Origin: a bacterium
Lineage (GTDB): Bacteria; SZUA-79; Acidulodesulfobacterales; Acidulodesulfobacteraceae
Length of the DNA stretch: 64,000 bases
Reading direction: 5' to 3'
Assembly (NCBI GenBank): GCA_021850985.1
Contig: JAJZJX010000006.1
Location: 1-64,000 of the forward strand
Positions 1 through 64,000 of the stretch are shown piece by piece. The position numbers and the translations under genes are program-made. The number at the start of each line of letters is the position of its first letter. Positions within the stretch are counted from its first letter, which is position 1. The notes under the pieces were generated by a model. The model was not told where the DNA came from. It searched no databases and worked only from the letters and a program-made list of their open reading frames with translations.

Positions 1-78
1 ACGGAAGGACAGAAAGTAGAGTTCGAAATCACCAACGGTGCAAAAGGACCGCAGGCTGTCAACGTAACCAAGGGTTAA
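1..78 (+). CDS. Cold-shock protein (CspA family), C-terminal fragment truncated by window start
   Basis: Frame 1 reads TEGQKVEFEITNGAKGPQAVNVTKG*, the typical C-terminus of a Csp OB-fold. Confidence 0.85.
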   Translation, partial: TEGQKVEFEITNGAKGPQAVNVTKG

Positions 79-211
79 TCCCTAGTTTATCGTTTTAAGC
101 GGAGTATGCGCGCCACTTGCATTAAATAATAGTATAATTAAAAAAATCAAAAAAATTATAATATATATAAGTTAGCAAGCGAATAAAAGCATACCGTTTT
201 AAAATCATTTA

Positions 212-251
212 CCCCAGTAAATAAATTAAATTTATTGGGGTATTTTTATTT
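212..251 (+). terminator. Rho-independent-like terminator between csp and typA
   Basis: ccccagtaaataaa/tttattgggg hairpin followed by tatttttattt. Confidence 0.6.
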
Positions 252-274
252 AAAAAAAATCGGAGGATAAATAA

Positions 275-2116
275 TTGAATTTTCAAGAAAAAATTAGAAA
301 TATAGCAGTAGTTGCCCATGTCGATCACGGCAAAACGACGCTTATCGACAAAATGTTAAAAGAAAGCATAAGCAAAAGAGACTTTGAAGCTCTTTCCGAA
401 AGGGCGATGGACAGCGACGAATTAGAAAAAGAAAGAGGAATAACCATTTTATCGAAGTGCACCGGCATTAAATATAAAGATTACAGAATTAACATAGTCG
501 ATACTCCCGGTCACGGAGATTTCGGCAGCGAAGTAGAAAGGGTACTTGCAATGGTGGACGGAGTTCTGCTTCTCGTCGACGCTTTCGACGGACCTATGCC
601 TCAGACCCGGTTTATTCTTAAAAAATGTTTTGAATACAACCTTCACGTACTGCTTGTCATTAATAAAATAGACAGACCCGGGGCGAGACCGGAAGAAGTG
701 CTGGAAATGGTTTACGATCTTTTTTTAGAGCTCGGCGGGGAAAACGTAAATTTGGATTTTCCGGTAATTTATGCTTCCGCAAAAGAAGGTTACGCTATTA
801 AAGATTTAAAAGTTCAAGGCGAAGAAAGATTTAAAGACAAGCTTAATCCTCTTTTCGATGCGATAATAGATTTTATACCCCATCCTCCTATACTTAATAA
901 ACCGGAACTTGAATTTTTAGTCACTAGCATAGGCCACGACGATTTTCTCGGAGCTACGGCTATAGGCATAGTTAAAGCCGGAAAGCTCAAAGTAAACGAT
1001 TCGGTTTATCTTTATAACGCCAAGGATGAATTGATAAAAACAAAACCCAACAAGATTTTTCTGTTCGACGGATTAAAAAGAACTGAAACCGATGAAATTA
1101 ACGAAGGAGACATCGCCTTAGTGGCAGGTTTAACGGGCGTAAATGCAGGAGATTATATAGTTAACGACAAACCGATAGCGCCTCTTCAGAGAATAAAAAT
1201 AGACGAGCCTGTAATACTCGTTAATTTTATAGTAAACAAAAGCCCTTTCTGCGGAAAAGAAGGAAAATTGGTAACAACGAGACAGCTAAGGGAAAGACTC
1301 TTCAAAGAAGTGTCTAACAACGTCGGATTAAAAGTAGTCGAAACCGGAGACGAAACGGTATTCGACGTTTACGGCAGGGGGCTTCTTCATCTTTCGATTT
1401 TAATAGAAAAAATGAGAAGGGAAGGTTTTGAATTTGCCGTTTCTAAGCCTAAGGGCGTGATAAAAGAGATAGACGGCAAAAAAATGGAACCTTACGAGCT
1501 TTTATACATTACGGTAAAAGACGAATTTACCGGAGGAGTTCTTGAAAGGCTTTCTTCCATGAAAGGCAATCTTCTCGATATGACTAAAGACGATAACGGC
1601 AATACTTACCTAGAATTTGTCATACCTTCGAGAAGCATAATGGGATTTCATAATGAATTTCTCACTATGACTAAAGGTACAGGCACTATGAATCATAATT
1701 TTTATAAATTCGACGAATATGCTTTCGATATTTCCCCAAGGAAAAACGGAGTAATGATTTCAATGGAAAACGGAGAAGCCAATTCCTACGGTTTGTTTAA
1801 TCTGCAGGACAGAGGAAGCCTTTTTGTTTCCCCGCAGGACGAAGTTTACGAAGGGATGTTAATAGGAATACATTCCAAGCCCGGAGATATAACTGTAAAT
1901 CCCTGCAAGAAAAAACAGCTTACTAATATGAGGTCGAAGGCGTCGGACGAAATGATAACGCTTACTCCGCCTATAAAACTGTCGATAGAATATGCGTTAG
2001 AATTCATAGAAGACGACGAGCTTGTGGAATTTACGCCAAAGTCTATACGTCTTAGGAAAAAAATATTAACCGAAAACGACAGAAAAAAAGAATCAAGGGG
2101 ACTCCTTAAAACTTGA
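275..2116 (+). CDS. typA: Translational GTPase TypA/BipA (TTG start)
   Basis: AHVDHGKTT, DTPGHGDF and NKIDRPGA GTPase motifs; full-length BipA architecture; RBS ggagg upstream. Confidence 0.96.
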   Translation: MNFQEKIRNIAVVAHVDHGKTTLIDKMLKESISKRDFEALSERAMDSDELEKERGITILSKCTGIKYKDYRINIVDTPGHGDFGSEVERVLAMVDGVLLLVDAFDGPMPQTRFILKKCFEYNLHVLLVINKIDRPGARPEEVLEMVYDLFLELGGENVNLDFPVIYASAKEGYAIKDLKVQGEERFKDKLNPLFDAIIDFIPHPPILNKPELEFLVTSIGHDDFLGATAIGIVKAGKLKVNDSVYLYNAKDELIKTKPNKIFLFDGLKRTETDEINEGDIALVAGLTGVNAGDYIVNDKPIAPLQRIKIDEPVILVNFIVNKSPFCGKEGKLVTTRQLRERLFKEVSNNVGLKVVETGDETVFDVYGRGLLHLSILIEKMRREGFEFAVSKPKGVIKEIDGKKMEPYELLYITVKDEFTGGVLERLSSMKGNLLDMTKDDNGNTYLEFVIPSRSIMGFHNEFLTMTKGTGTMNHNFYKFDEYAFDISPRKNGVMISMENGEANSYGLFNLQDRGSLFVSPQDEVYEGMLIGIHSKPGDITVNPCKKKQLTNMRSKASDEMITLTPPIKLSIEYALEFIEDDELVEFTPKSIRLRKKILTENDRKKESRGLLKT

Positions 2117-2133
2117 CGAAAGATTGTAAATAT

Positions 2134-2178
2134 ATTACAAAATATATACAATATACAATATTGTGTATATTTTGTAAT
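2134..2178. terminator. Long AT-rich inverted repeat (20-bp arms), probable terminator
   Basis: attacaaaatatatacaata / tattgtgtatattttgtaat with one mismatch, immediately after typA. Confidence 0.5.
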
Positions 2179-2210
2179 TTTAAAATTATTTAAAATTTAA
2201 AATCGGGCAT

Positions 2211-3038
2211 ATGAGAATTAAAATTTGCGGCGTACAGATGTTTCCTTCCGCGGATATACATTCATCAGCTGTTAAAGCTATAGATTTCTTGGCTATGGCG
2301 GCTAAAAATAAAGCCGATATAGTCTGCTTTCCTGAGCTTTTTCTAATGAACTGGTTTTTGCAGAATACTTCTATCGACGATATGGAGGCGCACTATAAAA
2401 CGGCCGAAGATTTAAGCGGAAAAACTATAAGTTTATTCAGGGAACAGGCAAAAAGATTTAATATCGTAACGATAGTTCCTTTTTTTGAAAAATTAGAAAA
2501 CAAATATTACAACAGCTCCGCCGTTATAGATGAAGAAGGCGGGCTCATAGGCGTTTATCGCAAGATACATCTTCCGGAATTAGAATATTATAAGGAAAAG
2601 TCTTATTTTTCGAGCGGCGCCGAAATTCCCGTTTTTAAAACTAAATACGGCAATATCGGAATACAGATGGGCTGGGATAATTTTTACCCTGAATCGGCAA
2701 GGATTTTGGCGCTTAAAGGAGCGGATATTATTTTTGCTCCGACGGCATCGGCATTTAATACTAACGGTAAATGGTTTTTGTCTATATCGGCTACGGCTTT
2801 TCTTAACGGTTTATATATCTTAAGGGTTAACAGGGTAGGCAGGGATAAGCCTCTGGATTTTTACGGAAAGTCTTTTTGCGTTTCCCCCGACGGAAGCATA
2901 ATAAACGATTTTGCCGGAATAAACGAATGCGCCGTTATTTATAACATCGACACTAATGAAGTCAAATCGGCGAGAGAAAACTGGCCGTTTATTGAAAACC
3001 GCGCTAAGACATCATATAAAGATATCGTTAATTATTAG
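2211..3038 (+). CDS. Nitrilase/carbon-nitrogen hydrolase superfamily protein lacking the catalytic Cys
   Basis: CFPELF (Glu) and YRKIHLPE (Lys) motifs present; the usual ICWDxxxPE motif reads MGWDNFYPE. Confidence 0.85.
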   Translation: MRIKICGVQMFPSADIHSSAVKAIDFLAMAAKNKADIVCFPELFLMNWFLQNTSIDDMEAHYKTAEDLSGKTISLFREQAKRFNIVTIVPFFEKLENKYYNSSAVIDEEGGLIGVYRKIHLPELEYYKEKSYFSSGAEIPVFKTKYGNIGIQMGWDNFYPESARILALKGADIIFAPTASAFNTNGKWFLSISATAFLNGLYILRVNRVGRDKPLDFYGKSFCVSPDGSIINDFAGINECAVIYNIDTNEVKSARENWPFIENRAKTSYKDIVNY

Positions 3039-3044
3039 AAAGAC

Positions 3045-3629
3045 GTGAAAATAAATTTTTTAGACCTGAAAGAATTAAATTCGATGCCTTCGGGAAATAA
3101 CGGAGGGAACGATATTCTGACGGAATATCTTATCGGCAGGATGTTCGATATACACATGGAGTCTTCGCAGACCGTATGGGACAGAAAAATGTTTGACGAA
3201 GAGCTGAAACGCGAAGGCTCGGGATTTTTAATATGCTATTCCGATTCAGGCGATGCAGACGGCGGCGATAACCGGCTTGCTTTAAAAAAATTCACCGAAA
3301 AAGACATAGATCCCGCCTTAAAAATAGGATTGCAATCGTTAATCGCCGGTTTTTTTATTTATTATAACGTTTTAGACGAAATGCATATACTCGATATAAC
3401 GGTTTCTAAAGAAATACAGTCTAAAGGCGTAGGCTCTTTAATGTTAAGCACGGTAATAAAAAAAAATTCGGAAGCAGCCGGAATAAAATATTTCTTTCTA
3501 GAAGTCAGAACCTCAAACATTACCGCAATTAATTTATATAAAAAATTCGGTTTTAAGATATTTATGTTAAGAAAAAACTATTATGAAGACAACGGAGAAG
3601 ACGCTTTATGCATGGTAAAAGAATCGTAA
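3045..3629 (+). CDS. GNAT family N-acetyltransferase, RimI-like
   Basis: VSKEIQSKGVGSLML...FLEVRTSNITAINLYKKFGFK is the RimI/GNAT core. Confidence 0.85.
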   Translation: MKINFLDLKELNSMPSGNNGGNDILTEYLIGRMFDIHMESSQTVWDRKMFDEELKREGSGFLICYSDSGDADGGDNRLALKKFTEKDIDPALKIGLQSLIAGFFIYYNVLDEMHILDITVSKEIQSKGVGSLMLSTVIKKNSEAAGIKYFFLEVRTSNITAINLYKKFGFKIFMLRKNYYEDNGEDALCMVKES

Positions 3630-5617
3630 GCGAAAAATGTCTCGTTACCGTAAATAGAAAAATAAAAGATACCGAAGGCACTTATATTTTAAGAATAAAA
3701 GACGATTTTATCGCGGCAAATTTTAAGCCGGGGCAGTTTGTTATGCTTAAAATTAACCCGGACGGACTAAACCCCCTTTTGAGCAGGCCTTTTTCGATAT
3801 TCAATAAATTTAACGATTCGGAATTTGAAATTTTATACAGGGTTTTCGGAAAAGGCACGGAGATATTAAGCAATATTAAGGAAGGAGCCTATTTAGACGT
3901 TACCGGTCCTTTGGGAAACGGGTTTAAAAACGAAAACGCCGGCATTAACGTTCTGATCGCCGGAGGCATAGGCATAGCGCCCCTGCATACTATTCCGCTT
4001 TTTTTAGGAGAACCCTTATCTTCGGCAGTTCAATCTCCCGCTCAAGACAAAGAATCCGTAAGTTGCGGCAAAACCGTTTTATACTACGGAGCGAAAAAAG
4101 CCGAAGAACTTTATTTCAGGCACAGCATTCACGCTATGTTCGACGAAGTTTACTTTGCTACCGACGATGGCTCTTTCGGCTATAAAGGCAATGTCGTAGA
4201 TTTGCTTTACGAAAATATAGGCGCTTATAAAAATTCGGAAAATACGTCTTTTTATGTCTGCGGACCTAAACCTATGCTTAATTACGTAATTTCCAAATTT
4301 TCCGCGGACGGGCTTTCCGGAAAACTGCAGGTATCTCTCGAAGAAAGTTTCGGATGCGGCATAGGCGTATGTTTAGGATGCGTAGTGAAAACTAATATAA
4401 ACGAAGGCATAACTTCGGACGGCGGCGGCAAAAGCGTTGAATTTCAGTATAAAAGAGTATGTAAAGACGGACCCGTTTTTTACGCCTCCGAAATTTTCAT
4501 TCCGGAAAATGAAAATAACCCCGATTCTATCAGCAAAACCGGAAAAACAGGTAAAGACGGCGGCACCGATTCTGGCCAGCCATTGCTAACGCAGGGAATC
4601 AGTCATTCCGATGCCGGCTCGGAGCAGTCATTGCGAGCAGAGCGAAGCAATTCCCGCACGTATTCATCGGCTATAGACGGTGTTCAGAATATTATCCCCG
4701 ACGTTTCCGTAAAACTCGGAAAATTAAAATTGGACTATCCCGTTATGCCTGCCTCAGGCACATTCGGATACGGAGAAGAATTTTTCGATATTATAGAATA
4801 TAATAATTTCGGAGCTCTCGTCACTAAAGGAATTTCTCTTAATCCGTCTAAAGGAAACGAAATGCCGCGAATTTGCGAAACTTCATGCGGCATGATTAAT
4901 TCGATAGGACTTCAGAACGTCGGATACGATAAATTTATAGAAGCTAAAATGCCGTTTTTAAAAACTTTAAATAAACCCGTAATAGTTAATTTTTACGGAA
5001 GCAGCATAGAAGAATATGTCATACTCGCAAAAAAATTGGCGGAAACTGAAGGTATAAGCGCCATAGAAGCAAACATATCATGTCCCAATATAAAGGAAGG
5101 CGGCAGGTCTTTCGGTTCCGATCCTGAAGTAGTTTATGAACTCGTTTCTTCCGTAAAGGAAAGCACCGCCGGCAAAATTCCGTTAATAGTAAAGCTGACT
5201 CCTATGGTTGCCGATATATCCTTTATAGCGGAGGTTTGCGAAAAAGCCGGAGCGGATATTATTTCTTTAATAAATACTCTGCCTGCGGCAAGCATAGACA
5301 TAAAAACCAAAAAATTTAAACTTAGCAGGGGATACGGCGGACTTTCGGGAGCGGCAGTTAAACCCGTAGCTATTAAACTTGTAGGCGATGTTTATAACGC
5401 AGTAAGAATCCCTGTTATAGGCATGGGCGGCATAAGTTCATGGCAGGATGCCGCAGAATTTTTTCTTGCAGGAGCTGCGGCGGTAGCCGTCGGAACCTAC
5501 TCTTTCGTAAATCCAAAAATAATACCGGAAATTTCCGCCGGATTAAAAAATTATTTGGCGGAAAACGGATTTGACGGTATTTATCAAATAATAGGATTGG
5601 CGCACGGCAGGCGCTGA
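3608..5617 (+). CDS. Fused dihydroorotate dehydrogenase electron-transfer subunit (PyrK) and catalytic subunit (PyrD, class 1B)
   Basis: N-terminal FAD/NAD-binding and CGIGVCLGC 2Fe-2S PyrK domain; C-terminal PyrD (NISCPNIKEGG, GMGGISSWQDAAEFFLAGAAAVAVGT). Confidence 0.92.
   Translation: MHGKRIVSEKCLVTVNRKIKDTEGTYILRIKDDFIAANFKPGQFVMLKINPDGLNPLLSRPFSIFNKFNDSEFEILYRVFGKGTEILSNIKEGAYLDVTGPLGNGFKNENAGINVLIAGGIGIAPLHTIPLFLGEPLSSAVQSPAQDKESVSCGKTVLYYGAKKAEELYFRHSIHAMFDEVYFATDDGSFGYKGNVVDLLYENIGAYKNSENTSFYVCGPKPMLNYVISKFSADGLSGKLQVSLEESFGCGIGVCLGCVVKTNINEGITSDGGGKSVEFQYKRVCKDGPVFYASEIFIPENENNPDSISKTGKTGKDGGTDSGQPLLTQGISHSDAGSEQSLRAERSNSRTYSSAIDGVQNIIPDVSVKLGKLKLDYPVMPASGTFGYGEEFFDIIEYNNFGALVTKGISLNPSKGNEMPRICETSCGMINSIGLQNVGYDKFIEAKMPFLKTLNKPVIVNFYGSSIEEYVILAKKLAETEGISAIEANISCPNIKEGGRSFGSDPEVVYELVSSVKESTAGKIPLIVKLTPMVADISFIAEVCEKAGADIISLINTLPAASIDIKTKKFKLSRGYGGLSGAAVKPVAIKLVGDVYNAVRIPVIGMGGISSWQDAAEFFLAGAAAVAVGTYSFVNPKIIPEISAGLKNYLAENGFDGIYQIIGLAHGRR
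4570..4660. repeat. Interspersed 'ttgcgagc..gcgaagcaat' repeat inside the PyrK-PyrD linker
   Basis: tcattgcgagcagagcgaagcaattcccgc at about 4628-4657; related sequence at 53150-53200. Confidence 0.6.
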
Positions 5618-5624
5618 ATTTAAA

Positions 5625-7112
5625 ATGCTTATTACATACCTTTTTTTATCGCTGTTTGTTATTTTTTTTGCGGCTTCGGTTATTCTTGCCGTTTATTTTG
5701 TTTTGTACGTAAAAAAGAGTAAAAAGACCGTCGACGGATTAATAGACGCAAGCCGCGATGAAAAAGACGGACTTATAAAAAAAACTATAACGCAGGAAGA
5801 AGAACTTAAATCATTAAACTCAAGGCTTGAGGCTTTGGGCGCCGAGCTTAATTCGGCAGCCGTTCTAACCGAAAATCTTAGAGAAGAAAATAAAAATTTG
5901 TTTGCAAAAATTTCGGAAATATCAACCGAGAACAAAAACCTTCTTGAAAAAATAGAAAATATTAAATCCGATTACGAAGACAGATTAAAACGCCAAAAAG
6001 ATGAATTTATAGATTCTAAACAGGCTTTTGAAAATTTGTCCTCAAAAATACTGGAAGAAAAAAGTAAAAAACTTATAGAAATAAATAAAGACAGCATTAG
6101 CGGCATACTCAGCCCTCTTTCCGAAAAAATTCTGGAGTTCCAAAAAAAAGTTGAGGAAACCTACGATAAAGAGTCTAAGCAAAGGTTTTCGCTTCAAAAC
6201 GAAATTAAAAAACTCATAGATACTCAAGACGTTATGAAGCAGACGACCGACAATCTGACTTCGGCGCTTAGAGGCAGCGGAAAGGTTCAGGGCGACTGGG
6301 GCGAGATGATACTGGAACAGCTCTTGGAATATTCAGAACTCATAGAAGGAATGCAGTACGAAATCCAGAAGACCGTAAAAACCGTAAACGAAATGGACGA
6401 AAAAATAAATTTGAGGCCTGACGTTATAGTGCATCTTCCCAAGGACAGGGATTTAATAATCGACTCAAAAGTTTCTTTAACGGATTACGAAAAATATATG
6501 AGTTTGGCATACGGAAGCGGTGCAGATTCTTCGGCGGTTTACGTTAAATCCGATTCTAATTCGGATGACGACCCCGAAAAATTTCTTAAATCGCATATTC
6601 TTTCAATTAAAAGGCATATAAACGAGTTAAGCGACAAAAAATATACCGCTCTATACGGATTAAAAAGCTTAGATTCGGTTATTATGTTTATACCGATAGA
6701 GTTTGCATATACCGCAGCCGTAAACTACGATAGGGATCTTTTGGCATACGCATACGGAAAAAAAGTTATAATAGCTACACCCTCCATTATTTTGCTGATT
6801 TTGAAAATAGTTTATAATTTATGGATTCAGGAAAAAAGCCAGGAGAAAGCGGCCGAAGTAATGGTGCTCGCCGGTCATCTCTACGATAAGTTTTGTTCTT
6901 TCGCTAAAAGCATGGAAGATATAGGAACTTCTATAGAAAAAACGTCTGCATCCTATAATAACGCAAAAAGTCTTCTTTCGTCCGGAAAAGGCAATATAAT
7001 GTCCAGACTTGAAAAAATGAGGCTTCTCGGCGCAAAAACTTCTAAAACGATAGATGCCTCTAAGTTCGACAAAGACGATATTCCTTCAATCGAGCAAAAG
7101 GTGTCAGATTAA
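5625..7112 (+). CDS. rmuC: DNA recombination protein RmuC homolog
   Basis: N-terminal TM plus coiled coil; RmuC core GSGKVQGDWGEMILEQLLE, RPDVIVHLPKDRDLIIDSKVSLTDYEKY. Confidence 0.93.
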   Translation: MLITYLFLSLFVIFFAASVILAVYFVLYVKKSKKTVDGLIDASRDEKDGLIKKTITQEEELKSLNSRLEALGAELNSAAVLTENLREENKNLFAKISEISTENKNLLEKIENIKSDYEDRLKRQKDEFIDSKQAFENLSSKILEEKSKKLIEINKDSISGILSPLSEKILEFQKKVEETYDKESKQRFSLQNEIKKLIDTQDVMKQTTDNLTSALRGSGKVQGDWGEMILEQLLEYSELIEGMQYEIQKTVKTVNEMDEKINLRPDVIVHLPKDRDLIIDSKVSLTDYEKYMSLAYGSGADSSAVYVKSDSNSDDDPEKFLKSHILSIKRHINELSDKKYTALYGLKSLDSVIMFIPIEFAYTAAVNYDRDLLAYAYGKKVIIATPSIILLILKIVYNLWIQEKSQEKAAEVMVLAGHLYDKFCSFAKSMEDIGTSIEKTSASYNNAKSLLSSGKGNIMSRLEKMRLLGAKTSKTIDASKFDKDDIPSIEQKVSD

Positions 7113-7183
7113 TTTTCCGCAATGAATTTTATGCGTTAATATTGACTTTTCCGGATGCGGAAAATAAAATCCGACGCCTTTTG
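7096..7183. repeat. REP/MITE-like palindromic repeat family A, copy 1 (overlaps rmuC 3' end)
   Basis: aaaaggtgtcagattaattttccgc ... gcggaaaataaaatccgacgcctttt. Confidence 0.7.
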
Positions 7184-7314
7184 CCTTAATTTGATTCCTG
7201 CATTTCAGCGAAAGCAAGTATTATTGAAACTTAAAGAAATTAGCAATATATCGGTAATTTTGGGTAATTCCCCCGTTTGTTTTAAAACCGCCAAAAATGT
7301 TATAATATAGCATT

Positions 7315-9318
7315 ATGGATTTATTTAATCTTGTTTCCGAAAACAGTCCCGCAGGCGATCAGCCCGCAGCTATTAAAGCGTTGACCGACGGGATAGAAAA
7401 GAAAAATTTTCGTTATCAGACGCTTTTAGGGGTAACCGGTTCAGGTAAAACTTTTACGATGGCTAACATCATAAAAGAACTGCAAAGGCCGGCTCTTATA
7501 ATAGCGCCCAATAAAACCCTTGCCGGACAGCTATATTCAGAATTTAAAGACCTATTTCCGGAAAACGCGGTAGAATTTTTTATAAGCTATTACGATTATT
7601 ACCAGCCTGAAGCCTACGTTCCTTCCAAAGACCTTTATATCGAAAAAGATTCTGCTATTAACGACCAGATAGATAAAATGAAACATTCCGCTACAAGGTC
7701 TATACTTTCCAGAAGAGACGTAATAGTGGTTGCTTCGGTATCCTGCATTTATGGTTTAGGTTCGCCGGAAAGCTACGCCAATATGCTGCTTGAGGTGAAA
7801 AAAGGGGATGAGATAAATTTAAGCGATGTACTCGGCAAGCTGACGGATATAAGATACGAAAGAAACGATATCGATTTTCATCGCGGCACGTTCAGGGTGA
7901 GGGGAGATATAGTCGATGTTTTTCCGGCGTACGAAGAAGAGACTGCCATAAGAATAGAATTTTTCGGCAGCGAAGTTACGATGATTGCGGAAATAGATCC
8001 GTTAAGAGGGGTTATAACCCGCAGGCTTTCCAAAGTTGCCGTATATCCGGCTTCCCATTACGTGGCGGATGAAGTTACTATGAAAAGCGCGGTTAAAACC
8101 ATAAAAGAAGAATTGAAGGAAAGGCTTATGGAGCTTAAAGCCCTCGGCAAACTTGTAGAAGCTCAAAGGTTGGAACAGCGGACGATGTACGATCTTGAAA
8201 TGATGCAGGAGATGGGGTACTGCTCCGGAATAGAAAACTATTCGAGGCATTTGACCGGAAGAAAAAAAGGAGAACCGCCGCCGACGCTTTTAGACTATTT
8301 TCCCGAAGATTTTATAATTATGATAGACGAATCCCATGTCAGCATTCCGCAAATAAGAGGGATGTATAACGGAGATATTTCGAGAAAATCTACATTGGTC
8401 GAATACGGTTTCAGGCTGCCTTGCGCTTTAGACAACCGCCCTCTTAATTTCGAGGAATTTTCGTCGCATATAAAAAATCTTATTTTCGTTTCCGCGACTC
8501 CGGCAGACTACGAACTTAGCGTAAGTTCACAGGTAGTCGAGCAGATAATACGCCCTACCGGATTAATAGATCCGGAAGTAGAAGTCAGGCCGGAAACAAA
8601 TCAAGTTGACGATATAATAGGGGAAATAAAAAAAACGGTTGCAGGAGGCGGCAGGGCGCTAGTAACCACGCTCACCAAAAGGATGTCCGAAGACCTTTCC
8701 GAGTTTCTTATCGACAGCGGCATAAAGGCAAAATATCTTCATTCCGATATAGATTCTTTAGAAAGATTTAAAATAATAAGAGAGTTAAGACTTGGAGAGT
8801 TTGACGTACTCGTGGGCATAAACCTGCTTAGGGAGGGACTTGATATTCCGGAAGTAGAACTAATCGGAATTTTAGATGCGGATAAGGAAGGTTTTTTGCG
8901 CTCCAAAACTTCGCTTGTCCAGACTATAGGCAGGGCGGCAAGAAATATTAAAGGAAAAGTAATACTTTACGGCAATAATATTACGGATTCTATGAAATTC
9001 GCAATTTCCGAAACCCAAAGAAGAAGGAAAATTCAGGAAGCTTATAACAAAGAAAATAATATTACTCCGAAAACTATTAAAAAAAACATAGCGGGACTTT
9101 TGACTACGATATTTGAGCAGGATTACATAGATTTATCCGGCGGTTTCGACGAAAATTCACCCCTTATAATAGATACTAAAGAAGCCGAAAAACTTATTAA
9201 AAATTTAACCAAAAAAATGAAAAAAGCGGTAAAAGAGCTTAATTTTGAAGAAGCGGCGCGCGTTAGAGACGAAATCAACAACATCAAAAAAAATATGCTT
9301 TTAATGGATAAGGTTTAA
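7315..9318 (+). CDS. uvrB: Excinuclease ABC subunit B
   Basis: [41 protein letters not shown]-terminal UVR domain. Confidence 0.98.
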
Positions 9319-9374
9319 TAGCTCCCCTCCTTTGAAAAAGGAGGGGTGTCGGCTAAAGGCCGACGGGGTGGTTC
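9319..9374. repeat. Intergenic 'tagctcccctcc..ggagggg..ggggtggtt' repeat (family B)
   Basis: Double hairpin sequence also found at 18223-18277. Confidence 0.65.
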
Positions 9375-9400
9375 GCGAAAAATTAATCTGACGCCTTTTC
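9375..9400. repeat. Partial arm of family A repeat
   Basis: gcgaaaaattaatctgacgccttttc. Confidence 0.5.
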
Positions 9401-9422
9401 TCAGAATTAGGTATATATATTT

Positions 9423-11492
9423 ATGAACGAAGATTTACTTAGCAAAATTAAAGGCATTTCTGGTTCGCCAGGCGTTTATATTATGAAAAATATAAACGGA
9501 GAAGTAATTTACGTAGGTAAAGCAAAAAATTTAAAAAAAAGAGTTTCCCAGTATTTTTCCGGCAAAAATTCAGGCGTAAAAACGGAGCATTTAGTTTCAA
9601 AAATAAACGATATAGAAACTATAATCTCCGGCAACGAATTGGAAGCCTTTTTACTGGAAAACACTCTTATAAAGCAATATAAGCCGAAATACAATATAAG
9701 CCTTAAAGACGATAAGTCATATCCTTACATAAAAATAGCCGATTCAAAAACCGGTTTTCCTTATATAATTAAAACAAGAAGTTTCAAAAAAGGCGACGGA
9801 CTTTATTTCGGTCCGTATTCAAGCGCTTTTGCGGTAAACGAAACCATAAAAACCGTCAACAGAATTTTTAAAATGCGGACTTGCACCGACAATAAGTTTA
9901 ATTCCTGCGCCGCCAAGAAAAAACCTTGCCTTTATTATCAAATTAAAAGATGTTCCGGGCCGTGCTGCGGCTTTGCAGATATAAACGCATACAAAAAATC
10001 TATAGAGGGCATTACGATGCTTTTAGAGGGCAAAAACAGGCAGTTAATAAGAGATATGAAACAATCGATGGATAATCGCGTTAAAGAATTAAATTTCGAA
10101 GCGGCGATAAAATTAAGGGATAAAATAAACGCTATAATTAAAATAAACGAAAAACAGGCCGTAGTGTTTAACGAAGAAAAAGATATAGACGCGGCCGGTT
10201 TTTATTCGCAAAACGACAAAATAGACATAACCGTGCTTATTATAAGGAACGGCAGGGTTACCGGCACGAAAAATTTCTTTTTTAAAAATGCTTATCTTAA
10301 CGACGCCGAAATGCTTTCCGCCTTTTTGGACAGATACTACGTTAAAAATTTAGAAATTAATGCCGATATTCCCGACGAGATATATGTTTCCGTTATAATT
10401 GACGAAGAGAATAAAAAAAGCCTTTACGGGTATATTAAAAAATATTCGGGAAAGAAAGTCAAAATAGTCGATTCAGAAAGTTTAAAGAGAAATAAAAACA
10501 GATATGACACGGTAATCCAAATGGCTTCCGAAAACGCAAAAAAGAATTTTTTTGAAAAAAACGGAGAAGATTCGGAAACCGGCAATGCGTCTGACGCAAA
10601 GCCCGCTTACAAAACGGAAGAAAACGCCGGGTCGGCTGGAGCAGTTAACGATAGAGATATAAATAAAAGGCATTATATAAACAGTAAAGATAACGCTAAT
10701 TCTAAGAAACTGTTAATATTAAAAGATATTTTGCGCTTAAACAAAATTCCCGAAATCATAGAATGTTTCGATATATCCAATATTTCAGGCACATATGCCG
10801 TAGCTTCGAAAGCCGTTTTAAAAAACGGCGAAAAAGATACCTCTTTATACAGGCGTTACAGGATTCAAACCAAAAATACTCCGGACGATTATGCCATGAT
10901 GTATGAAGCGTTAAGCAGGCGTTTTAAAGGCGCCGCGTCGGGAAAAGACCCTCTTCCCGACGTAATTATGGTTGACGGTGGAAAAGGGCAGCTTAACGTT
11001 CTCGTTAAAGCCGCTAAAGAGTTTACAGAGTCGGAGAATATAAAAAAAGAAGATATGCCGGCGCTTATTGCGATTGCAAAGTCAAAAGACGCTTATACTT
11101 ATAATAATTATGCAGGACATAATCATAACAATTTAAAAAGCAAAACAGACCCTTACGAAAAAGGCGGCATCGATAAAATTTATCTTCCTAACAGGAAAAA
11201 CGAGGTGAATTTCGGCAAAAACAAAGAACAGATTTTAATGCTTATGGGACTAAGAGACGAGGCGCACAGGTTTGCGGTTTCTTATTTTTCTAAAATTAAG
11301 GCAAAGTCCCTGATTACTTCTGATTTGCTAAATATAGGCGGAGTAGGAAAAAAAATTTACGGCAATTTAATAAAAGAGCTTGGAAGCGTAGAAAGTATAA
11401 AAAAATGTTCAATAGAAGAATTGTCTGCGATTGAAGGCGTAAATAAAACGACGGCAAAAAATATTTACGACTATTTTCATTCAAATTTTTAA
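9423..11492 (+). CDS. uvrC: Excinuclease ABC subunit C
   Basis: GIY-YIG domain SGSPGVYIMKNINGEVIYVGKAKNLKKRV; ECFDISNISGTYAVAS; HhH C-terminus. Confidence 0.97.
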   Translation: MNEDLLSKIKGISGSPGVYIMKNINGEVIYVGKAKNLKKRVSQYFSGKNSGVKTEHLVSKINDIETIISGNELEAFLLENTLIKQYKPKYNISLKDDKSYPYIKIADSKTGFPYIIKTRSFKKGDGLYFGPYSSAFAVNETIKTVNRIFKMRTCTDNKFNSCAAKKKPCLYYQIKRCSGPCCGFADINAYKKSIEGITMLLEGKNRQLIRDMKQSMDNRVKELNFEAAIKLRDKINAIIKINEKQAVVFNEEKDIDAAGFYSQNDKIDITVLIIRNGRVTGTKNFFFKNAYLNDAEMLSAFLDRYYVKNLEINADIPDEIYVSVIIDEENKKSLYGYIKKYSGKKVKIVDSESLKRNKNRYDTVIQMASENAKKNFFEKNGEDSETGNASDAKPAYKTEENAGSAGAVNDRDINKRHYINSKDNANSKKLLILKDILRLNKIPEIIECFDISNISGTYAVASKAVLKNGEKDTSLYRRYRIQTKNTPDDYAMMYEALSRRFKGAASGKDPLPDVIMVDGGKGQLNVLVKAAKEFTESENIKKEDMPALIAIAKSKDAYTYNNYAGHNHNNLKSKTDPYEKGGIDKIYLPNRKNEVNFGKNKEQILMLMGLRDEAHRFAVSYFSKIKAKSLITSDLLNIGGVGKKIYGNLIKELGSVESIKKCSIEELSAIEGVNKTTAKNIYDYFHSNF

Positions 11493-12674
11493 TTTTTTTA
11501 ACTGCTTTATAAAATAATCGTTTTCCGATTTTTTTCTTACGGCTATCCTGAAATATTTGTCGTTTAAACCTCTGTAGCCGCCGCAGTTTCTTATTAAAAT
11601 ACCGCTTTCTAAAAGATAACTTTTAAGGTTTTCCGCATTTAAGCCTTCATCATTTATTTTAATTAAAAAAAAGTTAGCAGCGCCGGGTATTATTCTTAAA
11701 AACCCTATTTTTTTTAATTTATTTTCAAAATCTTTTTTTAATTCTTTAATTTTCAATCTGGAGCGTAAAATATAATCGTCGTCGCATATTGATAAATAAG
11801 CTGTCTGTTCGGATAGAGACGTGATTTTCCATGGGACGGACGATTCAGACAGCCGTTCGGTTAGAAACGGGCTTGCAAATGCGTAGCCTATCCTAAGTCC
11901 GGGCATAGCAAAAAACTTAGTCATAGACCTGATTATTATTAAGTTGTCGAATTTATCCGTTCCGTTTAATTCTTTATCGTCCAAACTTGTTCCCTCAATA
12001 AAATGTTTTGCCGAAAAATCTTCGCAAAAATCCATAAATGATTCGTCTAATATCAAAAAAGCTTTTTTTTCTTTAAGTTTTTTTAATATTGCGGTTATGG
12101 TTGGAAGCGGAGTTATATTTCCTGCAGGATTTGAAGGGCTTGCTATGAATACGGCATCGTTTTCGCCTATATTTTCGCTTATGCAGTTAGTCAGCTTAGA
12201 TAAACTTTTTTCTTTCAGTTCAAAATTTTCAGATAAATATGTATTTATATGAAAAATTTTTGGCTTTGAAATTATTGAAAGAGCTGCTCTTTCATATTCA
12301 TAAAATGAAGGTTCTACTATTATTACGTTTTTAGGATTTAATTGTGCGGTAATATTAAATATAAGTTCCGAAGCTCCTGCGCCCTCGCATATAAACTGTT
12401 TTTCTATGCCGTGATAAAACGATAAGGCATTTATGAAAAGTCCGGGATAGTTTTTTGGATAATTTTCCGTAAAAAATTTTAATTTTTTGAAATCTTTTAA
12501 AATTTCCGATGCTTTTTGGCTTAATCCAAGCGGGTTTATATTGGCTGAAAAGTCGATTATGCCGCTTTCGTATCCGTAGTCGAGAATATTTCCGCCGTGA
12601 ATTTCGTTATATTGATAATTTATAGGATAATTTTCTTTTACGGGAACAAAAGTCGCCGGTTTTTTTTTAAACAC
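11481..12674 (-). CDS. cobD: PLP-dependent class I/II aminotransferase, CobD/HisC-like (threonine-phosphate decarboxylase-like)
   Basis: Starts HGGNILDYGYESGIIDFSANINPLGLS; DESFMDF; RSMTKFFAMPGLRIGYAFA. Confidence 0.8.
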   Translation of the reverse strand: MFKKKPATFVPVKENYPINYQYNEIHGGNILDYGYESGIIDFSANINPLGLSQKASEILKDFKKLKFFTENYPKNYPGLFINALSFYHGIEKQFICEGAGASELIFNITAQLNPKNVIIVEPSFYEYERAALSIISKPKIFHINTYLSENFELKEKSLSKLTNCISENIGENDAVFIASPSNPAGNITPLPTITAILKKLKEKKAFLILDESFMDFCEDFSAKHFIEGTSLDDKELNGTDKFDNLIIIRSMTKFFAMPGLRIGYAFASPFLTERLSESSVPWKITSLSEQTAYLSICDDDYILRSRLKIKELKKDFENKLKKIGFLRIIPGAANFFLIKINDEGLNAENLKSYLLESGILIRNCGGYRGLNDKYFRIAVRKKSENDYFIKQLKKLKI

Positions 12675-12725
12675 GGTTATTATACATTCTTTAAACTTAA
12701 TATTTTTTGTAAATATATCGCTTGT

Positions 12726-13427
12726 TTAGCGCTTTTGCAGTTTCGCGGCTTTATTTGCGAAAAGTTCGAGAAAACCGGCGGAAGTTTTTACGGCTTCAGG
12801 TAAAATTCTGTTCATTGCGTTAAAATATTCCAATTTGGTCTTTGTGTACAGCAACTCCGGCAAATAAAGCGAAGAATTGTGGGCATTATAATCCACCCAT
12901 CCGAAAGGATGAGCATCCCTGTAATGCCCTCTTAAAGGCTTAAATTTATATACTCCCTTTTCTAATTTTAAATTTGTTTCTAAATAGTGAGAAGACATCC
13001 ATCTTTCAAAAAGAACGTGTTTTTTTAGCGCAAGATTTGTTGTATGAAAAGGGATGCATAAATCTTGAACAAGATGAACCGCGCCGCCGAGGTTTATAAA
13101 CGATTTTTTAAATTTCCCTTTCTCCCAATCTTTCAGTGCTATATTGAAAAGCTGAACGCATTTGGTTCCGGCATCGGAAAAACCGCTGATATATCCGGCA
13201 TGGGAGTGCGGATAAAGATAATGCCCTCCGAACCAATGAACTCTTAGTTTTTTTATAGCAAGCCTGTCTATTATGTATGAGCCGTGATGCATAAGTTTGA
13301 TTCTTTCATCCGCTTTAATGCCGGAAATGCGTTTATCGAGAAGAGTATCGATAACGCTGAATTTAGAATCGTTGTAAAGAAGCTCGAACGTCTTATCTAT
13401 GCAATAATTATGTAATTTTGGCTGCAT
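12726..13427 (-). CDS. Zinc-dependent phospholipase C / S1-P1 nuclease-like superfamily protein
   Basis: LGGAVHLVQDLCIPFHTT and HSHAGYISG metal-binding motifs. Confidence 0.65.
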   Translation of the reverse strand: MQPKLHNYCIDKTFELLYNDSKFSVIDTLLDKRISGIKADERIKLMHHGSYIIDRLAIKKLRVHWFGGHYLYPHSHAGYISGFSDAGTKCVQLFNIALKDWEKGKFKKSFINLGGAVHLVQDLCIPFHTTNLALKKHVLFERWMSSHYLETNLKLEKGVYKFKPLRGHYRDAHPFGWVDYNAHNSSLYLPELLYTKTKLEYFNAMNRILPEAVKTSAGFLELFANKAAKLQKR

Positions 13428-13621
13428 GTTATATTTATATCATATTTCAAAAAAAAATCAATAAATATTTGCTTAAAATTGCCGATAGAAAGTTGTAAAG
13501 TTAGATAAAATAAAGCAATAATGAATGAAAATCGGCAATTTTGGGTTTGCAAAATAAGTATCAAAAATAGTATAATATTAATTACAGCTTAAAATTTAAT
13601 AAATAAAAAAAAGGAGAAAAA

Positions 13622-14275
13622 ATGCCTCTATTAAGCGAACAGGATACCGAGTTCCTGAAAAAAGATTTTAGCGGAAAATTAAAAAATAACGTTAAGTTAA
13701 TTTTTTTTAAAGCCGAAGATGCCTGCCTTTATTGCAAAGAGGTTAAAGATATATTAACCGAGGTTGCAGGGTTAAGCGATAAATTAAGTTTGGAAGAATA
13801 CGACTTCGACAAAGATACCGATAAAGTTAAACTTTACGGCATAAAAAGAACTCCGGCTATAGTTATAGAAGGCGATAAAGATTACGGAGTCAGATTTTAC
13901 GGTATGCCGGCAGGCCATGAATTCATGACCTTAGTAAACGGAATAATTAACGTTTCTACCAAGGAAACCGGTCTCTCTGAAAAAACCGTCGAAAAATTAA
14001 AAGAAATAATTAAACCTTATAATATTCAGGTTTTCGTTACCCCTACCTGACCTCATTGTCCGCCGGCGGCGGTTCTTGCACACAATTTTGCTATAGTAAA
14101 CGAAAATATTACGTCAGATGTAATAGAAATTCAAGAATTTCCTAATCTTTCGGATAAATATGAGGTTTTCAGCGTGCCTAAAACGGTAATGAACGAATCC
14201 GCCGAAGTGGTAGGCGCGGTTCCGGAAGCGGTTTTTCTAGGTAAAGTCATGGAAGGATACGCTAATAAGCAATAA
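13622..14275 (+). CDS. Selenocysteine-containing glutaredoxin-like protein disulfide oxidoreductase; TGA at 14048-14050 read as Sec
   Basis: N-terminal domain has CLYC. The ORF reaches VFVTPT-TGA-PHCPPAAVLAHNFAIVNENITSDVIEIQEFPNLSDKYEVFSVPKTVMNESAEVVGAVPEAVFLGKVMEGYANKQ*, in-frame to TAA 14273-14275; TGA occupies the first Cys of TPTCPHCP. Confidence 0.88.
14055..14086 (+). promoter_or_regulatory. Candidate bacterial SECIS-like hairpin downstream of the UGA
   Basis: Stem ccgcc(14060-64)/ggcgg(14068-72) with apical ggc loop; possible outer stem attgt/acaat. Confidence 0.4.
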
Positions 14276-14330
14276 AAAAAGAGATAGATGTATATTATCG
14301 TTTGCAGAATTAAATTTTATTAATGTATAA

Positions 14331-14377
14331 AAAATGGAGGATCGTAACGCATATTTTGTTTACGCCCTCCATTTTTA
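14331..14377 (+). terminator. Terminator after the selenoprotein gene
   Basis: aaaatggagg ... cctccattttt hairpin with T-run. Confidence 0.65.
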
Positions 14378-14428
14378 TTATTACGATATTTGAAATTTAG
14401 AAAAATATTTTCAGAAATTATTTTGAAT

Positions 14429-14875
14429 TCAGCATTTTTGACCGGTGCAGTGGTATAAAAGCACAGGAATATTCGATTGCCTTACGATGCTTTCCGCCAT
14501 AGAACCCAGCACTAATCTGGTCAGTCCTTTTTTTCCGTGCGTTCCCATAACTATCAGGTCGAATCCGCCTTCTTTAATCTCGTTTAAAACTATATTGACC
14601 GGTTCGCCGTGCGTCAAAACGGTATTAACTTTTATGCCTTTTTTTTCGGCTTCGTCTTTAAGCTTGCTCAGTACCGGCTTTTCTTCTGCTACTAAAAGAT
14701 CAAGGTCGTTTATGCCGCCGCCGGATAAATCCGCTATATTTTGCAGAGTTTGAACATCTATAACGTGAATAAACGTTATTTCCGCTTTAATTTCGGAAGC
14801 AAATTTAATTGCGTTATTTGCGGCATCCATTGACGTGTCGCTGAAATCGACGGGGCATAAAATTTTTTTAAACAT
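14429..14875 (-). CDS. Universal stress protein UspA family
   Basis: ILCPVDFSDTSMDAANNAIKFA ... GTHGKKGLTRLVLGSMAESIVRQSNIPVLLY. Confidence 0.93.
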   Translation of the reverse strand: MFKKILCPVDFSDTSMDAANNAIKFASEIKAEITFIHVIDVQTLQNIADLSGGGINDLDLLVAEEKPVLSKLKDEAEKKGIKVNTVLTHGEPVNIVLNEIKEGGFDLIVMGTHGKKGLTRLVLGSMAESIVRQSNIPVLLYHCTGQKC

Positions 14876-15049
14876 TTAATCTCTCCTTTTTATTTAAAAT
14901 TTGATTTGTTCTATATCATAATATTTATATATCTTATTCAAATATAAAGTCAAGAAAAATATTGAAAAAAATATAAAAATTGATTTTTACAGCCGATAAC
15001 GTATATAATAAATATATAAAAAAATAAAATATTAAATAGAGAGGTAAAA

Positions 15050-15613
15050 ATGCGTAAAAGCGTGACGGATAGACCTATAAAATATTTTTTGTTTTTTGCA
15101 GCCGCCGTATCGATGTTTTTAATTTCGGTCTCATTTTACGTTATTCCGTCAGCGGAGTGTTCGGCATTTTCAGCCTCCGTGCTAAACGGGCATACGTCCG
15201 CAGTTAAGAAAAGCAAAAAAAAGAAATATTATACCGAAGGCAAGATGTATATAATACTCAAAATCTCCAAAAATTTAAAGGCGTATATAAACAAAAAAAA
15301 TCAAAAGGTTTATTATTTTTATAAAAAAAAATATTATTACTGGGCTAACGGTATATGGTTCGAAGCGGCAAGAATTAACGGAATGTATTCTATTACTCCG
15401 CAGAACGCGATACCGCATCCCCTCAAACACGGTCCGCTTTTGAGGGTCAAAAGAAAAAAGATTCCGGCCGGATTTGCCGCTTTAAAAGTGCCTCCAAGAC
15501 TCGTTAAGAAGGGATTGCCTAATGCGGCTACGGAACACTTATATAATCTTCCTCTTACTCTTCACGGACTTATAATTTATCAAAAAAGCCTGAATTTTAA
15601 TAAAATAAAATAG
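15050..15613 (+). CDS. Hypothetical secreted/membrane-anchored protein with YYYWANGIWFEA-type motif
   Basis: N-terminal hydrophobic signal-like segment; motif similar to the protein at 59300-59800. Confidence 0.6.
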   Translation: MRKSVTDRPIKYFLFFAAAVSMFLISVSFYVIPSAECSAFSASVLNGHTSAVKKSKKKKYYTEGKMYIILKISKNLKAYINKKNQKVYYFYKKKYYYWANGIWFEAARINGMYSITPQNAIPHPLKHGPLLRVKRKKIPAGFAALKVPPRLVKKGLPNAATEHLYNLPLTLHGLIIYQKSLNFNKIK

Positions 15614-15657
15614 GCGGTAAAAATATATATAAGGGAGGTTATGCAGTAATTTCGGCA

Positions 15658-16224
15658 ATGGAATTTTTAAATATCTTAAAATATCCCGACCCAAAATTGA
15701 GGGTTAAAGCAAGTCCTATTGAAATCAGCGATATTAAAAACAATGTTTCTTTGATTAAAAGTTTAGTTTATACTATGTATAAAGCTGACGGTATCGGGCT
15801 TGCGGCTACGCAGGCGGGTATAAATAAACGTATAATAGTTTTAGACTTAGCCAGAAAAAAAGATAAGGAAATATCGTTTTCGCTCGGCGAAGATAATATT
15901 ATTACGGCAAATAAAGACTTAATAATAGCCGTAAATCCGGAAATAATATTTAAAGAGGGAAAGACGACCTATGAAGAAGGGTGCCTCTCTATCCCTAATT
16001 TTAATGCAGACGTAGATAGATTTTTTGAAATAAAAGTCAGGGCATACGATATTTCGGGAAATGAGTTTATAATGGAAGCAAAAGATTTACTTTCTATAGC
16101 TTTTCAGCATGAAATAGACCATCTCGACGGAATTTTATTTATAGATAAAGTTTCTCCGCTAAAACGTTCCTTATATAACGCTTCGCTTAAGAAAAAAAAG
16201 AAATTAGAGCATGCTGCCTCTTAA
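15658..16224 (+). CDS. def: Peptide deformylase
   Basis: GIGLAATQ, EGCLSIP, QHEIDHLDG motifs. Confidence 0.97.
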   Translation: MEFLNILKYPDPKLRVKASPIEISDIKNNVSLIKSLVYTMYKADGIGLAATQAGINKRIIVLDLARKKDKEISFSLGEDNIITANKDLIIAVNPEIIFKEGKTTYEEGCLSIPNFNADVDRFFEIKVRAYDISGNEFIMEAKDLLSIAFQHEIDHLDGILFIDKVSPLKRSLYNASLKKKKKLEHAAS

Positions 16225-17311
16225 AACGGTTTTTATGGGGACGCCCAAAATTGCGTCATATTCACTGCTTGATATGTTGAAGCTTCAGGGAAACGGCATC
16301 GTAGATATACAGGCAGTTTATACAAAGCCCCCCGTATGGGATTCTAAAAAAAAAGAATACATTGAATCGCCGGTCGAAAAAATTGCCCGCGAAAACCGTA
16401 TTGATTTAAGGACGCCTAAAACATTTAAAAATAACGCCGAAGAAACGGATTTTTTAAAAACCCTTGCTCCGGATATTATAATCGTCGTCGCTTTCGGGCT
16501 TATTCTTACGCCGGATATTTTAAACATACCCATATACGGAGTATTAAATCTGCATCCTTCTCTTTTGCCGAATTTAAGGGGTCCAAGCCCCATACACTAT
16601 ACGATATTAAAAAGGATGAAATTCGGCGGAGTTACTATAATGGCTATGAATGAAGGCGTAGATACCGGCCCTTTAGCGGCTCAGCAAAGAATTCCTTTAG
16701 ACAAAAACGAAAACTTTTCCGGTCTTTACGAAAAATTATCATCAGCCGGTTCTCTTCTGCTTTCCGGAGTCGTAGAGACTGTATATAGCCATAGAATAAA
16801 TTTTTTTAAATGCGGATATGCTCAGGATTCGGCAAAAAAAGAAGGCGATACGGCGCATGATTTAACCGCTTTAATAAAGCAGGAAGAATTGCGCATAGAT
16901 TTTTCCAAGGAAGAACCTGATGCTATATATGCAAAAATAAGGGCTTTTTCCGAAGCGGGAGGAGCTTTTTTTATTTTTAAAAACAAAAACGTAAAAGTAT
17001 TGGAAGCAGAGTTAATAGTCGATGATGCGTGCGAAAAAAAAGACTTGCAACGCCCAACATTCGAATATTTTGATTATTGCGGCGGTTTTTCGGATATTTA
17101 TAAAAAAGAAATAGAAAAAATATCTTCTAAAGCCGATATTATTCCCGGTACGGCTGTCGTCGCAAACAAAACGGGACTTATTATTTCCACCCAAAAAAAA
17201 GGGGTTTATATACGGCTGGTAAAGCTTAAACCGGAAGGCAGGAACGTTATGGGCTATAACGATATCGTCAACGGATTTAGAATAAAACAGGGCGACTCAA
17301 TATGTCTTTAA
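16211..17311 (+). CDS. fmt: Methionyl-tRNA formyltransferase
   Basis: FMGTPKIASYSL, NLHPSLLPNLRGPSPIHYTI; overlaps def. Confidence 0.95.
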   Translation: MLPLKTVFMGTPKIASYSLLDMLKLQGNGIVDIQAVYTKPPVWDSKKKEYIESPVEKIARENRIDLRTPKTFKNNAEETDFLKTLAPDIIIVVAFGLILTPDILNIPIYGVLNLHPSLLPNLRGPSPIHYTILKRMKFGGVTIMAMNEGVDTGPLAAQQRIPLDKNENFSGLYEKLSSAGSLLLSGVVETVYSHRINFFKCGYAQDSAKKEGDTAHDLTALIKQEELRIDFSKEEPDAIYAKIRAFSEAGGAFFIFKNKNVKVLEAELIVDDACEKKDLQRPTFEYFDYCGGFSDIYKKEIEKISSKADIIPGTAVVANKTGLIISTQKKGVYIRLVKLKPEGRNVMGYNDIVNGFRIKQGDSICL

Positions 17312-18075
17312 AAAAAGAACATGTTTATTTTTTGAAGATAATATCAGTTTCTCTCATTGTTATTTTATCCGTATTTCTGCTTCTTTTCTGGATAATATCC
17401 GGCGGGTTGGAAAAAATCAGCCCATATTTGCCGTTATATATTTTTTTTGCTTTAGATTTTGTACTGCTTTTGGTTATTCTGATTTTTTTTGCCGGTTTGA
17501 TAGGCAGGCGCAAAAACGGCGGAAAATCTTTTCTTGTTTATCCTGCGCGCTATATTTTGATAAAAATTCTTTATCCGATGGCATTTTTCATCACTTCCGT
17601 ATTCAGGATAAATAGAGATAAAATGCAGGCTTCGTTTGTCGAAATAAACAATTTTCTTCTTTTTTCGTTAAATAAAAACGTAGCTTTCGACAGAATATTA
17701 ATCCTGCTCCCCCACTGTCTTCAGCTCCATAACTGCAAGGCTAAAATTACCGAAGATATAAATAACTGCTTGAATTGCGGAAAATGCAACATAAAAGAGC
17801 TTGCGGCGCTTTCAAAAAAGAAAGGCATATTTATGGCCGTCGCTACAGGAGGTACGCTTGCTCGCAGGGTTATAGAGGAAAAGCGGCCTAAAGCCGTTAT
17901 AGCCGTTGCATGCGAAAGAGATTTAAGTTCGGGAATCATAGACAGTTTTCCGCTTTTTGTTTACGGTCTGCCCAATATGAGACCTAACGGACCTTGCAGG
18001 GATACCCTTGTCGATGTCGGCGCTCTATACGAGCTGATAGAAAAGATTTGCCCTCAGAAAGAGACATCGGTTTAA
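17302..18075 (+). CDS. DUF116 domain membrane protein
   Basis: LPHCLQLHNCKAKITEDINNCLNCGKCNIKEL; downstream of def-fmt, a common DUF116 context. Confidence 0.8.
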   Translation: MSLKKEHVYFLKIISVSLIVILSVFLLLFWIISGGLEKISPYLPLYIFFALDFVLLLVILIFFAGLIGRRKNGGKSFLVYPARYILIKILYPMAFFITSVFRINRDKMQASFVEINNFLLFSLNKNVAFDRILILLPHCLQLHNCKAKITEDINNCLNCGKCNIKELAALSKKKGIFMAVATGGTLARRVIEEKRPKAVIAVACERDLSSGIIDSFPLFVYGLPNMRPNGPCRDTLVDVGALYELIEKICPQKETSV

Positions 18076-18161
18076 TTTTTCGCAGATAGATGCGTAAAAC
18101 CTCCAAACTCAGACGCGAGTATGCAAATAAATAAATCCGGCACCTTTAAATAATGGTTTTT

Positions 18162-18277
18162 AGCTCCCTCCTTTTTAATGAGGGATGCGGTTTTGGGACG
18201 ACATAGCTAAAATTGTGGTTTTTAGCTCCCCTCCTTTTTAAGGAGGGGAGGCGGCCTCTGGCCGCCTGGGGTGGTTT
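18162..18277. repeat. Family B intergenic repeats, a degenerate copy followed by a full copy
   Basis: tagctccctcctttttaatgaggg... then tagctcccctcctttttaaggaggggaggcggcctctggccgcctggggtggttt. Confidence 0.65.
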
Positions 18278-18278
18278 G

Positions 18279-19601
18279 CTACAGCTTTTTCCTCAAGTCG
18301 TTTATTCTTTTGGCTTTACCCTGGCTTCTTTCGATAGTTTTAGGCGGAACGGCGGTTATTTTCGTCCTGATACCGATAAGTTCGTATATTTTGTGGGATA
18401 TTTCTTTCGTAGCCGCCTCTATTTTAGCTTCGCCGCCGTTAAAAATTTCTTCTTTGGGTTCAACTATTATGTTCATTTTATCCAAAAGATTTTCGGTATA
18501 TAATTCTATTAAATAGACGGGCTCTAAATAATCGAGCTTCAATAAAACGGATTCTATCTGAGATGGAAAAACGTTAACCCCTTTTAAAATTATCATGTCG
18601 TCGGTTCTTCCTTTTATTTTGTCCATCCTGACGAAAGTTCTGCCGCATCTGCACTTTTCTCTAGTAAGCCTCGTTATGTCTTTTGTCCTGAATCTTATTA
18701 GCGGCATTGCTTCTCTGTTAAGATTAGTCAGTACAAGTTCTCCCGTTTCGCCGTCTTTTAAAACTTCCCCCGTTTCGGGGTTTATTATTTCCGGAAAAAA
18801 ATTATCTTCGTTAATATGAAGTCCGTCTTTATAAATACATTCGTATGCCACGCCGGGGCCGATTATTTCGCTCAATCCGTATATATCGTAAGCATCTATT
18901 TTAAGCGAGCTTTCTATTTTTTGCCTGAGTTCGTTTGACCATGGTTCCGCCCCGAAAATACCTTTTTTTAATTTAATATTTGATTTATCGCTTATTTTTT
19001 TATTTATTTCCTCGGAGAGAAAAAGAGCGTAAGAAGGAGTGCAGAAAAGAACTGTTGCGCCGACGTCCTGCATCATGGTAAGCTGCCTTTCCGTGAAACC
19101 GGTCGACATAGGAATAATCATTAAACCTAATTCCTGCGCCCCGTAATGAAATCCTAAACCGCCGGTAAAAAGTCCGTAACCGTATGCATTCTGAGCTATA
19201 TCGTTTTTAGAAATACCGGCTGCGCAAAAAACTCTCGCCATTAACTTTGACCATATTTTAATATCGTTTTTTGTATATCCGGCTATAATAGGTTTTCCGG
19301 TCGTGCCCGAGGACGCGTGTATTCTTATTATTTTATTTAAGGGCTGAGAAAAAATTCCGAACGGATAATTGTTTACAAGATCTGATTTATATGTAAAAGG
19401 CATGTTCTTTAATTCATCGGTCGATTTTATTTTTTCGATATCGCCTGAATTTTTAATTCCGTATTCCTTTAATCTCTTTTTTAAGAAACCTCCGCCGGAA
19501 AATACAAGTCTTAAAGTTTTTTTCAATCTTTCCGTTTGAATCTGCGACAGTTCGGAACGGTCGATAGTTTCGTATTTTTTTTCGTAATATTTTATATTCA
19601 T
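18279..19601 (-). CDS. paaK: Phenylacetate-CoA ligase family (PaaK)
   Basis: HASSGTTGKPIIAGYT, YGLSEIIGPGVAYEC, GRTDDMIILKGVNVFPSQIE. Confidence 0.93.
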   Translation of the reverse strand: MNIKYYEKKYETIDRSELSQIQTERLKKTLRLVFSGGGFLKKRLKEYGIKNSGDIEKIKSTDELKNMPFTYKSDLVNNYPFGIFSQPLNKIIRIHASSGTTGKPIIAGYTKNDIKIWSKLMARVFCAAGISKNDIAQNAYGYGLFTGGLGFHYGAQELGLMIIPMSTGFTERQLTMMQDVGATVLFCTPSYALFLSEEINKKISDKSNIKLKKGIFGAEPWSNELRQKIESSLKIDAYDIYGLSEIIGPGVAYECIYKDGLHINEDNFFPEIINPETGEVLKDGETGELVLTNLNREAMPLIRFRTKDITRLTREKCRCGRTFVRMDKIKGRTDDMIILKGVNVFPSQIESVLLKLDYLEPVYLIELYTENLLDKMNIIVEPKEEIFNGGEAKIEAATKEISHKIYELIGIRTKITAVPPKTIERSQGKAKRINDLRKKL

Positions 19602-20203
19602 AATGAAGCTCTTCCTTTCAGAAACGCTTTTATATTTAAATCCACCGTTTTTTCGGGCACGTTTTTTTCAATAGTTTTCAGCCAAATATTTTCTTCTATG
19701 TCCGTAAAAACGGATAACGCTCCAATGAGTATAATATTTGAAACTTTGATGTTTCCTATATTTTCAGCAATCAGTTTATCGTTCAAAAGAATCAAAGATT
19801 TAAAATTATCCTTTAAAAGCGATGCGGCGGAATATGTATCGGTAAAATTATTTCCGATTGTATCATTTTTGGTTTTAGAAGTCCACGCAGGAGTTTTGCC
19901 GTCGTTAGACGAAACTATTATCGTATCTTTGTTTGCGAAACTGCCGGTATATCTTAAAGTTTCATAAATATCGAAAGAAAGAATTGCCGTAGCGCTTTTT
20001 TCCGGTATGAGCGGGGAAAATATTTTTTTTCCGAATCTTATATGTGTCGAAACCGAACCTCCTCTCTGCGACATTCCGTGAACTTCAGAGGTTTTAATAT
20101 CCATACCGCTTTCAAATGCCGCGAAACTGATAATCCTGCCGGCAAGTACGACGCCCTGTCCTCCTATTCCGCAAATTAATATGTTTTTAGTTGAATTATC
20201 CAT
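19598..20203 (-). CDS. iorB: Indolepyruvate:ferredoxin oxidoreductase beta subunit
   Basis: ICGIGGQGVVLAGRIIS ... EVHGMSQRGGSVSTHIRFG. Confidence 0.92.
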   Translation of the reverse strand: MDNSTKNILICGIGGQGVVLAGRIISFAAFESGMDIKTSEVHGMSQRGGSVSTHIRFGKKIFSPLIPEKSATAILSFDIYETLRYTGSFANKDTIIVSSNDGKTPAWTSKTKNDTIGNNFTDTYSAASLLKDNFKSLILLNDKLIAENIGNIKVSNIILIGALSVFTDIEENIWLKTIEKNVPEKTVDLNIKAFLKGRASL

Positions 20204-20223
20204 TTATTTTATAAATTTTAATT

Positions 20224-20316
20224 ACGGAAAAGGTGTCAGATTAATTTTCCGCTAAAAACTTGTTATATTAATTTACCTTACTATATGCGGAAAATATAAT
20301 CCGACGCCTTTTCCGT
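20224..20316. repeat. Family A repeat, copy 2
   Basis: acggaaaaggtgtcagattaattttccgc ... gcggaaaatataatccgacgccttttccgt. Confidence 0.75.
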
Positions 20317-20339
20317 ATATTTTCTATTTCAGGATTAAG

Positions 20340-22289
20340 TTATATTTCTTTTATAAAATTAAAAATACATATATCTCTGCATATAGAACATCCTATGCAA
20401 GACGAATCTATAAATGGAACGGGTTTTGCTGCGCCTGTTTTTCCATGGGGCAGGCGTATAGAGGGACACCCAGTCTGCATACACAAATCGCATCCAGTGC
20501 ATCCGTCCGATATTTTAAATTTTTTTCCCGTATCTATCTTTTTGGGATATAATACGCAAGGCCTGTTAGTAATAACGACATTCAGATTGTTTGAATCAAG
20601 CGCTTTTTTTAAAGTTTTAAGCGTTTCATTGTAATCGTAGGGGTCTACGGCGTAAATTTCATCGATGCCTATTCCTTCTATAATTTTTTTAATATCTATT
20701 TTGCATGAAACGGATTGATTAAAGGAGAGGTTTTTCCCCGTTCCCGGATGATCCTGCCCTCCGGTCATCGCCGTAGTGGAGTTGTCCAAAATAATAGCGG
20801 TAAATTTTGCGTTATTATACTTTGCGTCTATGAGAGATGTTATGCCGGAATGAAAAAATGTCGAATCACCCATAATTCCTACGGTTTTTTTATGCGAAGA
20901 TTTTGTAACCGACAAACCTTGCGCGGCGCCGAACGCAAGCCCCATCGAAATACAGCTGTCCATAGCATTAAGAGGCGGAAGAGCTCCAAGGGTATAACAC
21001 CCTATATCGCCCATAACGGGAACTTTTAATTTTTTAAGAGCATAAAATACCGAAGTGTGAGGGCATCCGCTGCACAAAGCCGGAAATCTCGGCGGCAGGG
21101 GATTAGGCAAACTAATGCGCACGTTTTTACCGGCATTTTTTTCTTTATCCGCCGTTTTTTTGTCTTTAAAAAAGCCGGCTTTTTTAAGTCCTGATAATAC
21201 TATGTCGGGATTTAATTCTCCGTCCCTCGGAAAATATTCTTTGCCTTTTAATTCTATGCCGAGCGCTGCGGTTTCGTTTTGGATAAAAGGCTCTAATTCT
21301 TCAATTATAACTATGTTTTTAACATTTTTTACAAAATCTTTAATTAATAAATCCGGAAGCGGATAAGAAAAAGACAGTTTTAAAAAAGAAGCGAAAGGCG
21401 CAATTTCTTTAGCGTATTGATAAGAAATACCGCTTGTAATTATACCGAATTCTTTATCGTTGTATTCAACGGTGTTTAATCCTGAGCCGTTAGAAAAATC
21501 TATAAGCCGTTTCAGCCTTTCTAAAGCTATTTTGTGTCTTTTTCTTGCGTAAACCGGAACCATAACGAATTTTTCTATATCTTTTTTGTAAGTATTTTCC
21601 GTATTTTTTCGTTCTCCGTCAAACGGAAATTTGCCGGAAAAAACGGCGATGCTTCTTGAATGGGATATTCTCGTAACGGTTCTTAAAATAACCGGAGTGT
21701 CGAATTCTTCGCTTACGTCGAAAGCTTTTGAAGTAAAGTCTAAACATTCCTGGCTGTCCGAAGGTTCGAACATAGGTATTTTGGCAAATTTTGAATAAAG
21801 CCTGTTGTCCTGTTCGTTTTGGGAACTGTGCATTCCGGGATCGTCGGCGGTAACTACGACTAATCCTCCTCTTACTCCAGTAAGCGCAAGAGTCATAAGA
21901 GGGTCGGAAGCGACGTTTAATCCGACGTGTTTAGTCGTAAACATTGCCCTTTTACGACCTATAGACGTTCCTGCGGCTATTTCTAACGCTGTTTTTTCAT
22001 TGATAGACCAGTTTACTATTGCGCCGCTGTTTAATTTAGATAAATAAGGAAGTATTTCCGAACTCGGCGTTCCTGGGTAGCCGACGGCCGTATAAACGCC
22101 TGCTTTTGCACCGCCTAAAGCTATTGCTTCATTTCCGGTAAGAAGTAATTTTGAAAAGTCTAAAGTTTTATTATGCAAAAAAATACGTCCGTATTTATTA
22201 TTTACGTTATATATTTTTATACAGCAATATACAATATAGAAGATGCACAAAAAAATAAAGGAAAAACAAAGAAATATATATAATCGCAT
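20340..22289 (-). CDS. iorA: Indolepyruvate:ferredoxin oxidoreductase alpha subunit (true start probably downstream of ORF start)
   Basis: LLTGNEAIALGGAKAGVYTAVGYPGTPSSEI; TPP-binding GDIGCYTLG; C-terminal CTGCDLCMQTGCP/CIGCSICRDIC ferredoxin clusters. Confidence 0.93.
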   Translation of the reverse strand: MRLYIFLCFSFIFLCIFYIVYCCIKIYNVNNKYGRIFLHNKTLDFSKLLLTGNEAIALGGAKAGVYTAVGYPGTPSSEILPYLSKLNSGAIVNWSINEKTALEIAAGTSIGRKRAMFTTKHVGLNVASDPLMTLALTGVRGGLVVVTADDPGMHSSQNEQDNRLYSKFAKIPMFEPSDSQECLDFTSKAFDVSEEFDTPVILRTVTRISHSRSIAVFSGKFPFDGERKNTENTYKKDIEKFVMVPVYARKRHKIALERLKRLIDFSNGSGLNTVEYNDKEFGIITSGISYQYAKEIAPFASFLKLSFSYPLPDLLIKDFVKNVKNIVIIEELEPFIQNETAALGIELKGKEYFPRDGELNPDIVLSGLKKAGFFKDKKTADKEKNAGKNVRISLPNPLPPRFPALCSGCPHTSVFYALKKLKVPVMGDIGCYTLGALPPLNAMDSCISMGLAFGAAQGLSVTKSSHKKTVGIMGDSTFFHSGITSLIDAKYNNAKFTAIILDNSTTAMTGGQDHPGTGKNLSFNQSVSCKIDIKKIIEGIGIDEIYAVDPYDYNETLKTLKKALDSNNLNVVITNRPCVLYPKKIDTGKKFKISDGCTGCDLCMQTGCPSIRLPHGKTGAAKPVPFIDSSCIGCSICRDICIFNFIKEI

Positions 22290-22356
22290 ATTTTACAGAC
22301 AAAAAAAATAACTGCCTGCAGTATGTATAAAATATATGGATATATATAATGACAAA

Positions 22357-22457
22357 AGAGTAATCCGATTAAATACGCGCACCTTGAATCGATACCGTTG
22401 CTTTCTTTCGAACCTGGCGGGGTTTTCGGTCTTAATGCCGTACCGTCGGATTACTCT
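22357..22457 (-). ncRNA. ffs: Small bacterial signal recognition particle RNA (4.5S-type)
   Basis: Reverse strand: agagtaatccgacggtacggcattaagaccgaaaaccccgccaggttcgaaagaaagcaacggtatcgattcaaggtgcgcgtatttaatcggattactct; SRP domain IV core gccagg..gaaag..agcaacggt and complementary ends. Confidence 0.82.
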
Positions 22458-22500
22458 ATAAGATTATAACATAGGCGCAAGGTTTTAAAAAGCATTATTT

Positions 22501-22755
22501 TTAATCGTGATGAAGAAATTTGTCGTCCTGAACCTTGTCGTGTTTTCTTATATATTCCATAAGCATTGCGGCATGCTCTTTTTCTTCGTCCCTGTTATGC
22601 GCAAGAATATGTTTTAATTCTTCGTCCGCCGTATATTCAAATCTCTCCTGATACCAGTTAATTGCTTGAAATTCTTCAATAAGCGATTGCCTTGCCATTT
22701 CTAAATTTCTGGTTTCTTCGCTTAAAGCGTCGTCCAAATGGTGTTCTTCGCACAT
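22501..22755 (-). CDS. Encapsulated-ferritin-like (EncFtn family) ferritin-like protein
   Basis: ALSEETRNLEMARQSLIEEFQAINWYQERFEYTADEELKHILAHNRDEEKEHAAMLMEYIRKHD matches the EncFtn signature. Confidence 0.85.
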   Translation of the reverse strand: MCEEHHLDDALSEETRNLEMARQSLIEEFQAINWYQERFEYTADEELKHILAHNRDEEKEHAAMLMEYIRKHDKVQDDKFLHHD

Positions 22756-22901
22756 TTTGCCGTCCCCCTTAATAATTGATTAATATGATTAATCGGTTAT
22801 ATTAAATTCAATAAATTATTTCGTTTTTACAATTATAGCAGAACACTGCATAAATTAAAAGCCGCCTTGAAAAAAACGTTTCAATCGTATAATATTATTA
22901 T

Positions 22902-23393
22902 ATGGAAAAAGAAAAAAAAATTCTTTTAGCGGTTGATCTAAATTTTGAAACGGGATTCGTGCTTTCTTCTGCGGCATCTTTTTTCAGGGAATCCGCAGCG
23001 AAATTTCAAATACTGCACGTTATCCCTTACGATATTTTTTCTTTTTCCGGCAAAAAAAATTCTATAAAATCAAAAGCGGAGGAAGTGCATAAATCTATAG
23101 AGGATAAATTAAAAGAATCCGGCTTGTATTATTTAAATTATGAGATATTCGTATATACCGGCAATCCGCAGGAAGAGATTATAAATTTTGCAAAAAAAAA
23201 CGCTTCCGATATAATTGCGGTCGGAACTCATCAAAGAGTCGGAATTAAAGAGATAGTATCAGGTTCCGTTTCATTTTACGTCGCCAAACATTCCGTGTGT
23301 CCGGTGCTTTTAATTCCGCTTAAAAATACGTTGAAATTAACTGCAAAAGAGCTGATAAAAGAATCCGCCCTGTCTTTAATAAACCCTTCCTGA
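22902..23393 (+). CDS. Universal stress protein UspA family
   Basis: ILLAVDLNFETGFVLSSA ... VGTHQRVGIKEIVSGSVSFYVAKHSVCPVLLIP. Confidence 0.85.
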   Translation: MEKEKKILLAVDLNFETGFVLSSAASFFRESAAKFQILHVIPYDIFSFSGKKNSIKSKAEEVHKSIEDKLKESGLYYLNYEIFVYTGNPQEEIINFAKKNASDIIAVGTHQRVGIKEIVSGSVSFYVAKHSVCPVLLIPLKNTLKLTAKELIKESALSLINPS

Positions 23394-23405
23394 CGCGATG
23401 TCTAT

Positions 23406-25241
23406 ATGATTCTTATTTATGATTTTAAAATACCGGCGGAAACTAAAAATCCTAAAATTGCCGGATTGGAAAAAGAAGAAGAAATTTTTCGGGATTATTT
23501 TTTGAAATATTTTAACGAAAAATTTTCAGAGAAAATAAACGATATTAATATTAAAGATTTTATAAGCAAAATAAAAATAATTAAAAAATCTCTCGATTTT
23601 AGGCAAAAAGAACCGAAAAACGTTTATAAGGTTTTAGTAAAATTAGATTTTTCGGGTAAATTTTCAGGTAAAGACGAAGACGAAATTATAAATATTTTAG
23701 ACGGTATAGATATAAAAGCAAGAAAAGCAAAGGACGAAGAAGAAAAACTTTTTTATGGAGAAAATTCGTTAGATTTTGATAACGTAAAGCAAAATAAAGA
23801 TAGCGGGAAAACCTATCAATATAAAAATAAAACAAAAAAAAATAACTCCGGTAAACCTGCGGTTTTAATAACAGGCATGGGTCCTGCGGGTATTTTTGCC
23901 GCGGTGTATTTATTGAAACAAGGTATAAAACCTGTTTTGATAGAAAAAGGAAAATGCGTAGAAGAAAGGATAAAAGACGTTGACGCATTGATGAATAAAG
24001 GAAAATTTAGCAAAAAAAGCAACGTTGTTTTTGGGGAAGGCGGAGCTGGAACTTTTTCGGACGGAAAATTAACGACGAGAAAAAACGATGCGGCGGTATC
24101 TTTCGTTTTAAATTTTTTGGTAAAAATGGGTGCGGATAAAAAAATTCTTGTGGAGCATAAACCGCATGTGGGCAGCGATATTCTAATCGATATACTCAAA
24201 AATACAAGAAATTATCTTATAAACGGCGGAGCGGAAGTATTTTTTGAAGAAGAATTGAAAGATTTTGAAACAGATGATAAGAGCAGCATAGTTTGCGCGG
24301 TAACCGACAAAAGAAAAATTCCTGCCGATTTTTTAATTTTAGCCTCAGGTTCTAACAGCTTAGGCACTTATGAAATGCTGAAAAATAAAAAAGTATTTTT
24401 AGAAAATAAACCTTTTGCCGTAGGATTCAGGATAGAGCATAAAAGAGAATTTATAGATTCTCTGTTTTTTAAAGGCGGCAGAGAAGAAAACGATTTAAAA
24501 TTCAGCGGAGTGTATTATAATATTTCGTCTAAGCAATACGGCGGTTATTCTTTTTGCATGTGTCCGGGCGGAGTAGTTATAAATTCCAGTTCAGGCGAAA
24601 ATATTCTTTCGGTTAACGGAATGAGCTATTCAAACCGCGATATGGAAAATTCTAACAGCGCTATCGTAGCAGCCGTCAGGGCAGATACGATAGCGCTGTT
24701 AGAAAAAAATGAGTATTGTTTGGACGGCGGTTTTCTATCATTTAGAAAAGACTTAGAAATTAAAGCCTTTAACGCAGGCGGAGGGGGCTACGGCGCGCCT
24801 TATCAATACACGCCTGAATATATAGCGGACGTAATAGGCAAAACAAAAACAGAAACAGAAACGGGATTTAATTTTAATTCCTTTTTCAAATCCGATAACG
24901 GTTTTAAAAGGAAAAATCAGATTCCTAATCCTTCATATAAACCGTCGGTAAAATATTTTAACTTGTTCGAACTTGTACCCGATTTTATTAATCGTTCTAT
25001 TGCAGGCTCTCTTATGGAATTTGAAAAGAAATATAAGGGATTTGTTTCAAATTCGGTTTTAACAGCGATAGAGACCGGAACGTCGTCTGCCGTTAGAATT
25101 AAAAGAGGCAATGATTACGAATCTATATCGGTAAAAGGTCTGTATCCTTGCGGAGAAGGTTCGGGCTATTCGGGAGGCATAATAACAAGCGCTATAGACG
25201 GTATAAAATGCGCATCTGCCGTAGCAGAAAAATTTTTTTAA
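23406..25241 (+). CDS. FAD-dependent (NAD(P)/FAD) dehydrogenase-like oxidoreductase
   Basis: VLITGMGPAGIFAAVYLLKQGIKPVLIEKG; VFGEGGAGTFSDGKLTTR; GLYPCGEGSGYSGGIITSAIDGIKCA. Confidence 0.9.
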   Translation: MILIYDFKIPAETKNPKIAGLEKEEEIFRDYFLKYFNEKFSEKINDINIKDFISKIKIIKKSLDFRQKEPKNVYKVLVKLDFSGKFSGKDEDEIINILDGIDIKARKAKDEEEKLFYGENSLDFDNVKQNKDSGKTYQYKNKTKKNNSGKPAVLITGMGPAGIFAAVYLLKQGIKPVLIEKGKCVEERIKDVDALMNKGKFSKKSNVVFGEGGAGTFSDGKLTTRKNDAAVSFVLNFLVKMGADKKILVEHKPHVGSDILIDILKNTRNYLINGGAEVFFEEELKDFETDDKSSIVCAVTDKRKIPADFLILASGSNSLGTYEMLKNKKVFLENKPFAVGFRIEHKREFIDSLFFKGGREENDLKFSGVYYNISSKQYGGYSFCMCPGGVVINSSSGENILSVNGMSYSNRDMENSNSAIVAAVRADTIALLEKNEYCLDGGFLSFRKDLEIKAFNAGGGGYGAPYQYTPEYIADVIGKTKTETETGFNFNSFFKSDNGFKRKNQIPNPSYKPSVKYFNLFELVPDFINRSIAGSLMEFEKKYKGFVSNSVLTAIETGTSSAVRIKRGNDYESISVKGLYPCGEGSGYSGGIITSAIDGIKCASAVAEKFF

Positions 25242-25369
25242 AAATAATCAAAAATATAATAAAAACTCTTGCAATAAATTTTACAAAAATATAAAATCTT
25301 ATTAAATCGAAATTATTTTTTATATAATATTATAAAATTATAATTACTAAACTCATATTTTAAAAGCGG

Positions 25370-26086
25370 GTGCTTTATATGAAATTTTTATCAAGCGGCG
25401 AATACAAGAAATTAATCGACGAAATCAACGAACTTAAGAAAAAAAACGGCGAACTTGAAGTTTCTTTAAAACGGAAAGACGCCGATAACGCTTCGGCGAT
25501 AGACGGATACAAAAAAGAAATCGAGTCTTTAAGGATGAAAGCAGCTTCGCTTGAAGAAGATATCCGCAGCAAGGATAATCTATTAAACTCATGCGCAAAC
25601 GATTCCGAAGAACTTCCAAAAATCAACGAGCAGTTTAATCAGTTCAAATCAAAATGCCTTGAATCGAAAATCGGAATTAAAAATTTCGTAGATTCGCTAA
25701 CCCATATGTATTCAAGTTCTTTTTCTACGCTGGAAAAGACTTACCAGGATTCCGTAGAGCTTTATAAGCTGACTCTTTTTACCGATGAAATTTTAAGCGC
25801 GATAGTGTCTATTACCGACCAGATTAATCTGCTGGCGTTGAATGCCGCTATTGAAGCCGCAAGAGCGGGAGAAGCAGGAAGAGGGTTTGCCGTCGTTGCT
25901 GACGAAGTCAGAAAATTATCCGAAAAATCGTCAAGTTCTACTAAAGAAATATCCAACGTTCTTTTTGGAATAAGAAAAGTCAGCGCCAAGCTTAACGATA
26001 CGCTAAGAATAGACAGCAAGATGAACGAAGGACTTATGAAAACTATTAAAAATATTGACGGTAAAGTCAACGATATATGCGTTTAG
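25370..26086 (+). CDS. Short soluble methyl-accepting chemotaxis (MCP signaling-domain) protein
   Basis: [47 protein letters not shown]; no TM or HAMP seen. Confidence 0.88.
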
Positions 26087-26128
26087 CATCAAGTATATTA
26101 TAAATTTATTATAAGAGGTATTCTAACC

Positions 26129-26890
26129 ATGGTGTCAGAAGTATTATACGAATCTCCAAATCATAAGTTCGTTTATATAGGAAAAGATGCCGACAGACCG
26201 GATTATATAATTGATACAAACCAGTATCTGCTCGTTCACGATAAAGTAGCGACGATTATGGATCCCGGAGGAATAGAAATGTTTTCTTCGGTTTCTTCAG
26301 CTTTTGCCGGAGAAGTAAGGATGTCGGACGTAAAATTTATATTCTGCTCGCATCAGGATCCGGACGTAAATTCCTCGCTTGCTTTATGGCTTTCGATTAC
26401 CGATTCAAAAGTTATTATAGAAAGGATTTGGTCGACTTTCATTACACATTATGGAGCAAGACCGGAAAATATGATAATGATTGATGACGGTAATACCGTA
26501 AAGTTAAACATGACCAAAGATTACGCTTTCGATATTATTCCGGCACATTATCTTCATTCGCCGGGACAGCTTAATTTATACGACCCGATATCAAAAATAC
26601 TTTTTACCGGAGATATAGGAGCCGCATTGCTGCCGAAGGAAGATTTGAAAGGCAAAAGAAAACCTAACGTTTTTGTACAGGATTTCGATTCTCATATAAA
26701 ATATATGGAATATTTTCACAAAAGATGGATGCCTTCTAACGAACCCAAAAAAGTATGGATAGATAGAGTGTCGAAATTAGATATAGAAATTCTGGCCCCG
26801 CAGCACGGTCTTCTTTTTAAAGGAAAAGATATGATAAACAGGTTTTTAAACTGGTTCGACGGTTTAAACGTAGGACTTTATTCTAAATAA
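26129..26890 (+). CDS. MBL-fold oxygen-binding diiron (ODP/flavodiiron-like) protein
   Basis: FIFCSHQDPDVNSSLALWLS, LHSPGQLNLYDPISKILFTGDIGAALLP, EILAPQHGLLFKG; no flavodoxin domain. Confidence 0.85.
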   Translation: MVSEVLYESPNHKFVYIGKDADRPDYIIDTNQYLLVHDKVATIMDPGGIEMFSSVSSAFAGEVRMSDVKFIFCSHQDPDVNSSLALWLSITDSKVIIERIWSTFITHYGARPENMIMIDDGNTVKLNMTKDYAFDIIPAHYLHSPGQLNLYDPISKILFTGDIGAALLPKEDLKGKRKPNVFVQDFDSHIKYMEYFHKRWMPSNEPKKVWIDRVSKLDIEILAPQHGLLFKGKDMINRFLNWFDGLNVGLYSK

Positions 26891-26989
26891 ATATAGAAAA
26901 ATTTAAAATAATAACTTATAAAATTATAAAATATTTGGCAATGTAAAACTGTACTATAAGTTATAAAAAATTTTTTAAAATTTATATAC

Positions 26990-27021
26990 GGGAGCCGGAT
27001 TTAAAGTCCGACTCCCTTTTT
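26990..27021 (+). terminator. Rho-independent-like terminator after ODP gene
   Basis: gggagccgga tttaaag tccgactccc ttttt. Confidence 0.8.
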
Positions 27022-27058
27022 ACGTTTTATAATATATGCATGGGTATGGATCGCTTTT

Positions 27059-27697
27059 ATGACGAACCGAATATTGCTTAATAATTACGGCGACGATTTC
27101 GATTCTTTGGCTCCTGCTATAGAAGCCGTTATTTTTGCTTCTGAAGAACCGGTTCCGTTAAAGAAATTAACGGATTTATTTAAAGTAAAAAAAGAAGAAA
27201 TATTAAAAGCCGTTGAATCGATAAAACTGGAATTTAACGAGAAATCGAATCACGGAATATACCTTTCCGTAAACGATAACGGTATAAGTTTTAAGACTAA
27301 GCCCGAATATTTCGATGCAATATCCGGCAGTTTGGAGATAAAACCTATAAAATTTACCGGTCCCCAGCTTGAAACGCTTTCTATTATAGCTTATAAGCAG
27401 CCGGTTACCAAAAATGAAATAGACGCCGTAAGGGGATTCGATTCATCCGGCACCCTAAAATTTCTTCTTGAAAAAAACCTTATTAAAGTCGCGGGAAGAA
27501 AAGAGATAGTGGGAAGACCGCTGATATATAAAACCAGCGATTATTTTCTGGAAGTTTTTAGTCTTAAAAATCTTAAAGATTTGCCTTCCGTCAAAGAAAT
27601 GGACGATTTTGGCAGGAAAAGCGTGTTAGAAGCGCTGAACGGCAATGATAACGGCTCCAACGACGAAACGAAGGAAGAACCGGCTTTGTTTGAATAG
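27059..27697 (+). CDS. scpB: Segregation and condensation protein B
   Basis: AIEAVIFASEEPVPLKKL; ETLSIIAYKQPVTKNEIDAVRG; GRPLIYKTSDYFLEVF. Confidence 0.94.
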   Translation: MTNRILLNNYGDDFDSLAPAIEAVIFASEEPVPLKKLTDLFKVKKEEILKAVESIKLEFNEKSNHGIYLSVNDNGISFKTKPEYFDAISGSLEIKPIKFTGPQLETLSIIAYKQPVTKNEIDAVRGFDSSGTLKFLLEKNLIKVAGRKEIVGRPLIYKTSDYFLEVFSLKNLKDLPSVKEMDDFGRKSVLEALNGNDNGSNDETKEEPALFE

Positions 27698-27899
27698 TTT
27701 TTATTTTTAAAGTGTTTTTGCTTATATGTTTTATGAATGTTTTAGCAGGATTAAATTTTTTAAAAGTTTCTTGGCTTATAATAATGACCGCATAAATTTG
27801 TGGTATAATTAATTAACAAATATAAATTTACGCCGCTAATTAAATATATAATACAATAAATAATATAAATAATATAAAAATTTTAACAGGAGGAAAAAA

Positions 27900-28550
27900 T
27901 TGAAAAAGATTGCGCCTTCGATATTATCGGGCGATTTATTAAATCTTTCCGAAGAGATAAAACGACTTGAAGAAGCCGGCGTAGATTTTTTACATATAGA
28001 TATTATGGACGGCATATTCGTTCCCAATATTACCGCTGGATGGAATATCGTGGAGGCAATTAAAAACCGTACCGATATTCCTTTAGACGTTCATTTAATG
28101 ATAGACCGTCCGGAAAGATATATAGAACAGTTTGTCAAAAGCGGCGCAGATATATTAACGGTTCATTTTGAAGGCACTACGCATCTTCACAGAGTAGTCG
28201 AAAGAATCAGGGAGTTGGAAGCAAGCCCCGGAGTAGCGATAAACCCGTCAACGCCGGTGGATTTTTTAAGCGAGATACTCAACGACGTAGACCTCGTTCT
28301 TATTATGTCCGTCGATCCCGGCTTCAGCGGACAGGAATTTATATATTCTGCTTTGTTCAAAATCGAGAAACTTCACTGCATAATACAGGAAAGAGAACTT
28401 CAAACCCAAATTGAAGTGGACGGCGGTATAAAAGTAATAAACATAGCCGAAGCGGCTAATTCAGGCGCTGATATTATAGTAAGCGGCTCAGGAATACTTG
28501 GAACTAAAAATTATATCGAAACTATAAACGAAATGCGCGAAAGAATTTAA
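27900..28550 (+). CDS. rpe: Ribulose-phosphate 3-epimerase (TTG start)
   Basis: IAPSILSGDLLNLSEEI, HIDIMDGIFVPNITAG, SVDPGFSGQEFI, VDGGIKVIN. Confidence 0.96.
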   Translation: MKKIAPSILSGDLLNLSEEIKRLEEAGVDFLHIDIMDGIFVPNITAGWNIVEAIKNRTDIPLDVHLMIDRPERYIEQFVKSGADILTVHFEGTTHLHRVVERIRELEASPGVAINPSTPVDFLSEILNDVDLVLIMSVDPGFSGQEFIYSALFKIEKLHCIIQERELQTQIEVDGGIKVINIAEAANSGADIIVSGSGILGTKNYIETINEMRERI

Positions 28551-28821
28551 AAAAGAATAGATGCCGGATTTTATTTTCCGCATAAAAAACAGCCGATTAA
28601 TGCTGAAAATTGTTTGCGTCCAATTTGTTACGGGGACAGAATTGTATTCCGTCCGCGTATTTAGATAATCAGGCACCTTTTCCTGACGGTTTCCGTCGGC
28701 AATGAACAGTATATTAATTTTAATCAAAAGCTGACATTTCTATTTTGCCTTGACAAAAAACAAAAAAATAATGGAAAAAAAATAAAATAAGTAATATAAT
28801 AATAATTTATACACTTCATTT

Positions 28822-28898
28822 CGGGACGTAGCGCAGCTCGGTAGCGCACTTGCTTCGGGAGCAAGGGGTCGCTGGTTCAAATCCAGTCGTCCCGACCA
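28822..28898 (+). tRNA. tRNA-Pro (anticodon CGG), CCA encoded
   Basis: cgggacg...cgtcccg acceptor stem; anticodon arm cttgc ttcggga gcaag; ggttcaaatcc T-arm. Confidence 0.95.
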
Positions 28899-28900
28899 TT
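28848..28900 (+). repeat. attL-like direct repeat (3' part of tRNA-Pro)
   Basis: 53 bp repeated at 30629-30681 with two mismatches. Confidence 0.85.
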
Positions 28901-29046
28901 CAAAACCGCAGTAAATAAGCAGTTTCAGCAACATTCCGCTTGACAGCAATATGAATCTGGATGTAAAATTATGAATGAAAATGAGGCAAAATGTAAAAAT
29001 TTTACTACTTATTTACTACCATTACTACCTTTAAGAGGAGTAGAAA

Positions 29047-29280
29047 ATGGCTTCTATTTACCGCAAGAAAGGCAACGATATCTGGTATTACAGCATAACC
29101 TACGGGGGCAAAAGATATCAGGGAACCACTAAAACCACCGACAAACAATCCGCAAAACTAATTGCAGAGGCAAAGCAAACCGACATAGCGCGGGAAAAGA
29201 ACTACCTGCCGGCTTTAAAAAAGACGGTAGTAAGATTTACTACCCTTAGGGATAAATATCTTAACTCCGACAGTGTTTGA
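29047..29280 (+). pseudogene. Truncated tyrosine recombinase/integrase, N-terminal arm DNA-binding domain only
   Basis: MASIYRKKGNDIWYYSITYGGKRYQGTTKTTDKQSAKLIAEAKQTDIAREKN; no catalytic domain follows in any frame. Confidence 0.75.
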
Positions 29281-29746
29281 AGATGAAGAACTTAAATTGT
29301 CTTCTAACGATTTATATTTCTTATATGGAAAGTTCCTAAAAAAGGTTGATGTTGACCCAAGGAAAGACATTGAATTTTTACTGAAAGAGGGGGGGGGGTC
29401 CTATTACAACATATTTAAACTTTTCAATAATTCGTTATCCGGCGTAAGCGGCAGGGATTTCAGGACGATGACAAAAACATTCAAACGTCCGGATGCAAAA
29501 CCGCATAAACAGAAAGCCAACGAAGAAGCTATTAAAAAAATAATTACAGAAAGCAAAATGAATGCCAATATCGTCAATGCGGTAAGATTAGTTCGATTCT
29601 TTTCAAAAAGGGATGCAAACAACATAGTCCAAATACTATTAAAAAATTCTTCCGATTGTTCAAGCACGGAGGTCGAGAAAAAAATAGAAATCCCAATGGA
29701 TGTCCTGTTTAAAGTCGGATTGTGCGTATTATACGACAAAATTTGA
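29273..29746 (+). CDS. Hypothetical protein spanning a G10 homopolymer
   Basis: Open 157-aa ORF; no recognised family. Confidence 0.4.
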   Translation: MFEDEELKLSSNDLYFLYGKFLKKVDVDPRKDIEFLLKEGGGSYYNIFKLFNNSLSGVSGRDFRTMTKTFKRPDAKPHKQKANEEAIKKIITESKMNANIVNAVRLVRFFSKRDANNIVQILLKNSSDCSSTEVEKKIEIPMDVLFKVGLCVLYDKI

Positions 29747-29816
29747 TTTTCCGTAAGATTTTACATTCATTTTTAATTTTTATATAATATAATTATACAC
29801 AGATATTGTTACATAT

Positions 29817-30159
29817 TTGTATAAAATATGTAACAATGATATTACGAATTTTGAATGGGACAAGTCTAAAAGCAACGCAAATAAAAGTAAACACGGTATT
29901 GATTTTGAAACCGCAAAAAATATATTTTTAGATGAAAACCGTGTTGAAATTATAGCCCCGTATCCAATAGAAAATAGATTTATTAACATAGGAAAACTTA
30001 AGGGATAATTATGGACCGTCATTTTTACAATAAAAGGAGATGCTATAAGAATTATTTCCGCAAGACGTTCAAGAAAAAAAGAGGTAAAACTATATGGAAA
30101 TAACGTTTGTAAACGTCGGGGCAGGGAAAAAAAATATATGTTTATATCCCCTTAAACCC
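29817..30159 (+). pseudogene. BrnT-family toxin pseudogene with one in-frame TAA
   Basis: NFEWDKSKSNANKSKHGIDFETAKNIFLDE ... GKLKG-TAA-LWTVIFTIKGDAIRIISARRSRKKEVKLYG; both halves match the BrnT pattern in the same frame. Confidence 0.75.
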
Positions 30160-30261
30160 ACTGAAAAATCGAGAATAAGAATGAAGAAAAAATCCTTTAT
30201 TATTTTAAAGAACGGCGGTATAATTTAATAAAGAATTAACTTAATTTAGGAGGTAAAATCG

Positions 30262-30543
30262 ATGGCGTCGGTTATTGTTTTGCCCGAAGCTTTGATTAAA
30301 AATACAAATAAAGAAGAGCAGAAGGAACTTGCCGAATTTTTTAATGGAATTAGTAAATCGGCAAGCGAAGCAACTATTTTGACCGTAGAAGAAAAGTTTG
30401 AAAGACGCTTAACGGAAGAAATATCTAAAGTTAATGCAAGAATTTCAGAAACAAAAACCGATATTATTAAATGGATGTTTATATTCTGGGTAGGACAGAT
30501 AGGCGTATTAGTGGCTATTTTAAGTCTGTTTTTTAAACATTAA
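30262..30543 (+). CDS. Coiled-coil protein with C-terminal TM helix (DUF1640-like architecture)
   Basis: EEISKVNARISETKTDIIKWMFIFWVGQIGVLVAILSLFFKH. Confidence 0.6.
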   Translation: MASVIVLPEALIKNTNKEEQKELAEFFNGISKSASEATILTVEEKFERRLTEEISKVNARISETKTDIIKWMFIFWVGQIGVLVAILSLFFKH

Positions 30544-30628
30544 AAATAACTTTTGTCTCAAATTTGTCCCATAACATTTTTTATAAAGAAAATTACTTAA
30601 TAATATTAATAAGTTATAATATGCAATA

Positions 30629-30681
30629 ACTTGCTTCGGAAGCAAGGGGTCGCTGGTTCAAATCCAGTCGTCCCGAACATT
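30629..30681 (+). repeat. attR-like direct repeat (tRNA-Pro 3' fragment)
   Basis: acttgcttcggaagcaaggggtcgctggttcaaatccagtcgtcccgaacatt. Confidence 0.85.
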
Positions 30682-30855
30682 TACAGACGTTAAAAATCAC
30701 CGTATAGGATTTTTCATCTATTTACTTACTTTTATTAGCGAAACATCTAAATATTTTTAATAAATAATTAAAGTTAGTTATTCCGATTATTGTCATTACG
30801 TTTTACAATTTTTTGTTTTTATGATATAAATAAATAACACGCAAATACATAAAAA

Positions 30856-30931
30856 GCGGGCATAGCTCAGCTGGTAGAGTACAAGCTTCCCAAGCTTGGT
30901 GTCGCCGGTTCGAACCCGGTTGCCCGCTCCA
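30856..30931 (+). tRNA. tRNA-Gly (anticodon CCC), CCA encoded
   Basis: gcgggca...tgcccgc acceptor; caagc ttcccaa gcttg anticodon arm; ccggttcgaacccgg T-arm. Confidence 0.95.
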
Positions 30932-31083
30932 TTAAAAACCGCAATTATAAGAAATATACTAAGACTGCTTTCATTGCTTAGGAAAGAATGACTAATAATA
31001 AAAAATAACATGACGGCTTGAAATTTCAAAAATATGCGTTATAATTAAATTAAAGAAGAAAAAAATAAGTTTAAGGCAAAGAA

Positions 31084-31201
31084 ATTTTAGAGTATATGTT
31101 TTTATGCAGCATGCCGCCGTCAGTCAGTTTAATGCTTAACTTTAAGCACATTGGACGTTAAAAACCAGTGACTGCAACGGCGGTACTTTTATTTCTAAAA
31201 T
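31084..31201. ncRNA. Candidate structured RNA (nested long hairpin)
   Basis: Outer attttaga/tctaaaat, middle gccgccgtcagtca/tgactgcaacggcggt, inner tgcttaa/ttaagca. Confidence 0.35.
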
Positions 31202-31340
31202 ACGAATTTGCCTTAATGCCTCAATCGTAATCCTGCCGAATATCAAATAAAGCAATTGTAATTTATCGTAATTCCGCACTTAAATTATAATCGTAAAATT
31301 TTATTGTTTAAATTTCATAAATTATTTATAATAAAAAATT

Positions 31341-31808
31341 ATGAAATTTAAAGAAGACTGCATTTTTTGTAAAATAGCGAATAAACTGATACCTGCCGAA
31401 ATAATCGAGGAAACGGACGGTTTTATCGTAATAAAGGATATGAATCCGGTAGCGCCGATACATCTTTTGATAATCTCCAAGTTGCACTACGACAGCGTTT
31501 TAGATGCCGGGTGTAAAGTTGACGCCGATAAAAACAGCGGTGATATAAGTGAAGAAGACGGCAGCAAAAATAAATCAAATCTCAGCGAAAATTATAAAAG
31601 CGGCGATACTGCCGATGACGATGATTTGGAAATCTGCGGCAGCGGTAAAGAACTTTTTGGAATATTAGGTTCGCTTGCCGACAAATTCAACGTTGCGGAT
31701 AAAGGCTTCAGGACGGTTATCAATACTAAAGAAGACGGAGGACAGACCGTCAACCATCTTCATATTCATTTTATGGCCGGCAGGGGATTCGGCTGGCCGC
31801 CGGGTTAA
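31341..31808 (+). CDS. HIT family protein with an acidic low-complexity insertion
   Basis: DCIFCKIANKLIPAEII; HLHIHFMAGRGFGWPP HIT triad. Confidence 0.92.
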   Translation: MKFKEDCIFCKIANKLIPAEIIEETDGFIVIKDMNPVAPIHLLIISKLHYDSVLDAGCKVDADKNSGDISEEDGSKNKSNLSENYKSGDTADDDDLEICGSGKELFGILGSLADKFNVADKGFRTVINTKEDGGQTVNHLHIHFMAGRGFGWPPG

Positions 31809-31839
31809 TCCAAATAGTTACTATACATGCCGAATATAA

Positions 31840-31928
31840 GGAAAAGGCGTCAGATTTTATTTTCCGCATATATAACGGTCAATTAACATAAAATTTATTT
31901 GCGGAAAATTAATCTGACGCCTTTTCCG
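31840..31928. repeat. Family A repeat, copy 3
   Basis: ggaaaaggcgtcagattttattttccgc ... gcggaaaattaatctgacgccttttccg. Confidence 0.8.
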
Positions 31929-31973
31929 CTAAAAAAATAAAACTTGAAACATTAAAACAAATGGGAAAAATTA

Positions 31974-32837
31974 ATGGAAACTTGGTTTTTTGAGAATCAG
32001 ACGGGCAATTTCGGAATAAAAATTAGGGTTGAATCTATATTGTTTTATGAACATTCGGATTATCAGGAGATAGCGGTTTACGATACTTTAGAATTTGGAA
32101 AAGTACTCGTTTTAGACAAAGCGGTTATGTTTGCGGATAAAAATGAGTTTGTCTATCATGAAATGTTAGGTCTTGTTCCTTTATTTTCCCATAAAAAACC
32201 TGAAAGAATTCTTATAATCGGCGGCGGCGACGGCGGAGTAGTCAGGGAATGCCTAAAAAATCCTTTCGTCAAACACATAGACCTTGTAGAAATCGATAAA
32301 AAAGTAATAGAAGTTTCCAAAAAGTTTTTTCCTGAAATAGCCTGTAAGCTCGACGACGGCAGGGTAAGAATACTGGCGGAAGACGGCATAGAGTTTATTA
32401 AAAGAGTCGATTCCGGCGGCAGAGAAGAAGAAAAATACGATGTTATACTTATAGATTCAACCGATCCGGTAGGTCCGGCTGAAGGGTTGTTCAGGCGCGA
32501 TTTTTACGAAGCTGCGGCCGGCGCGCTTAAAGCAGACGGAATATTTGCGGCGCAGACTGAATCTCCGTTTTTTAATAAAAATTTAATTAAAGACATAGGA
32601 AAAATTATAAGGGAAATTTATGAAAAATCATCGCTTTATCTGGCTTCTATACCGGTTTATCCCAGCGGTTTATGGAGTTTTACGGCAGGCTCCAAAAAAT
32701 ATGATACTAAAGTTATAAACGAAAGCTACGATAATTTTGATTTTGCGGGTCTCGAGTCGGATTTAAAATACTATTCACGCGAAATACATCGCGCCTCTTT
32801 CGTTTTACCTAACTTTATAAGGGAGATATTAAAATAA
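31974..32837 (+). CDS. speE: Spermidine (polyamine aminopropyltransferase) synthase
   Basis: VLDKAVMFADKNEFVYHEML; ILIIGGGDGGVVRECLKNPFVKHIDLVEID; DSTDPVGPAEGLF. Confidence 0.96.
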   Translation: METWFFENQTGNFGIKIRVESILFYEHSDYQEIAVYDTLEFGKVLVLDKAVMFADKNEFVYHEMLGLVPLFSHKKPERILIIGGGDGGVVRECLKNPFVKHIDLVEIDKKVIEVSKKFFPEIACKLDDGRVRILAEDGIEFIKRVDSGGREEEKYDVILIDSTDPVGPAEGLFRRDFYEAAAGALKADGIFAAQTESPFFNKNLIKDIGKIIREIYEKSSLYLASIPVYPSGLWSFTAGSKKYDTKVINESYDNFDFAGLESDLKYYSREIHRASFVLPNFIREILK

Positions 32838-32847
32838 AAAAAATTAT

Positions 32848-33732
32848 ATGATAGAAACCAACTTATCGAAAACCTCTTCATTTTTTAATTCTGCTGATTC
32901 TTACGAAAAATCCGGCTTAATCCTTCTCGGAATTCCTATGGATTATACCGCAAGCAATATTCCCGGTTCCCGATTTGCTCCCAAAAGAGTAAGAGAATTG
33001 TCTTATACGCTTGAGAATTACAGTCCCATTTTTGACGATTTCATCGACGAAAAGTTTTACGATGCCGGAGATATAGTTCTGCCTTGGGGAAATACCGGTA
33101 AAAGCATAAAATTTATCGAAGAAACAGCAAAAGGAATTCTCGACGACGGCAAAAAAATCGTCAGTATAGGCGGCGACCATTTAATTACTTATCCGGTAGT
33201 AAAAGAGTATGCCGACAAATATAAAGATTTAGTAGTTTTACAGTTTGACGCCCATACCGATTTAAGGGAAGAGTGGAACGACGAAAAATATTCCCATGCT
33301 ACCGTTCTAAAACTTGTTCACGATATTATAAAAAAGGGCAACCTTTATCAGTTCGGAATTCGTTCAGGTTCTAAAGAAGAATTCGATTTTGCCAAAAAAC
33401 ATTGCCATATATATAAAAACGACGTTTACGAACCTCTTAAAAAAGTTTTGGGCAGTTTGTCGAACAAAGACGTTTATATTACTATAGACATAGACGTTTT
33501 AGACCCTGCTTTTGCGCCTGGAACGGGATATATAGAAGCCGGCGGAATATCCTCCAAAGAGCTTTTGGATTCCGTATCGCTTCTGTTGTCGGAATCAAAC
33601 GTAAATGTAGTAGGAGCGGACGTAGTGGAAGTTTGTCCTCCTACCGATAATTCGGACAGGACATCCGCTATTGCTGCAAAGCTATTGAGGGAAATAATTA
33701 TCGGAATGTCTAAGAACAACAAAACGAAATAA
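32848..33732 (+). CDS. speB: Agmatinase (ureohydrolase family)
   Basis: SIGGDHLITYPVV, QFDAHTDLREEW, TIDIDVLDPAFAPGTGYIEAGG. Confidence 0.95.
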   Translation: MIETNLSKTSSFFNSADSYEKSGLILLGIPMDYTASNIPGSRFAPKRVRELSYTLENYSPIFDDFIDEKFYDAGDIVLPWGNTGKSIKFIEETAKGILDDGKKIVSIGGDHLITYPVVKEYADKYKDLVVLQFDAHTDLREEWNDEKYSHATVLKLVHDIIKKGNLYQFGIRSGSKEEFDFAKKHCHIYKNDVYEPLKKVLGSLSNKDVYITIDIDVLDPAFAPGTGYIEAGGISSKELLDSVSLLLSESNVNVVGADVVEVCPPTDNSDRTSAIAAKLLREIIIGMSKNNKTK

Positions 33733-33815
33733 AAAGTTAAAAGCAATAAATATTAAGTAAAACAAATTAAATTATTAAATTAATTAAATAAAAAAGTAAA
33801 ACGGAGGGAATAACA

Positions 33816-34289
33816 GTGTTTGAAACACCCGATATATATACTTTGGCGGCTGGTACGTCGGAGGGGACTTCAAAATTGGGGGCATTCGATAATGCCATTT
33901 TAAAAGCGGGGGTCGGCAATACTAATTTAATAAAACTCAGCTCAATTCTTCCGCCGAAAGCTGTTTATAAAGAAAAAATAATTTATCCCAGAGGTGTATT
34001 GGTTCCTATAGCATACGGGGCTATTTCCAGCGATAAAAAAGGAGAAAAAATCGCCGCCGCCGTGGCGATAGCCGTTTCGGTAGAAGACGGCTTCGGAGTA
34101 ATAATGGAATTTTCCGGCGTAACTTCCGCTCAAAATGCCGAAGAAACGGTCAGGAAGATGGCTGAAGATGCAATGAAACACAGGAATATAGGAATTAAAG
34201 AGATAGTTTCTAAAAGCTCGGAGCATACCGTAGAAAATTTCGGATGCGCGTTTGCTTCGGTTCCTATGTGGTATTCCAAGCTGATATGA
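33816..34289 (+). CDS. pdaD: Pyruvoyl-dependent arginine decarboxylase (GTG start)
   Basis: AFDNAILKAGVGNTNLIKLSSILPPKAVYKE with self-cleavage Ser region. Confidence 0.93.
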   Translation: MFETPDIYTLAAGTSEGTSKLGAFDNAILKAGVGNTNLIKLSSILPPKAVYKEKIIYPRGVLVPIAYGAISSDKKGEKIAAAVAIAVSVEDGFGVIMEFSGVTSAQNAEETVRKMAEDAMKHRNIGIKEIVSKSSEHTVENFGCAFASVPMWYSKLI

Positions 34290-34373
34290 TATAATAAGTT
34301 CTCGTAATGCTTTGTTCTTTCGTCGATTAATTATATTCGATTAAGCATCTTAAGATAATTAAACAATGGGGGA

Positions 34374-34435
34374 TTAAGGCGCGGCAAAATCGGTGCTTTC
34401 AGTTTTTTATGCATCGCCGTATGTCCGCGCCTTAA
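34374..34435 (+). terminator. Stem-loop between pdaD and downstream gene (terminator or structured leader)
   Basis: ttaaggcgcgg ... ccgcgccttaa, 11-bp arms, about 40-nt loop, followed by an A-rich rather than T-rich tract. Confidence 0.4.
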
Positions 34436-34441
34436 AAAACA

Positions 34442-35461
34442 GTGAATAAAACCTTTATAATTTCGACGTTTCTCGGTTTAACGTTTGTCGTCGTTTTAGT
34501 AGTTTTAGTAGGTCCTAAAAATATAATTCAGATGGTTGACCGCCTGAATTATATCGATTTTCTTATTTTATTTTTTCTATCTTATCTTGCGCTTTTTTTG
34601 TCGGCTCTTTCATTTAACAACGCTTTAAACGTATATGATTCTAAAATAGGTTTAATAGATCTTTTAAATATAAAGCTTATAGGATACAGCGCGAATTATA
34701 TAGCGCCTTCAGGTATTTTTGCAGGTTTTATAGGCGGAGACGCCATAATGGCGTTGATTCTTAAAAAAAGAACGTCGCTTGATTTTAAACGGGGTTTTTC
34801 TGCCGGTCTTGCCGCAAAGGTTATAGAATTTGCAATATTTCTTTTATTTATTTATCTTGGGCTTATATTAGGGTTTAAGTACTTTTATCTGCCGCCGGAA
34901 ATATGGTATCTGCTGTTAATCGCGGCGATATTCGTAGGAGTCGTAACTCTTATTTTTTTAATAAATCCGATAATAGACAACAGGTTTTTTACGAAATTTT
35001 TAAAATATTTGACGAGATATAAAGTTTTAAACAAAATAATTTTTAAAATACTGAAACATATAAATAATTTTGAAAAAGAGCTGCATCTTTTTTACGTTAA
35101 AGGTAAAAAGTATCTCTTTTTAAGTCTTTTTTTAAGTTTAATAGAAACAGTCTTCCTCATATTCCAAATATGGCTTTTGGTTCATTATCTTGGCGTAAAT
35201 ATGGGATTTTCTAAAACTTTATTGGTATTTTCCGTATCTATGCTGGTGTTTGCGCTGCCCCTTGCTCCCGGTTCGGCCGGAACATACGAACTTTCGCAGG
35301 TCGGCCTTTTCGATATACTCGGACTCGGTTCGGACGTCGGACTTGCTTTTAGTTTAATAATGAGGGCTATAAATATACTCATGGTAGCGATATCTTTCTT
35401 TCTCGTGCCGCATTACGGTTTTCATTTTTTTAAAAAAAGAGACGGTAAGGAGGCAGTTTGA
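34442..35461 (+). CDS. Lysylphosphatidylglycerol synthase-like TM protein (UPF0104/AglD-like flippase domain)
   Basis: Eight or so TM segments; PLAPGSAGTYELSQVGLFDILGL motif. Confidence 0.85.
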   Translation: MNKTFIISTFLGLTFVVVLVVLVGPKNIIQMVDRLNYIDFLILFFLSYLALFLSALSFNNALNVYDSKIGLIDLLNIKLIGYSANYIAPSGIFAGFIGGDAIMALILKKRTSLDFKRGFSAGLAAKVIEFAIFLLFIYLGLILGFKYFYLPPEIWYLLLIAAIFVGVVTLIFLINPIIDNRFFTKFLKYLTRYKVLNKIIFKILKHINNFEKELHLFYVKGKKYLFLSLFLSLIETVFLIFQIWLLVHYLGVNMGFSKTLLVFSVSMLVFALPLAPGSAGTYELSQVGLFDILGLGSDVGLAFSLIMRAINILMVAISFFLVPHYGFHFFKKRDGKEAV

Positions 35462-36525
35462 AAATAATATATTCTCTATGCAGTTGGGGATTGGGACATG
35501 CTACGAGAGGACTTCCTGTTATCAGACGGCTTGTAAAAGAAGGGCATGAGGTAATTATTTATACCTCAGGCAGAAGCCTTGAACTTTTGAAATCCGAAAT
35601 TGGCGGCAATGCAAGATATATTCCTTCCGTCCCCTATCCTTCGCCGTATTCCGATAAAATAGGGTTTGCATTCAGATTTCTTAAAACCGCGCCTAAAATT
35701 TTGGCGCTTATAAAAGAAGAAGAGAAAGATATAGCTAAGATAGCGCAGGAAAACAAAATAGACATTATTATTTCCGACTCCCGTTTCGGTTCGCACTGCA
35801 AATTTGCGCCGTCCTACCTTCTGTTTCATCAGCTAAGATTTATCGCTCCTTTTAGGCTTCGACCCGCGGAGATGTTTACCGAATATTATAATCATTTTTT
35901 ACAGGATAAATTTGAAAAAATAATAGTTCCGGATTATGAGGATAATTCTCTTTCAGGCGATTTATCCCATAATCTAAGATATTTTAAAAAAGAAAAAGTT
36001 GAATATATAGGCATACTTTCCGATTTTGAAAAAATACAGACCGACGACGACATAGACTATCTTTTTTCTATTTCTGGTCCCGAACCTACGAGAACTATTC
36101 TTGAAGAAAAGCTTTTTTCGCAGATAGACCGCCTAAAAGGAAATATAGCCGTTTCGCTTGGAAAGCCAGGAAAGTTTACGAAAGAAACTATAAAAAACGC
36201 CGTCGTGTATTCTTTTCTTGAAAAAAAGAGAAGAGACGAACTTATGAACAGGGCTAAAATGGTTGTTTCCAGATCCGGATATACGACTATTATGGACGTA
36301 GCGGAAATAGAAAAAAAAGCTTTTTTCATTCCAACGCCCGGACAGACGGAACAGCTATATCTTGCAAGCCATTTGGAGAAGGCAGGCTTTTTTCATTCGG
36401 TAAAGCAAAATAAATTAAAGATTGACATTGATACAGAAGAAGCTTTAAAATATAAAGGTTTCACGCCTCCTTGGAGAACCGCCGAAAGCATAGAAAGGTT
36501 TCTTAAAATAGTAGGCGTTAATTAG
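35458..36525 (+). CDS. Glycosyltransferase family protein (MJ1255/UDP-GlcNAc:undecaprenyl-like GT-B)
   Basis: IIYSLCSWGLGHATRGLPVIRRLVKEGHEVIIYTSG ... MVVSRSGYTTIMDVAEIEKKAFFIPTPGQTEQLYLA. Confidence 0.85.
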   Translation: MKIIYSLCSWGLGHATRGLPVIRRLVKEGHEVIIYTSGRSLELLKSEIGGNARYIPSVPYPSPYSDKIGFAFRFLKTAPKILALIKEEEKDIAKIAQENKIDIIISDSRFGSHCKFAPSYLLFHQLRFIAPFRLRPAEMFTEYYNHFLQDKFEKIIVPDYEDNSLSGDLSHNLRYFKKEKVEYIGILSDFEKIQTDDDIDYLFSISGPEPTRTILEEKLFSQIDRLKGNIAVSLGKPGKFTKETIKNAVVYSFLEKKRRDELMNRAKMVVSRSGYTTIMDVAEIEKKAFFIPTPGQTEQLYLASHLEKAGFFHSVKQNKLKIDIDTEEALKYKGFTPPWRTAESIERFLKIVGVN

Positions 36526-36574
36526 TTTTATTTTAAATATATATATATTATTTTAATTTAAATTTTTAAACTAA

Positions 36575-37333
36575 ATGGTTTCGATAATAATACCTGCGCA
36601 CGAAGAAGAAAAATATATAGGAATTTCAATAGAAAGACTTTTAAGTCAGAGCGGGACGGTTTTTTTAAAAAAAGACGACAAAAACGCCCTGCATTCACAA
36701 TCACGACTAAACAGCTCGGGTAACTCCGAATATACCGGAAAAGTTTTATGCGAATTGACGGTCGTTGTAACCCACGGCAAAGACGATACCGAGGGCGTCG
36801 TTGCAAAATATAGAGAAGCAGGCGTTAATCTTATATCGGGAAATTTCAGCGGAGTATCGGAAGCGAGAAATATCGGCGCATCCGCTTCCGAAGGCGACGT
36901 TTTCTTGTTTTTAGACGCCGACACTCTTTTAAACGACGGTTTTATAAAAAGGCTCGACGACTTTAAAAATAAGTCCGATTTCATAGGGACATCTAAGCTG
37001 CTGCCCGATATTAACACGCTTAAAGCGCGTATCTTTATGTTCTGCAATAATATAGCTCATATAATAACCAAAACGTCTATGGCTTTAATATTCTGCCACA
37101 GGGACGTTTATAAAAACGTCGGAGGTTTCGACGAAAGTATGCAGGCCGGCGAAGACCTTAAATTTATCAATTTAGCGGTAAAAAACCGATTCGGCAGGTT
37201 TAAATATCTCGGAGACATAAGCGCCGTTACGTCGATGAGAAGATTTGAAATTAACGGATATTTCAAAACCGCCATTGAATGGATGGGCGGATATTTTTTT
37301 AAACCGCCGGAACATTACGACGTTGTAAGATAA
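36575..37333 (+). CDS. Glycosyltransferase family 2
   Basis: VSIIIPAHEEEKYIGISIERL; SEARNIGASASEGDVFLFLDADTLL. Confidence 0.92.
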   Translation: MVSIIIPAHEEEKYIGISIERLLSQSGTVFLKKDDKNALHSQSRLNSSGNSEYTGKVLCELTVVVTHGKDDTEGVVAKYREAGVNLISGNFSGVSEARNIGASASEGDVFLFLDADTLLNDGFIKRLDDFKNKSDFIGTSKLLPDINTLKARIFMFCNNIAHIITKTSMALIFCHRDVYKNVGGFDESMQAGEDLKFINLAVKNRFGRFKYLGDISAVTSMRRFEINGYFKTAIEWMGGYFFKPPEHYDVVR

Positions 37334-37337
37334 CGAT

Positions 37338-38204
37338 ATGAAAGTATTAATAGCTATACCGACTTATAACGAAAAAGAAAATATAAGCCGGATGATAAAT
37401 TCCGTTTTAAATCTTAACGAAACCGCAAAAGCCGCAGGCGGTTCAATTTCCTTGCCTCTGCATATTAACGTTTTAATAATAGACGATAATTCTCCAGACG
37501 GCACTGCAAAAATAGTTAAAGAATATATTAATTCGCATAAGCGGTTAGCCGCAAACGCCGATATAAACACAAATGCAGCAACAAACGTAAACGTAAAAGA
37601 CGGCGGAAATAAAAATGCTAATTTAATTTCAAACGCAGACGTCAATTCAGATGAACGCGTTTTTATTATAGAACGCGAGAAAAAACTCGGGCTTGGAACG
37701 GCATACGTAGCGGCGTTTAATTTTGCTTTAGATAACGATTACGACTACGTTATCACCATGGATTGCGATTTTTCGCATAATCCTGAAGAAATTGCGGGAT
37801 TTATAAGCCATATGCAGTCCGAAAAATGCGGAATGATAGTCGGTTCGCGTTATTCGGGCGGAGTACGCGTAATCAACTGGAGTATGAAGAGGCTTTTAAT
37901 TTCGTATTCCGCAAATATTTATGCAAAATTTATTACCGGCATTAAAATTACGGATTTGACCGGCGGTTTTAATATGTACGACGTAAACTGTCTGAAAAAA
38001 ATAAATTTAAACGGCATAAGTTCGCGCGGATATGCTTTCCAGATAGAAATGAAATACAGAATGGTAAAAGAGGGAAAATGCAATTTTAAAGAGCATCCTA
38101 TAATATTTTACGAAAGAACTTCCGGCAGATCAAAAATGTCCAAGGGTATTATTTTTGAGGCTTTTTTCAGGGTCATAAAACTGAGGCTCGGGCTTTTTAA
38201 ATAA
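37338..38204 (+). CDS. Polyprenol-phosphate mannosyltransferase-like GT2
   Basis: LIAIPTYNEKENISRMI; VITMDCDFSHNPEEI; DLTGGFNMY. Confidence 0.93.
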   Translation: MKVLIAIPTYNEKENISRMINSVLNLNETAKAAGGSISLPLHINVLIIDDNSPDGTAKIVKEYINSHKRLAANADINTNAATNVNVKDGGNKNANLISNADVNSDERVFIIEREKKLGLGTAYVAAFNFALDNDYDYVITMDCDFSHNPEEIAGFISHMQSEKCGMIVGSRYSGGVRVINWSMKRLLISYSANIYAKFITGIKITDLTGGFNMYDVNCLKKINLNGISSRGYAFQIEMKYRMVKEGKCNFKEHPIIFYERTSGRSKMSKGIIFEAFFRVIKLRLGLFK

Positions 38205-38214
38205 TCGTCAAATA

Positions 38215-38239
38215 ATACTTGACTAATTTAGTCAAGTAT
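38215..38239. promoter_or_regulatory. IscR type-1-like operator upstream of iscU
   Basis: ATACTTGACTAATTTAGTCAAGTAT, 11-bp perfect arms, matches ATASYYGACTRWWWYAGTCRRSTAT at every position. Confidence 0.85.
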
Positions 38240-38305
38240 GTTTTAATCAATATATAAAACATTAAATATTATTAACATTAAATATAAATAAAGCGGAGGT
38301 ATATT

Positions 38306-38752
38306 ATGCCTGTATATTCGGAAAAAGTAATGGATCACTTTCAGAATCCAAGAAACGTAGGGGAAATAGAAAATGCGGACGGCGTAGGTGAACTTGGAAA
38401 TCCTACGTGCGGCGATATAATGAAAATATATATTAAAGTTAAGGACGATAAAATAGAAGACGTCAAATTTAAAACTTTCGGATGCGGAGCGGCCATAGCT
38501 ACGAGCTCTATGGTAACCGAACTCGTAAAAGGCAAGACTCTCGAAGAAGCCGAAAAAATATCTAATGAAGCAGTTGCAGAAGCGTTAGACGGACTTCCTC
38601 CGGTAAAGATGCACTGTTCAAATCTTGCCGCCGATGCGCTTCATCTTGCCATAGAAGATTATAAAGCCAGAAAAGAGGGCAAAGGTCCTATAGGCAGAGT
38701 TGAAACGCCGGAGCACGACGAAGACGAACACGATCTGCTCGAACAGGCTTAA
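38306..38752 (+). CDS. iscU: Fe-S cluster scaffold protein IscU/NifU-N
   Basis: YSEKVMDHFQNPRNVGEIENADGVGELGNPTCGDIMKIYIKV; FGCGAAIATSSMVTEL; KMHCSNLAADAL. Confidence 0.95.
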   Translation: MPVYSEKVMDHFQNPRNVGEIENADGVGELGNPTCGDIMKIYIKVKDDKIEDVKFKTFGCGAAIATSSMVTELVKGKTLEEAEKISNEAVAEALDGLPPVKMHCSNLAADALHLAIEDYKARKEGKGPIGRVETPEHDEDEHDLLEQA

Positions 38753-38827
38753 ACGAAAGGTCTGCTAATTTATACAAGCAGCTAATTAATATAATATCAT
38801 ATATATACAGGCAATATAATAATTATT

Positions 38828-39052
38828 ATGGATTACGATTACGATCTCGATACTTTCGGTCTGATGTGTCCAATGCCGATTATGGAAGTTGCCGAAGAGT
38901 TTAAAAAAATACCGGACGGTTCGGTATTAAAAGTGACGGCGTCCGACGAAGGTATTATAGAAGACTTAAAGAGTTACTGCAAAAAAACCGGACATGAATT
39001 TCTGTCTTACGAAATTAATTTGCCCGAATACATAGTTTACGTTAAAAAATAA
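38828..39052 (+). CDS. tusA: Sulfurtransferase TusA/SirA family
   Basis: DTFGLMCPMPIMEVAEEFKKIPDGSVLKVTASDEG. Confidence 0.92.
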   Translation: MDYDYDLDTFGLMCPMPIMEVAEEFKKIPDGSVLKVTASDEGIIEDLKSYCKKTGHEFLSYEINLPEYIVYVKK

Positions 39053-39109
39053 AAACGATAATATATAAAATAATTATATAAAATATAGATTGCTGCATAT
39101 TTTTTAAAT

Positions 39110-40306
39110 TTGGAGGCAAAAGTGAAAATAATAAATTTCGACCATTTTGCTGCTACGAAAATGAGGCAGGAAGTAAAAGATGCAATGGAACCTTACTTTA
39201 TTTCCGAATACGGTAATCCCCAAAGCATTCATACCTTAGGCGACGAGCCCAGAGAAGCCTTATCTAAAGCCAGACTGCAGGCCGCCGAACTTTTAAACGC
39301 TTCAAGCAATGAAGTTATATTTACCGGAAGCGGTTCCGAATCGAACAACCTGGCAATAAAAGGAACGGCTTTTGCTAGAATGGACAAAGGCAGACATATA
39401 ATAGTTTCTAAAATAGAACATTTCAGCGTTTTAAATGCCGTTAAATCTTTAGCGAAGCTAGGTTTCGAGTTCAGCGAAGTTCCGGTTGACAAATACGGTA
39501 CGGTCGATCCGCAGGAAGTTAAAAACGCTTTAAGAAAAGATACCGTACTGGTAAGCATCGGACAGGCATCTAACGAGATAGGCACAATTCAGGATATTAA
39601 AGAAATTTCAAAAGTCGTTCATGAAAACTCGGCGGCGTATATGCATACCGATGCCAATACTTCATGCGGTTTTACCGAAACTGACGTAAAGGATCTCGGC
39701 GTTGATATGCTTTCTGCGGCGCCGCACAGATTTTACGGACCCAAAGGCACGGGTCTTTTTTACCTTAAAAAAGGGATACGCATAATGCCTTTGATAGACG
39801 GCGGGATTCAGGAATTCGGCCGCAGGGCGGGTACCGAAAACGTGCCTGCTATTGCCGGAGCGGGAGTTGCATGCGAACTTGCCAAAAAAGAGCTTAAATC
39901 CAGAACATCCCATCTACTGCCTATTCAAAAGGCCATCAAAGACGGAGTACTCAACAGTCTTGACGAAGTTTATTTAAACGGGCATCCCGAAAAAAGACTT
40001 CCTAACAATCTCAATTTTGTCGTAAAATATATAGAGGGCGAGTCTATGCTTATGTGGCTCAACAACAACGGGATTATGGTTGCGAGCGGTTCGGCCTGCA
40101 CGTCTAAAATACTAAAATCGTCGCACGTATTAAATGCAATCGGAGTCGATGCCGCGCTTGCCCAGGGATCTCTCCTGATATCCCTCGGTGAGGACAACAC
40201 CTTGGAAGATGCTGAATATTTCGTAAAAGAGCTTCCCGCCGTAGTCAAAAAATTAAGGGAGATGTCGCCTCTTTACGAAGAGGTTATGAAAAGGAATAAA
40301 AAGTAA
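39110..40306 (+). CDS. iscS: Cysteine desulfurase NifS/IscS
   Basis: MEPYFISEYGNPQSIHTLG; HTDANTSCGF; SAAPHRFYGPKGTGLFYLKKG; ASGSACTS. Confidence 0.95.
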   Translation: MEAKVKIINFDHFAATKMRQEVKDAMEPYFISEYGNPQSIHTLGDEPREALSKARLQAAELLNASSNEVIFTGSGSESNNLAIKGTAFARMDKGRHIIVSKIEHFSVLNAVKSLAKLGFEFSEVPVDKYGTVDPQEVKNALRKDTVLVSIGQASNEIGTIQDIKEISKVVHENSAAYMHTDANTSCGFTETDVKDLGVDMLSAAPHRFYGPKGTGLFYLKKGIRIMPLIDGGIQEFGRRAGTENVPAIAGAGVACELAKKELKSRTSHLLPIQKAIKDGVLNSLDEVYLNGHPEKRLPNNLNFVVKYIEGESMLMWLNNNGIMVASGSACTSKILKSSHVLNAIGVDAALAQGSLLISLGEDNTLEDAEYFVKELPAVVKKLREMSPLYEEVMKRNKK

Positions 40307-40417
40307 AAACCAAGATGCTATTTGATTTTCGTTCATTTCTATTTGGCTGCAAATACTTGCGAAAATCCTTGAACGAATATATTTTAAATTGTATAATAAT
40401 AAATTAAATAATAAACC

Positions 40418-40492
40418 GGGCGCGTAACTCAGGGGTAGAGTGCCACCTTCACACGGTGGAAGCCGCAGGTTCGAGACCTGCCGCGCCCACCA
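40418..40492 (+). tRNA. tRNA-Val (anticodon CAC), CCA encoded
   Basis: gggcgcg...cgcgccc acceptor; ccacc ttcacac ggtgg anticodon arm; gcaggttcgagacctgc T-arm. Confidence 0.95.
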
Positions 40493-40884
40493 CGCCAAAA
40501 TAAAGAAATAAAGCCTTTAGATTTTTCCGAATAATTCCTTTCGTTTAAATAACATTTTCAACCTAAACTTTCGCAGATGCCGGATGAAAAATGAATCCAT
40601 GCGCAAACTCTTTCGCTAAGCTTCAAGAGTATTACTACGGGTTTTCGTCCGCCCTTAACAGTATATTAATTTTAATATTAATTTTAACCTAAAGGGGACA
40701 TTTCTACTTTGCTAAGAAGGGGACATTTCTATTTTGCCTTGACACAATCGTTAGAACAGAACGTTAGAACTATCTTGATTAAAATTACTTTAGTGATATA
40801 ATAAGAAATAATTAAAAAATAATAAAAATTATTTTTATTGCATATTTTATTCCATTTTATTGTGAATTTTAATTAATACAATTT

Positions 40885-43515
40885 ATGAACAATACTGAAG
40901 ATTTCAAACCTAAAAACCTCGACGCCTGCGGGCTTATCGAAGCATTGTTCGGTTCAAAGTCCCTGGGGGTTTTTATCTACCAGAAAGACTGCAGGATAAT
41001 CCATTCTAATAAAACATTCAGGGAATTTATAGGCTATTCCGAAGACGAACTTAAAAGATTGACGCCTTACGATATAGTAGCCGACGAATATAAAGAGGAA
41101 GTTAAAAAACTTAACGAAAGGAGAATAAAGGGAGAATTTTTTGCAGGCGAGCAGATTAATCATATGCACGTTACCAAAGAAGGCATGTTTAAACCTACCG
41201 TCGTTTTTGCATATACGGTGCTTTACGACGGCAAACCCGCAGGCTTGGTTATAGTGCAGGACGTTTCAAAGCAGAAAATGTACGACAGTTTGTTTAGTTC
41301 TTTTAAGTCGCTTCAAACTATGTACGCTACACTGTCTGAAGTTAACCAGATTATCGTAAGGGCAAAAGATGAAAGTATTTTATTTTCCGATATATCCAAA
41401 AAAATAATCGATAAAGGTTTATTCGTAGATTCTTTTATAGTTCTTTTCGATTCCAACCTTGATATAATTGCTTCCTTTTCTAACGAAAAAAGCAATTATT
41501 TAAACTATTTAAAAAATCACCTGAGTACGTCCGAAGCAAAAAAAGGACCGCTTATTACGTCATTTCTAAAATCAAAAATAGTTATCAACAACGATACCTT
41601 AAAAAATTCTTTAATGCTGCCTTGGAAAGAAGAACTTGCAAACAGAGGTTTTCTTTCAAGCGCCGCCGTGCCGGTTATAAAAAAAGGAAAAACGATAGGT
41701 GTTCTTTCGTTATATGCAAAAGAAAAAGAATTTTTTAAAAGAGATGCCTATAATTTGTTAAAAGAAATGATGACGGATATAAATTATGCCCTCGATAAAA
41801 TAGAAGACGGAAAATGGCATTTTATGATTCGCACCGCATTAAATTCCGGTTCGGATTTTGCTATCATTTTAGACAAATATTTTAAAATATTATTCGTAAA
41901 TGAAAGCTCATATAAAATATTCGGCTATATAGCGGACGAACTTATAGGCGAACATTATTCCAAAATATTTGAAGGCGGCTCGGGCAAAAAATCGATAGCG
42001 GAAAGATTTCTTGCCACGATTATTTCCGGGGAAATATTAACTGATATATTTGCTTATAAAACGAAAAACGGCGGCGATATATACTGCTACACGACGATTA
42101 CGCCTTTTAGCGCCGGTAATTTTTCAAACGGCAGCGGCAGCGGCGCAGGCGGCGTTATCGAATATTATATAGCGACGGGAAAAGACATTACCGGCGAGAT
42201 CAAGGCGGAGGAAACCATAGAGCGCTTGATAAATTTTGATCCTCTGACAGGTTTTCCGAATAAAAAACTGCTGAAAGAAAAGATAGACGAATATATAAAA
42301 GAAGCATGTTATGCCGGCGTTTCGTCACATTGCGCCTTTGCCATATTGAATCCCGTCAATTTATCTTTAATAAACCATACTTACGGCTTTGAAACCGGCA
42401 GCAGGATATTAAAGGAAGCAGGCGATAAGATAAAAAAAATTATAAAAAATTTCGATATTTTGGCAAGATGGGAAGCGGATAAATTTGCAGTGTTTTTAAA
42501 ACGGTTAAAATTCGATGAAGATGCGCTTCATATAATAAACAGAATTTTGGCGGTTATTAACGAACCGTATTATATGATGCAGGACGGCGAAAAAAAGATA
42601 AATATATCTTTTAACGCCGGAATATCCGTTTATTCTAAAGATACCGGCACCGCGCAGGCTATGTTCGACCAAGCCGAATCGGCGCTTCTTGACGCAAAAT
42701 CAAAAGGAGAAAATGCCGTAAGTTTTTTTAAAAAGGAGTTTGAGGAATCGGCACGAAAAAAAGTAGAGCTAAAAAACGGTCTCAGCGAAGCTTTTGAAAA
42801 AAATCAATTCATACTGTACTATCAGCCCTATTTCGACATAAAAACCGGTTCGATAAAAGGAGCCGAAGCTCTTCTACGGTGGCAGAAAGACGATAAACTG
42901 GTTCCGCCTATGGAGTTTATACCGTTCATGGAGCAGAGCGGGATAATTACCAAGGTTGAAAACTGGATTTTAGAAGACGTATCGCTCAATATCAGAAAGT
43001 GGTCGGACGAAGGGCTTAAAGTAGTACCTATTTCAGTCAATATATCCCCAGTCAGTTTTGCCGACCCTAATTTAAAAGACAATATGCATGCCGCGCTTAA
43101 TAAAAACGGCGTAAAACCGGGTATGTTTAATTTGGAAATCGTAGAAAGAACATTTATAAATAACTTAGACTACTCTTCAAAACTTCTGGGAAGTTTAAAA
43201 GAAAAAGGATTCGGACTTTCCATAGACGATTTCGGAACCGGATATTCTTCTCTTTCCTATCTTGCCGACCTTCCGTTCGATATACTTAAAATCGATATAT
43301 CTTTCGTCAGGAAAATGCTTGCGGATAAACATTCCAGATATATAGTCGAAACTATAATTTATCTTTCAAAGAAATTAAATATGCAATCTATCGCAGAGGG
43401 CGTAGAGACCGTTGAGCAGTTCAATCTATTAAAAGAATTAGGATGCGATTATATTCAAGGGTTTTTGCTCTCAAAACCATTAGAGATTGAAAAATTTAAA
43501 ACAATGCTGGTTTAA
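40885..43515 (+). CDS. PAS-GAF-PAS-GGDEF(degenerate)-EAL c-di-GMP signaling protein
   Basis: PAS segments, GAF-like region, WEADKF in place of GGDEF, intact EALLRW, NISPVSF, IDDFGTGYSSLSYL. Confidence 0.93.
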   Translation: MNNTEDFKPKNLDACGLIEALFGSKSLGVFIYQKDCRIIHSNKTFREFIGYSEDELKRLTPYDIVADEYKEEVKKLNERRIKGEFFAGEQINHMHVTKEGMFKPTVVFAYTVLYDGKPAGLVIVQDVSKQKMYDSLFSSFKSLQTMYATLSEVNQIIVRAKDESILFSDISKKIIDKGLFVDSFIVLFDSNLDIIASFSNEKSNYLNYLKNHLSTSEAKKGPLITSFLKSKIVINNDTLKNSLMLPWKEELANRGFLSSAAVPVIKKGKTIGVLSLYAKEKEFFKRDAYNLLKEMMTDINYALDKIEDGKWHFMIRTALNSGSDFAIILDKYFKILFVNESSYKIFGYIADELIGEHYSKIFEGGSGKKSIAERFLATIISGEILTDIFAYKTKNGGDIYCYTTITPFSAGNFSNGSGSGAGGVIEYYIATGKDITGEIKAEETIERLINFDPLTGFPNKKLLKEKIDEYIKEACYAGVSSHCAFAILNPVNLSLINHTYGFETGSRILKEAGDKIKKIIKNFDILARWEADKFAVFLKRLKFDEDALHIINRILAVINEPYYMMQDGEKKINISFNAGISVYSKDTGTAQAMFDQAESALLDAKSKGENAVSFFKKEFEESARKKVELKNGLSEAFEKNQFILYYQPYFDIKTGSIKGAEALLRWQKDDKLVPPMEFIPFMEQSGIITKVENWILEDVSLNIRKWSDEGLKVVPISVNISPVSFADPNLKDNMHAALNKNGVKPGMFNLEIVERTFINNLDYSSKLLGSLKEKGFGLSIDDFGTGYSSLSYLADLPFDILKIDISFVRKMLADKHSRYIVETIIYLSKKLNMQSIAEGVETVEQFNLLKELGCDYIQGFLLSKPLEIEKFKTMLV

Positions 43516-43521
43516 AAAAAT

Positions 43522-44148
43522 ATGGCTAAAATTTTTATAACGGGCGGAATTTCTTCCGGCAAGTCGCAGTTTGCCGAAAATACGGCGCTTGCGCTTTATA
43601 AGTCCAATATTATTGCAGACGCCGGCATGTCGGGCGGAATGGCAGGAGGAGCGGAAACCGATGCCGATAATTTCCGGCTGCTTCATTTTATAGCTACCGC
43701 AAATACGAATATTAATATAAAAGACGGCGAAATGATTTTGAAAATTAAAAGGCATAAGGAAAAGCGGAATAAAGCTTTTGCCGTGCATGAAAATTTCGGC
43801 GATTTAACTGCCGAAATAGATGCAGTACGCAATTATTTTCCCGATGAACGGGTTGCGGAAAGGTGCGTAATATTAATAGATTCAATGACGTTATGGCTTT
43901 CGTCCGTTTTTACCGGCATAGAATATTTTGATTCTGCCGAAAAAACAGTCTTGAATTTTGCCGAATATATTTCCCGTATAAAATGTTCCGTAATAACGGT
44001 TTCCGATTCTCTCGGCTTTAATTTGGTTCCCGCAGATGCATACGTCAGAAAATTCGTAGAATTAAACGGTTTAATGGAGCAGAAACTTTCCTCCCTTTCG
44101 GATAAAGCCTACTGCGTTATCGCAGGAAATCCGCTTGCGTTGAAGTAG
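43522..44148 (+). CDS. cobU: Adenosylcobinamide kinase/phosphate guanylyltransferase
   Basis: FITGGISSGKSQFAENTAL P-loop; genomic context with cobT/cobS. Confidence 0.85.
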   Translation: MAKIFITGGISSGKSQFAENTALALYKSNIIADAGMSGGMAGGAETDADNFRLLHFIATANTNINIKDGEMILKIKRHKEKRNKAFAVHENFGDLTAEIDAVRNYFPDERVAERCVILIDSMTLWLSSVFTGIEYFDSAEKTVLNFAEYISRIKCSVITVSDSLGFNLVPADAYVRKFVELNGLMEQKLSSLSDKAYCVIAGNPLALK

Positions 44149-44172
44149 AATCTAATTTATAATTAATCTTAT

Positions 44173-45306
44173 ATGAACACGAAATTGAATCATAAGGAAC
44201 GTCTATTTTCTATTGCCGATCGAATTAAACCGGTCGATAAAAAAAAATTTTATAAAATTGCCGAAAACAGGCTGAATAAGCTGATTAAACCCAAGGGCAG
44301 CCTCGGCAGGTTAGAAGACTTTGCAAAAGACGTAGTGGCTATAACGGAGGAAGAAAGACCTTTTTCGGCTTGTTATAATAAAGAAAATAAATGCTTAAAT
44401 CTTAATAAATACGTCTGCGTTTTTGCCGGAGACCACGGAGTAGTCGAAGAGGGCGTCAGCTTGTTTAAGCAGGACGTTACGACCCAAATGGTCGTTAATT
44501 TTCTTAGCGGCGGAGCCGCAATTAATACGATAGCCGCTTCCGTAGGCGCCGATGTTTTAGTAATCGACGTAGGAATAAAAAACGATGCGCCGTTTCAAGG
44601 AGACAATTTCATAAGCGGAAAAATAAAAAACGGCACCTTTAATATTTGCAAAGGTCCGGCAATGACTGAAAACGAAGCCGCAGAATCTATTTTAAAAGGC
44701 ATAGAAACCGCCGATATAGTAATTAAGAAAAAAGGCGCCGATATATGCGCAACCGGCGATATGGGCATAGGCAATACGACGCCCGCCTCTGCGATTACCT
44801 GCTTTTATTCAAAAAAATCTCCGGAACTCGTCTGCGGAAAAGGGACGGGCGTGAGCGCCGCCGTAATTAAGAAAAAAGCGGCGATTATTAAAAAAGCCGT
44901 CGAATTCAATATAAAAGGCGGCGTAAAGGGCGATGCCGTGGACGTTCTTGCCGGCGTCGGCGGATTGGAAATAGGCGCTATAGCCGGATTTATAATAGGC
45001 TGCGCCCTAAACAGGACGCCGGTTGTAGTGGACGGTTTTATTTCTACGGCCGGGGCGCTGATTGCTTTAAATATTAACCCCGCAGTTTCCGATTATATGT
45101 TTATGGGTCATCTTTCCGAAGAAAAAGGACACAAGACCGCGGTTGCTATTATCGGCAAAACCCCTATATTAAATCTCTCTATGAGACTCGGCGAAGGAAC
45201 CGGAGCCGTTATTGCGATGAAAATAATCGAAACTGCGCTTAATATGTATAATAATATGCTTACGTTTGACGAAGCAGGCGTGAAAGCTTCTAAACTTAAT
45301 GTTTAG
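44173..45306 (+). CDS. cobT: Nicotinate-nucleotide--dimethylbenzimidazole phosphoribosyltransferase
   Basis: KPKGSLGRLEDFA; VFAGDHGVVEEGVSLF; GDMGIGNTTPASAI; FMGHLSEEKGHKTA. Confidence 0.96.
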   Translation: MNTKLNHKERLFSIADRIKPVDKKKFYKIAENRLNKLIKPKGSLGRLEDFAKDVVAITEEERPFSACYNKENKCLNLNKYVCVFAGDHGVVEEGVSLFKQDVTTQMVVNFLSGGAAINTIAASVGADVLVIDVGIKNDAPFQGDNFISGKIKNGTFNICKGPAMTENEAAESILKGIETADIVIKKKGADICATGDMGIGNTTPASAITCFYSKKSPELVCGKGTGVSAAVIKKKAAIIKKAVEFNIKGGVKGDAVDVLAGVGGLEIGAIAGFIIGCALNRTPVVVDGFISTAGALIALNINPAVSDYMFMGHLSEEKGHKTAVAIIGKTPILNLSMRLGEGTGAVIAMKIIETALNMYNNMLTFDEAGVKASKLNV

Positions 45307-45312
45307 TCCTCT

Positions 45313-46173
45313 ATGTCTATATTGAGCGAATTTTTAGAGTCCGTAAATTTTTTGACCGTATTTAAATTCAAAAACAAAAAATACGCTGGTGTTACGCAGA
45401 CGGAACTTTTAATAAAATCTATTAAATATTTTCCCGCCGCAGGTCTTTTTATAGGCATTGCAACAGCTTTCGTCTTTTATGTATTTAATAAATTTTTGCC
45501 CTTATATCCCTCTGCTTTAATTTCTATTTTCTGCCTTTACGCCGTTACGGGCGGTCTTCATTTCGACGGTCTGTCGGATACTTCGGACGGTTTTTTCGCA
45601 TATCTGAAAAGCGGAGACAGAAACAGATTTTATAAAGCTATGAAGGACGTTAACGCAGGCGCAGCGGGAAACATTGCCGTTATTTTTTACGTTTTAATTA
45701 TGTGGTCGCTAATTATATCGGCAAATCAAACATACAGCCTTTACGCTTCAATGCCGCCTTTTTTAGCTTTAAAACATTTTACCGGAATTTTTAGCTTTCT
45801 TGATTTTAAGTTTAATTTTGTATATTTAGTTTTACTGCTTTTTCCTGCAGCCGGAAGATATTCCATAGTAGTTGCATCTTATTTTTCGGAAACTCCGGAA
45901 AATTTTAAAGGAATAGGAACGGTTTTTACCGAAGGAACAGATACGAAAACTTTTTTGTTTGCCTCCTTCATCGCTTTTTTAATTATATGCCTTCTTTCAG
46001 GGCTTGCCGGTTTTTTTTCTATTTTAATTACTATTCTTGCCGTTTTTCTGATATCGCTGTATTTCAGAAAAAAATTCGGCGGCGTAAACGGAGATATGAT
46101 AGGTTTTACGGTTAAATTATCCGAGCTTGTTTTTGTAGCGGCTTTGCTGGGATTTCATAAAGCGCTGTATTAA
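45313..46173 (+). CDS. cobS: Adenosylcobinamide-GDP ribazoletransferase
   Basis: TGGLHFDGLSDTSDGFFAYLKSGDRNRFYKAMKDVNAGAAG; GGVNGDMIGFTVKLSEL. Confidence 0.95.
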   Translation: MSILSEFLESVNFLTVFKFKNKKYAGVTQTELLIKSIKYFPAAGLFIGIATAFVFYVFNKFLPLYPSALISIFCLYAVTGGLHFDGLSDTSDGFFAYLKSGDRNRFYKAMKDVNAGAAGNIAVIFYVLIMWSLIISANQTYSLYASMPPFLALKHFTGIFSFLDFKFNFVYLVLLLFPAAGRYSIVVASYFSETPENFKGIGTVFTEGTDTKTFLFASFIAFLIICLLSGLAGFFSILITILAVFLISLYFRKKFGGVNGDMIGFTVKLSELVFVAALLGFHKALY

Positions 46174-46247
46174 TTTGCGACGAGAACAGATTTGCGACTG
46201 GGACAGAATTGCATTCTGTACCAGTAATATAATATAAGAGGATTTTT

Positions 46248-47954
46248 ATGTTTGCTGTTTATTTTGCTTCCGACAGGTCGTCTTCGGGAAAATCCACGGT
46301 TACTCTTGCTTTTTCGAGAAAATTAAAAGACGAAGGATATTTTTTAAGCCTTTATAAAACTGGACCTGATTTTATAGACCCCGTCATATTGTCGAAAGCT
46401 TTAAACTCCGAAATTCGGGTTAAAAATTTAGATCCGTTTTTAATTCCCGACCGATTTTTAAAGGAATGGTTCTTTAAGGAAATTTCCCCCGAATTTGGTT
46501 CAGCCGTTAACGGAACTAACGCCGGCTTAAATTTTAACGCCGGTGAAAGCAAAAAAGCGTTCATAGCCGAAAGCGCAATGGGGCTTTACGACGGAAACTC
46601 TTTTGCGGTAGCAAAAAAGTTTAAATTTCCGGTCGTATTAATAATGGACTGCAAAAAAATTTCTTCTACTATGGCTTCCCTTATTTACGGTTTGAAAAAT
46701 TACAAAAAAGGCATAAATGTTTGCGGCGTTATCCTTAATAATATTTCTTCCGAAAGGCATTATGAAATAATCCGCGATGAAATTAAAGAAAATATAAGCG
46801 GAGTAGAGGTTTTCGGCTATATTAAAAACGACGAAAATATTTTTTCAATTAAAGAACGCCATCTTGGACTTATAGTTCCGGAAGGTGAAGGCGGATATAA
46901 AACCGGAGGCTGGCATAAAGACGCAGGCGTATCCGGAGGCGAAATACGAAAAGAAATAAAAATAAGCGGGTTTGAAAAAACTGTTATAAATATAAAAGAT
47001 GCGGTATTTAAAAATGTTGATTTTAACTTTATGGTAAATATACTGGAAAAAAATTCCAAAGATTTCATCGGGTTGATTTACGGCAAAAAGCCGGAATATA
47101 AAAAACAGACATACAAAAAATACGCCGGCAAAAATAACGACGGCAACGAAAATGAAAATAGCGGGGGCGGCAAAGATAACAAAGACGGCGCCGGCTGTAA
47201 CGGCATAAGTAATAATAAAATAGATAAAAAAGCTTCAAAAATAAAAATAGCCGTGGCTTTCGACGAAGCCTTCTTTTTTTATTATAATTTCAACTTTGAA
47301 ATACTGAAAAGTTTCGGAGCGGAAATAGTTTTTTTCAGCCCTTTAAAAGACAAGATGCTGCCTTCGGGAATAAAAGCGGTTTACATTGGCGGCGGATATC
47401 CGGAAATTTACGCCGCCGCTTTGGAAAGCAATAATTCCATAAAAAAAGAAATTTATGAATTCCATAAAAATAATGGTATAATATATGGCGAGTGCGGCGG
47501 TCTTATGTATCTGTGCGAAAAAATTTCCTATAAAGGGGAAAGTTACGGCGCATGCGGAATTTTTCCCTTTGAAGCCTCTATGGATAAAGGGGGATTATCC
47601 CTTGGCTACAGAACGGTAAGGCTGAAAGAAAATACGTTTCTTGGGAAAGCCGGTTTAACTGTTAACGGGCATGAATTCCATTATTCAAAACTTCTGCCGT
47701 CGGCGACACATCAAACCGTCGTGCCGGTTGCTAATGAGCATGCCGGTTCAACGGAGTTGAAGACGGCGTTTCCGCCGGAAGTAAAGGTATCGGCGGTCAA
47801 AACCGTTACGGAATACGCAAGTTTAAGCGCTCCTGGGATATGGAAACAGGAAGGATATAACATTTTGAATACTATAGGCAGCTACGTACATCTGTCTTTT
47901 TATTCAAACAAGATTGCGGCGGAAAGTTTTGTGAAATCGGCTAAAAATTTATAA
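46248..47954 (+). CDS. cbiA: Cobyrinate a,c-diamide synthase
   Basis: ASDRSSSGKSTVTLAFSRKL; GPDFIDPVILS; GGGYPEIYA; YGECGGLMYL. Confidence 0.93.
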   Translation: MFAVYFASDRSSSGKSTVTLAFSRKLKDEGYFLSLYKTGPDFIDPVILSKALNSEIRVKNLDPFLIPDRFLKEWFFKEISPEFGSAVNGTNAGLNFNAGESKKAFIAESAMGLYDGNSFAVAKKFKFPVVLIMDCKKISSTMASLIYGLKNYKKGINVCGVILNNISSERHYEIIRDEIKENISGVEVFGYIKNDENIFSIKERHLGLIVPEGEGGYKTGGWHKDAGVSGGEIRKEIKISGFEKTVINIKDAVFKNVDFNFMVNILEKNSKDFIGLIYGKKPEYKKQTYKKYAGKNNDGNENENSGGGKDNKDGAGCNGISNNKIDKKASKIKIAVAFDEAFFFYYNFNFEILKSFGAEIVFFSPLKDKMLPSGIKAVYIGGGYPEIYAAALESNNSIKKEIYEFHKNNGIIYGECGGLMYLCEKISYKGESYGACGIFPFEASMDKGGLSLGYRTVRLKENTFLGKAGLTVNGHEFHYSKLLPSATHQTVVPVANEHAGSTELKTAFPPEVKVSAVKTVTEYASLSAPGIWKQEGYNILNTIGSYVHLSFYSNKIAAESFVKSAKNL

Positions 47955-48008
47955 AATAATATAAAAATATATTTATAATAATATAAAAAATAAAAGGAAA
48001 ATAAAAAG

Positions 48009-49322
48009 ATGACAGAAAAAGAATATGCGCTAAAAAACGTCGGCAAGAATGTTTATTCAGAAGGAACGGCTTATGCCGCTTCTAAGGAAAATATAGAACA
48101 GGAAAATCTTAAAAAAAATATTATTAACGGCAAAGCGGTTATTCTGCACAACAAAGATAAGAATAAATTCGTCGGAATAGGAAAAGGCTTGACTACTAAA
48201 ATAAACGCAAGCATAGGAACTTCCACCAACCATATAAACATAGAAGAAGAGATAAGAAAAGCCGTTATAGCCGAAAAATCGGGAGCGGATACTTTAATGG
48301 AACTCAGCGTAGGCGGCGATTTAGACCTTATAAGAAGGGAAGTCCTTGCGAATACGTCCCTTCCGGTAGGAACCGTTCCGCTATATCAGGCATTCAGGGA
48401 GGCGATAGACGCTTATAAAAATCCAGTAAAAATGCCCGAAGAATTAGTTTTCGACGTGATAGAAAAACAGTGCGCCGACGGGATTTCGTTTATGGCTATC
48501 CACTCTGGTTTAAACATGATGTCTTTGGAAAGATTAAAAAAGCAGTCGTACAGATATGCGGGTCTCGTTTCAAAAGGCGGAGCCTACATGATTGCGTGGA
48601 TGATTGAAAACAACAAAGAAAATCCATTATACGAAAGATTTGAAGACGTGCTTAAAATTTTAAAAAAATACGATACCGTGCTCAGCCTCGGCAACGGTTT
48701 GAGGGCGGGAGCGACGGCGGATTCTTTCGACAGGGCGTATATGCAGGAGCTTCTTATAAACTGCGAACTTTGCGATATTGCAAGAGATTACGGAGTTCAG
48801 GTTATAGTCGAAGGTCCCGGGCATATTCCCATTGACGAAATAGAAGCGAACGTGAAAATTCAAAAGAAAATGTCCGGAGATGCCCCTTTTTATGTTTTGG
48901 GTCCTTTGGTAACCGACGTGGCTGCAGGTTACGACCATATATCATCGGCTATAGGCGGAGCCCTTTCGTCTTCTTTCGGGGCCGATTTTCTTTGTTACGT
49001 TACTCCGGCCGAACATCTTGGTCTGCCTTCCGAAGAGGACGTGGCTATAGGCGTAAAATCGGCAAAGATTGCGGCTCATATAGGAGATATGATAAAATTA
49101 AAAAAGACGGACGACGACTTAAATATATCCAAAGCCAGAAGAGACGTTGACTGGGAGGGACAGTTCAGACACTCTATAGACCCTGAATATTCAAGGAGTA
49201 TTTTTGAATCTAAAAATAATAAGGACGAAATAGCAGGCTGCAGTATGTGCGGCGAGTTCTGCGCTCCTTTAAGGGTTAAAAAATATTTTAGATATGAAAT
49301 CAAACAAGGAAAAAAAGCATAA
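48009..49322 (+). CDS. thiC/bzaF: ThiC-family radical SAM enzyme; likely 5-hydroxybenzimidazole synthase (BzaF) by context
   Basis: ThiC-family core ASIGTSTNHINIEEEIRKA, EGPGHIPIDEIEANV, YDHISSAIGGA; C-terminal CSMCGEFC; follows cobU-cobT-cobS-cbiA. Confidence 0.9.
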   Translation: MTEKEYALKNVGKNVYSEGTAYAASKENIEQENLKKNIINGKAVILHNKDKNKFVGIGKGLTTKINASIGTSTNHINIEEEIRKAVIAEKSGADTLMELSVGGDLDLIRREVLANTSLPVGTVPLYQAFREAIDAYKNPVKMPEELVFDVIEKQCADGISFMAIHSGLNMMSLERLKKQSYRYAGLVSKGGAYMIAWMIENNKENPLYERFEDVLKILKKYDTVLSLGNGLRAGATADSFDRAYMQELLINCELCDIARDYGVQVIVEGPGHIPIDEIEANVKIQKKMSGDAPFYVLGPLVTDVAAGYDHISSAIGGALSSSFGADFLCYVTPAEHLGLPSEEDVAIGVKSAKIAAHIGDMIKLKKTDDDLNISKARRDVDWEGQFRHSIDPEYSRSIFESKNNKDEIAGCSMCGEFCAPLRVKKYFRYEIKQGKKA

Positions 49323-49602
49323 TATTAAATACGCCCCGTTTATTATATTTTCGGCCCTATTTATTTTAATAATAATTTTCAGCGTAAAGGGCGTTATTAA
49401 AGTTTACACGCTAAGGTCGGAACAGCTTGCCGTACGGAAGAATATTGCCGAAATTAAGAAAAAAAACGAGAAAATAGAAAACAGGATACGCGAACTTACC
49501 TATAACAAGCAGTATATAGCCTATATAGCCCGAGAAAAACTAAATATGATCAGGCCGGGTGAAATCGTTTTTAAATTTATAGGCAAAAAGCATAAAAAAT
49601 AG
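49294..49602 (+). CDS. Septum formation initiator FtsB/DivIC family
   Basis: N-terminal TM, coiled coil, YIAYIAREKLNMIRPGEIVFKF. Confidence 0.85.
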   Translation: MKSNKEKKHNIKYAPFIIFSALFILIIIFSVKGVIKVYTLRSEQLAVRKNIAEIKKKNEKIENRIRELTYNKQYIAYIAREKLNMIRPGEIVFKFIGKKHKK

Positions 49603-49609
49603 CCTTACT

Positions 49610-51151
49610 CTATAAAATTTCAAAATATTCGGGATAAAATCCGTCCTGCATTTTTATATTTATCTTTTTCTTTATTTTAGATTCAAGGGCGTTAAGCATT
49701 TTTTCGTTTTCGTATAGTTTGCCCATAACGCCCGGATTAACGGTTACGGTTATTTTTCTTGCCTTAGTTTTTTTAGCAAATGCGGAAACCGCCCTTAATA
49801 CTTCAAAACATATTGTTTGAACGGATTTTATCATACCCGAGCCTTCGCACATAGGGCAGTGTTCCAGAAACATAGAGACGAGGCTGTTTCCTGTTCTTTT
49901 CCTCGTCATTTCGACGAGACCGAGTTCCGTTATTTTATTTATAGTTGTTTTAACCCTGTCTTTTTTAAGGTATTCTTCAAGCGTTCTGTAAACTTTTTCT
50001 TTATCCGCCTCTTTATTCATATCTATAAAATCTATAACTATAATTCCGCCGATATTTTTCAGCCTAAGCTGGAACGCAATTTCCTTTGCCGCTTCTAAGT
50101 TGGTTTTTAAAATAGTATCGTCAAAATTTCTTTTGCCGACGAATTTTCCGGTATTTACGTCGATAGCCGTAAGGGCTTCTGCGTGATCGATGATTAAATA
50201 GCCGCCGGATTTAAGCCATACCTTTTTGTTTAGCGCTTTAGCTATTTCCTTTTCTATGCCGTACGTATCGAAGAGCGATACGCCGTTTTTATTTTTATAA
50301 AGCTGGAGTATATCTATGTATTCAGGCGATTGAATCGAAAGGAAATCTACAATGTTTTGGTATTCGTCTTTATCGTCTATAATTATTTTATCGAATTTTT
50401 TATTCAGGAAATCCCTCAGGACTCTTAAAGAAAGGCTTATATCTTTGAATATAAGTTTAGGCGCTTTTGCGTCGGTCTGTTTTTTATATATATCGCTCCA
50501 TAGGTTTGTAAGAAATTTAATGTCTCTTTCTATGTCTATTTCGGAAGCGTTTTCGGCGGCGGTTCTTATAATAAAGCCCGTTCCTTCTCTCCTATATTTT
50601 TTAACTAAGCTTTTAAGCCTTTTTTTCTCTTCGTCGCTTTTGATTTTTCTGGAAATTCCTATGGACGAAGACGTCGGCATATATACCAGAAACCTTCCCG
50701 GCAGGGAAATATGGCTCGTCACTCTTGCGCCTTTGGTTTTTACGGGTTCTTTCGCGATTTGAACCAGTATCTCCTGATTTTTTTTAATCAGACGGTCTAT
50801 TGTAAGATGATTTTTTTTGCCTTTTTTAGCTTTACGGTTATTTTTTTCCGTTTCTATAACGTCACTGTCGCCGTCTTCGCTTAAGCCGCTTTCGGATTCA
50901 AAAAAATCGTAATCTGCGTTTTCTATTTCGTAAAAATCTCCCGCATAAAGAAACGCGGATTTTTCCCATCCTATATCTATAAAAGATGCCTGAATTCCGG
51001 GAAGCACCTGGGTTACCTTTCCTTTATAAATATTTCCGTGCTTGGGCGTAGATTCGTCGCGCTCTATAAATATTTCCGTAAGTATTCCTTCTTCTATCAA
51101 AGCTATTCTCGTTTCAAAATCGTCTTTACTTACGACAAGTTCCGTAGTCAA
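49610..51151 (-). CDS. rng: Ribonuclease E/G family
   Basis: RDESTPKHGNIYKGKVTQVLPGIQASFIDIGWEKSAFLY; IVIDFIDMNKEADKEKVYRTLEE; CPMCEGSG. Confidence 0.96.
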   Translation of the reverse strand: MTTELVVSKDDFETRIALIEEGILTEIFIERDESTPKHGNIYKGKVTQVLPGIQASFIDIGWEKSAFLYAGDFYEIENADYDFFESESGLSEDGDSDVIETEKNNRKAKKGKKNHLTIDRLIKKNQEILVQIAKEPVKTKGARVTSHISLPGRFLVYMPTSSSIGISRKIKSDEEKKRLKSLVKKYRREGTGFIIRTAAENASEIDIERDIKFLTNLWSDIYKKQTDAKAPKLIFKDISLSLRVLRDFLNKKFDKIIIDDKDEYQNIVDFLSIQSPEYIDILQLYKNKNGVSLFDTYGIEKEIAKALNKKVWLKSGGYLIIDHAEALTAIDVNTGKFVGKRNFDDTILKTNLEAAKEIAFQLRLKNIGGIIVIDFIDMNKEADKEKVYRTLEEYLKKDRVKTTINKITELGLVEMTRKRTGNSLVSMFLEHCPMCEGSGMIKSVQTICFEVLRAVSAFAKKTKARKITVTVNPGVMGKLYENEKMLNALESKIKKKINIKMQDGFYPEYFEIL

Positions 51152-51383
51152 ATTTATCTCCGTATGTCCGCAATTTTATTTAAGTTTTATTAATTTATTA
51201 ATTATATCTTATCTGTAGATAATATTTTATCATATTTACGGTTAAGTTTTTATAAATTTATGCAGATATATAATATATATTTTTATAATATTTTTTTGTT
51301 TGGATTTTTTTTAATAATATGTGATATGATATAATAAAAGCATTAAATTATTTTATGTTTAAAAAAAAGAGGAAATATATATT

Positions 51384-51569
51384 ATGGACGAAAATGTGGT
51401 ATTATGCGCTGTATGCAGCTGGCGGAGCGTTTGCAAAAAGAAATACAGCATATCGGGAATCGAAATTTTTAACTGTCCGGATTTTTCAAGGGATGTTTCA
51501 ATTACTATCTCAGGCATAGAAGAACTTATGAACTTTATTAATAATTTTAAAAACGACAGGTTGAATTAA
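51384..51569 (+). CDS. Small conserved Cys-rich protein of unknown function
   Basis: CAVCSWRSVCKKKYS...FNCPDFSRDVSI, four ordered Cys. Confidence 0.65.
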   Translation: MDENVVLCAVCSWRSVCKKKYSISGIEIFNCPDFSRDVSITISGIEELMNFINNFKNDRLN

Positions 51570-51570
51570 T

Positions 51571-52248
51571 TTGAAAAAAGATAAAATTACCGCGGTAATA
51601 GTTTTTTTAACCGTTATATTTATTGTTTTCGTATTCGGGCTTTATATAGGAAAAAAGTTTTCGGCAAAAAGCCCTAAAGAAGGAATAATAAAAGAATCTG
51701 CGTTAAAAAAAGGAAGCGGATCTTTTTTTCAAGGAAACGGTAAAACGCAAAGCGGAGGCACCGCACCGGGAACTGCCGGCAAGATAAAATTTGCTCCGAT
51801 TTCCAAACTTTCGGCTTTAAAAAAAGGAAAAAAATTAAAAAAACCGGCGGAGAAAATTACGCATGAGAAACCGGCTCCGGTCAAACCGGTAGTAAAAACT
51901 AAGATAGTTTACGTAAAAAAACCGGTATATGTTTACAAATATAAATACATTAAAACTCTGCCATCCGCATCGGTATCTGCACCTAATCCTTTTAATTCTA
52001 AAGTTTACTATACGATACAGGTAGCGGCTCTTTCAAAATATTCGCAGGCTAAAGCTATGGCGGATAAATTAAATTCCATGGGTTTTTTTGCCTATATAGT
52101 TCCTATTTCGGTCAGCGGAAAATCTGGAAAAGCAGTTTATCAGCAGGTAAGAGTAGGAAAGTTCGCAACGGAACAAGGCGCAAATTCGGTAGAAGGCGTA
52201 ATTGCCAAAAAATTTAAAGTTAAGCCCTACGTAATAAAAGTAGATTAG
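51571..52248 (+). CDS. SPOR domain membrane protein (TTG start)
   Basis: N-terminal TM, basic/Pro linker, C-terminal YYTIQVAALSKYSQAKAMADKLNSMGFFAYI SPOR domain. Confidence 0.9.
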   Translation: MKKDKITAVIVFLTVIFIVFVFGLYIGKKFSAKSPKEGIIKESALKKGSGSFFQGNGKTQSGGTAPGTAGKIKFAPISKLSALKKGKKLKKPAEKITHEKPAPVKPVVKTKIVYVKKPVYVYKYKYIKTLPSASVSAPNPFNSKVYYTIQVAALSKYSQAKAMADKLNSMGFFAYIVPISVSGKSGKAVYQQVRVGKFATEQGANSVEGVIAKKFKVKPYVIKVD

Positions 52249-52454
52249 AATAACTTATTTTTAAGTCTATTTTTATAACACCCCAAATATTCTTTTTTAC
52301 TTTTCTTATTTTAACCCTTGACACTTTTTTAAAAATAATATATATTAATTATTAATTAATAATCATTACTAATATTATTATACGGCGACAGAATTCAATT
52401 ATGTAGCCGTCACAAATTTGTGATTTAATAACAAAAAAAACAGGAGGTATTTTT

Positions 52455-53075
52455 ATGTGTGAAAGTTACGAAGAATTTGAAATTGCCGCTCTCGGAAAAC
52501 CGGTTCCTTCTTTCGGGGAAATTAACACTTACGAGCCTAAAACCGGAGGATTCGGAAAATTCAGCTTAGAAGAAGCCAAAAAAGATAAAAAATGGACTAT
52601 TTTAGTATTTTATCCTGCGGATTTTACCTTTGTATGCCCGACTGAACTTGCGGATTATGCGGAAAAACATGAAGAGATAGAAAAAATGGGCGGACGTATA
52701 GTTTCCGTCAGTACGGACACGCATTTTGTCCATATGGCATGGCAGAGAGACGAAAAACTTTTAGAAAACGTAAAGTTTTCTATGGGAGCCGATCCTACCG
52801 GAAAAGTTTCAAGGCTGTTCGACGTTTACGATGAAGCGTCGGGACTTGCGTTAAGAGGGACTTTTATTATAAATCCCGAAGGAATTCTCGTTGCGTCCGA
52901 AGTCAATTTTTATAACGTCGGAAGAAACGCAGACGAACTTGTCAGAAAATTAGAAGCCAACATATACGTTGCGGCGCATTCCGACGAAGTATGTCCGGCA
53001 AAGTGGCATAAGGGCGGAAAAACTATTAAACCGGGACCAAATGCCGTAGGCAAAGTTTACGAAGCATTGAAATAA
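52455..53075 (+). CDS. 2-Cys peroxiredoxin (AhpC/Prx1 type)
   Basis: FYPADFTFVCPTEL; HSDEVCPAKWHKG. Confidence 0.96.
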   Translation: MCESYEEFEIAALGKPVPSFGEINTYEPKTGGFGKFSLEEAKKDKKWTILVFYPADFTFVCPTELADYAEKHEEIEKMGGRIVSVSTDTHFVHMAWQRDEKLLENVKFSMGADPTGKVSRLFDVYDEASGLALRGTFIINPEGILVASEVNFYNVGRNADELVRKLEANIYVAAHSDEVCPAKWHKGGKTIKPGPNAVGKVYEALK

Positions 53076-53149
53076 ATAATTAATTTTTTACCCTCGCCTG
53101 CGGCAAGAGCTAACCATGCCTGCCGCAGACACCTTTTCCTTCGCCCGCT

Positions 53150-53188
53150 ATTGCTCGCAATGACATAATAGGCGTTATTGCGAGCAAT
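53150..53188. repeat. Palindromic 'attgctcgcaat..attgcgagcaat' repeat
   Basis: attgctcgcaatgac / gttattgcgagcaat arms. Confidence 0.7.
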
Positions 53189-53237
53189 AGAGAAGCAATC
53201 TTAAATTGTTAAGAACATAATTCCTTATGTTTTTATT

Positions 53238-53972
53238 TTATATAGACGCCGTAATGTCGTAAACTCTTTTGTAAGCCTCTTCAACGCCTCCCAGATCTCT
53301 CCTGAACCTGTCTTTATCGACTTTTTCCAAGGTTACTTTGTCCCATAGCCGCATAGTATCGGGTGTTATTTCGTCGGCAAGCAGAACTTTGCCGTTTAAA
53401 GCGCCGAATTCCAGTTTGTAATCTACCAGCATAAGTCCGTTTTTATCGAAAAAATCTTTTAAAATTTCGTTGACCGTAATAGCAATTTTTTTAGCTTCTT
53501 CTACGTCTTCCGGTTTTCCGAGGTCGAATGCCTTAATGTAGGTATCGTTTATAAACGGGTCGCCGAGCTCGTCGCTTTTAAAGCACATCTCCACTACCGG
53601 CGAAATAAGTTTAACGCCTTCTTCCACGCCCATTTTTTTTGCAAGGCTTCCGGCGGTATAGTTTCTGACTATAAATTCTACCGGCAGCATTTTTAAATGA
53701 TGGACGAGCATTTCCCTTTCGGACAATTTTTCGATAAAATGACTTTCGATTCCTTTGCTTTTAAGCAGTTTAAAAAGAGAAGACGAAATTGCGTTGTTGA
53801 ATTCTCCTTTCTGCATAATTGTTCCTTTTTTCTGGCCGTTAAAAGCCGTGGCGTCGTCTTTAAAATACGTCACCAATTTTGTTTCGTCGCCGCCGTAAAC
53901 GTAAAGGATTTTAGCCTTGCCTTCGTAAATTTTTTTAAACCCTTTTTCTTCCGAAACATTTTTCATAAACAC
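53238..53972 (-). CDS. purC: Phosphoribosylaminoimidazole-succinocarboxamide synthase
   Basis: YEGKAKILYVYGGDETKLVTYFKDDATAFNGQKKGTI; VDYKLEFGALNGKVLLADEITPDTMRLWD. Confidence 0.97.
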   Translation of the reverse strand: MFMKNVSEEKGFKKIYEGKAKILYVYGGDETKLVTYFKDDATAFNGQKKGTIMQKGEFNNAISSSLFKLLKSKGIESHFIEKLSEREMLVHHLKMLPVEFIVRNYTAGSLAKKMGVEEGVKLISPVVEMCFKSDELGDPFINDTYIKAFDLGKPEDVEEAKKIAITVNEILKDFFDKNGLMLVDYKLEFGALNGKVLLADEITPDTMRLWDKVTLEKVDKDRFRRDLGGVEEAYKRVYDITASI

Positions 53973-54105
53973 CTCCTATGTTTATAAAAATTTAAGTTAA
54001 ACTAATGCATATATTTTAAATCTAAATTAATTTAAAATCAATTTAAATTACGTTAAAATAATGCTAAAATAAAGATATAAATTTAAAAAATATAACTTAA
54101 TAAAT

Positions 54106-54966
54106 ATGCAGAGCAATAATAACAAAGTACTTGTATATGCCGTTATAATATCGGTTATAGTCCATTCGGCGCTTATTTTATTTTTACTGGAATATCTTAA
54201 TCATCCCAATAAGCATAAAAAAATCCGCAAATATACCAAACCTATTCTGGTGGAGCCGTATAAATTTATTAAAAATTTTGAAAAACTTAAAATAAAACAT
54301 CCTAAGTATGCAAGTATTAAGCCGCACTATGCCAAGAAAAACACAAGGCTTAACGCGCCGGCTTCTTACGCAAATTCGTCTTCTGCGCCGGTACCTTACG
54401 CGCCGCCGGCTTTTTTAAACAGGAATTACGCAAATAATTACAGGCGCAGGGTAAACGCGCCGAGATACAGCAGAGTTATGAGCAATTCCCATATAATTTC
54501 CGACAACAATTCCGTTCGTCCAAGACCCAGACGAAGACTGAGCAATCTTTTTCCCATGGGAAAGTTTTTTAACCAAACAGCGCCGAACGCGGCGGGACAG
54601 GGTATAAAAAATCCATCGCACGGAATTAAAACTGCTACGGTAAACCTTAATACGACTACGATAAAATATGCCTCTTATTTGCTGGGCGTAAAAAATAAAA
54701 TAGAAAATGTTTGGGAATATCCTTACAGGGCAAGAAGGGAAGGTTTATCGGGCGAGCTCGTTATAGAATTTTCGATAAACAGTAACGGTTCGCTGCACGG
54801 CGCAACTATTTTAAGATCTTCCGGAAAAAAAATATTAGACAAGGCGGCGGTTCAGGCGATATACAATGCGGCAAGATACAATCCTTTTCCTCGTCAATGG
54901 ACGATAAAAAGACTTAATATCGTAGGCACTTTTATTTACAGGCTTTCCGGTTTTTACGTTTACTGA
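54106..54966 (+). CDS. TonB-family energy transducer protein
   Basis: N-terminal TM; C-terminal GELVIEFSINSNGSLHGATILRSSGKKILDKAAVQAIYNAA. Confidence 0.88.
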   Translation: MQSNNNKVLVYAVIISVIVHSALILFLLEYLNHPNKHKKIRKYTKPILVEPYKFIKNFEKLKIKHPKYASIKPHYAKKNTRLNAPASYANSSSAPVPYAPPAFLNRNYANNYRRRVNAPRYSRVMSNSHIISDNNSVRPRPRRRLSNLFPMGKFFNQTAPNAAGQGIKNPSHGIKTATVNLNTTTIKYASYLLGVKNKIENVWEYPYRARREGLSGELVIEFSINSNGSLHGATILRSSGKKILDKAAVQAIYNAARYNPFPRQWTIKRLNIVGTFIYRLSGFYVY

Positions 54967-55097
54967 TTTTTACCGATTTATATTTATATTATTATGTATT
55001 TATCTTATTAATTTATTTTCATTCTGCTTTATGTTATGTTAATATAAACGATGTATATAATATTTATAATTAGAGAATTTATAGGAGATTCCGACTT

Positions 55098-56414
55098 ATG
55101 AAAATATCCATAGTAGGTACGGGCTACGTAGGTCTCGTTACCGGCGTCTGCCTTGCCGATTCGGGCAATACCGTTTACTGCATCGATAACGACGAAAGCA
55201 AAATTAAATCTTTAAAATCAGGCGTTATTCCGATATACGAACCGGGACTGAAAGAACTTACCGATAAAAACGTCAAGCTGGGCAGGCTTTATTTTACGAA
55301 AGATTTGAAAGAAGCCGTTAATAAAACCGACGTCGTGTTTATTGCCGTCGGAACTCCGCCTCAGGATAACGGAGAAGCCGATTTATCCAACGTATTTAAG
55401 GTAGCCGAAAGTATCGCCGATACTATTGACTGTTTTAAGGCTGTAGTAGTGAAAAGCACCGTTCCCGTCGGAACCTGCAGAAAAGTAGAAAACATAATAG
55501 CCAAAAAAACCAAAAACTTCTGCGTAGTATCTAATCCCGAATTTTTAAAAGAAGGCGCGGCTATAGAAGATTTCCAAAGACCGGACAGAATAGTGGTCGG
55601 GATTAATTTTAAAAAGGACGGCAAGAAAGAGGCGCAGGCGGCGAAAGAAATTATCGACGAAATTTACGAACCTTTCGTGAGAACCGGAGCGCCCATATAT
55701 TTTATGGACACCAATTCTTCAGAACTTACTAAATATGCGGCAAACGCAATGCTCGCCGTAAGAATTACCTTTATGAACGAAATAGCGAACTTGTGCGAAA
55801 AAACCGGCGCAAACGTGGACAGCGTAAGAATAGGCATAGGTTCCGATAAAAGAATAGGCAAGTCTTTCCTGTTTCCCGGAATAGGCTACGGCGGAAGCTG
55901 TTTCCCGAAAGACGTAAAAGCCTTGTATCAGACGGCTAAACAGCATAATTACGATTTTAAGCTTTTAAAAGCCGCGGACGAAGTAAATGCCTCCCAGAAA
56001 GAAATTATAGTGGATTTTATATTAAAGCATTTTAAAGGAGATATAGCGGGAAAGACTTTTGCCCTATGGGGACTTTCGTTTAAACCTAAGACCGACGATA
56101 TAAGGGAAGCTCCGTCTTTAGTTATAATATCTAAACTTCTTTCCTACGGCGCTAAAATAAAAGCTTACGACCCTATTGCCATGGATAATGCTAAGAAGAT
56201 TTTTTCCGAAATAGAATATGTCGAAGATATGTACGATGCCGTCAAGGGTGCGGAAGGACTTATAGTCGCTACCGAATGGAACGATTTCAGGGTGCCGGAT
56301 TTCGATAAAATTAAAGCGGCTATGATAACCCCTGCGGTATTCGACGGAAGGAATATTTACGATAAGAAAAGAATGGCCGAAAGCGGATTTGATTATTATT
56401 CCATAGGAAGATAG
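55098..56414 (+). CDS. ugd: UDP-glucose/GDP-mannose 6-dehydrogenase family
   Basis: ISIVGTGYVGLVTGVCLADSGN; NPEFLKEGAAIEDFQRPDRIVVG; FPGIGYGGSCFPKDVKAL. Confidence 0.95.
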   Translation: MKISIVGTGYVGLVTGVCLADSGNTVYCIDNDESKIKSLKSGVIPIYEPGLKELTDKNVKLGRLYFTKDLKEAVNKTDVVFIAVGTPPQDNGEADLSNVFKVAESIADTIDCFKAVVVKSTVPVGTCRKVENIIAKKTKNFCVVSNPEFLKEGAAIEDFQRPDRIVVGINFKKDGKKEAQAAKEIIDEIYEPFVRTGAPIYFMDTNSSELTKYAANAMLAVRITFMNEIANLCEKTGANVDSVRIGIGSDKRIGKSFLFPGIGYGGSCFPKDVKALYQTAKQHNYDFKLLKAADEVNASQKEIIVDFILKHFKGDIAGKTFALWGLSFKPKTDDIREAPSLVIISKLLSYGAKIKAYDPIAMDNAKKIFSEIEYVEDMYDAVKGAEGLIVATEWNDFRVPDFDKIKAAMITPAVFDGRNIYDKKRMAESGFDYYSIGR

Positions 56415-56421
56415 ACAATTT

Positions 56422-56453
56422 GTGACGGGGACAGAATTCAATTCTGTCCCCGT
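56422..56453. repeat. Palindromic 'acggggacagaattcaattctgtccccgt' repeat (family C)
   Basis: Near-perfect inverted repeat; relatives at 28633-28658, 46199-46226 and 52381-52412. Confidence 0.75.
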
Positions 56454-56478
56454 ATTAAAATTAGGAGGCAGTTTTATT

Positions 56479-57969
56479 TTGACGAACGTCATTTTATGCG
56501 GCGGCAGCGGAACGAGGCTATGGCCTATTTCAAGGACATATTTTCCTAAACAGTTCTACAAATTTATTAACGACAAGTCGCTTTTTCAGCTTACCGTATT
56601 AAGAAACATAGATTTATGCTCCGATTTTATTATTGTAACAAATAAAGACCAGTATTTTATCGCTCTCGACCAGCTGGACGAAATAGGCGTTAAAAACTGC
56701 AGGTTTATTCTGGAGCCCATTCCAAGAAACACCGCCGCCGCGGTTGCGCTTTCCTGTATAGACGCCCTTAAAACAGGTTCGGAAACGGTTTTAATTACCC
56801 CTTCTGACCATCTCGTAAAAGACGAAAAAACGTATAAAAAGGTAATTAACAAGGGTGTTTCCGAAGCACTTAAAGGCGGTATTATCATGTTCGGCATTAA
56901 ACCGTCTTACCCTGAAACAGGCTACGGCTATATAGAAGCTCTTGATAAAGAGCAGGGCAGACTTGAAACCGATAATCAGTCTGATATATCCGATAAATCT
57001 AATGCGGCGCATAACGCCGCTTCTTTGGGCATGCAGACATCCAACCCCGTATCCCCCGTCGTTTCTTTTAAGGAAAAACCGGATGCGGAAACCGCCGAAA
57101 AATACATTTCGAAAGGAAATTTTTACTGGAACAGCGGCATGCTTTTAGTCAGACCTGAAATACTGTTGAGCGAACTTAAAGCCTTATGTCCGGCTATTTA
57201 CGAAAATTCCGAATACGCTTACGAAACCGCATCCAAGGACGGTTTTATGATAAGAGTAAAAGAAGAAGATATGCTTAAAATTGAAGAAAATTCAATAGAT
57301 TTTGCTCTTTTGGAAAAAACAAAATCCGTAAGAGTAATAGAATCCGATTTCGACTGGTCCGACCTCGGCAATTTCGACTCTATTTACGGCGAACTTGAAA
57401 AAGACGAAAACAACAATGCCGTAAATACAAAAGAAGATATAGTAGGAATTAACTCAAAAAACAATCTTATAATGTCCGGCGGTAAAATGATAGCCGCTAT
57501 AGACGTCGAAGATATGATAATAATAAATACAGACGACGCTATATTAATCTCTAAAAAAGGCTCCTCTCAAAACGTTAAAAAAGTGGTAGATGAGTTAAAA
57601 AAAAGAAATTCCGAACTCCATACGCATCATCTTACCGTCCACAGACCTTGGGGTTCCTATTCCGTTTTATTAGAATCCGCCCTTTATAAACTTAAAAAAA
57701 TTACCGTAAAGCCCGGCGCAAAACTTTCGCTCCAGAAGCACTTTCACAGGTCGGAACACTGGATAGTAACCAGCGGCACCGCTCTCGTCACTGTCGGGGA
57801 TAAAGAAACCCTTTTAAGGGCAAACGAATCGACTTATATACCCATGGGATTCGTGCATAGATTGGAGAATCCCGGGTTGATACCGCTTGTTATTATAGAA
57901 GCTCAGGTAGGGGAGTATTTAAAAGAAGACGACATAGTGAGATTGGAAGACGATTATAACAGGCTGTAA
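56479..57969 (+). CDS. manC: Mannose-1-phosphate guanylyltransferase / mannose-6-phosphate isomerase (TTG start at 56479)
   Basis: NVILCGGSGTRLWPISRTYFPKQF; GFVHRLENPG cupin domain; RBS aggagg upstream of TTG. Confidence 0.94.
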   Translation: MTNVILCGGSGTRLWPISRTYFPKQFYKFINDKSLFQLTVLRNIDLCSDFIIVTNKDQYFIALDQLDEIGVKNCRFILEPIPRNTAAAVALSCIDALKTGSETVLITPSDHLVKDEKTYKKVINKGVSEALKGGIIMFGIKPSYPETGYGYIEALDKEQGRLETDNQSDISDKSNAAHNAASLGMQTSNPVSPVVSFKEKPDAETAEKYISKGNFYWNSGMLLVRPEILLSELKALCPAIYENSEYAYETASKDGFMIRVKEEDMLKIEENSIDFALLEKTKSVRVIESDFDWSDLGNFDSIYGELEKDENNNAVNTKEDIVGINSKNNLIMSGGKMIAAIDVEDMIIINTDDAILISKKGSSQNVKKVVDELKKRNSELHTHHLTVHRPWGSYSVLLESALYKLKKITVKPGAKLSLQKHFHRSEHWIVTSGTALVTVGDKETLLRANESTYIPMGFVHRLENPGLIPLVIIEAQVGEYLKEDDIVRLEDDYNRL

Positions 57970-58074
57970 ACCGAAAATTACAAGTAAAAGCTAAGGAGGA
58001 AAAGGCGTAAACAAAAAGAAACTATAAAATAAATTAGAATTTAGCTGCAAATCGTTATAGGCAATAGATTATCG

Positions 58075-58347
58075 TTACAGATTAAATTCGGACTCGTAAA
58101 TCTCTAAATCGCCTTTTAAATCTTTTAATCTGTCGTCTAATTTATAAGTTTCTCCGTTGTATTCGCAATATCCATAGTTTATAAGGGATTCAGCGGTGTT
58201 TTTATTCTTTGTTAAAAATATATGTACGGACAGCGGGTCGTCGATATTATAAAGCGAAACCGTAGAAACGTTACTTTTTGCCTTTTTGCCGTAAAATTGA
58301 CGCGCAAGTTCTCCCGTCTGCCTGTTTCTGATGCCGTAATATTTCAT
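58075..58347 (-). CDS. Hypothetical protein
   Basis: Open ORF MKYYGIRNRQTGELARQFYGKKAKSNV... Confidence 0.45.
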   Translation of the reverse strand: MKYYGIRNRQTGELARQFYGKKAKSNVSTVSLYNIDDPLSVHIFLTKNKNTAESLINYGYCEYNGETYKLDDRLKDLKGDLEIYESEFNL

Positions 58348-58458
58348 GATTATTATTTATTATACTTAAAATTTGGGGCAGGCGCAAATAAGGCGGCGAA
58401 TGACGGTTAATAGCACATAAATTAACATTGTTTTTATTTAGTTTTAGCAAAGATAAAT

Positions 58459-59175
58459 ATGAATAAATTTAAATTTAAAGAAAAAACCGAAACGGCAATT
58501 ATCAACATAATGGGGAAAAAGGGTTCCGGCAAAACCTATGCGTCCGGCGAACTTGCAAAGTATCTCTTAAACGAAGGATATTCGGTTTATATGGATGCTT
58601 TCGGGACAGAGCTGAAAAAAATAGCGATGCTGTTTTTCGGCGTATCGAAAACTAATTTAGACAAAGCCGTTACCGGCGGAGCAGAACTGAAGGAAAGAAT
58701 AAAACGCCTATATTTATACGTATATAAAAATATCGGAAAAGAGCTTGATTATAATGATATAGATGCGGACAAATATATAAATAGAGAAATCGAAAAAGAT
58801 TCGGAATATTTAGACCGGTTTATAAAAGATAAAGACGTCAGAAAAATTCTGCAATATACCGGCACGGAAATAATAAGAAAAATATATCCCGACTTCTTTA
58901 CCGAAGCGTTAAAGCATAAGTTAAAAAAAATAAAAGACGAAGCCGATTACATAATTATATCGGATTGCCGTTTTATAAACGAATATGAAATGCTAAACAA
59001 AGAATTTCAAAACGTTAAAAATTTTTATATAAAGGCGGATGAAACCGACGATAGCGACAAACATATATCGGAAATTGAAATAAATCAAATAACGGCTATA
59101 TACGGAAACGAAATAATTTCCGTAAAAAACGATAAAAACAAGGTATTGGACTTAAATATATTTAAATTGTTTTAA
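58459..59175 (+). CDS. P-loop deoxynucleotide monophosphate kinase-like protein (phage-type)
   Basis: NIMGKKGSGKTYASGELAKYL Walker A; IISDCRFINEYEML. Confidence 0.65.
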   Translation: MNKFKFKEKTETAIINIMGKKGSGKTYASGELAKYLLNEGYSVYMDAFGTELKKIAMLFFGVSKTNLDKAVTGGAELKERIKRLYLYVYKNIGKELDYNDIDADKYINREIEKDSEYLDRFIKDKDVRKILQYTGTEIIRKIYPDFFTEALKHKLKKIKDEADYIIISDCRFINEYEMLNKEFQNVKNFYIKADETDDSDKHISEIEINQITAIYGNEIISVKNDKNKVLDLNIFKLF

Positions 59176-59299
59176 AGCGGACATTTCCGCTTTGCCTTGA
59201 CACAATTTTGGGCTGTATTTGACATTTAAAAAATCTAATTATATAATTTATACATTATAGATTTTTATAAAATTAACTTAAATACTTAAAATTACGATT

Positions 59300-59800
59300 A
59301 TGAAGAAATTATTAATTTTAACGTTCGCAGTTATTCTTACGGTTTCAATTTTTGCCCTAAGCGGCTGCGCTCCTTTTAATCCGTCGCTGACTCAAGGCGG
59401 AGGACCTGTTTCCGTTAGCGCCGAAACGCCTAATTTTGCATTTTCCTATTCCAACGGCGTAAATGCATACTATGTTCCGTCATATCCTGGGTATGTCTAT
59501 AATTACAACGGATATTACTATCTATGGAGAGAAGGAAACTGGCTTTATTCGACTTTTTATAGCGGGCCGTGGTCGCCGGTTCCTCCAACTATGATACAGG
59601 TTTTACCGCCTTTATTTCAAGGACCGCCTCCTCCGCCTCCAGGACCTCCAGGACCGCCTCCGGGTCAACCTGGTCCTCCTCCAGGACCGCCTCCGGGTCA
59701 ACCTGGTCCTCCTCCAGGACCGCCGGGACCTCCTCCGGGTCAACCTGGTCCTCCTCCGGGACCGCCGGGAAGAGGATGGCATCGCGGCTGGTGGAGATAA
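59300..59800 (+). CDS. Putative lipoprotein with C-terminal collagen-like PPG/PGQP repeats
   Basis: Lipobox LSGC; YYYLWREGNWLYSTFYSGPW; (PPGPPPGQPG)n. Confidence 0.75.
   Translation: MKKLLILTFAVILTVSIFALSGCAPFNPSLTQGGGPVSVSAETPNFAFSYSNGVNAYYVPSYPGYVYNYNGYYYLWREGNWLYSTFYSGPWSPVPPTMIQVLPPLFQGPPPPPPGPPGPPPGQPGPPPGPPPGQPGPPPGPPGPPPGQPGPPPGPPGRGWHRGWWR
59620..59770 (+). repeat. Tandem GC-rich repeats encoding PPGPPPGQPGPPPG
   Basis: Repeated ggtcctcctccaggaccgcctccgggtcaacct units. Confidence 0.85.
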
Positions 59801-59830
59801 AAAATGATTAAATGAATATTCATATTTAGA

Positions 59831-59922
59831 AGAAAAAGGTGTCAGATTATTTTTTTTCATAGAAAATAGTTAAATTAACAAGAAAATATTTTCAAAAAAA
59901 AATAATCTGGCGCCTTTTTTTC
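59831..59922. repeat. Family A repeat, copy 4
   Basis: agaaaaaggtgtcagattattttttt ... aaaaaaataatctggcgccttttttt. Confidence 0.75.
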
Positions 59923-60035
59923 TTAGATTAATTTCTATTGCAGGATTAAGATATAAAAATCTTGTATGTAAATTTGAGCGAAAAAACAAATTGTAATTAT
60001 TAATTATATAATTGTACTTATAAATATAAATAATT

Positions 60036-60800
60036 ATGCTTGATTTTAATATAAAACTTCACAGAAATTATTTGCCGGCCGATACGGAAGGTCAAAAACT
60101 GTTTATACTTTTTGAAATAGATTCAAAAAACAATGATGATTGTGTAAAACCTGCGCCTCAGAAGTTAAATAGCTATAAAGTTATTATGAATATAACAAAC
60201 ATAATAAAAAATATGAAAATAGAACGGGTATCCAAGGTTTATCCTGTACAGTCGGAGATAGACCCGTCGTCAAATCCTATCGTTCTCGGCGACGTCGAAG
60301 AGGAAGACTCATCTATATTTTTAATGGAAACGTCGGTTCCCGGAAATAAGCAGGGGAAAATATCTTTGTTTCGAGTAAATTTAGCGTGCAGCAGAAACGA
60401 CGGCAGCGTAATTTCGGATACTATTAAATCGCAGGATATAGAGATATCAGTAGAATACAGCAATTATAATGCTTTTGCCTACAGAACCGACAAAGAAGTC
60501 ATGCATTATATTCAACAGCGCAATATATATTCTATGATAGAACAGGCTGAAAACGAATCTGCAAATAACATTAATAAAGCGATAAAAATTCTTAAATCTG
60601 CTATGAAAACCGCCGCCTTATTAAATAATGCCTCGATGACAAAGATTTTGGGTTTTGCCATTAAAGACATTGAAGATAATAATGCTTTTAAAGAAGGTAC
60701 TATTAAAACTCTAAAATCAGATATAAGGACAAGAACCGTTAAATTCGATAAAAATATAATATTTACTGATGAAGAAATTAAAAAAATTACGGGTGTATAG
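60036..60800 (+). CDS. Hypothetical protein
   Basis: 254-aa ORF, no recognised motif; converges on and overlaps the HD-GYP gene. Confidence 0.65.
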   Translation: MLDFNIKLHRNYLPADTEGQKLFILFEIDSKNNDDCVKPAPQKLNSYKVIMNITNIIKNMKIERVSKVYPVQSEIDPSSNPIVLGDVEEEDSSIFLMETSVPGNKQGKISLFRVNLACSRNDGSVISDTIKSQDIEISVEYSNYNAFAYRTDKEVMHYIQQRNIYSMIEQAENESANNINKAIKILKSAMKTAALLNNASMTKILGFAIKDIEDNNAFKEGTIKTLKSDIRTRTVKFDKNIIFTDEEIKKITGV

Positions 60801-62025
60801 AACCGTCTGAACCGTCACTATCGTTGAAAAGAGCGTTTCTATCTAAATCTAAATCTCTATCTATATTTTTTTTAATTTGGATAATTTCGTCTAAACTCCC
60901 TAAAAAAGCATTGAAGCAGTCGGGATCAAAGCATTTTCCCGGTTTCATTTCTTTTTCCATGATGCCTATTGCATTTTCTACCGACATTGCAGGTTTGTAG
61001 CACCTTTTGTTAACTAGAGCGTCAAATACGTCTGCTATCCTGCAAATCCTGCCTTCTATAGGAATTTTTTCGCCTTTTAATCCAAACGGATAGCCGCTGC
61101 CGTCAAAATTTTCATGATGAGAAACAGCGACAATAGAGCCGTCTTTCAAAATCAAAGAATTTGAATCTTTGAGTATGTCATAACCTATACTGCAATGCGT
61201 TTTCATTTTTTCGTATTCCTTTTCCGTCAGTTTTCCAGGTTTTAATAAAATATCGTCCGCAATTCCCACCTTACCTATATCGTGCATTTGGCTTGAATAA
61301 AATATGCGTTCCTGACGAATACCGTCCAAACCTATATTTTTAGCTATTATTTTTGAATAATTAGAAACCCTTGCGATATGATTTCCGGTATCTATATCTT
61401 TATATTCAGCTATCGACATAAGCATGCCTATAGTTTGCCGTTCCGATTTATAATTATCGTCCATAGACATTTTGTAATATGATTCTATTGCAAAAGCCGT
61501 ATCGACCGTTAATTTTTTTTGAATGGAATTTACCGTTTTAAGAGTGTCAACCAAACCGAATCCTTCTTTCTGGCAGCATTTTAATGCAAAAGACGAGACG
61601 ATATTAGCGTAATAACCATATATAACGATATATACGGAAGGCGAAATACCGAGGAGGGCATGAGCTAATCCTAAAGCTATGGTGTTTTTAAAATAATTTT
61701 CGTTATAGTTTAGATCGAAAAACGAATTAAGGTATTCTATATTGTTAAGTTTTAACTGCTCCTGAAGATTCGCGTTGATTTTTAGTTTTTCTTTTAATTC
61801 TTCTATTTCCGTAATGCGGTTATAAAAAATATCGGATATTTCGTTTGCAGAATTTTTCATGCAAGATTTTATTTTAGAAAAATTATCGATATCGTCGCAG
61901 TTGAAGTTAATCAAGCCGTTAAGAAGTTCTACGCGGCTTTTCGATAAAAGCCCGTTTAGTTCCTCCATTCCTTTTGCCGACAAACCGCAGTTTTCTAAAA
62001 TTTCTTTGAATTTTTCGTCATCCAT
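60787..62025 (-). CDS. Globin-coupled (protoglobin-like) HD-GYP c-di-GMP phosphodiesterase
   Basis: N-terminal FKNTIALGLAHALLGISPSVYIVIYGYYAN globin-sensor core; C-terminal MHDIGKVGIADDILLKPGKL and HHENFDGSGYP. Confidence 0.88.
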   Translation of the reverse strand: MDDEKFKEILENCGLSAKGMEELNGLLSKSRVELLNGLINFNCDDIDNFSKIKSCMKNSANEISDIFYNRITEIEELKEKLKINANLQEQLKLNNIEYLNSFFDLNYNENYFKNTIALGLAHALLGISPSVYIVIYGYYANIVSSFALKCCQKEGFGLVDTLKTVNSIQKKLTVDTAFAIESYYKMSMDDNYKSERQTIGMLMSIAEYKDIDTGNHIARVSNYSKIIAKNIGLDGIRQERIFYSSQMHDIGKVGIADDILLKPGKLTEKEYEKMKTHCSIGYDILKDSNSLILKDGSIVAVSHHENFDGSGYPFGLKGEKIPIEGRICRIADVFDALVNKRCYKPAMSVENAIGIMEKEMKPGKCFDPDCFNAFLGSLDEIIQIKKNIDRDLDLDRNALFNDSDGSDGSIHP

Positions 62026-62234
62026 ATAAATAAAAAAAATAAAAAAGTAATTTTTTTAACTTTAATTAATTAAGCTATTAATATTATATCATTAAAATAA
62101 AATCAAACAGATTAAAAATTAATGTTAATAACTTTTAAAATGTCTATTCCTTATTAATTCCCTTATTGTAACCAAAACGTAACATAAATTTAATATATTT
62201 GTAACAATATTGTCATAATCCTGCAACAATAGCC

Positions 62235-62828
62235 GTGTTATTATATATCAAGATTGAAATTGAAAAATTTAATTTTAATGTTATAATAAAAGGAGAAATA
62301 AAGAAAATGGAAGAAATTAAAAAAAGTGAAGATTATATGAATATGAGTTTTTCTATATCGCCTGAAAAATATTTCGACAGCAGATTTGATGCGCAGGAGA
62401 AACTTTTCACCGAAAAGTTTAATTCTCTGCAAACTCAAATTAACTCTATCCAGGCCCAAATTGACGCTATGTCGGATAAGTCAGGTTCAGAATTTTCTAG
62501 CCTTGAGAATAAGATAGAATCTGAAGTGAAGGGGCTTGAGAATAAGATGGAATCTGAAGCCCAGAGACTTGAAAATAAGATAGAATCTGAAGTGAAGGGG
62601 CTTGAGAATAGATTAAATGAAAAATTAGAAACTAAAATAGATGCTTTAGATAAAAAATTCGAAACTAAAATAGATGCTTTAGATAAAAAATTCGAAACTA
62701 AAATAGATGCTTTAGATAAAAAATTTGAATCCAAAATAAACGCTTTAGATAAAAGACTCACATTCGGATTTACTATCATATTGGCAGTCCTTGCCGTTTT
62801 AGTGGCATTGCATTTTATAGGTCGATAG
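62235..62828 (+). CDS. Coiled-coil protein with hendecad repeats and C-terminal TM helix (DUF1640-like); true start may be ATG 62307
   Basis: LENKIESEVKG and ETKIDALDKKF 11-aa repeats; C-terminal FTIILAVLAVLVALHFIGR. Confidence 0.7.
   Translation: MLLYIKIEIEKFNFNVIIKGEIKKMEEIKKSEDYMNMSFSISPEKYFDSRFDAQEKLFTEKFNSLQTQINSIQAQIDAMSDKSGSEFSSLENKIESEVKGLENKMESEAQRLENKIESEVKGLENRLNEKLETKIDALDKKFETKIDALDKKFETKIDALDKKFESKINALDKRLTFGFTIILAVLAVLVALHFIGR
62628..62759 (+). repeat. 33-bp in-frame tandem repeats (four units)
   Basis: gaaactaaaatagatgctttagataaaaaattc at 62628, 62661, 62694; diverged unit at 62727. Confidence 0.95.
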
Positions 62829-63004
62829 AATAGGCATTTCCTGACTTTGACACCCCATCCCATTCAAAGTCAATTTCTTCCCGAAGTATTGGATTTTATA
62901 AAATTTTTATTTGACGCCTTTTTTGGATTGATTTTTGATAAAAGTAATGCTAAAATAAAAAAGTAAGAATTTTAAATACAAATTTAAATATTTGGAGGCA
63001 TTAT

Positions 63005-63274
63005 ATGTCTATAAGCACTTTAACTAAAAAAGGCCAGGTTACGATACCTAAAGAGATAAGAAATATTTTAGGAATTAAAGAGCATGACAAGGTAATGTTC
63101 GTTAAAAAAGACGGCGATATAATCGTAAAACATATAAGCGGAGATATTTTCGATCTAAGGGGCAGTTTAAAACCCATAAAAGAACCCGAAGATTTTGAAA
63201 AGATTAGAAATATAGCAAGAAAATCAGCCGCAAAAAAAATTGTCGAAGAGTCGTTATCGTTAAATGATGAATAA
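63005..63274 (+). CDS. vapB: AbrB/SpoVT-type antitoxin (VapB)
   Basis: STLTKKGQVTIPKEIRNILGIKEHDKVMFVKKDGDI. Confidence 0.9.
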   Translation: MSISTLTKKGQVTIPKEIRNILGIKEHDKVMFVKKDGDIIVKHISGDIFDLRGSLKPIKEPEDFEKIRNIARKSAAKKIVEESLSLNDE

Positions 63275-63686
63275 AAAGTTTTTTGTCGATACAAATATTT
63301 TTCTAAGATATCTCATAAACGATAATAAATCTATTTCGGATAAAATTGAAGAGATATTTAAAAAAGCTTCTTCAGGTGAGATTTTACTTATCGCAAATTC
63401 GCTTGTCATTATAGAAATTATATTTGTTTTAGAATCATACTACGATAAATCAAAAAAAGAAATAGAAACGGCTGTTTTAAAAATTATGAATACAAACGGT
63501 CTTGAAGTAAAAGATTCGGGTCTAATTTTAGACGCGCTTACTTTTTATGTATCTAAAAATATTGATTTCGTGGATGCATACAACGCTTTCTTTATGAAAG
63601 AACATAGTTTAACCGACATATTGACGCTTGATAAGAAACATTTTTCAAGAATTGATTGGTTAAATATAATAAACATTTGTCAATAA
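63264..63686 (+). CDS. vapC: PIN-domain toxin (VapC)
   Basis: FFVDTNIFLRYLINDN; FVDAYNAFFMKEHSLTDILTLDKKHFSRI; overlaps the antitoxin. Confidence 0.9.
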   Translation: MMNKKFFVDTNIFLRYLINDNKSISDKIEEIFKKASSGEILLIANSLVIIEIIFVLESYYDKSKKEIETAVLKIMNTNGLEVKDSGLILDALTFYVSKNIDFVDAYNAFFMKEHSLTDILTLDKKHFSRIDWLNIINICQ

Positions 63687-63888
63687 GCATGAATTTTGAC
63701 CCACTTAATAACCACCTCTTACGCAAGCAAAAAATCCTTACAGCGTCAAAAGATCTGTTTAAAGATATAGGAAAAGGTTTCAGCTGAGCCCTTTAATTGC
63801 TGCAAGCAAATAAATAAATCCCCCCCTTTAATCTTGCTCTATCCTAATCTATTTATATATTTGCTATTTCCAATCTAATTTTTGAATG

Positions 63889-64000
63889 TTACAATTTTTG
63901 TCAATTAGTGACAATTTTTGTCACTTTCGAATTTAATAATAAAATTAAATAATTACAAAACATTTATCTAAAATTTTAATTTTATGTTGACAATTTTTGT
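63889..64000. promoter_or_regulatory. Three operator-like TKACAATTTTTGTCA repeats near window end
   Basis: ttacaatttttgtca 63889, tgacaatttttgtca 63909, tgacaatttttgt 63988 (truncated). Confidence 0.5.

Follow-up and report, generated by a model that had tools for sequence, protein, structure and literature searches.

Across the nitrilase superfamily, a Glu-Lys-Cys triad has been described as conserved in all members (PMC9913352), and catalysis passes through a covalent intermediate formed on the Cys, which sits at a strained nucleophile elbow (PMC4812014). In the N-carbamoylputrescine amidase (AguB/CPA) of Medicago (MtCPA; PDB 5h8i-5h8l), Glu48, Lys121 and Glu132 were assigned roles as active-site residues, Glu187 was shown to set substrate length and charge, and the C158S variant still bound putrescine while its reactivity was strongly diminished (PMC4812014). 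A catalytic Cys to Ala mutant of Nit1 likewise kept its tumour-suppressor activity and its binding to Fhit (PMC9913352), an example of a nitrilase fold working by binding without its Cys, albeit as a laboratory mutation of a mammalian enzyme and not as a natural lineage. Loss of a catalytic residue from a fold that is kept under selection is a general feature of pseudoenzymes (PMC10211241). Neither nitrilases nor amidases are mentioned in the main text of that review, and a search of the openly available literature returned no natural Cys-less pseudoenzyme of the nitrilase superfamily.

Here, a Cys-less member of the superfamily was analyzed in a 64,000-nucleotide stretch of bacterial DNA (the window). 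The gene, termed nit (positions 2211-3038, plus strand), is an open reading frame for 275 aa whose sole Pfam match is CN_hydrolase (PF00795; score 164 bits, cut-off 23.2; E 5e-48; residues 8-255). Positions 2661-2690 read ATA CAG ATG GGC TGG GAT AAT TTT TAC CCT and encode IQMGWDNFYP, which places Gly154 (GGC, 2670-2672) at the site of the Cys nucleophile within the motif IQMGWDNFYPE. Ungapped alignment with the MtCPA motif IGVAICWDQWFPE pairs Gly154 with Cys158, confirming the replacement reported in a preliminary description of this DNA. The same description had noted that the catalytic Glu and Lys were present, and this also holds: Glu42 (FPELF; 2334-2336), equivalent to MtCPA Glu48, is invariant in 29 of 29 orthologues, and Lys118 (YRKIH, followed by LPE; 2562-2564), equivalent to Lys121, is replaced by Gln in only one other genome. 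A second active-site glutamate, Glu129 (YYKEKSYF; 2595-2597; MtCPA Glu132), is present besides. A migrated nucleophile was ruled out by comparing Cys columns across the 29 orthologues, as the Gly forms carry no new Cys and no other Cys of nit aligns at the nucleophile position. Cys 6, 39, 223 and 240 of the window protein are found in 29, 28, 29 and 28 of the 29 orthologues, respectively, and since they are thus near-universal in Cys-bearing orthologues too, none of them represents a new nucleophile. For the alpha-beta-beta-alpha fold, the AlphaFold2 model was of too low confidence to be informative (mean pLDDT 63.5), and by sequence nit strongly matches solved nitrilase folds. Judged by descent and sequence, nit is a member of the nitrilase superfamily, having the profile match, Glu, Lys and second Glu, but it is not a member in the sense of a Cys hydrolase.

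MtCPA is the best PDB match of nit (E 4e-38), and the corresponding family model TIGR03381 is its best NCBIfam match. In addition to Glu48, Lys121 and Glu132, the pocket walls P125, Y130, W159, A183 and W277 of MtCPA are conserved in nit, whereas Cys158 is Gly. Nevertheless, an identity as N-carbamoylputrescine amidase was rejected. The nit product scored 189 bits and two Cys-bearing orthologues 205-209 bits against the TIGR03381 equivalog cut-off of 410, the substrate-tail residue Glu187 falls in an alignment gap, and agmatine deiminase (PF04371) was detected in none of 30 phylum genomes by a search that was positive in 5 of 14 controls. Of the kinship to N-carbamoylputrescine amidase and NitFhit proteins proposed earlier, the superfamily relationship therefore stands and the AguB identity, which failed on all three counts, does not.

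To place the replacement in the phylum, all genomes of a 30-genome sample were searched for the nit orthologue, which was found in 29 and was missing from one that is 59% complete (G024). Gly154 occurs in 13 species, all from the genus of the window, with GGC in 12 and GGA in one (G026). Cys (TGC or TGT) is found in the other 16 genomes, namely two from the window's genus (G013 and G015) and every member of five further genera. When public genomes were searched at the protein level, 13 relatives with 69-95% identity were returned, 11 with Gly and two with Cys. The Cys-bearing phylum orthologues (e.g., L013, L015, L031 and L035) are 60-75% identical to the window protein and share its neighborhood and pocket, differing by the Cys at residue 154. 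On this comparison, Cys is the ancestral state and the direction of change is from Cys to Gly, because 16 other orthologues, including two in the window's own genus, carry Cys. The Gly154 carriers belong to a group of uncultured bacteria, probably from acid-mine habitats.

The genes around nit are shared by both forms. Upstream lies a bipA/typA GTPase gene (275-2116, plus strand), and downstream, starting 6 bases past the nit stop codon, a GNAT N-acetyltransferase gene of the RimI type (3045-3629, plus strand), which is overlapped by a gene for a fused PyrK-PyrD protein (3608-5617, plus strand) that comprises the electron-transfer and catalytic parts of dihydroorotate dehydrogenase B. The spacing of nit, GNAT and pyrKD in the window is consistent with a single operon. 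Genomes of both the Gly and the Cys type keep the order bipA-nit-GNAT-pyrKD as far as their contigs reveal it; in G029 the GNAT gene directly follows nit at the contig end, and in G027 the examined stretch ends with nit, with GNAT and pyrKD on another contig. PyrK and PyrD are joined in one reading frame by a low-complexity linker, and this long open frame occurs in most, though not all, genomes of the phylum. Between bipA and nit, an AT-rich inverted repeat of 21 bp (2134-2178; 95% complementary, 3-nt loop) was observed, and the RNA fold of 2117-2210 reached -22.4 kcal/mol (z -5.6). In the closest species (L003-L005 and L018) the region upstream of nit holds related AT-rich sequence, which was not seen elsewhere in the genus; the repeat may be an operator or a hairpin. 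Elsewhere in the window, a ThiC-like gene (48009-49322) has a counterpart in most phylum genomes as a second ThiC-like gene with about 46-50% identity. Only one other nitrilase-type match was found in the genome, a stand-alone glutaminase half of NAD synthase that adjoins nadE, retains its Cys and is 31% identical to nit. Backup by a close paralogue was consequently rejected, as a protein this distant is no replacement. Glutamine-dependent NAD synthase itself appears to be split on L002 into the gene for this nitrilase-type glutaminase, which retains its Cys, and a nadE-like gene beside it (1438-2328 and 543-1427, minus strand).

That Gly154 is a sequencing or assembly error, or the mark of a dying pseudogene, has a negligible probability. 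Its one point of support is that the genomes are metagenome assemblies, whereas 13 species agree in separate assemblies, which makes a base-call error untenable and answers in the affirmative whether close relatives share the Gly. Decay was ruled out by the same relatives together with an intact reading frame and a dN/dS of about 0.11. The gene is open and full-length in all 13 Gly species, in line with the earlier observation that the rest of the frame is intact.

Selection on the Gly form was examined using pairwise NG86 estimates, and median dN/dS among Gly species was 0.112 (range 0.05-0.18), compared with within-genus values of 0.074 (genus g2) and 0.099 (genus g3) for the Cys form. The Gly form of nit is thus under strong purifying selection across the whole protein, pocket included. 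Relative to its GNAT neighbor, nit has not accelerated, as the ratio of nit to GNAT distances is similar in Gly pairs (0.65) and Cys pairs (0.68-0.70). For nit relative to BipA, Gly pairs give a somewhat larger distance ratio than Cys pairs (4.1 versus 2.4-3.2), and a mild relaxation of selection is possible on this measure. Mapping from MtCPA gave 11 pocket residues (42, 48, 118, 122, 127, 129, 155, 157, 158, 179 and 258), and every one of them is invariant in the Gly species, in which 111 of 275 sites vary (hypergeometric p 0.003); this test is descriptive, as the family conserves such sites in any case, and it shows that they were not released when Cys was lost. Gly species are set apart from all Cys species by just two columns, residue 154 and the conservative site 113 (I/V versus A/T/L). 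Residue 195, which is Asn in 16 of 16 Cys proteins and A, N, S or T in Gly species, is possibly a site released after Cys loss. Against the turnover of fourfold sites, the Gly codon itself is kept and varies only synonymously (GGC/GGA); for a neutral codon at the fourfold-site rate of the clade, the probability that the first two positions remain unchanged is about 0.003.

The number of losses was addressed with gene and species trees. In the nit tree all Gly forms are grouped, with support of 88/94 when column 154 is included and 76/50 when it is removed. Conversely, in a six-gene tree (2496 columns) the Cys-bearing G013 is nested among Gly species, and an AU test on these data disfavored a single Gly clade (p 0.019); an earlier three-gene species tree was too weak for placing G013. 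The nit data reject neither arrangement. One loss followed by transfer, two losses, and a loss with regain in G013 are all possible histories.

Taken together, nit of the 13 Gly species has lost a catalytic residue from a gene that is intact and under selection, a combination expected of a pseudoenzyme. We consider it probable, from sequence comparison, that the Gly form is a retained pseudoenzyme that would keep the ability to oligomerize and to bind a ligand of the amide or carbamoyl type but could no longer form the thioester intermediate. The ancestor would have been an amidase- or carbamoylase-like nitrilase, probably active, kept vertically beside bipA, rimI and pyrKD throughout the phylum, and a single-base change from TGC to GGC in one genus presumably removed its nucleophile. 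Glu42, Lys118, Glu129 and the pocket would still bind an amide or carbamoyl group, and Gly, which suits a tight and strained nucleophile elbow, should be tolerated there and may even be stabilizing. Since the covalent thioester (acyl-enzyme) could not form without Cys, nit would act by binding and not by turnover, either as a ligand sensor or as a structural or regulatory partner of its own oligomer or of a neighbor's product. An interaction with the RimI-like neighbor is only a guess from gene position.

The preliminary description had left a choice between a retained pseudoenzyme and altered chemistry, and the fixation of Gly in 13 species, strong purifying selection and a conserved pocket support that pair of readings. 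The conserved Glu, Lys, Glu and pocket are just as compatible with some chemistry being kept in the Gly form. Catalysis without Cys might then proceed through water activated by Glu/Lys or through a nucleophile from outside (sulfide or a small thiol, for instance) in the vacated cavity, as would be allowed by a mapped pocket that is invariant in Gly species, Glu42, Lys118, Glu129 and Trp155 included. We regard this as unlikely, given that a search of the openly available literature returned no nitrilase-superfamily enzyme that functions in the absence of its Cys, that substitution of the same Cys in MtCPA C158S strongly cut reactivity (PMC4812014), and that no compensating change besides residue 113 has become fixed in Gly species. 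Its more specific version, in which free sulfide or a small thiol is borrowed as nucleophile and positioned by Glu42, Lys118 and Glu129 in the cavity left by the change from Cys to Gly, appears very improbable; the idea of sulfide use is speculative and comes from the reported sulfur-rich environment of Ca. Acidulodesulfobacterales. If this version were true, a co-substrate from the environment would stand in for the enzyme's own Cys on a nitrilase fold.

A different possibility is that the nit family is mainly non-catalytic across the phylum, with catalysis dispensable even in Cys-bearing members. Along with the loss of Cys154 in 13 species, the orthologue in G028 (L042) keeps its Cys and has Gln (CAA) at the equivalent of the catalytic Lys118, which on its sequence is a second, independent loss of a triad residue in the orthologous family, although it rests on a single assembly. 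All 30 genomes lack an agmatine deiminase that could feed an AguB-like reaction, and the position beside bipA, rimI and pyrKD is conserved, which would also fit. Cys is nevertheless kept in 16 orthologues over all six genera, 15 of them with Lys, so catalysis is apparently selected there, and a mainly non-catalytic role of the whole family is therefore improbable. Between the two halves of the earlier reading, a retained pseudoenzyme is better supported than altered chemistry by the sequence evidence.

A profile match by itself would annotate the Gly154 genes as amidases, which calls for caution with similar assignments. Should two independent losses prove true, they would point to selection for Gly. 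Because this natural lineage has lost the nucleophile alone and has close Cys orthologues at the same locus, nit provides a clean Gly/Cys pair, about 75% identical, that is suited to testing the transition from enzyme to pseudoenzyme and the role of the nitrilase fold without catalysis.
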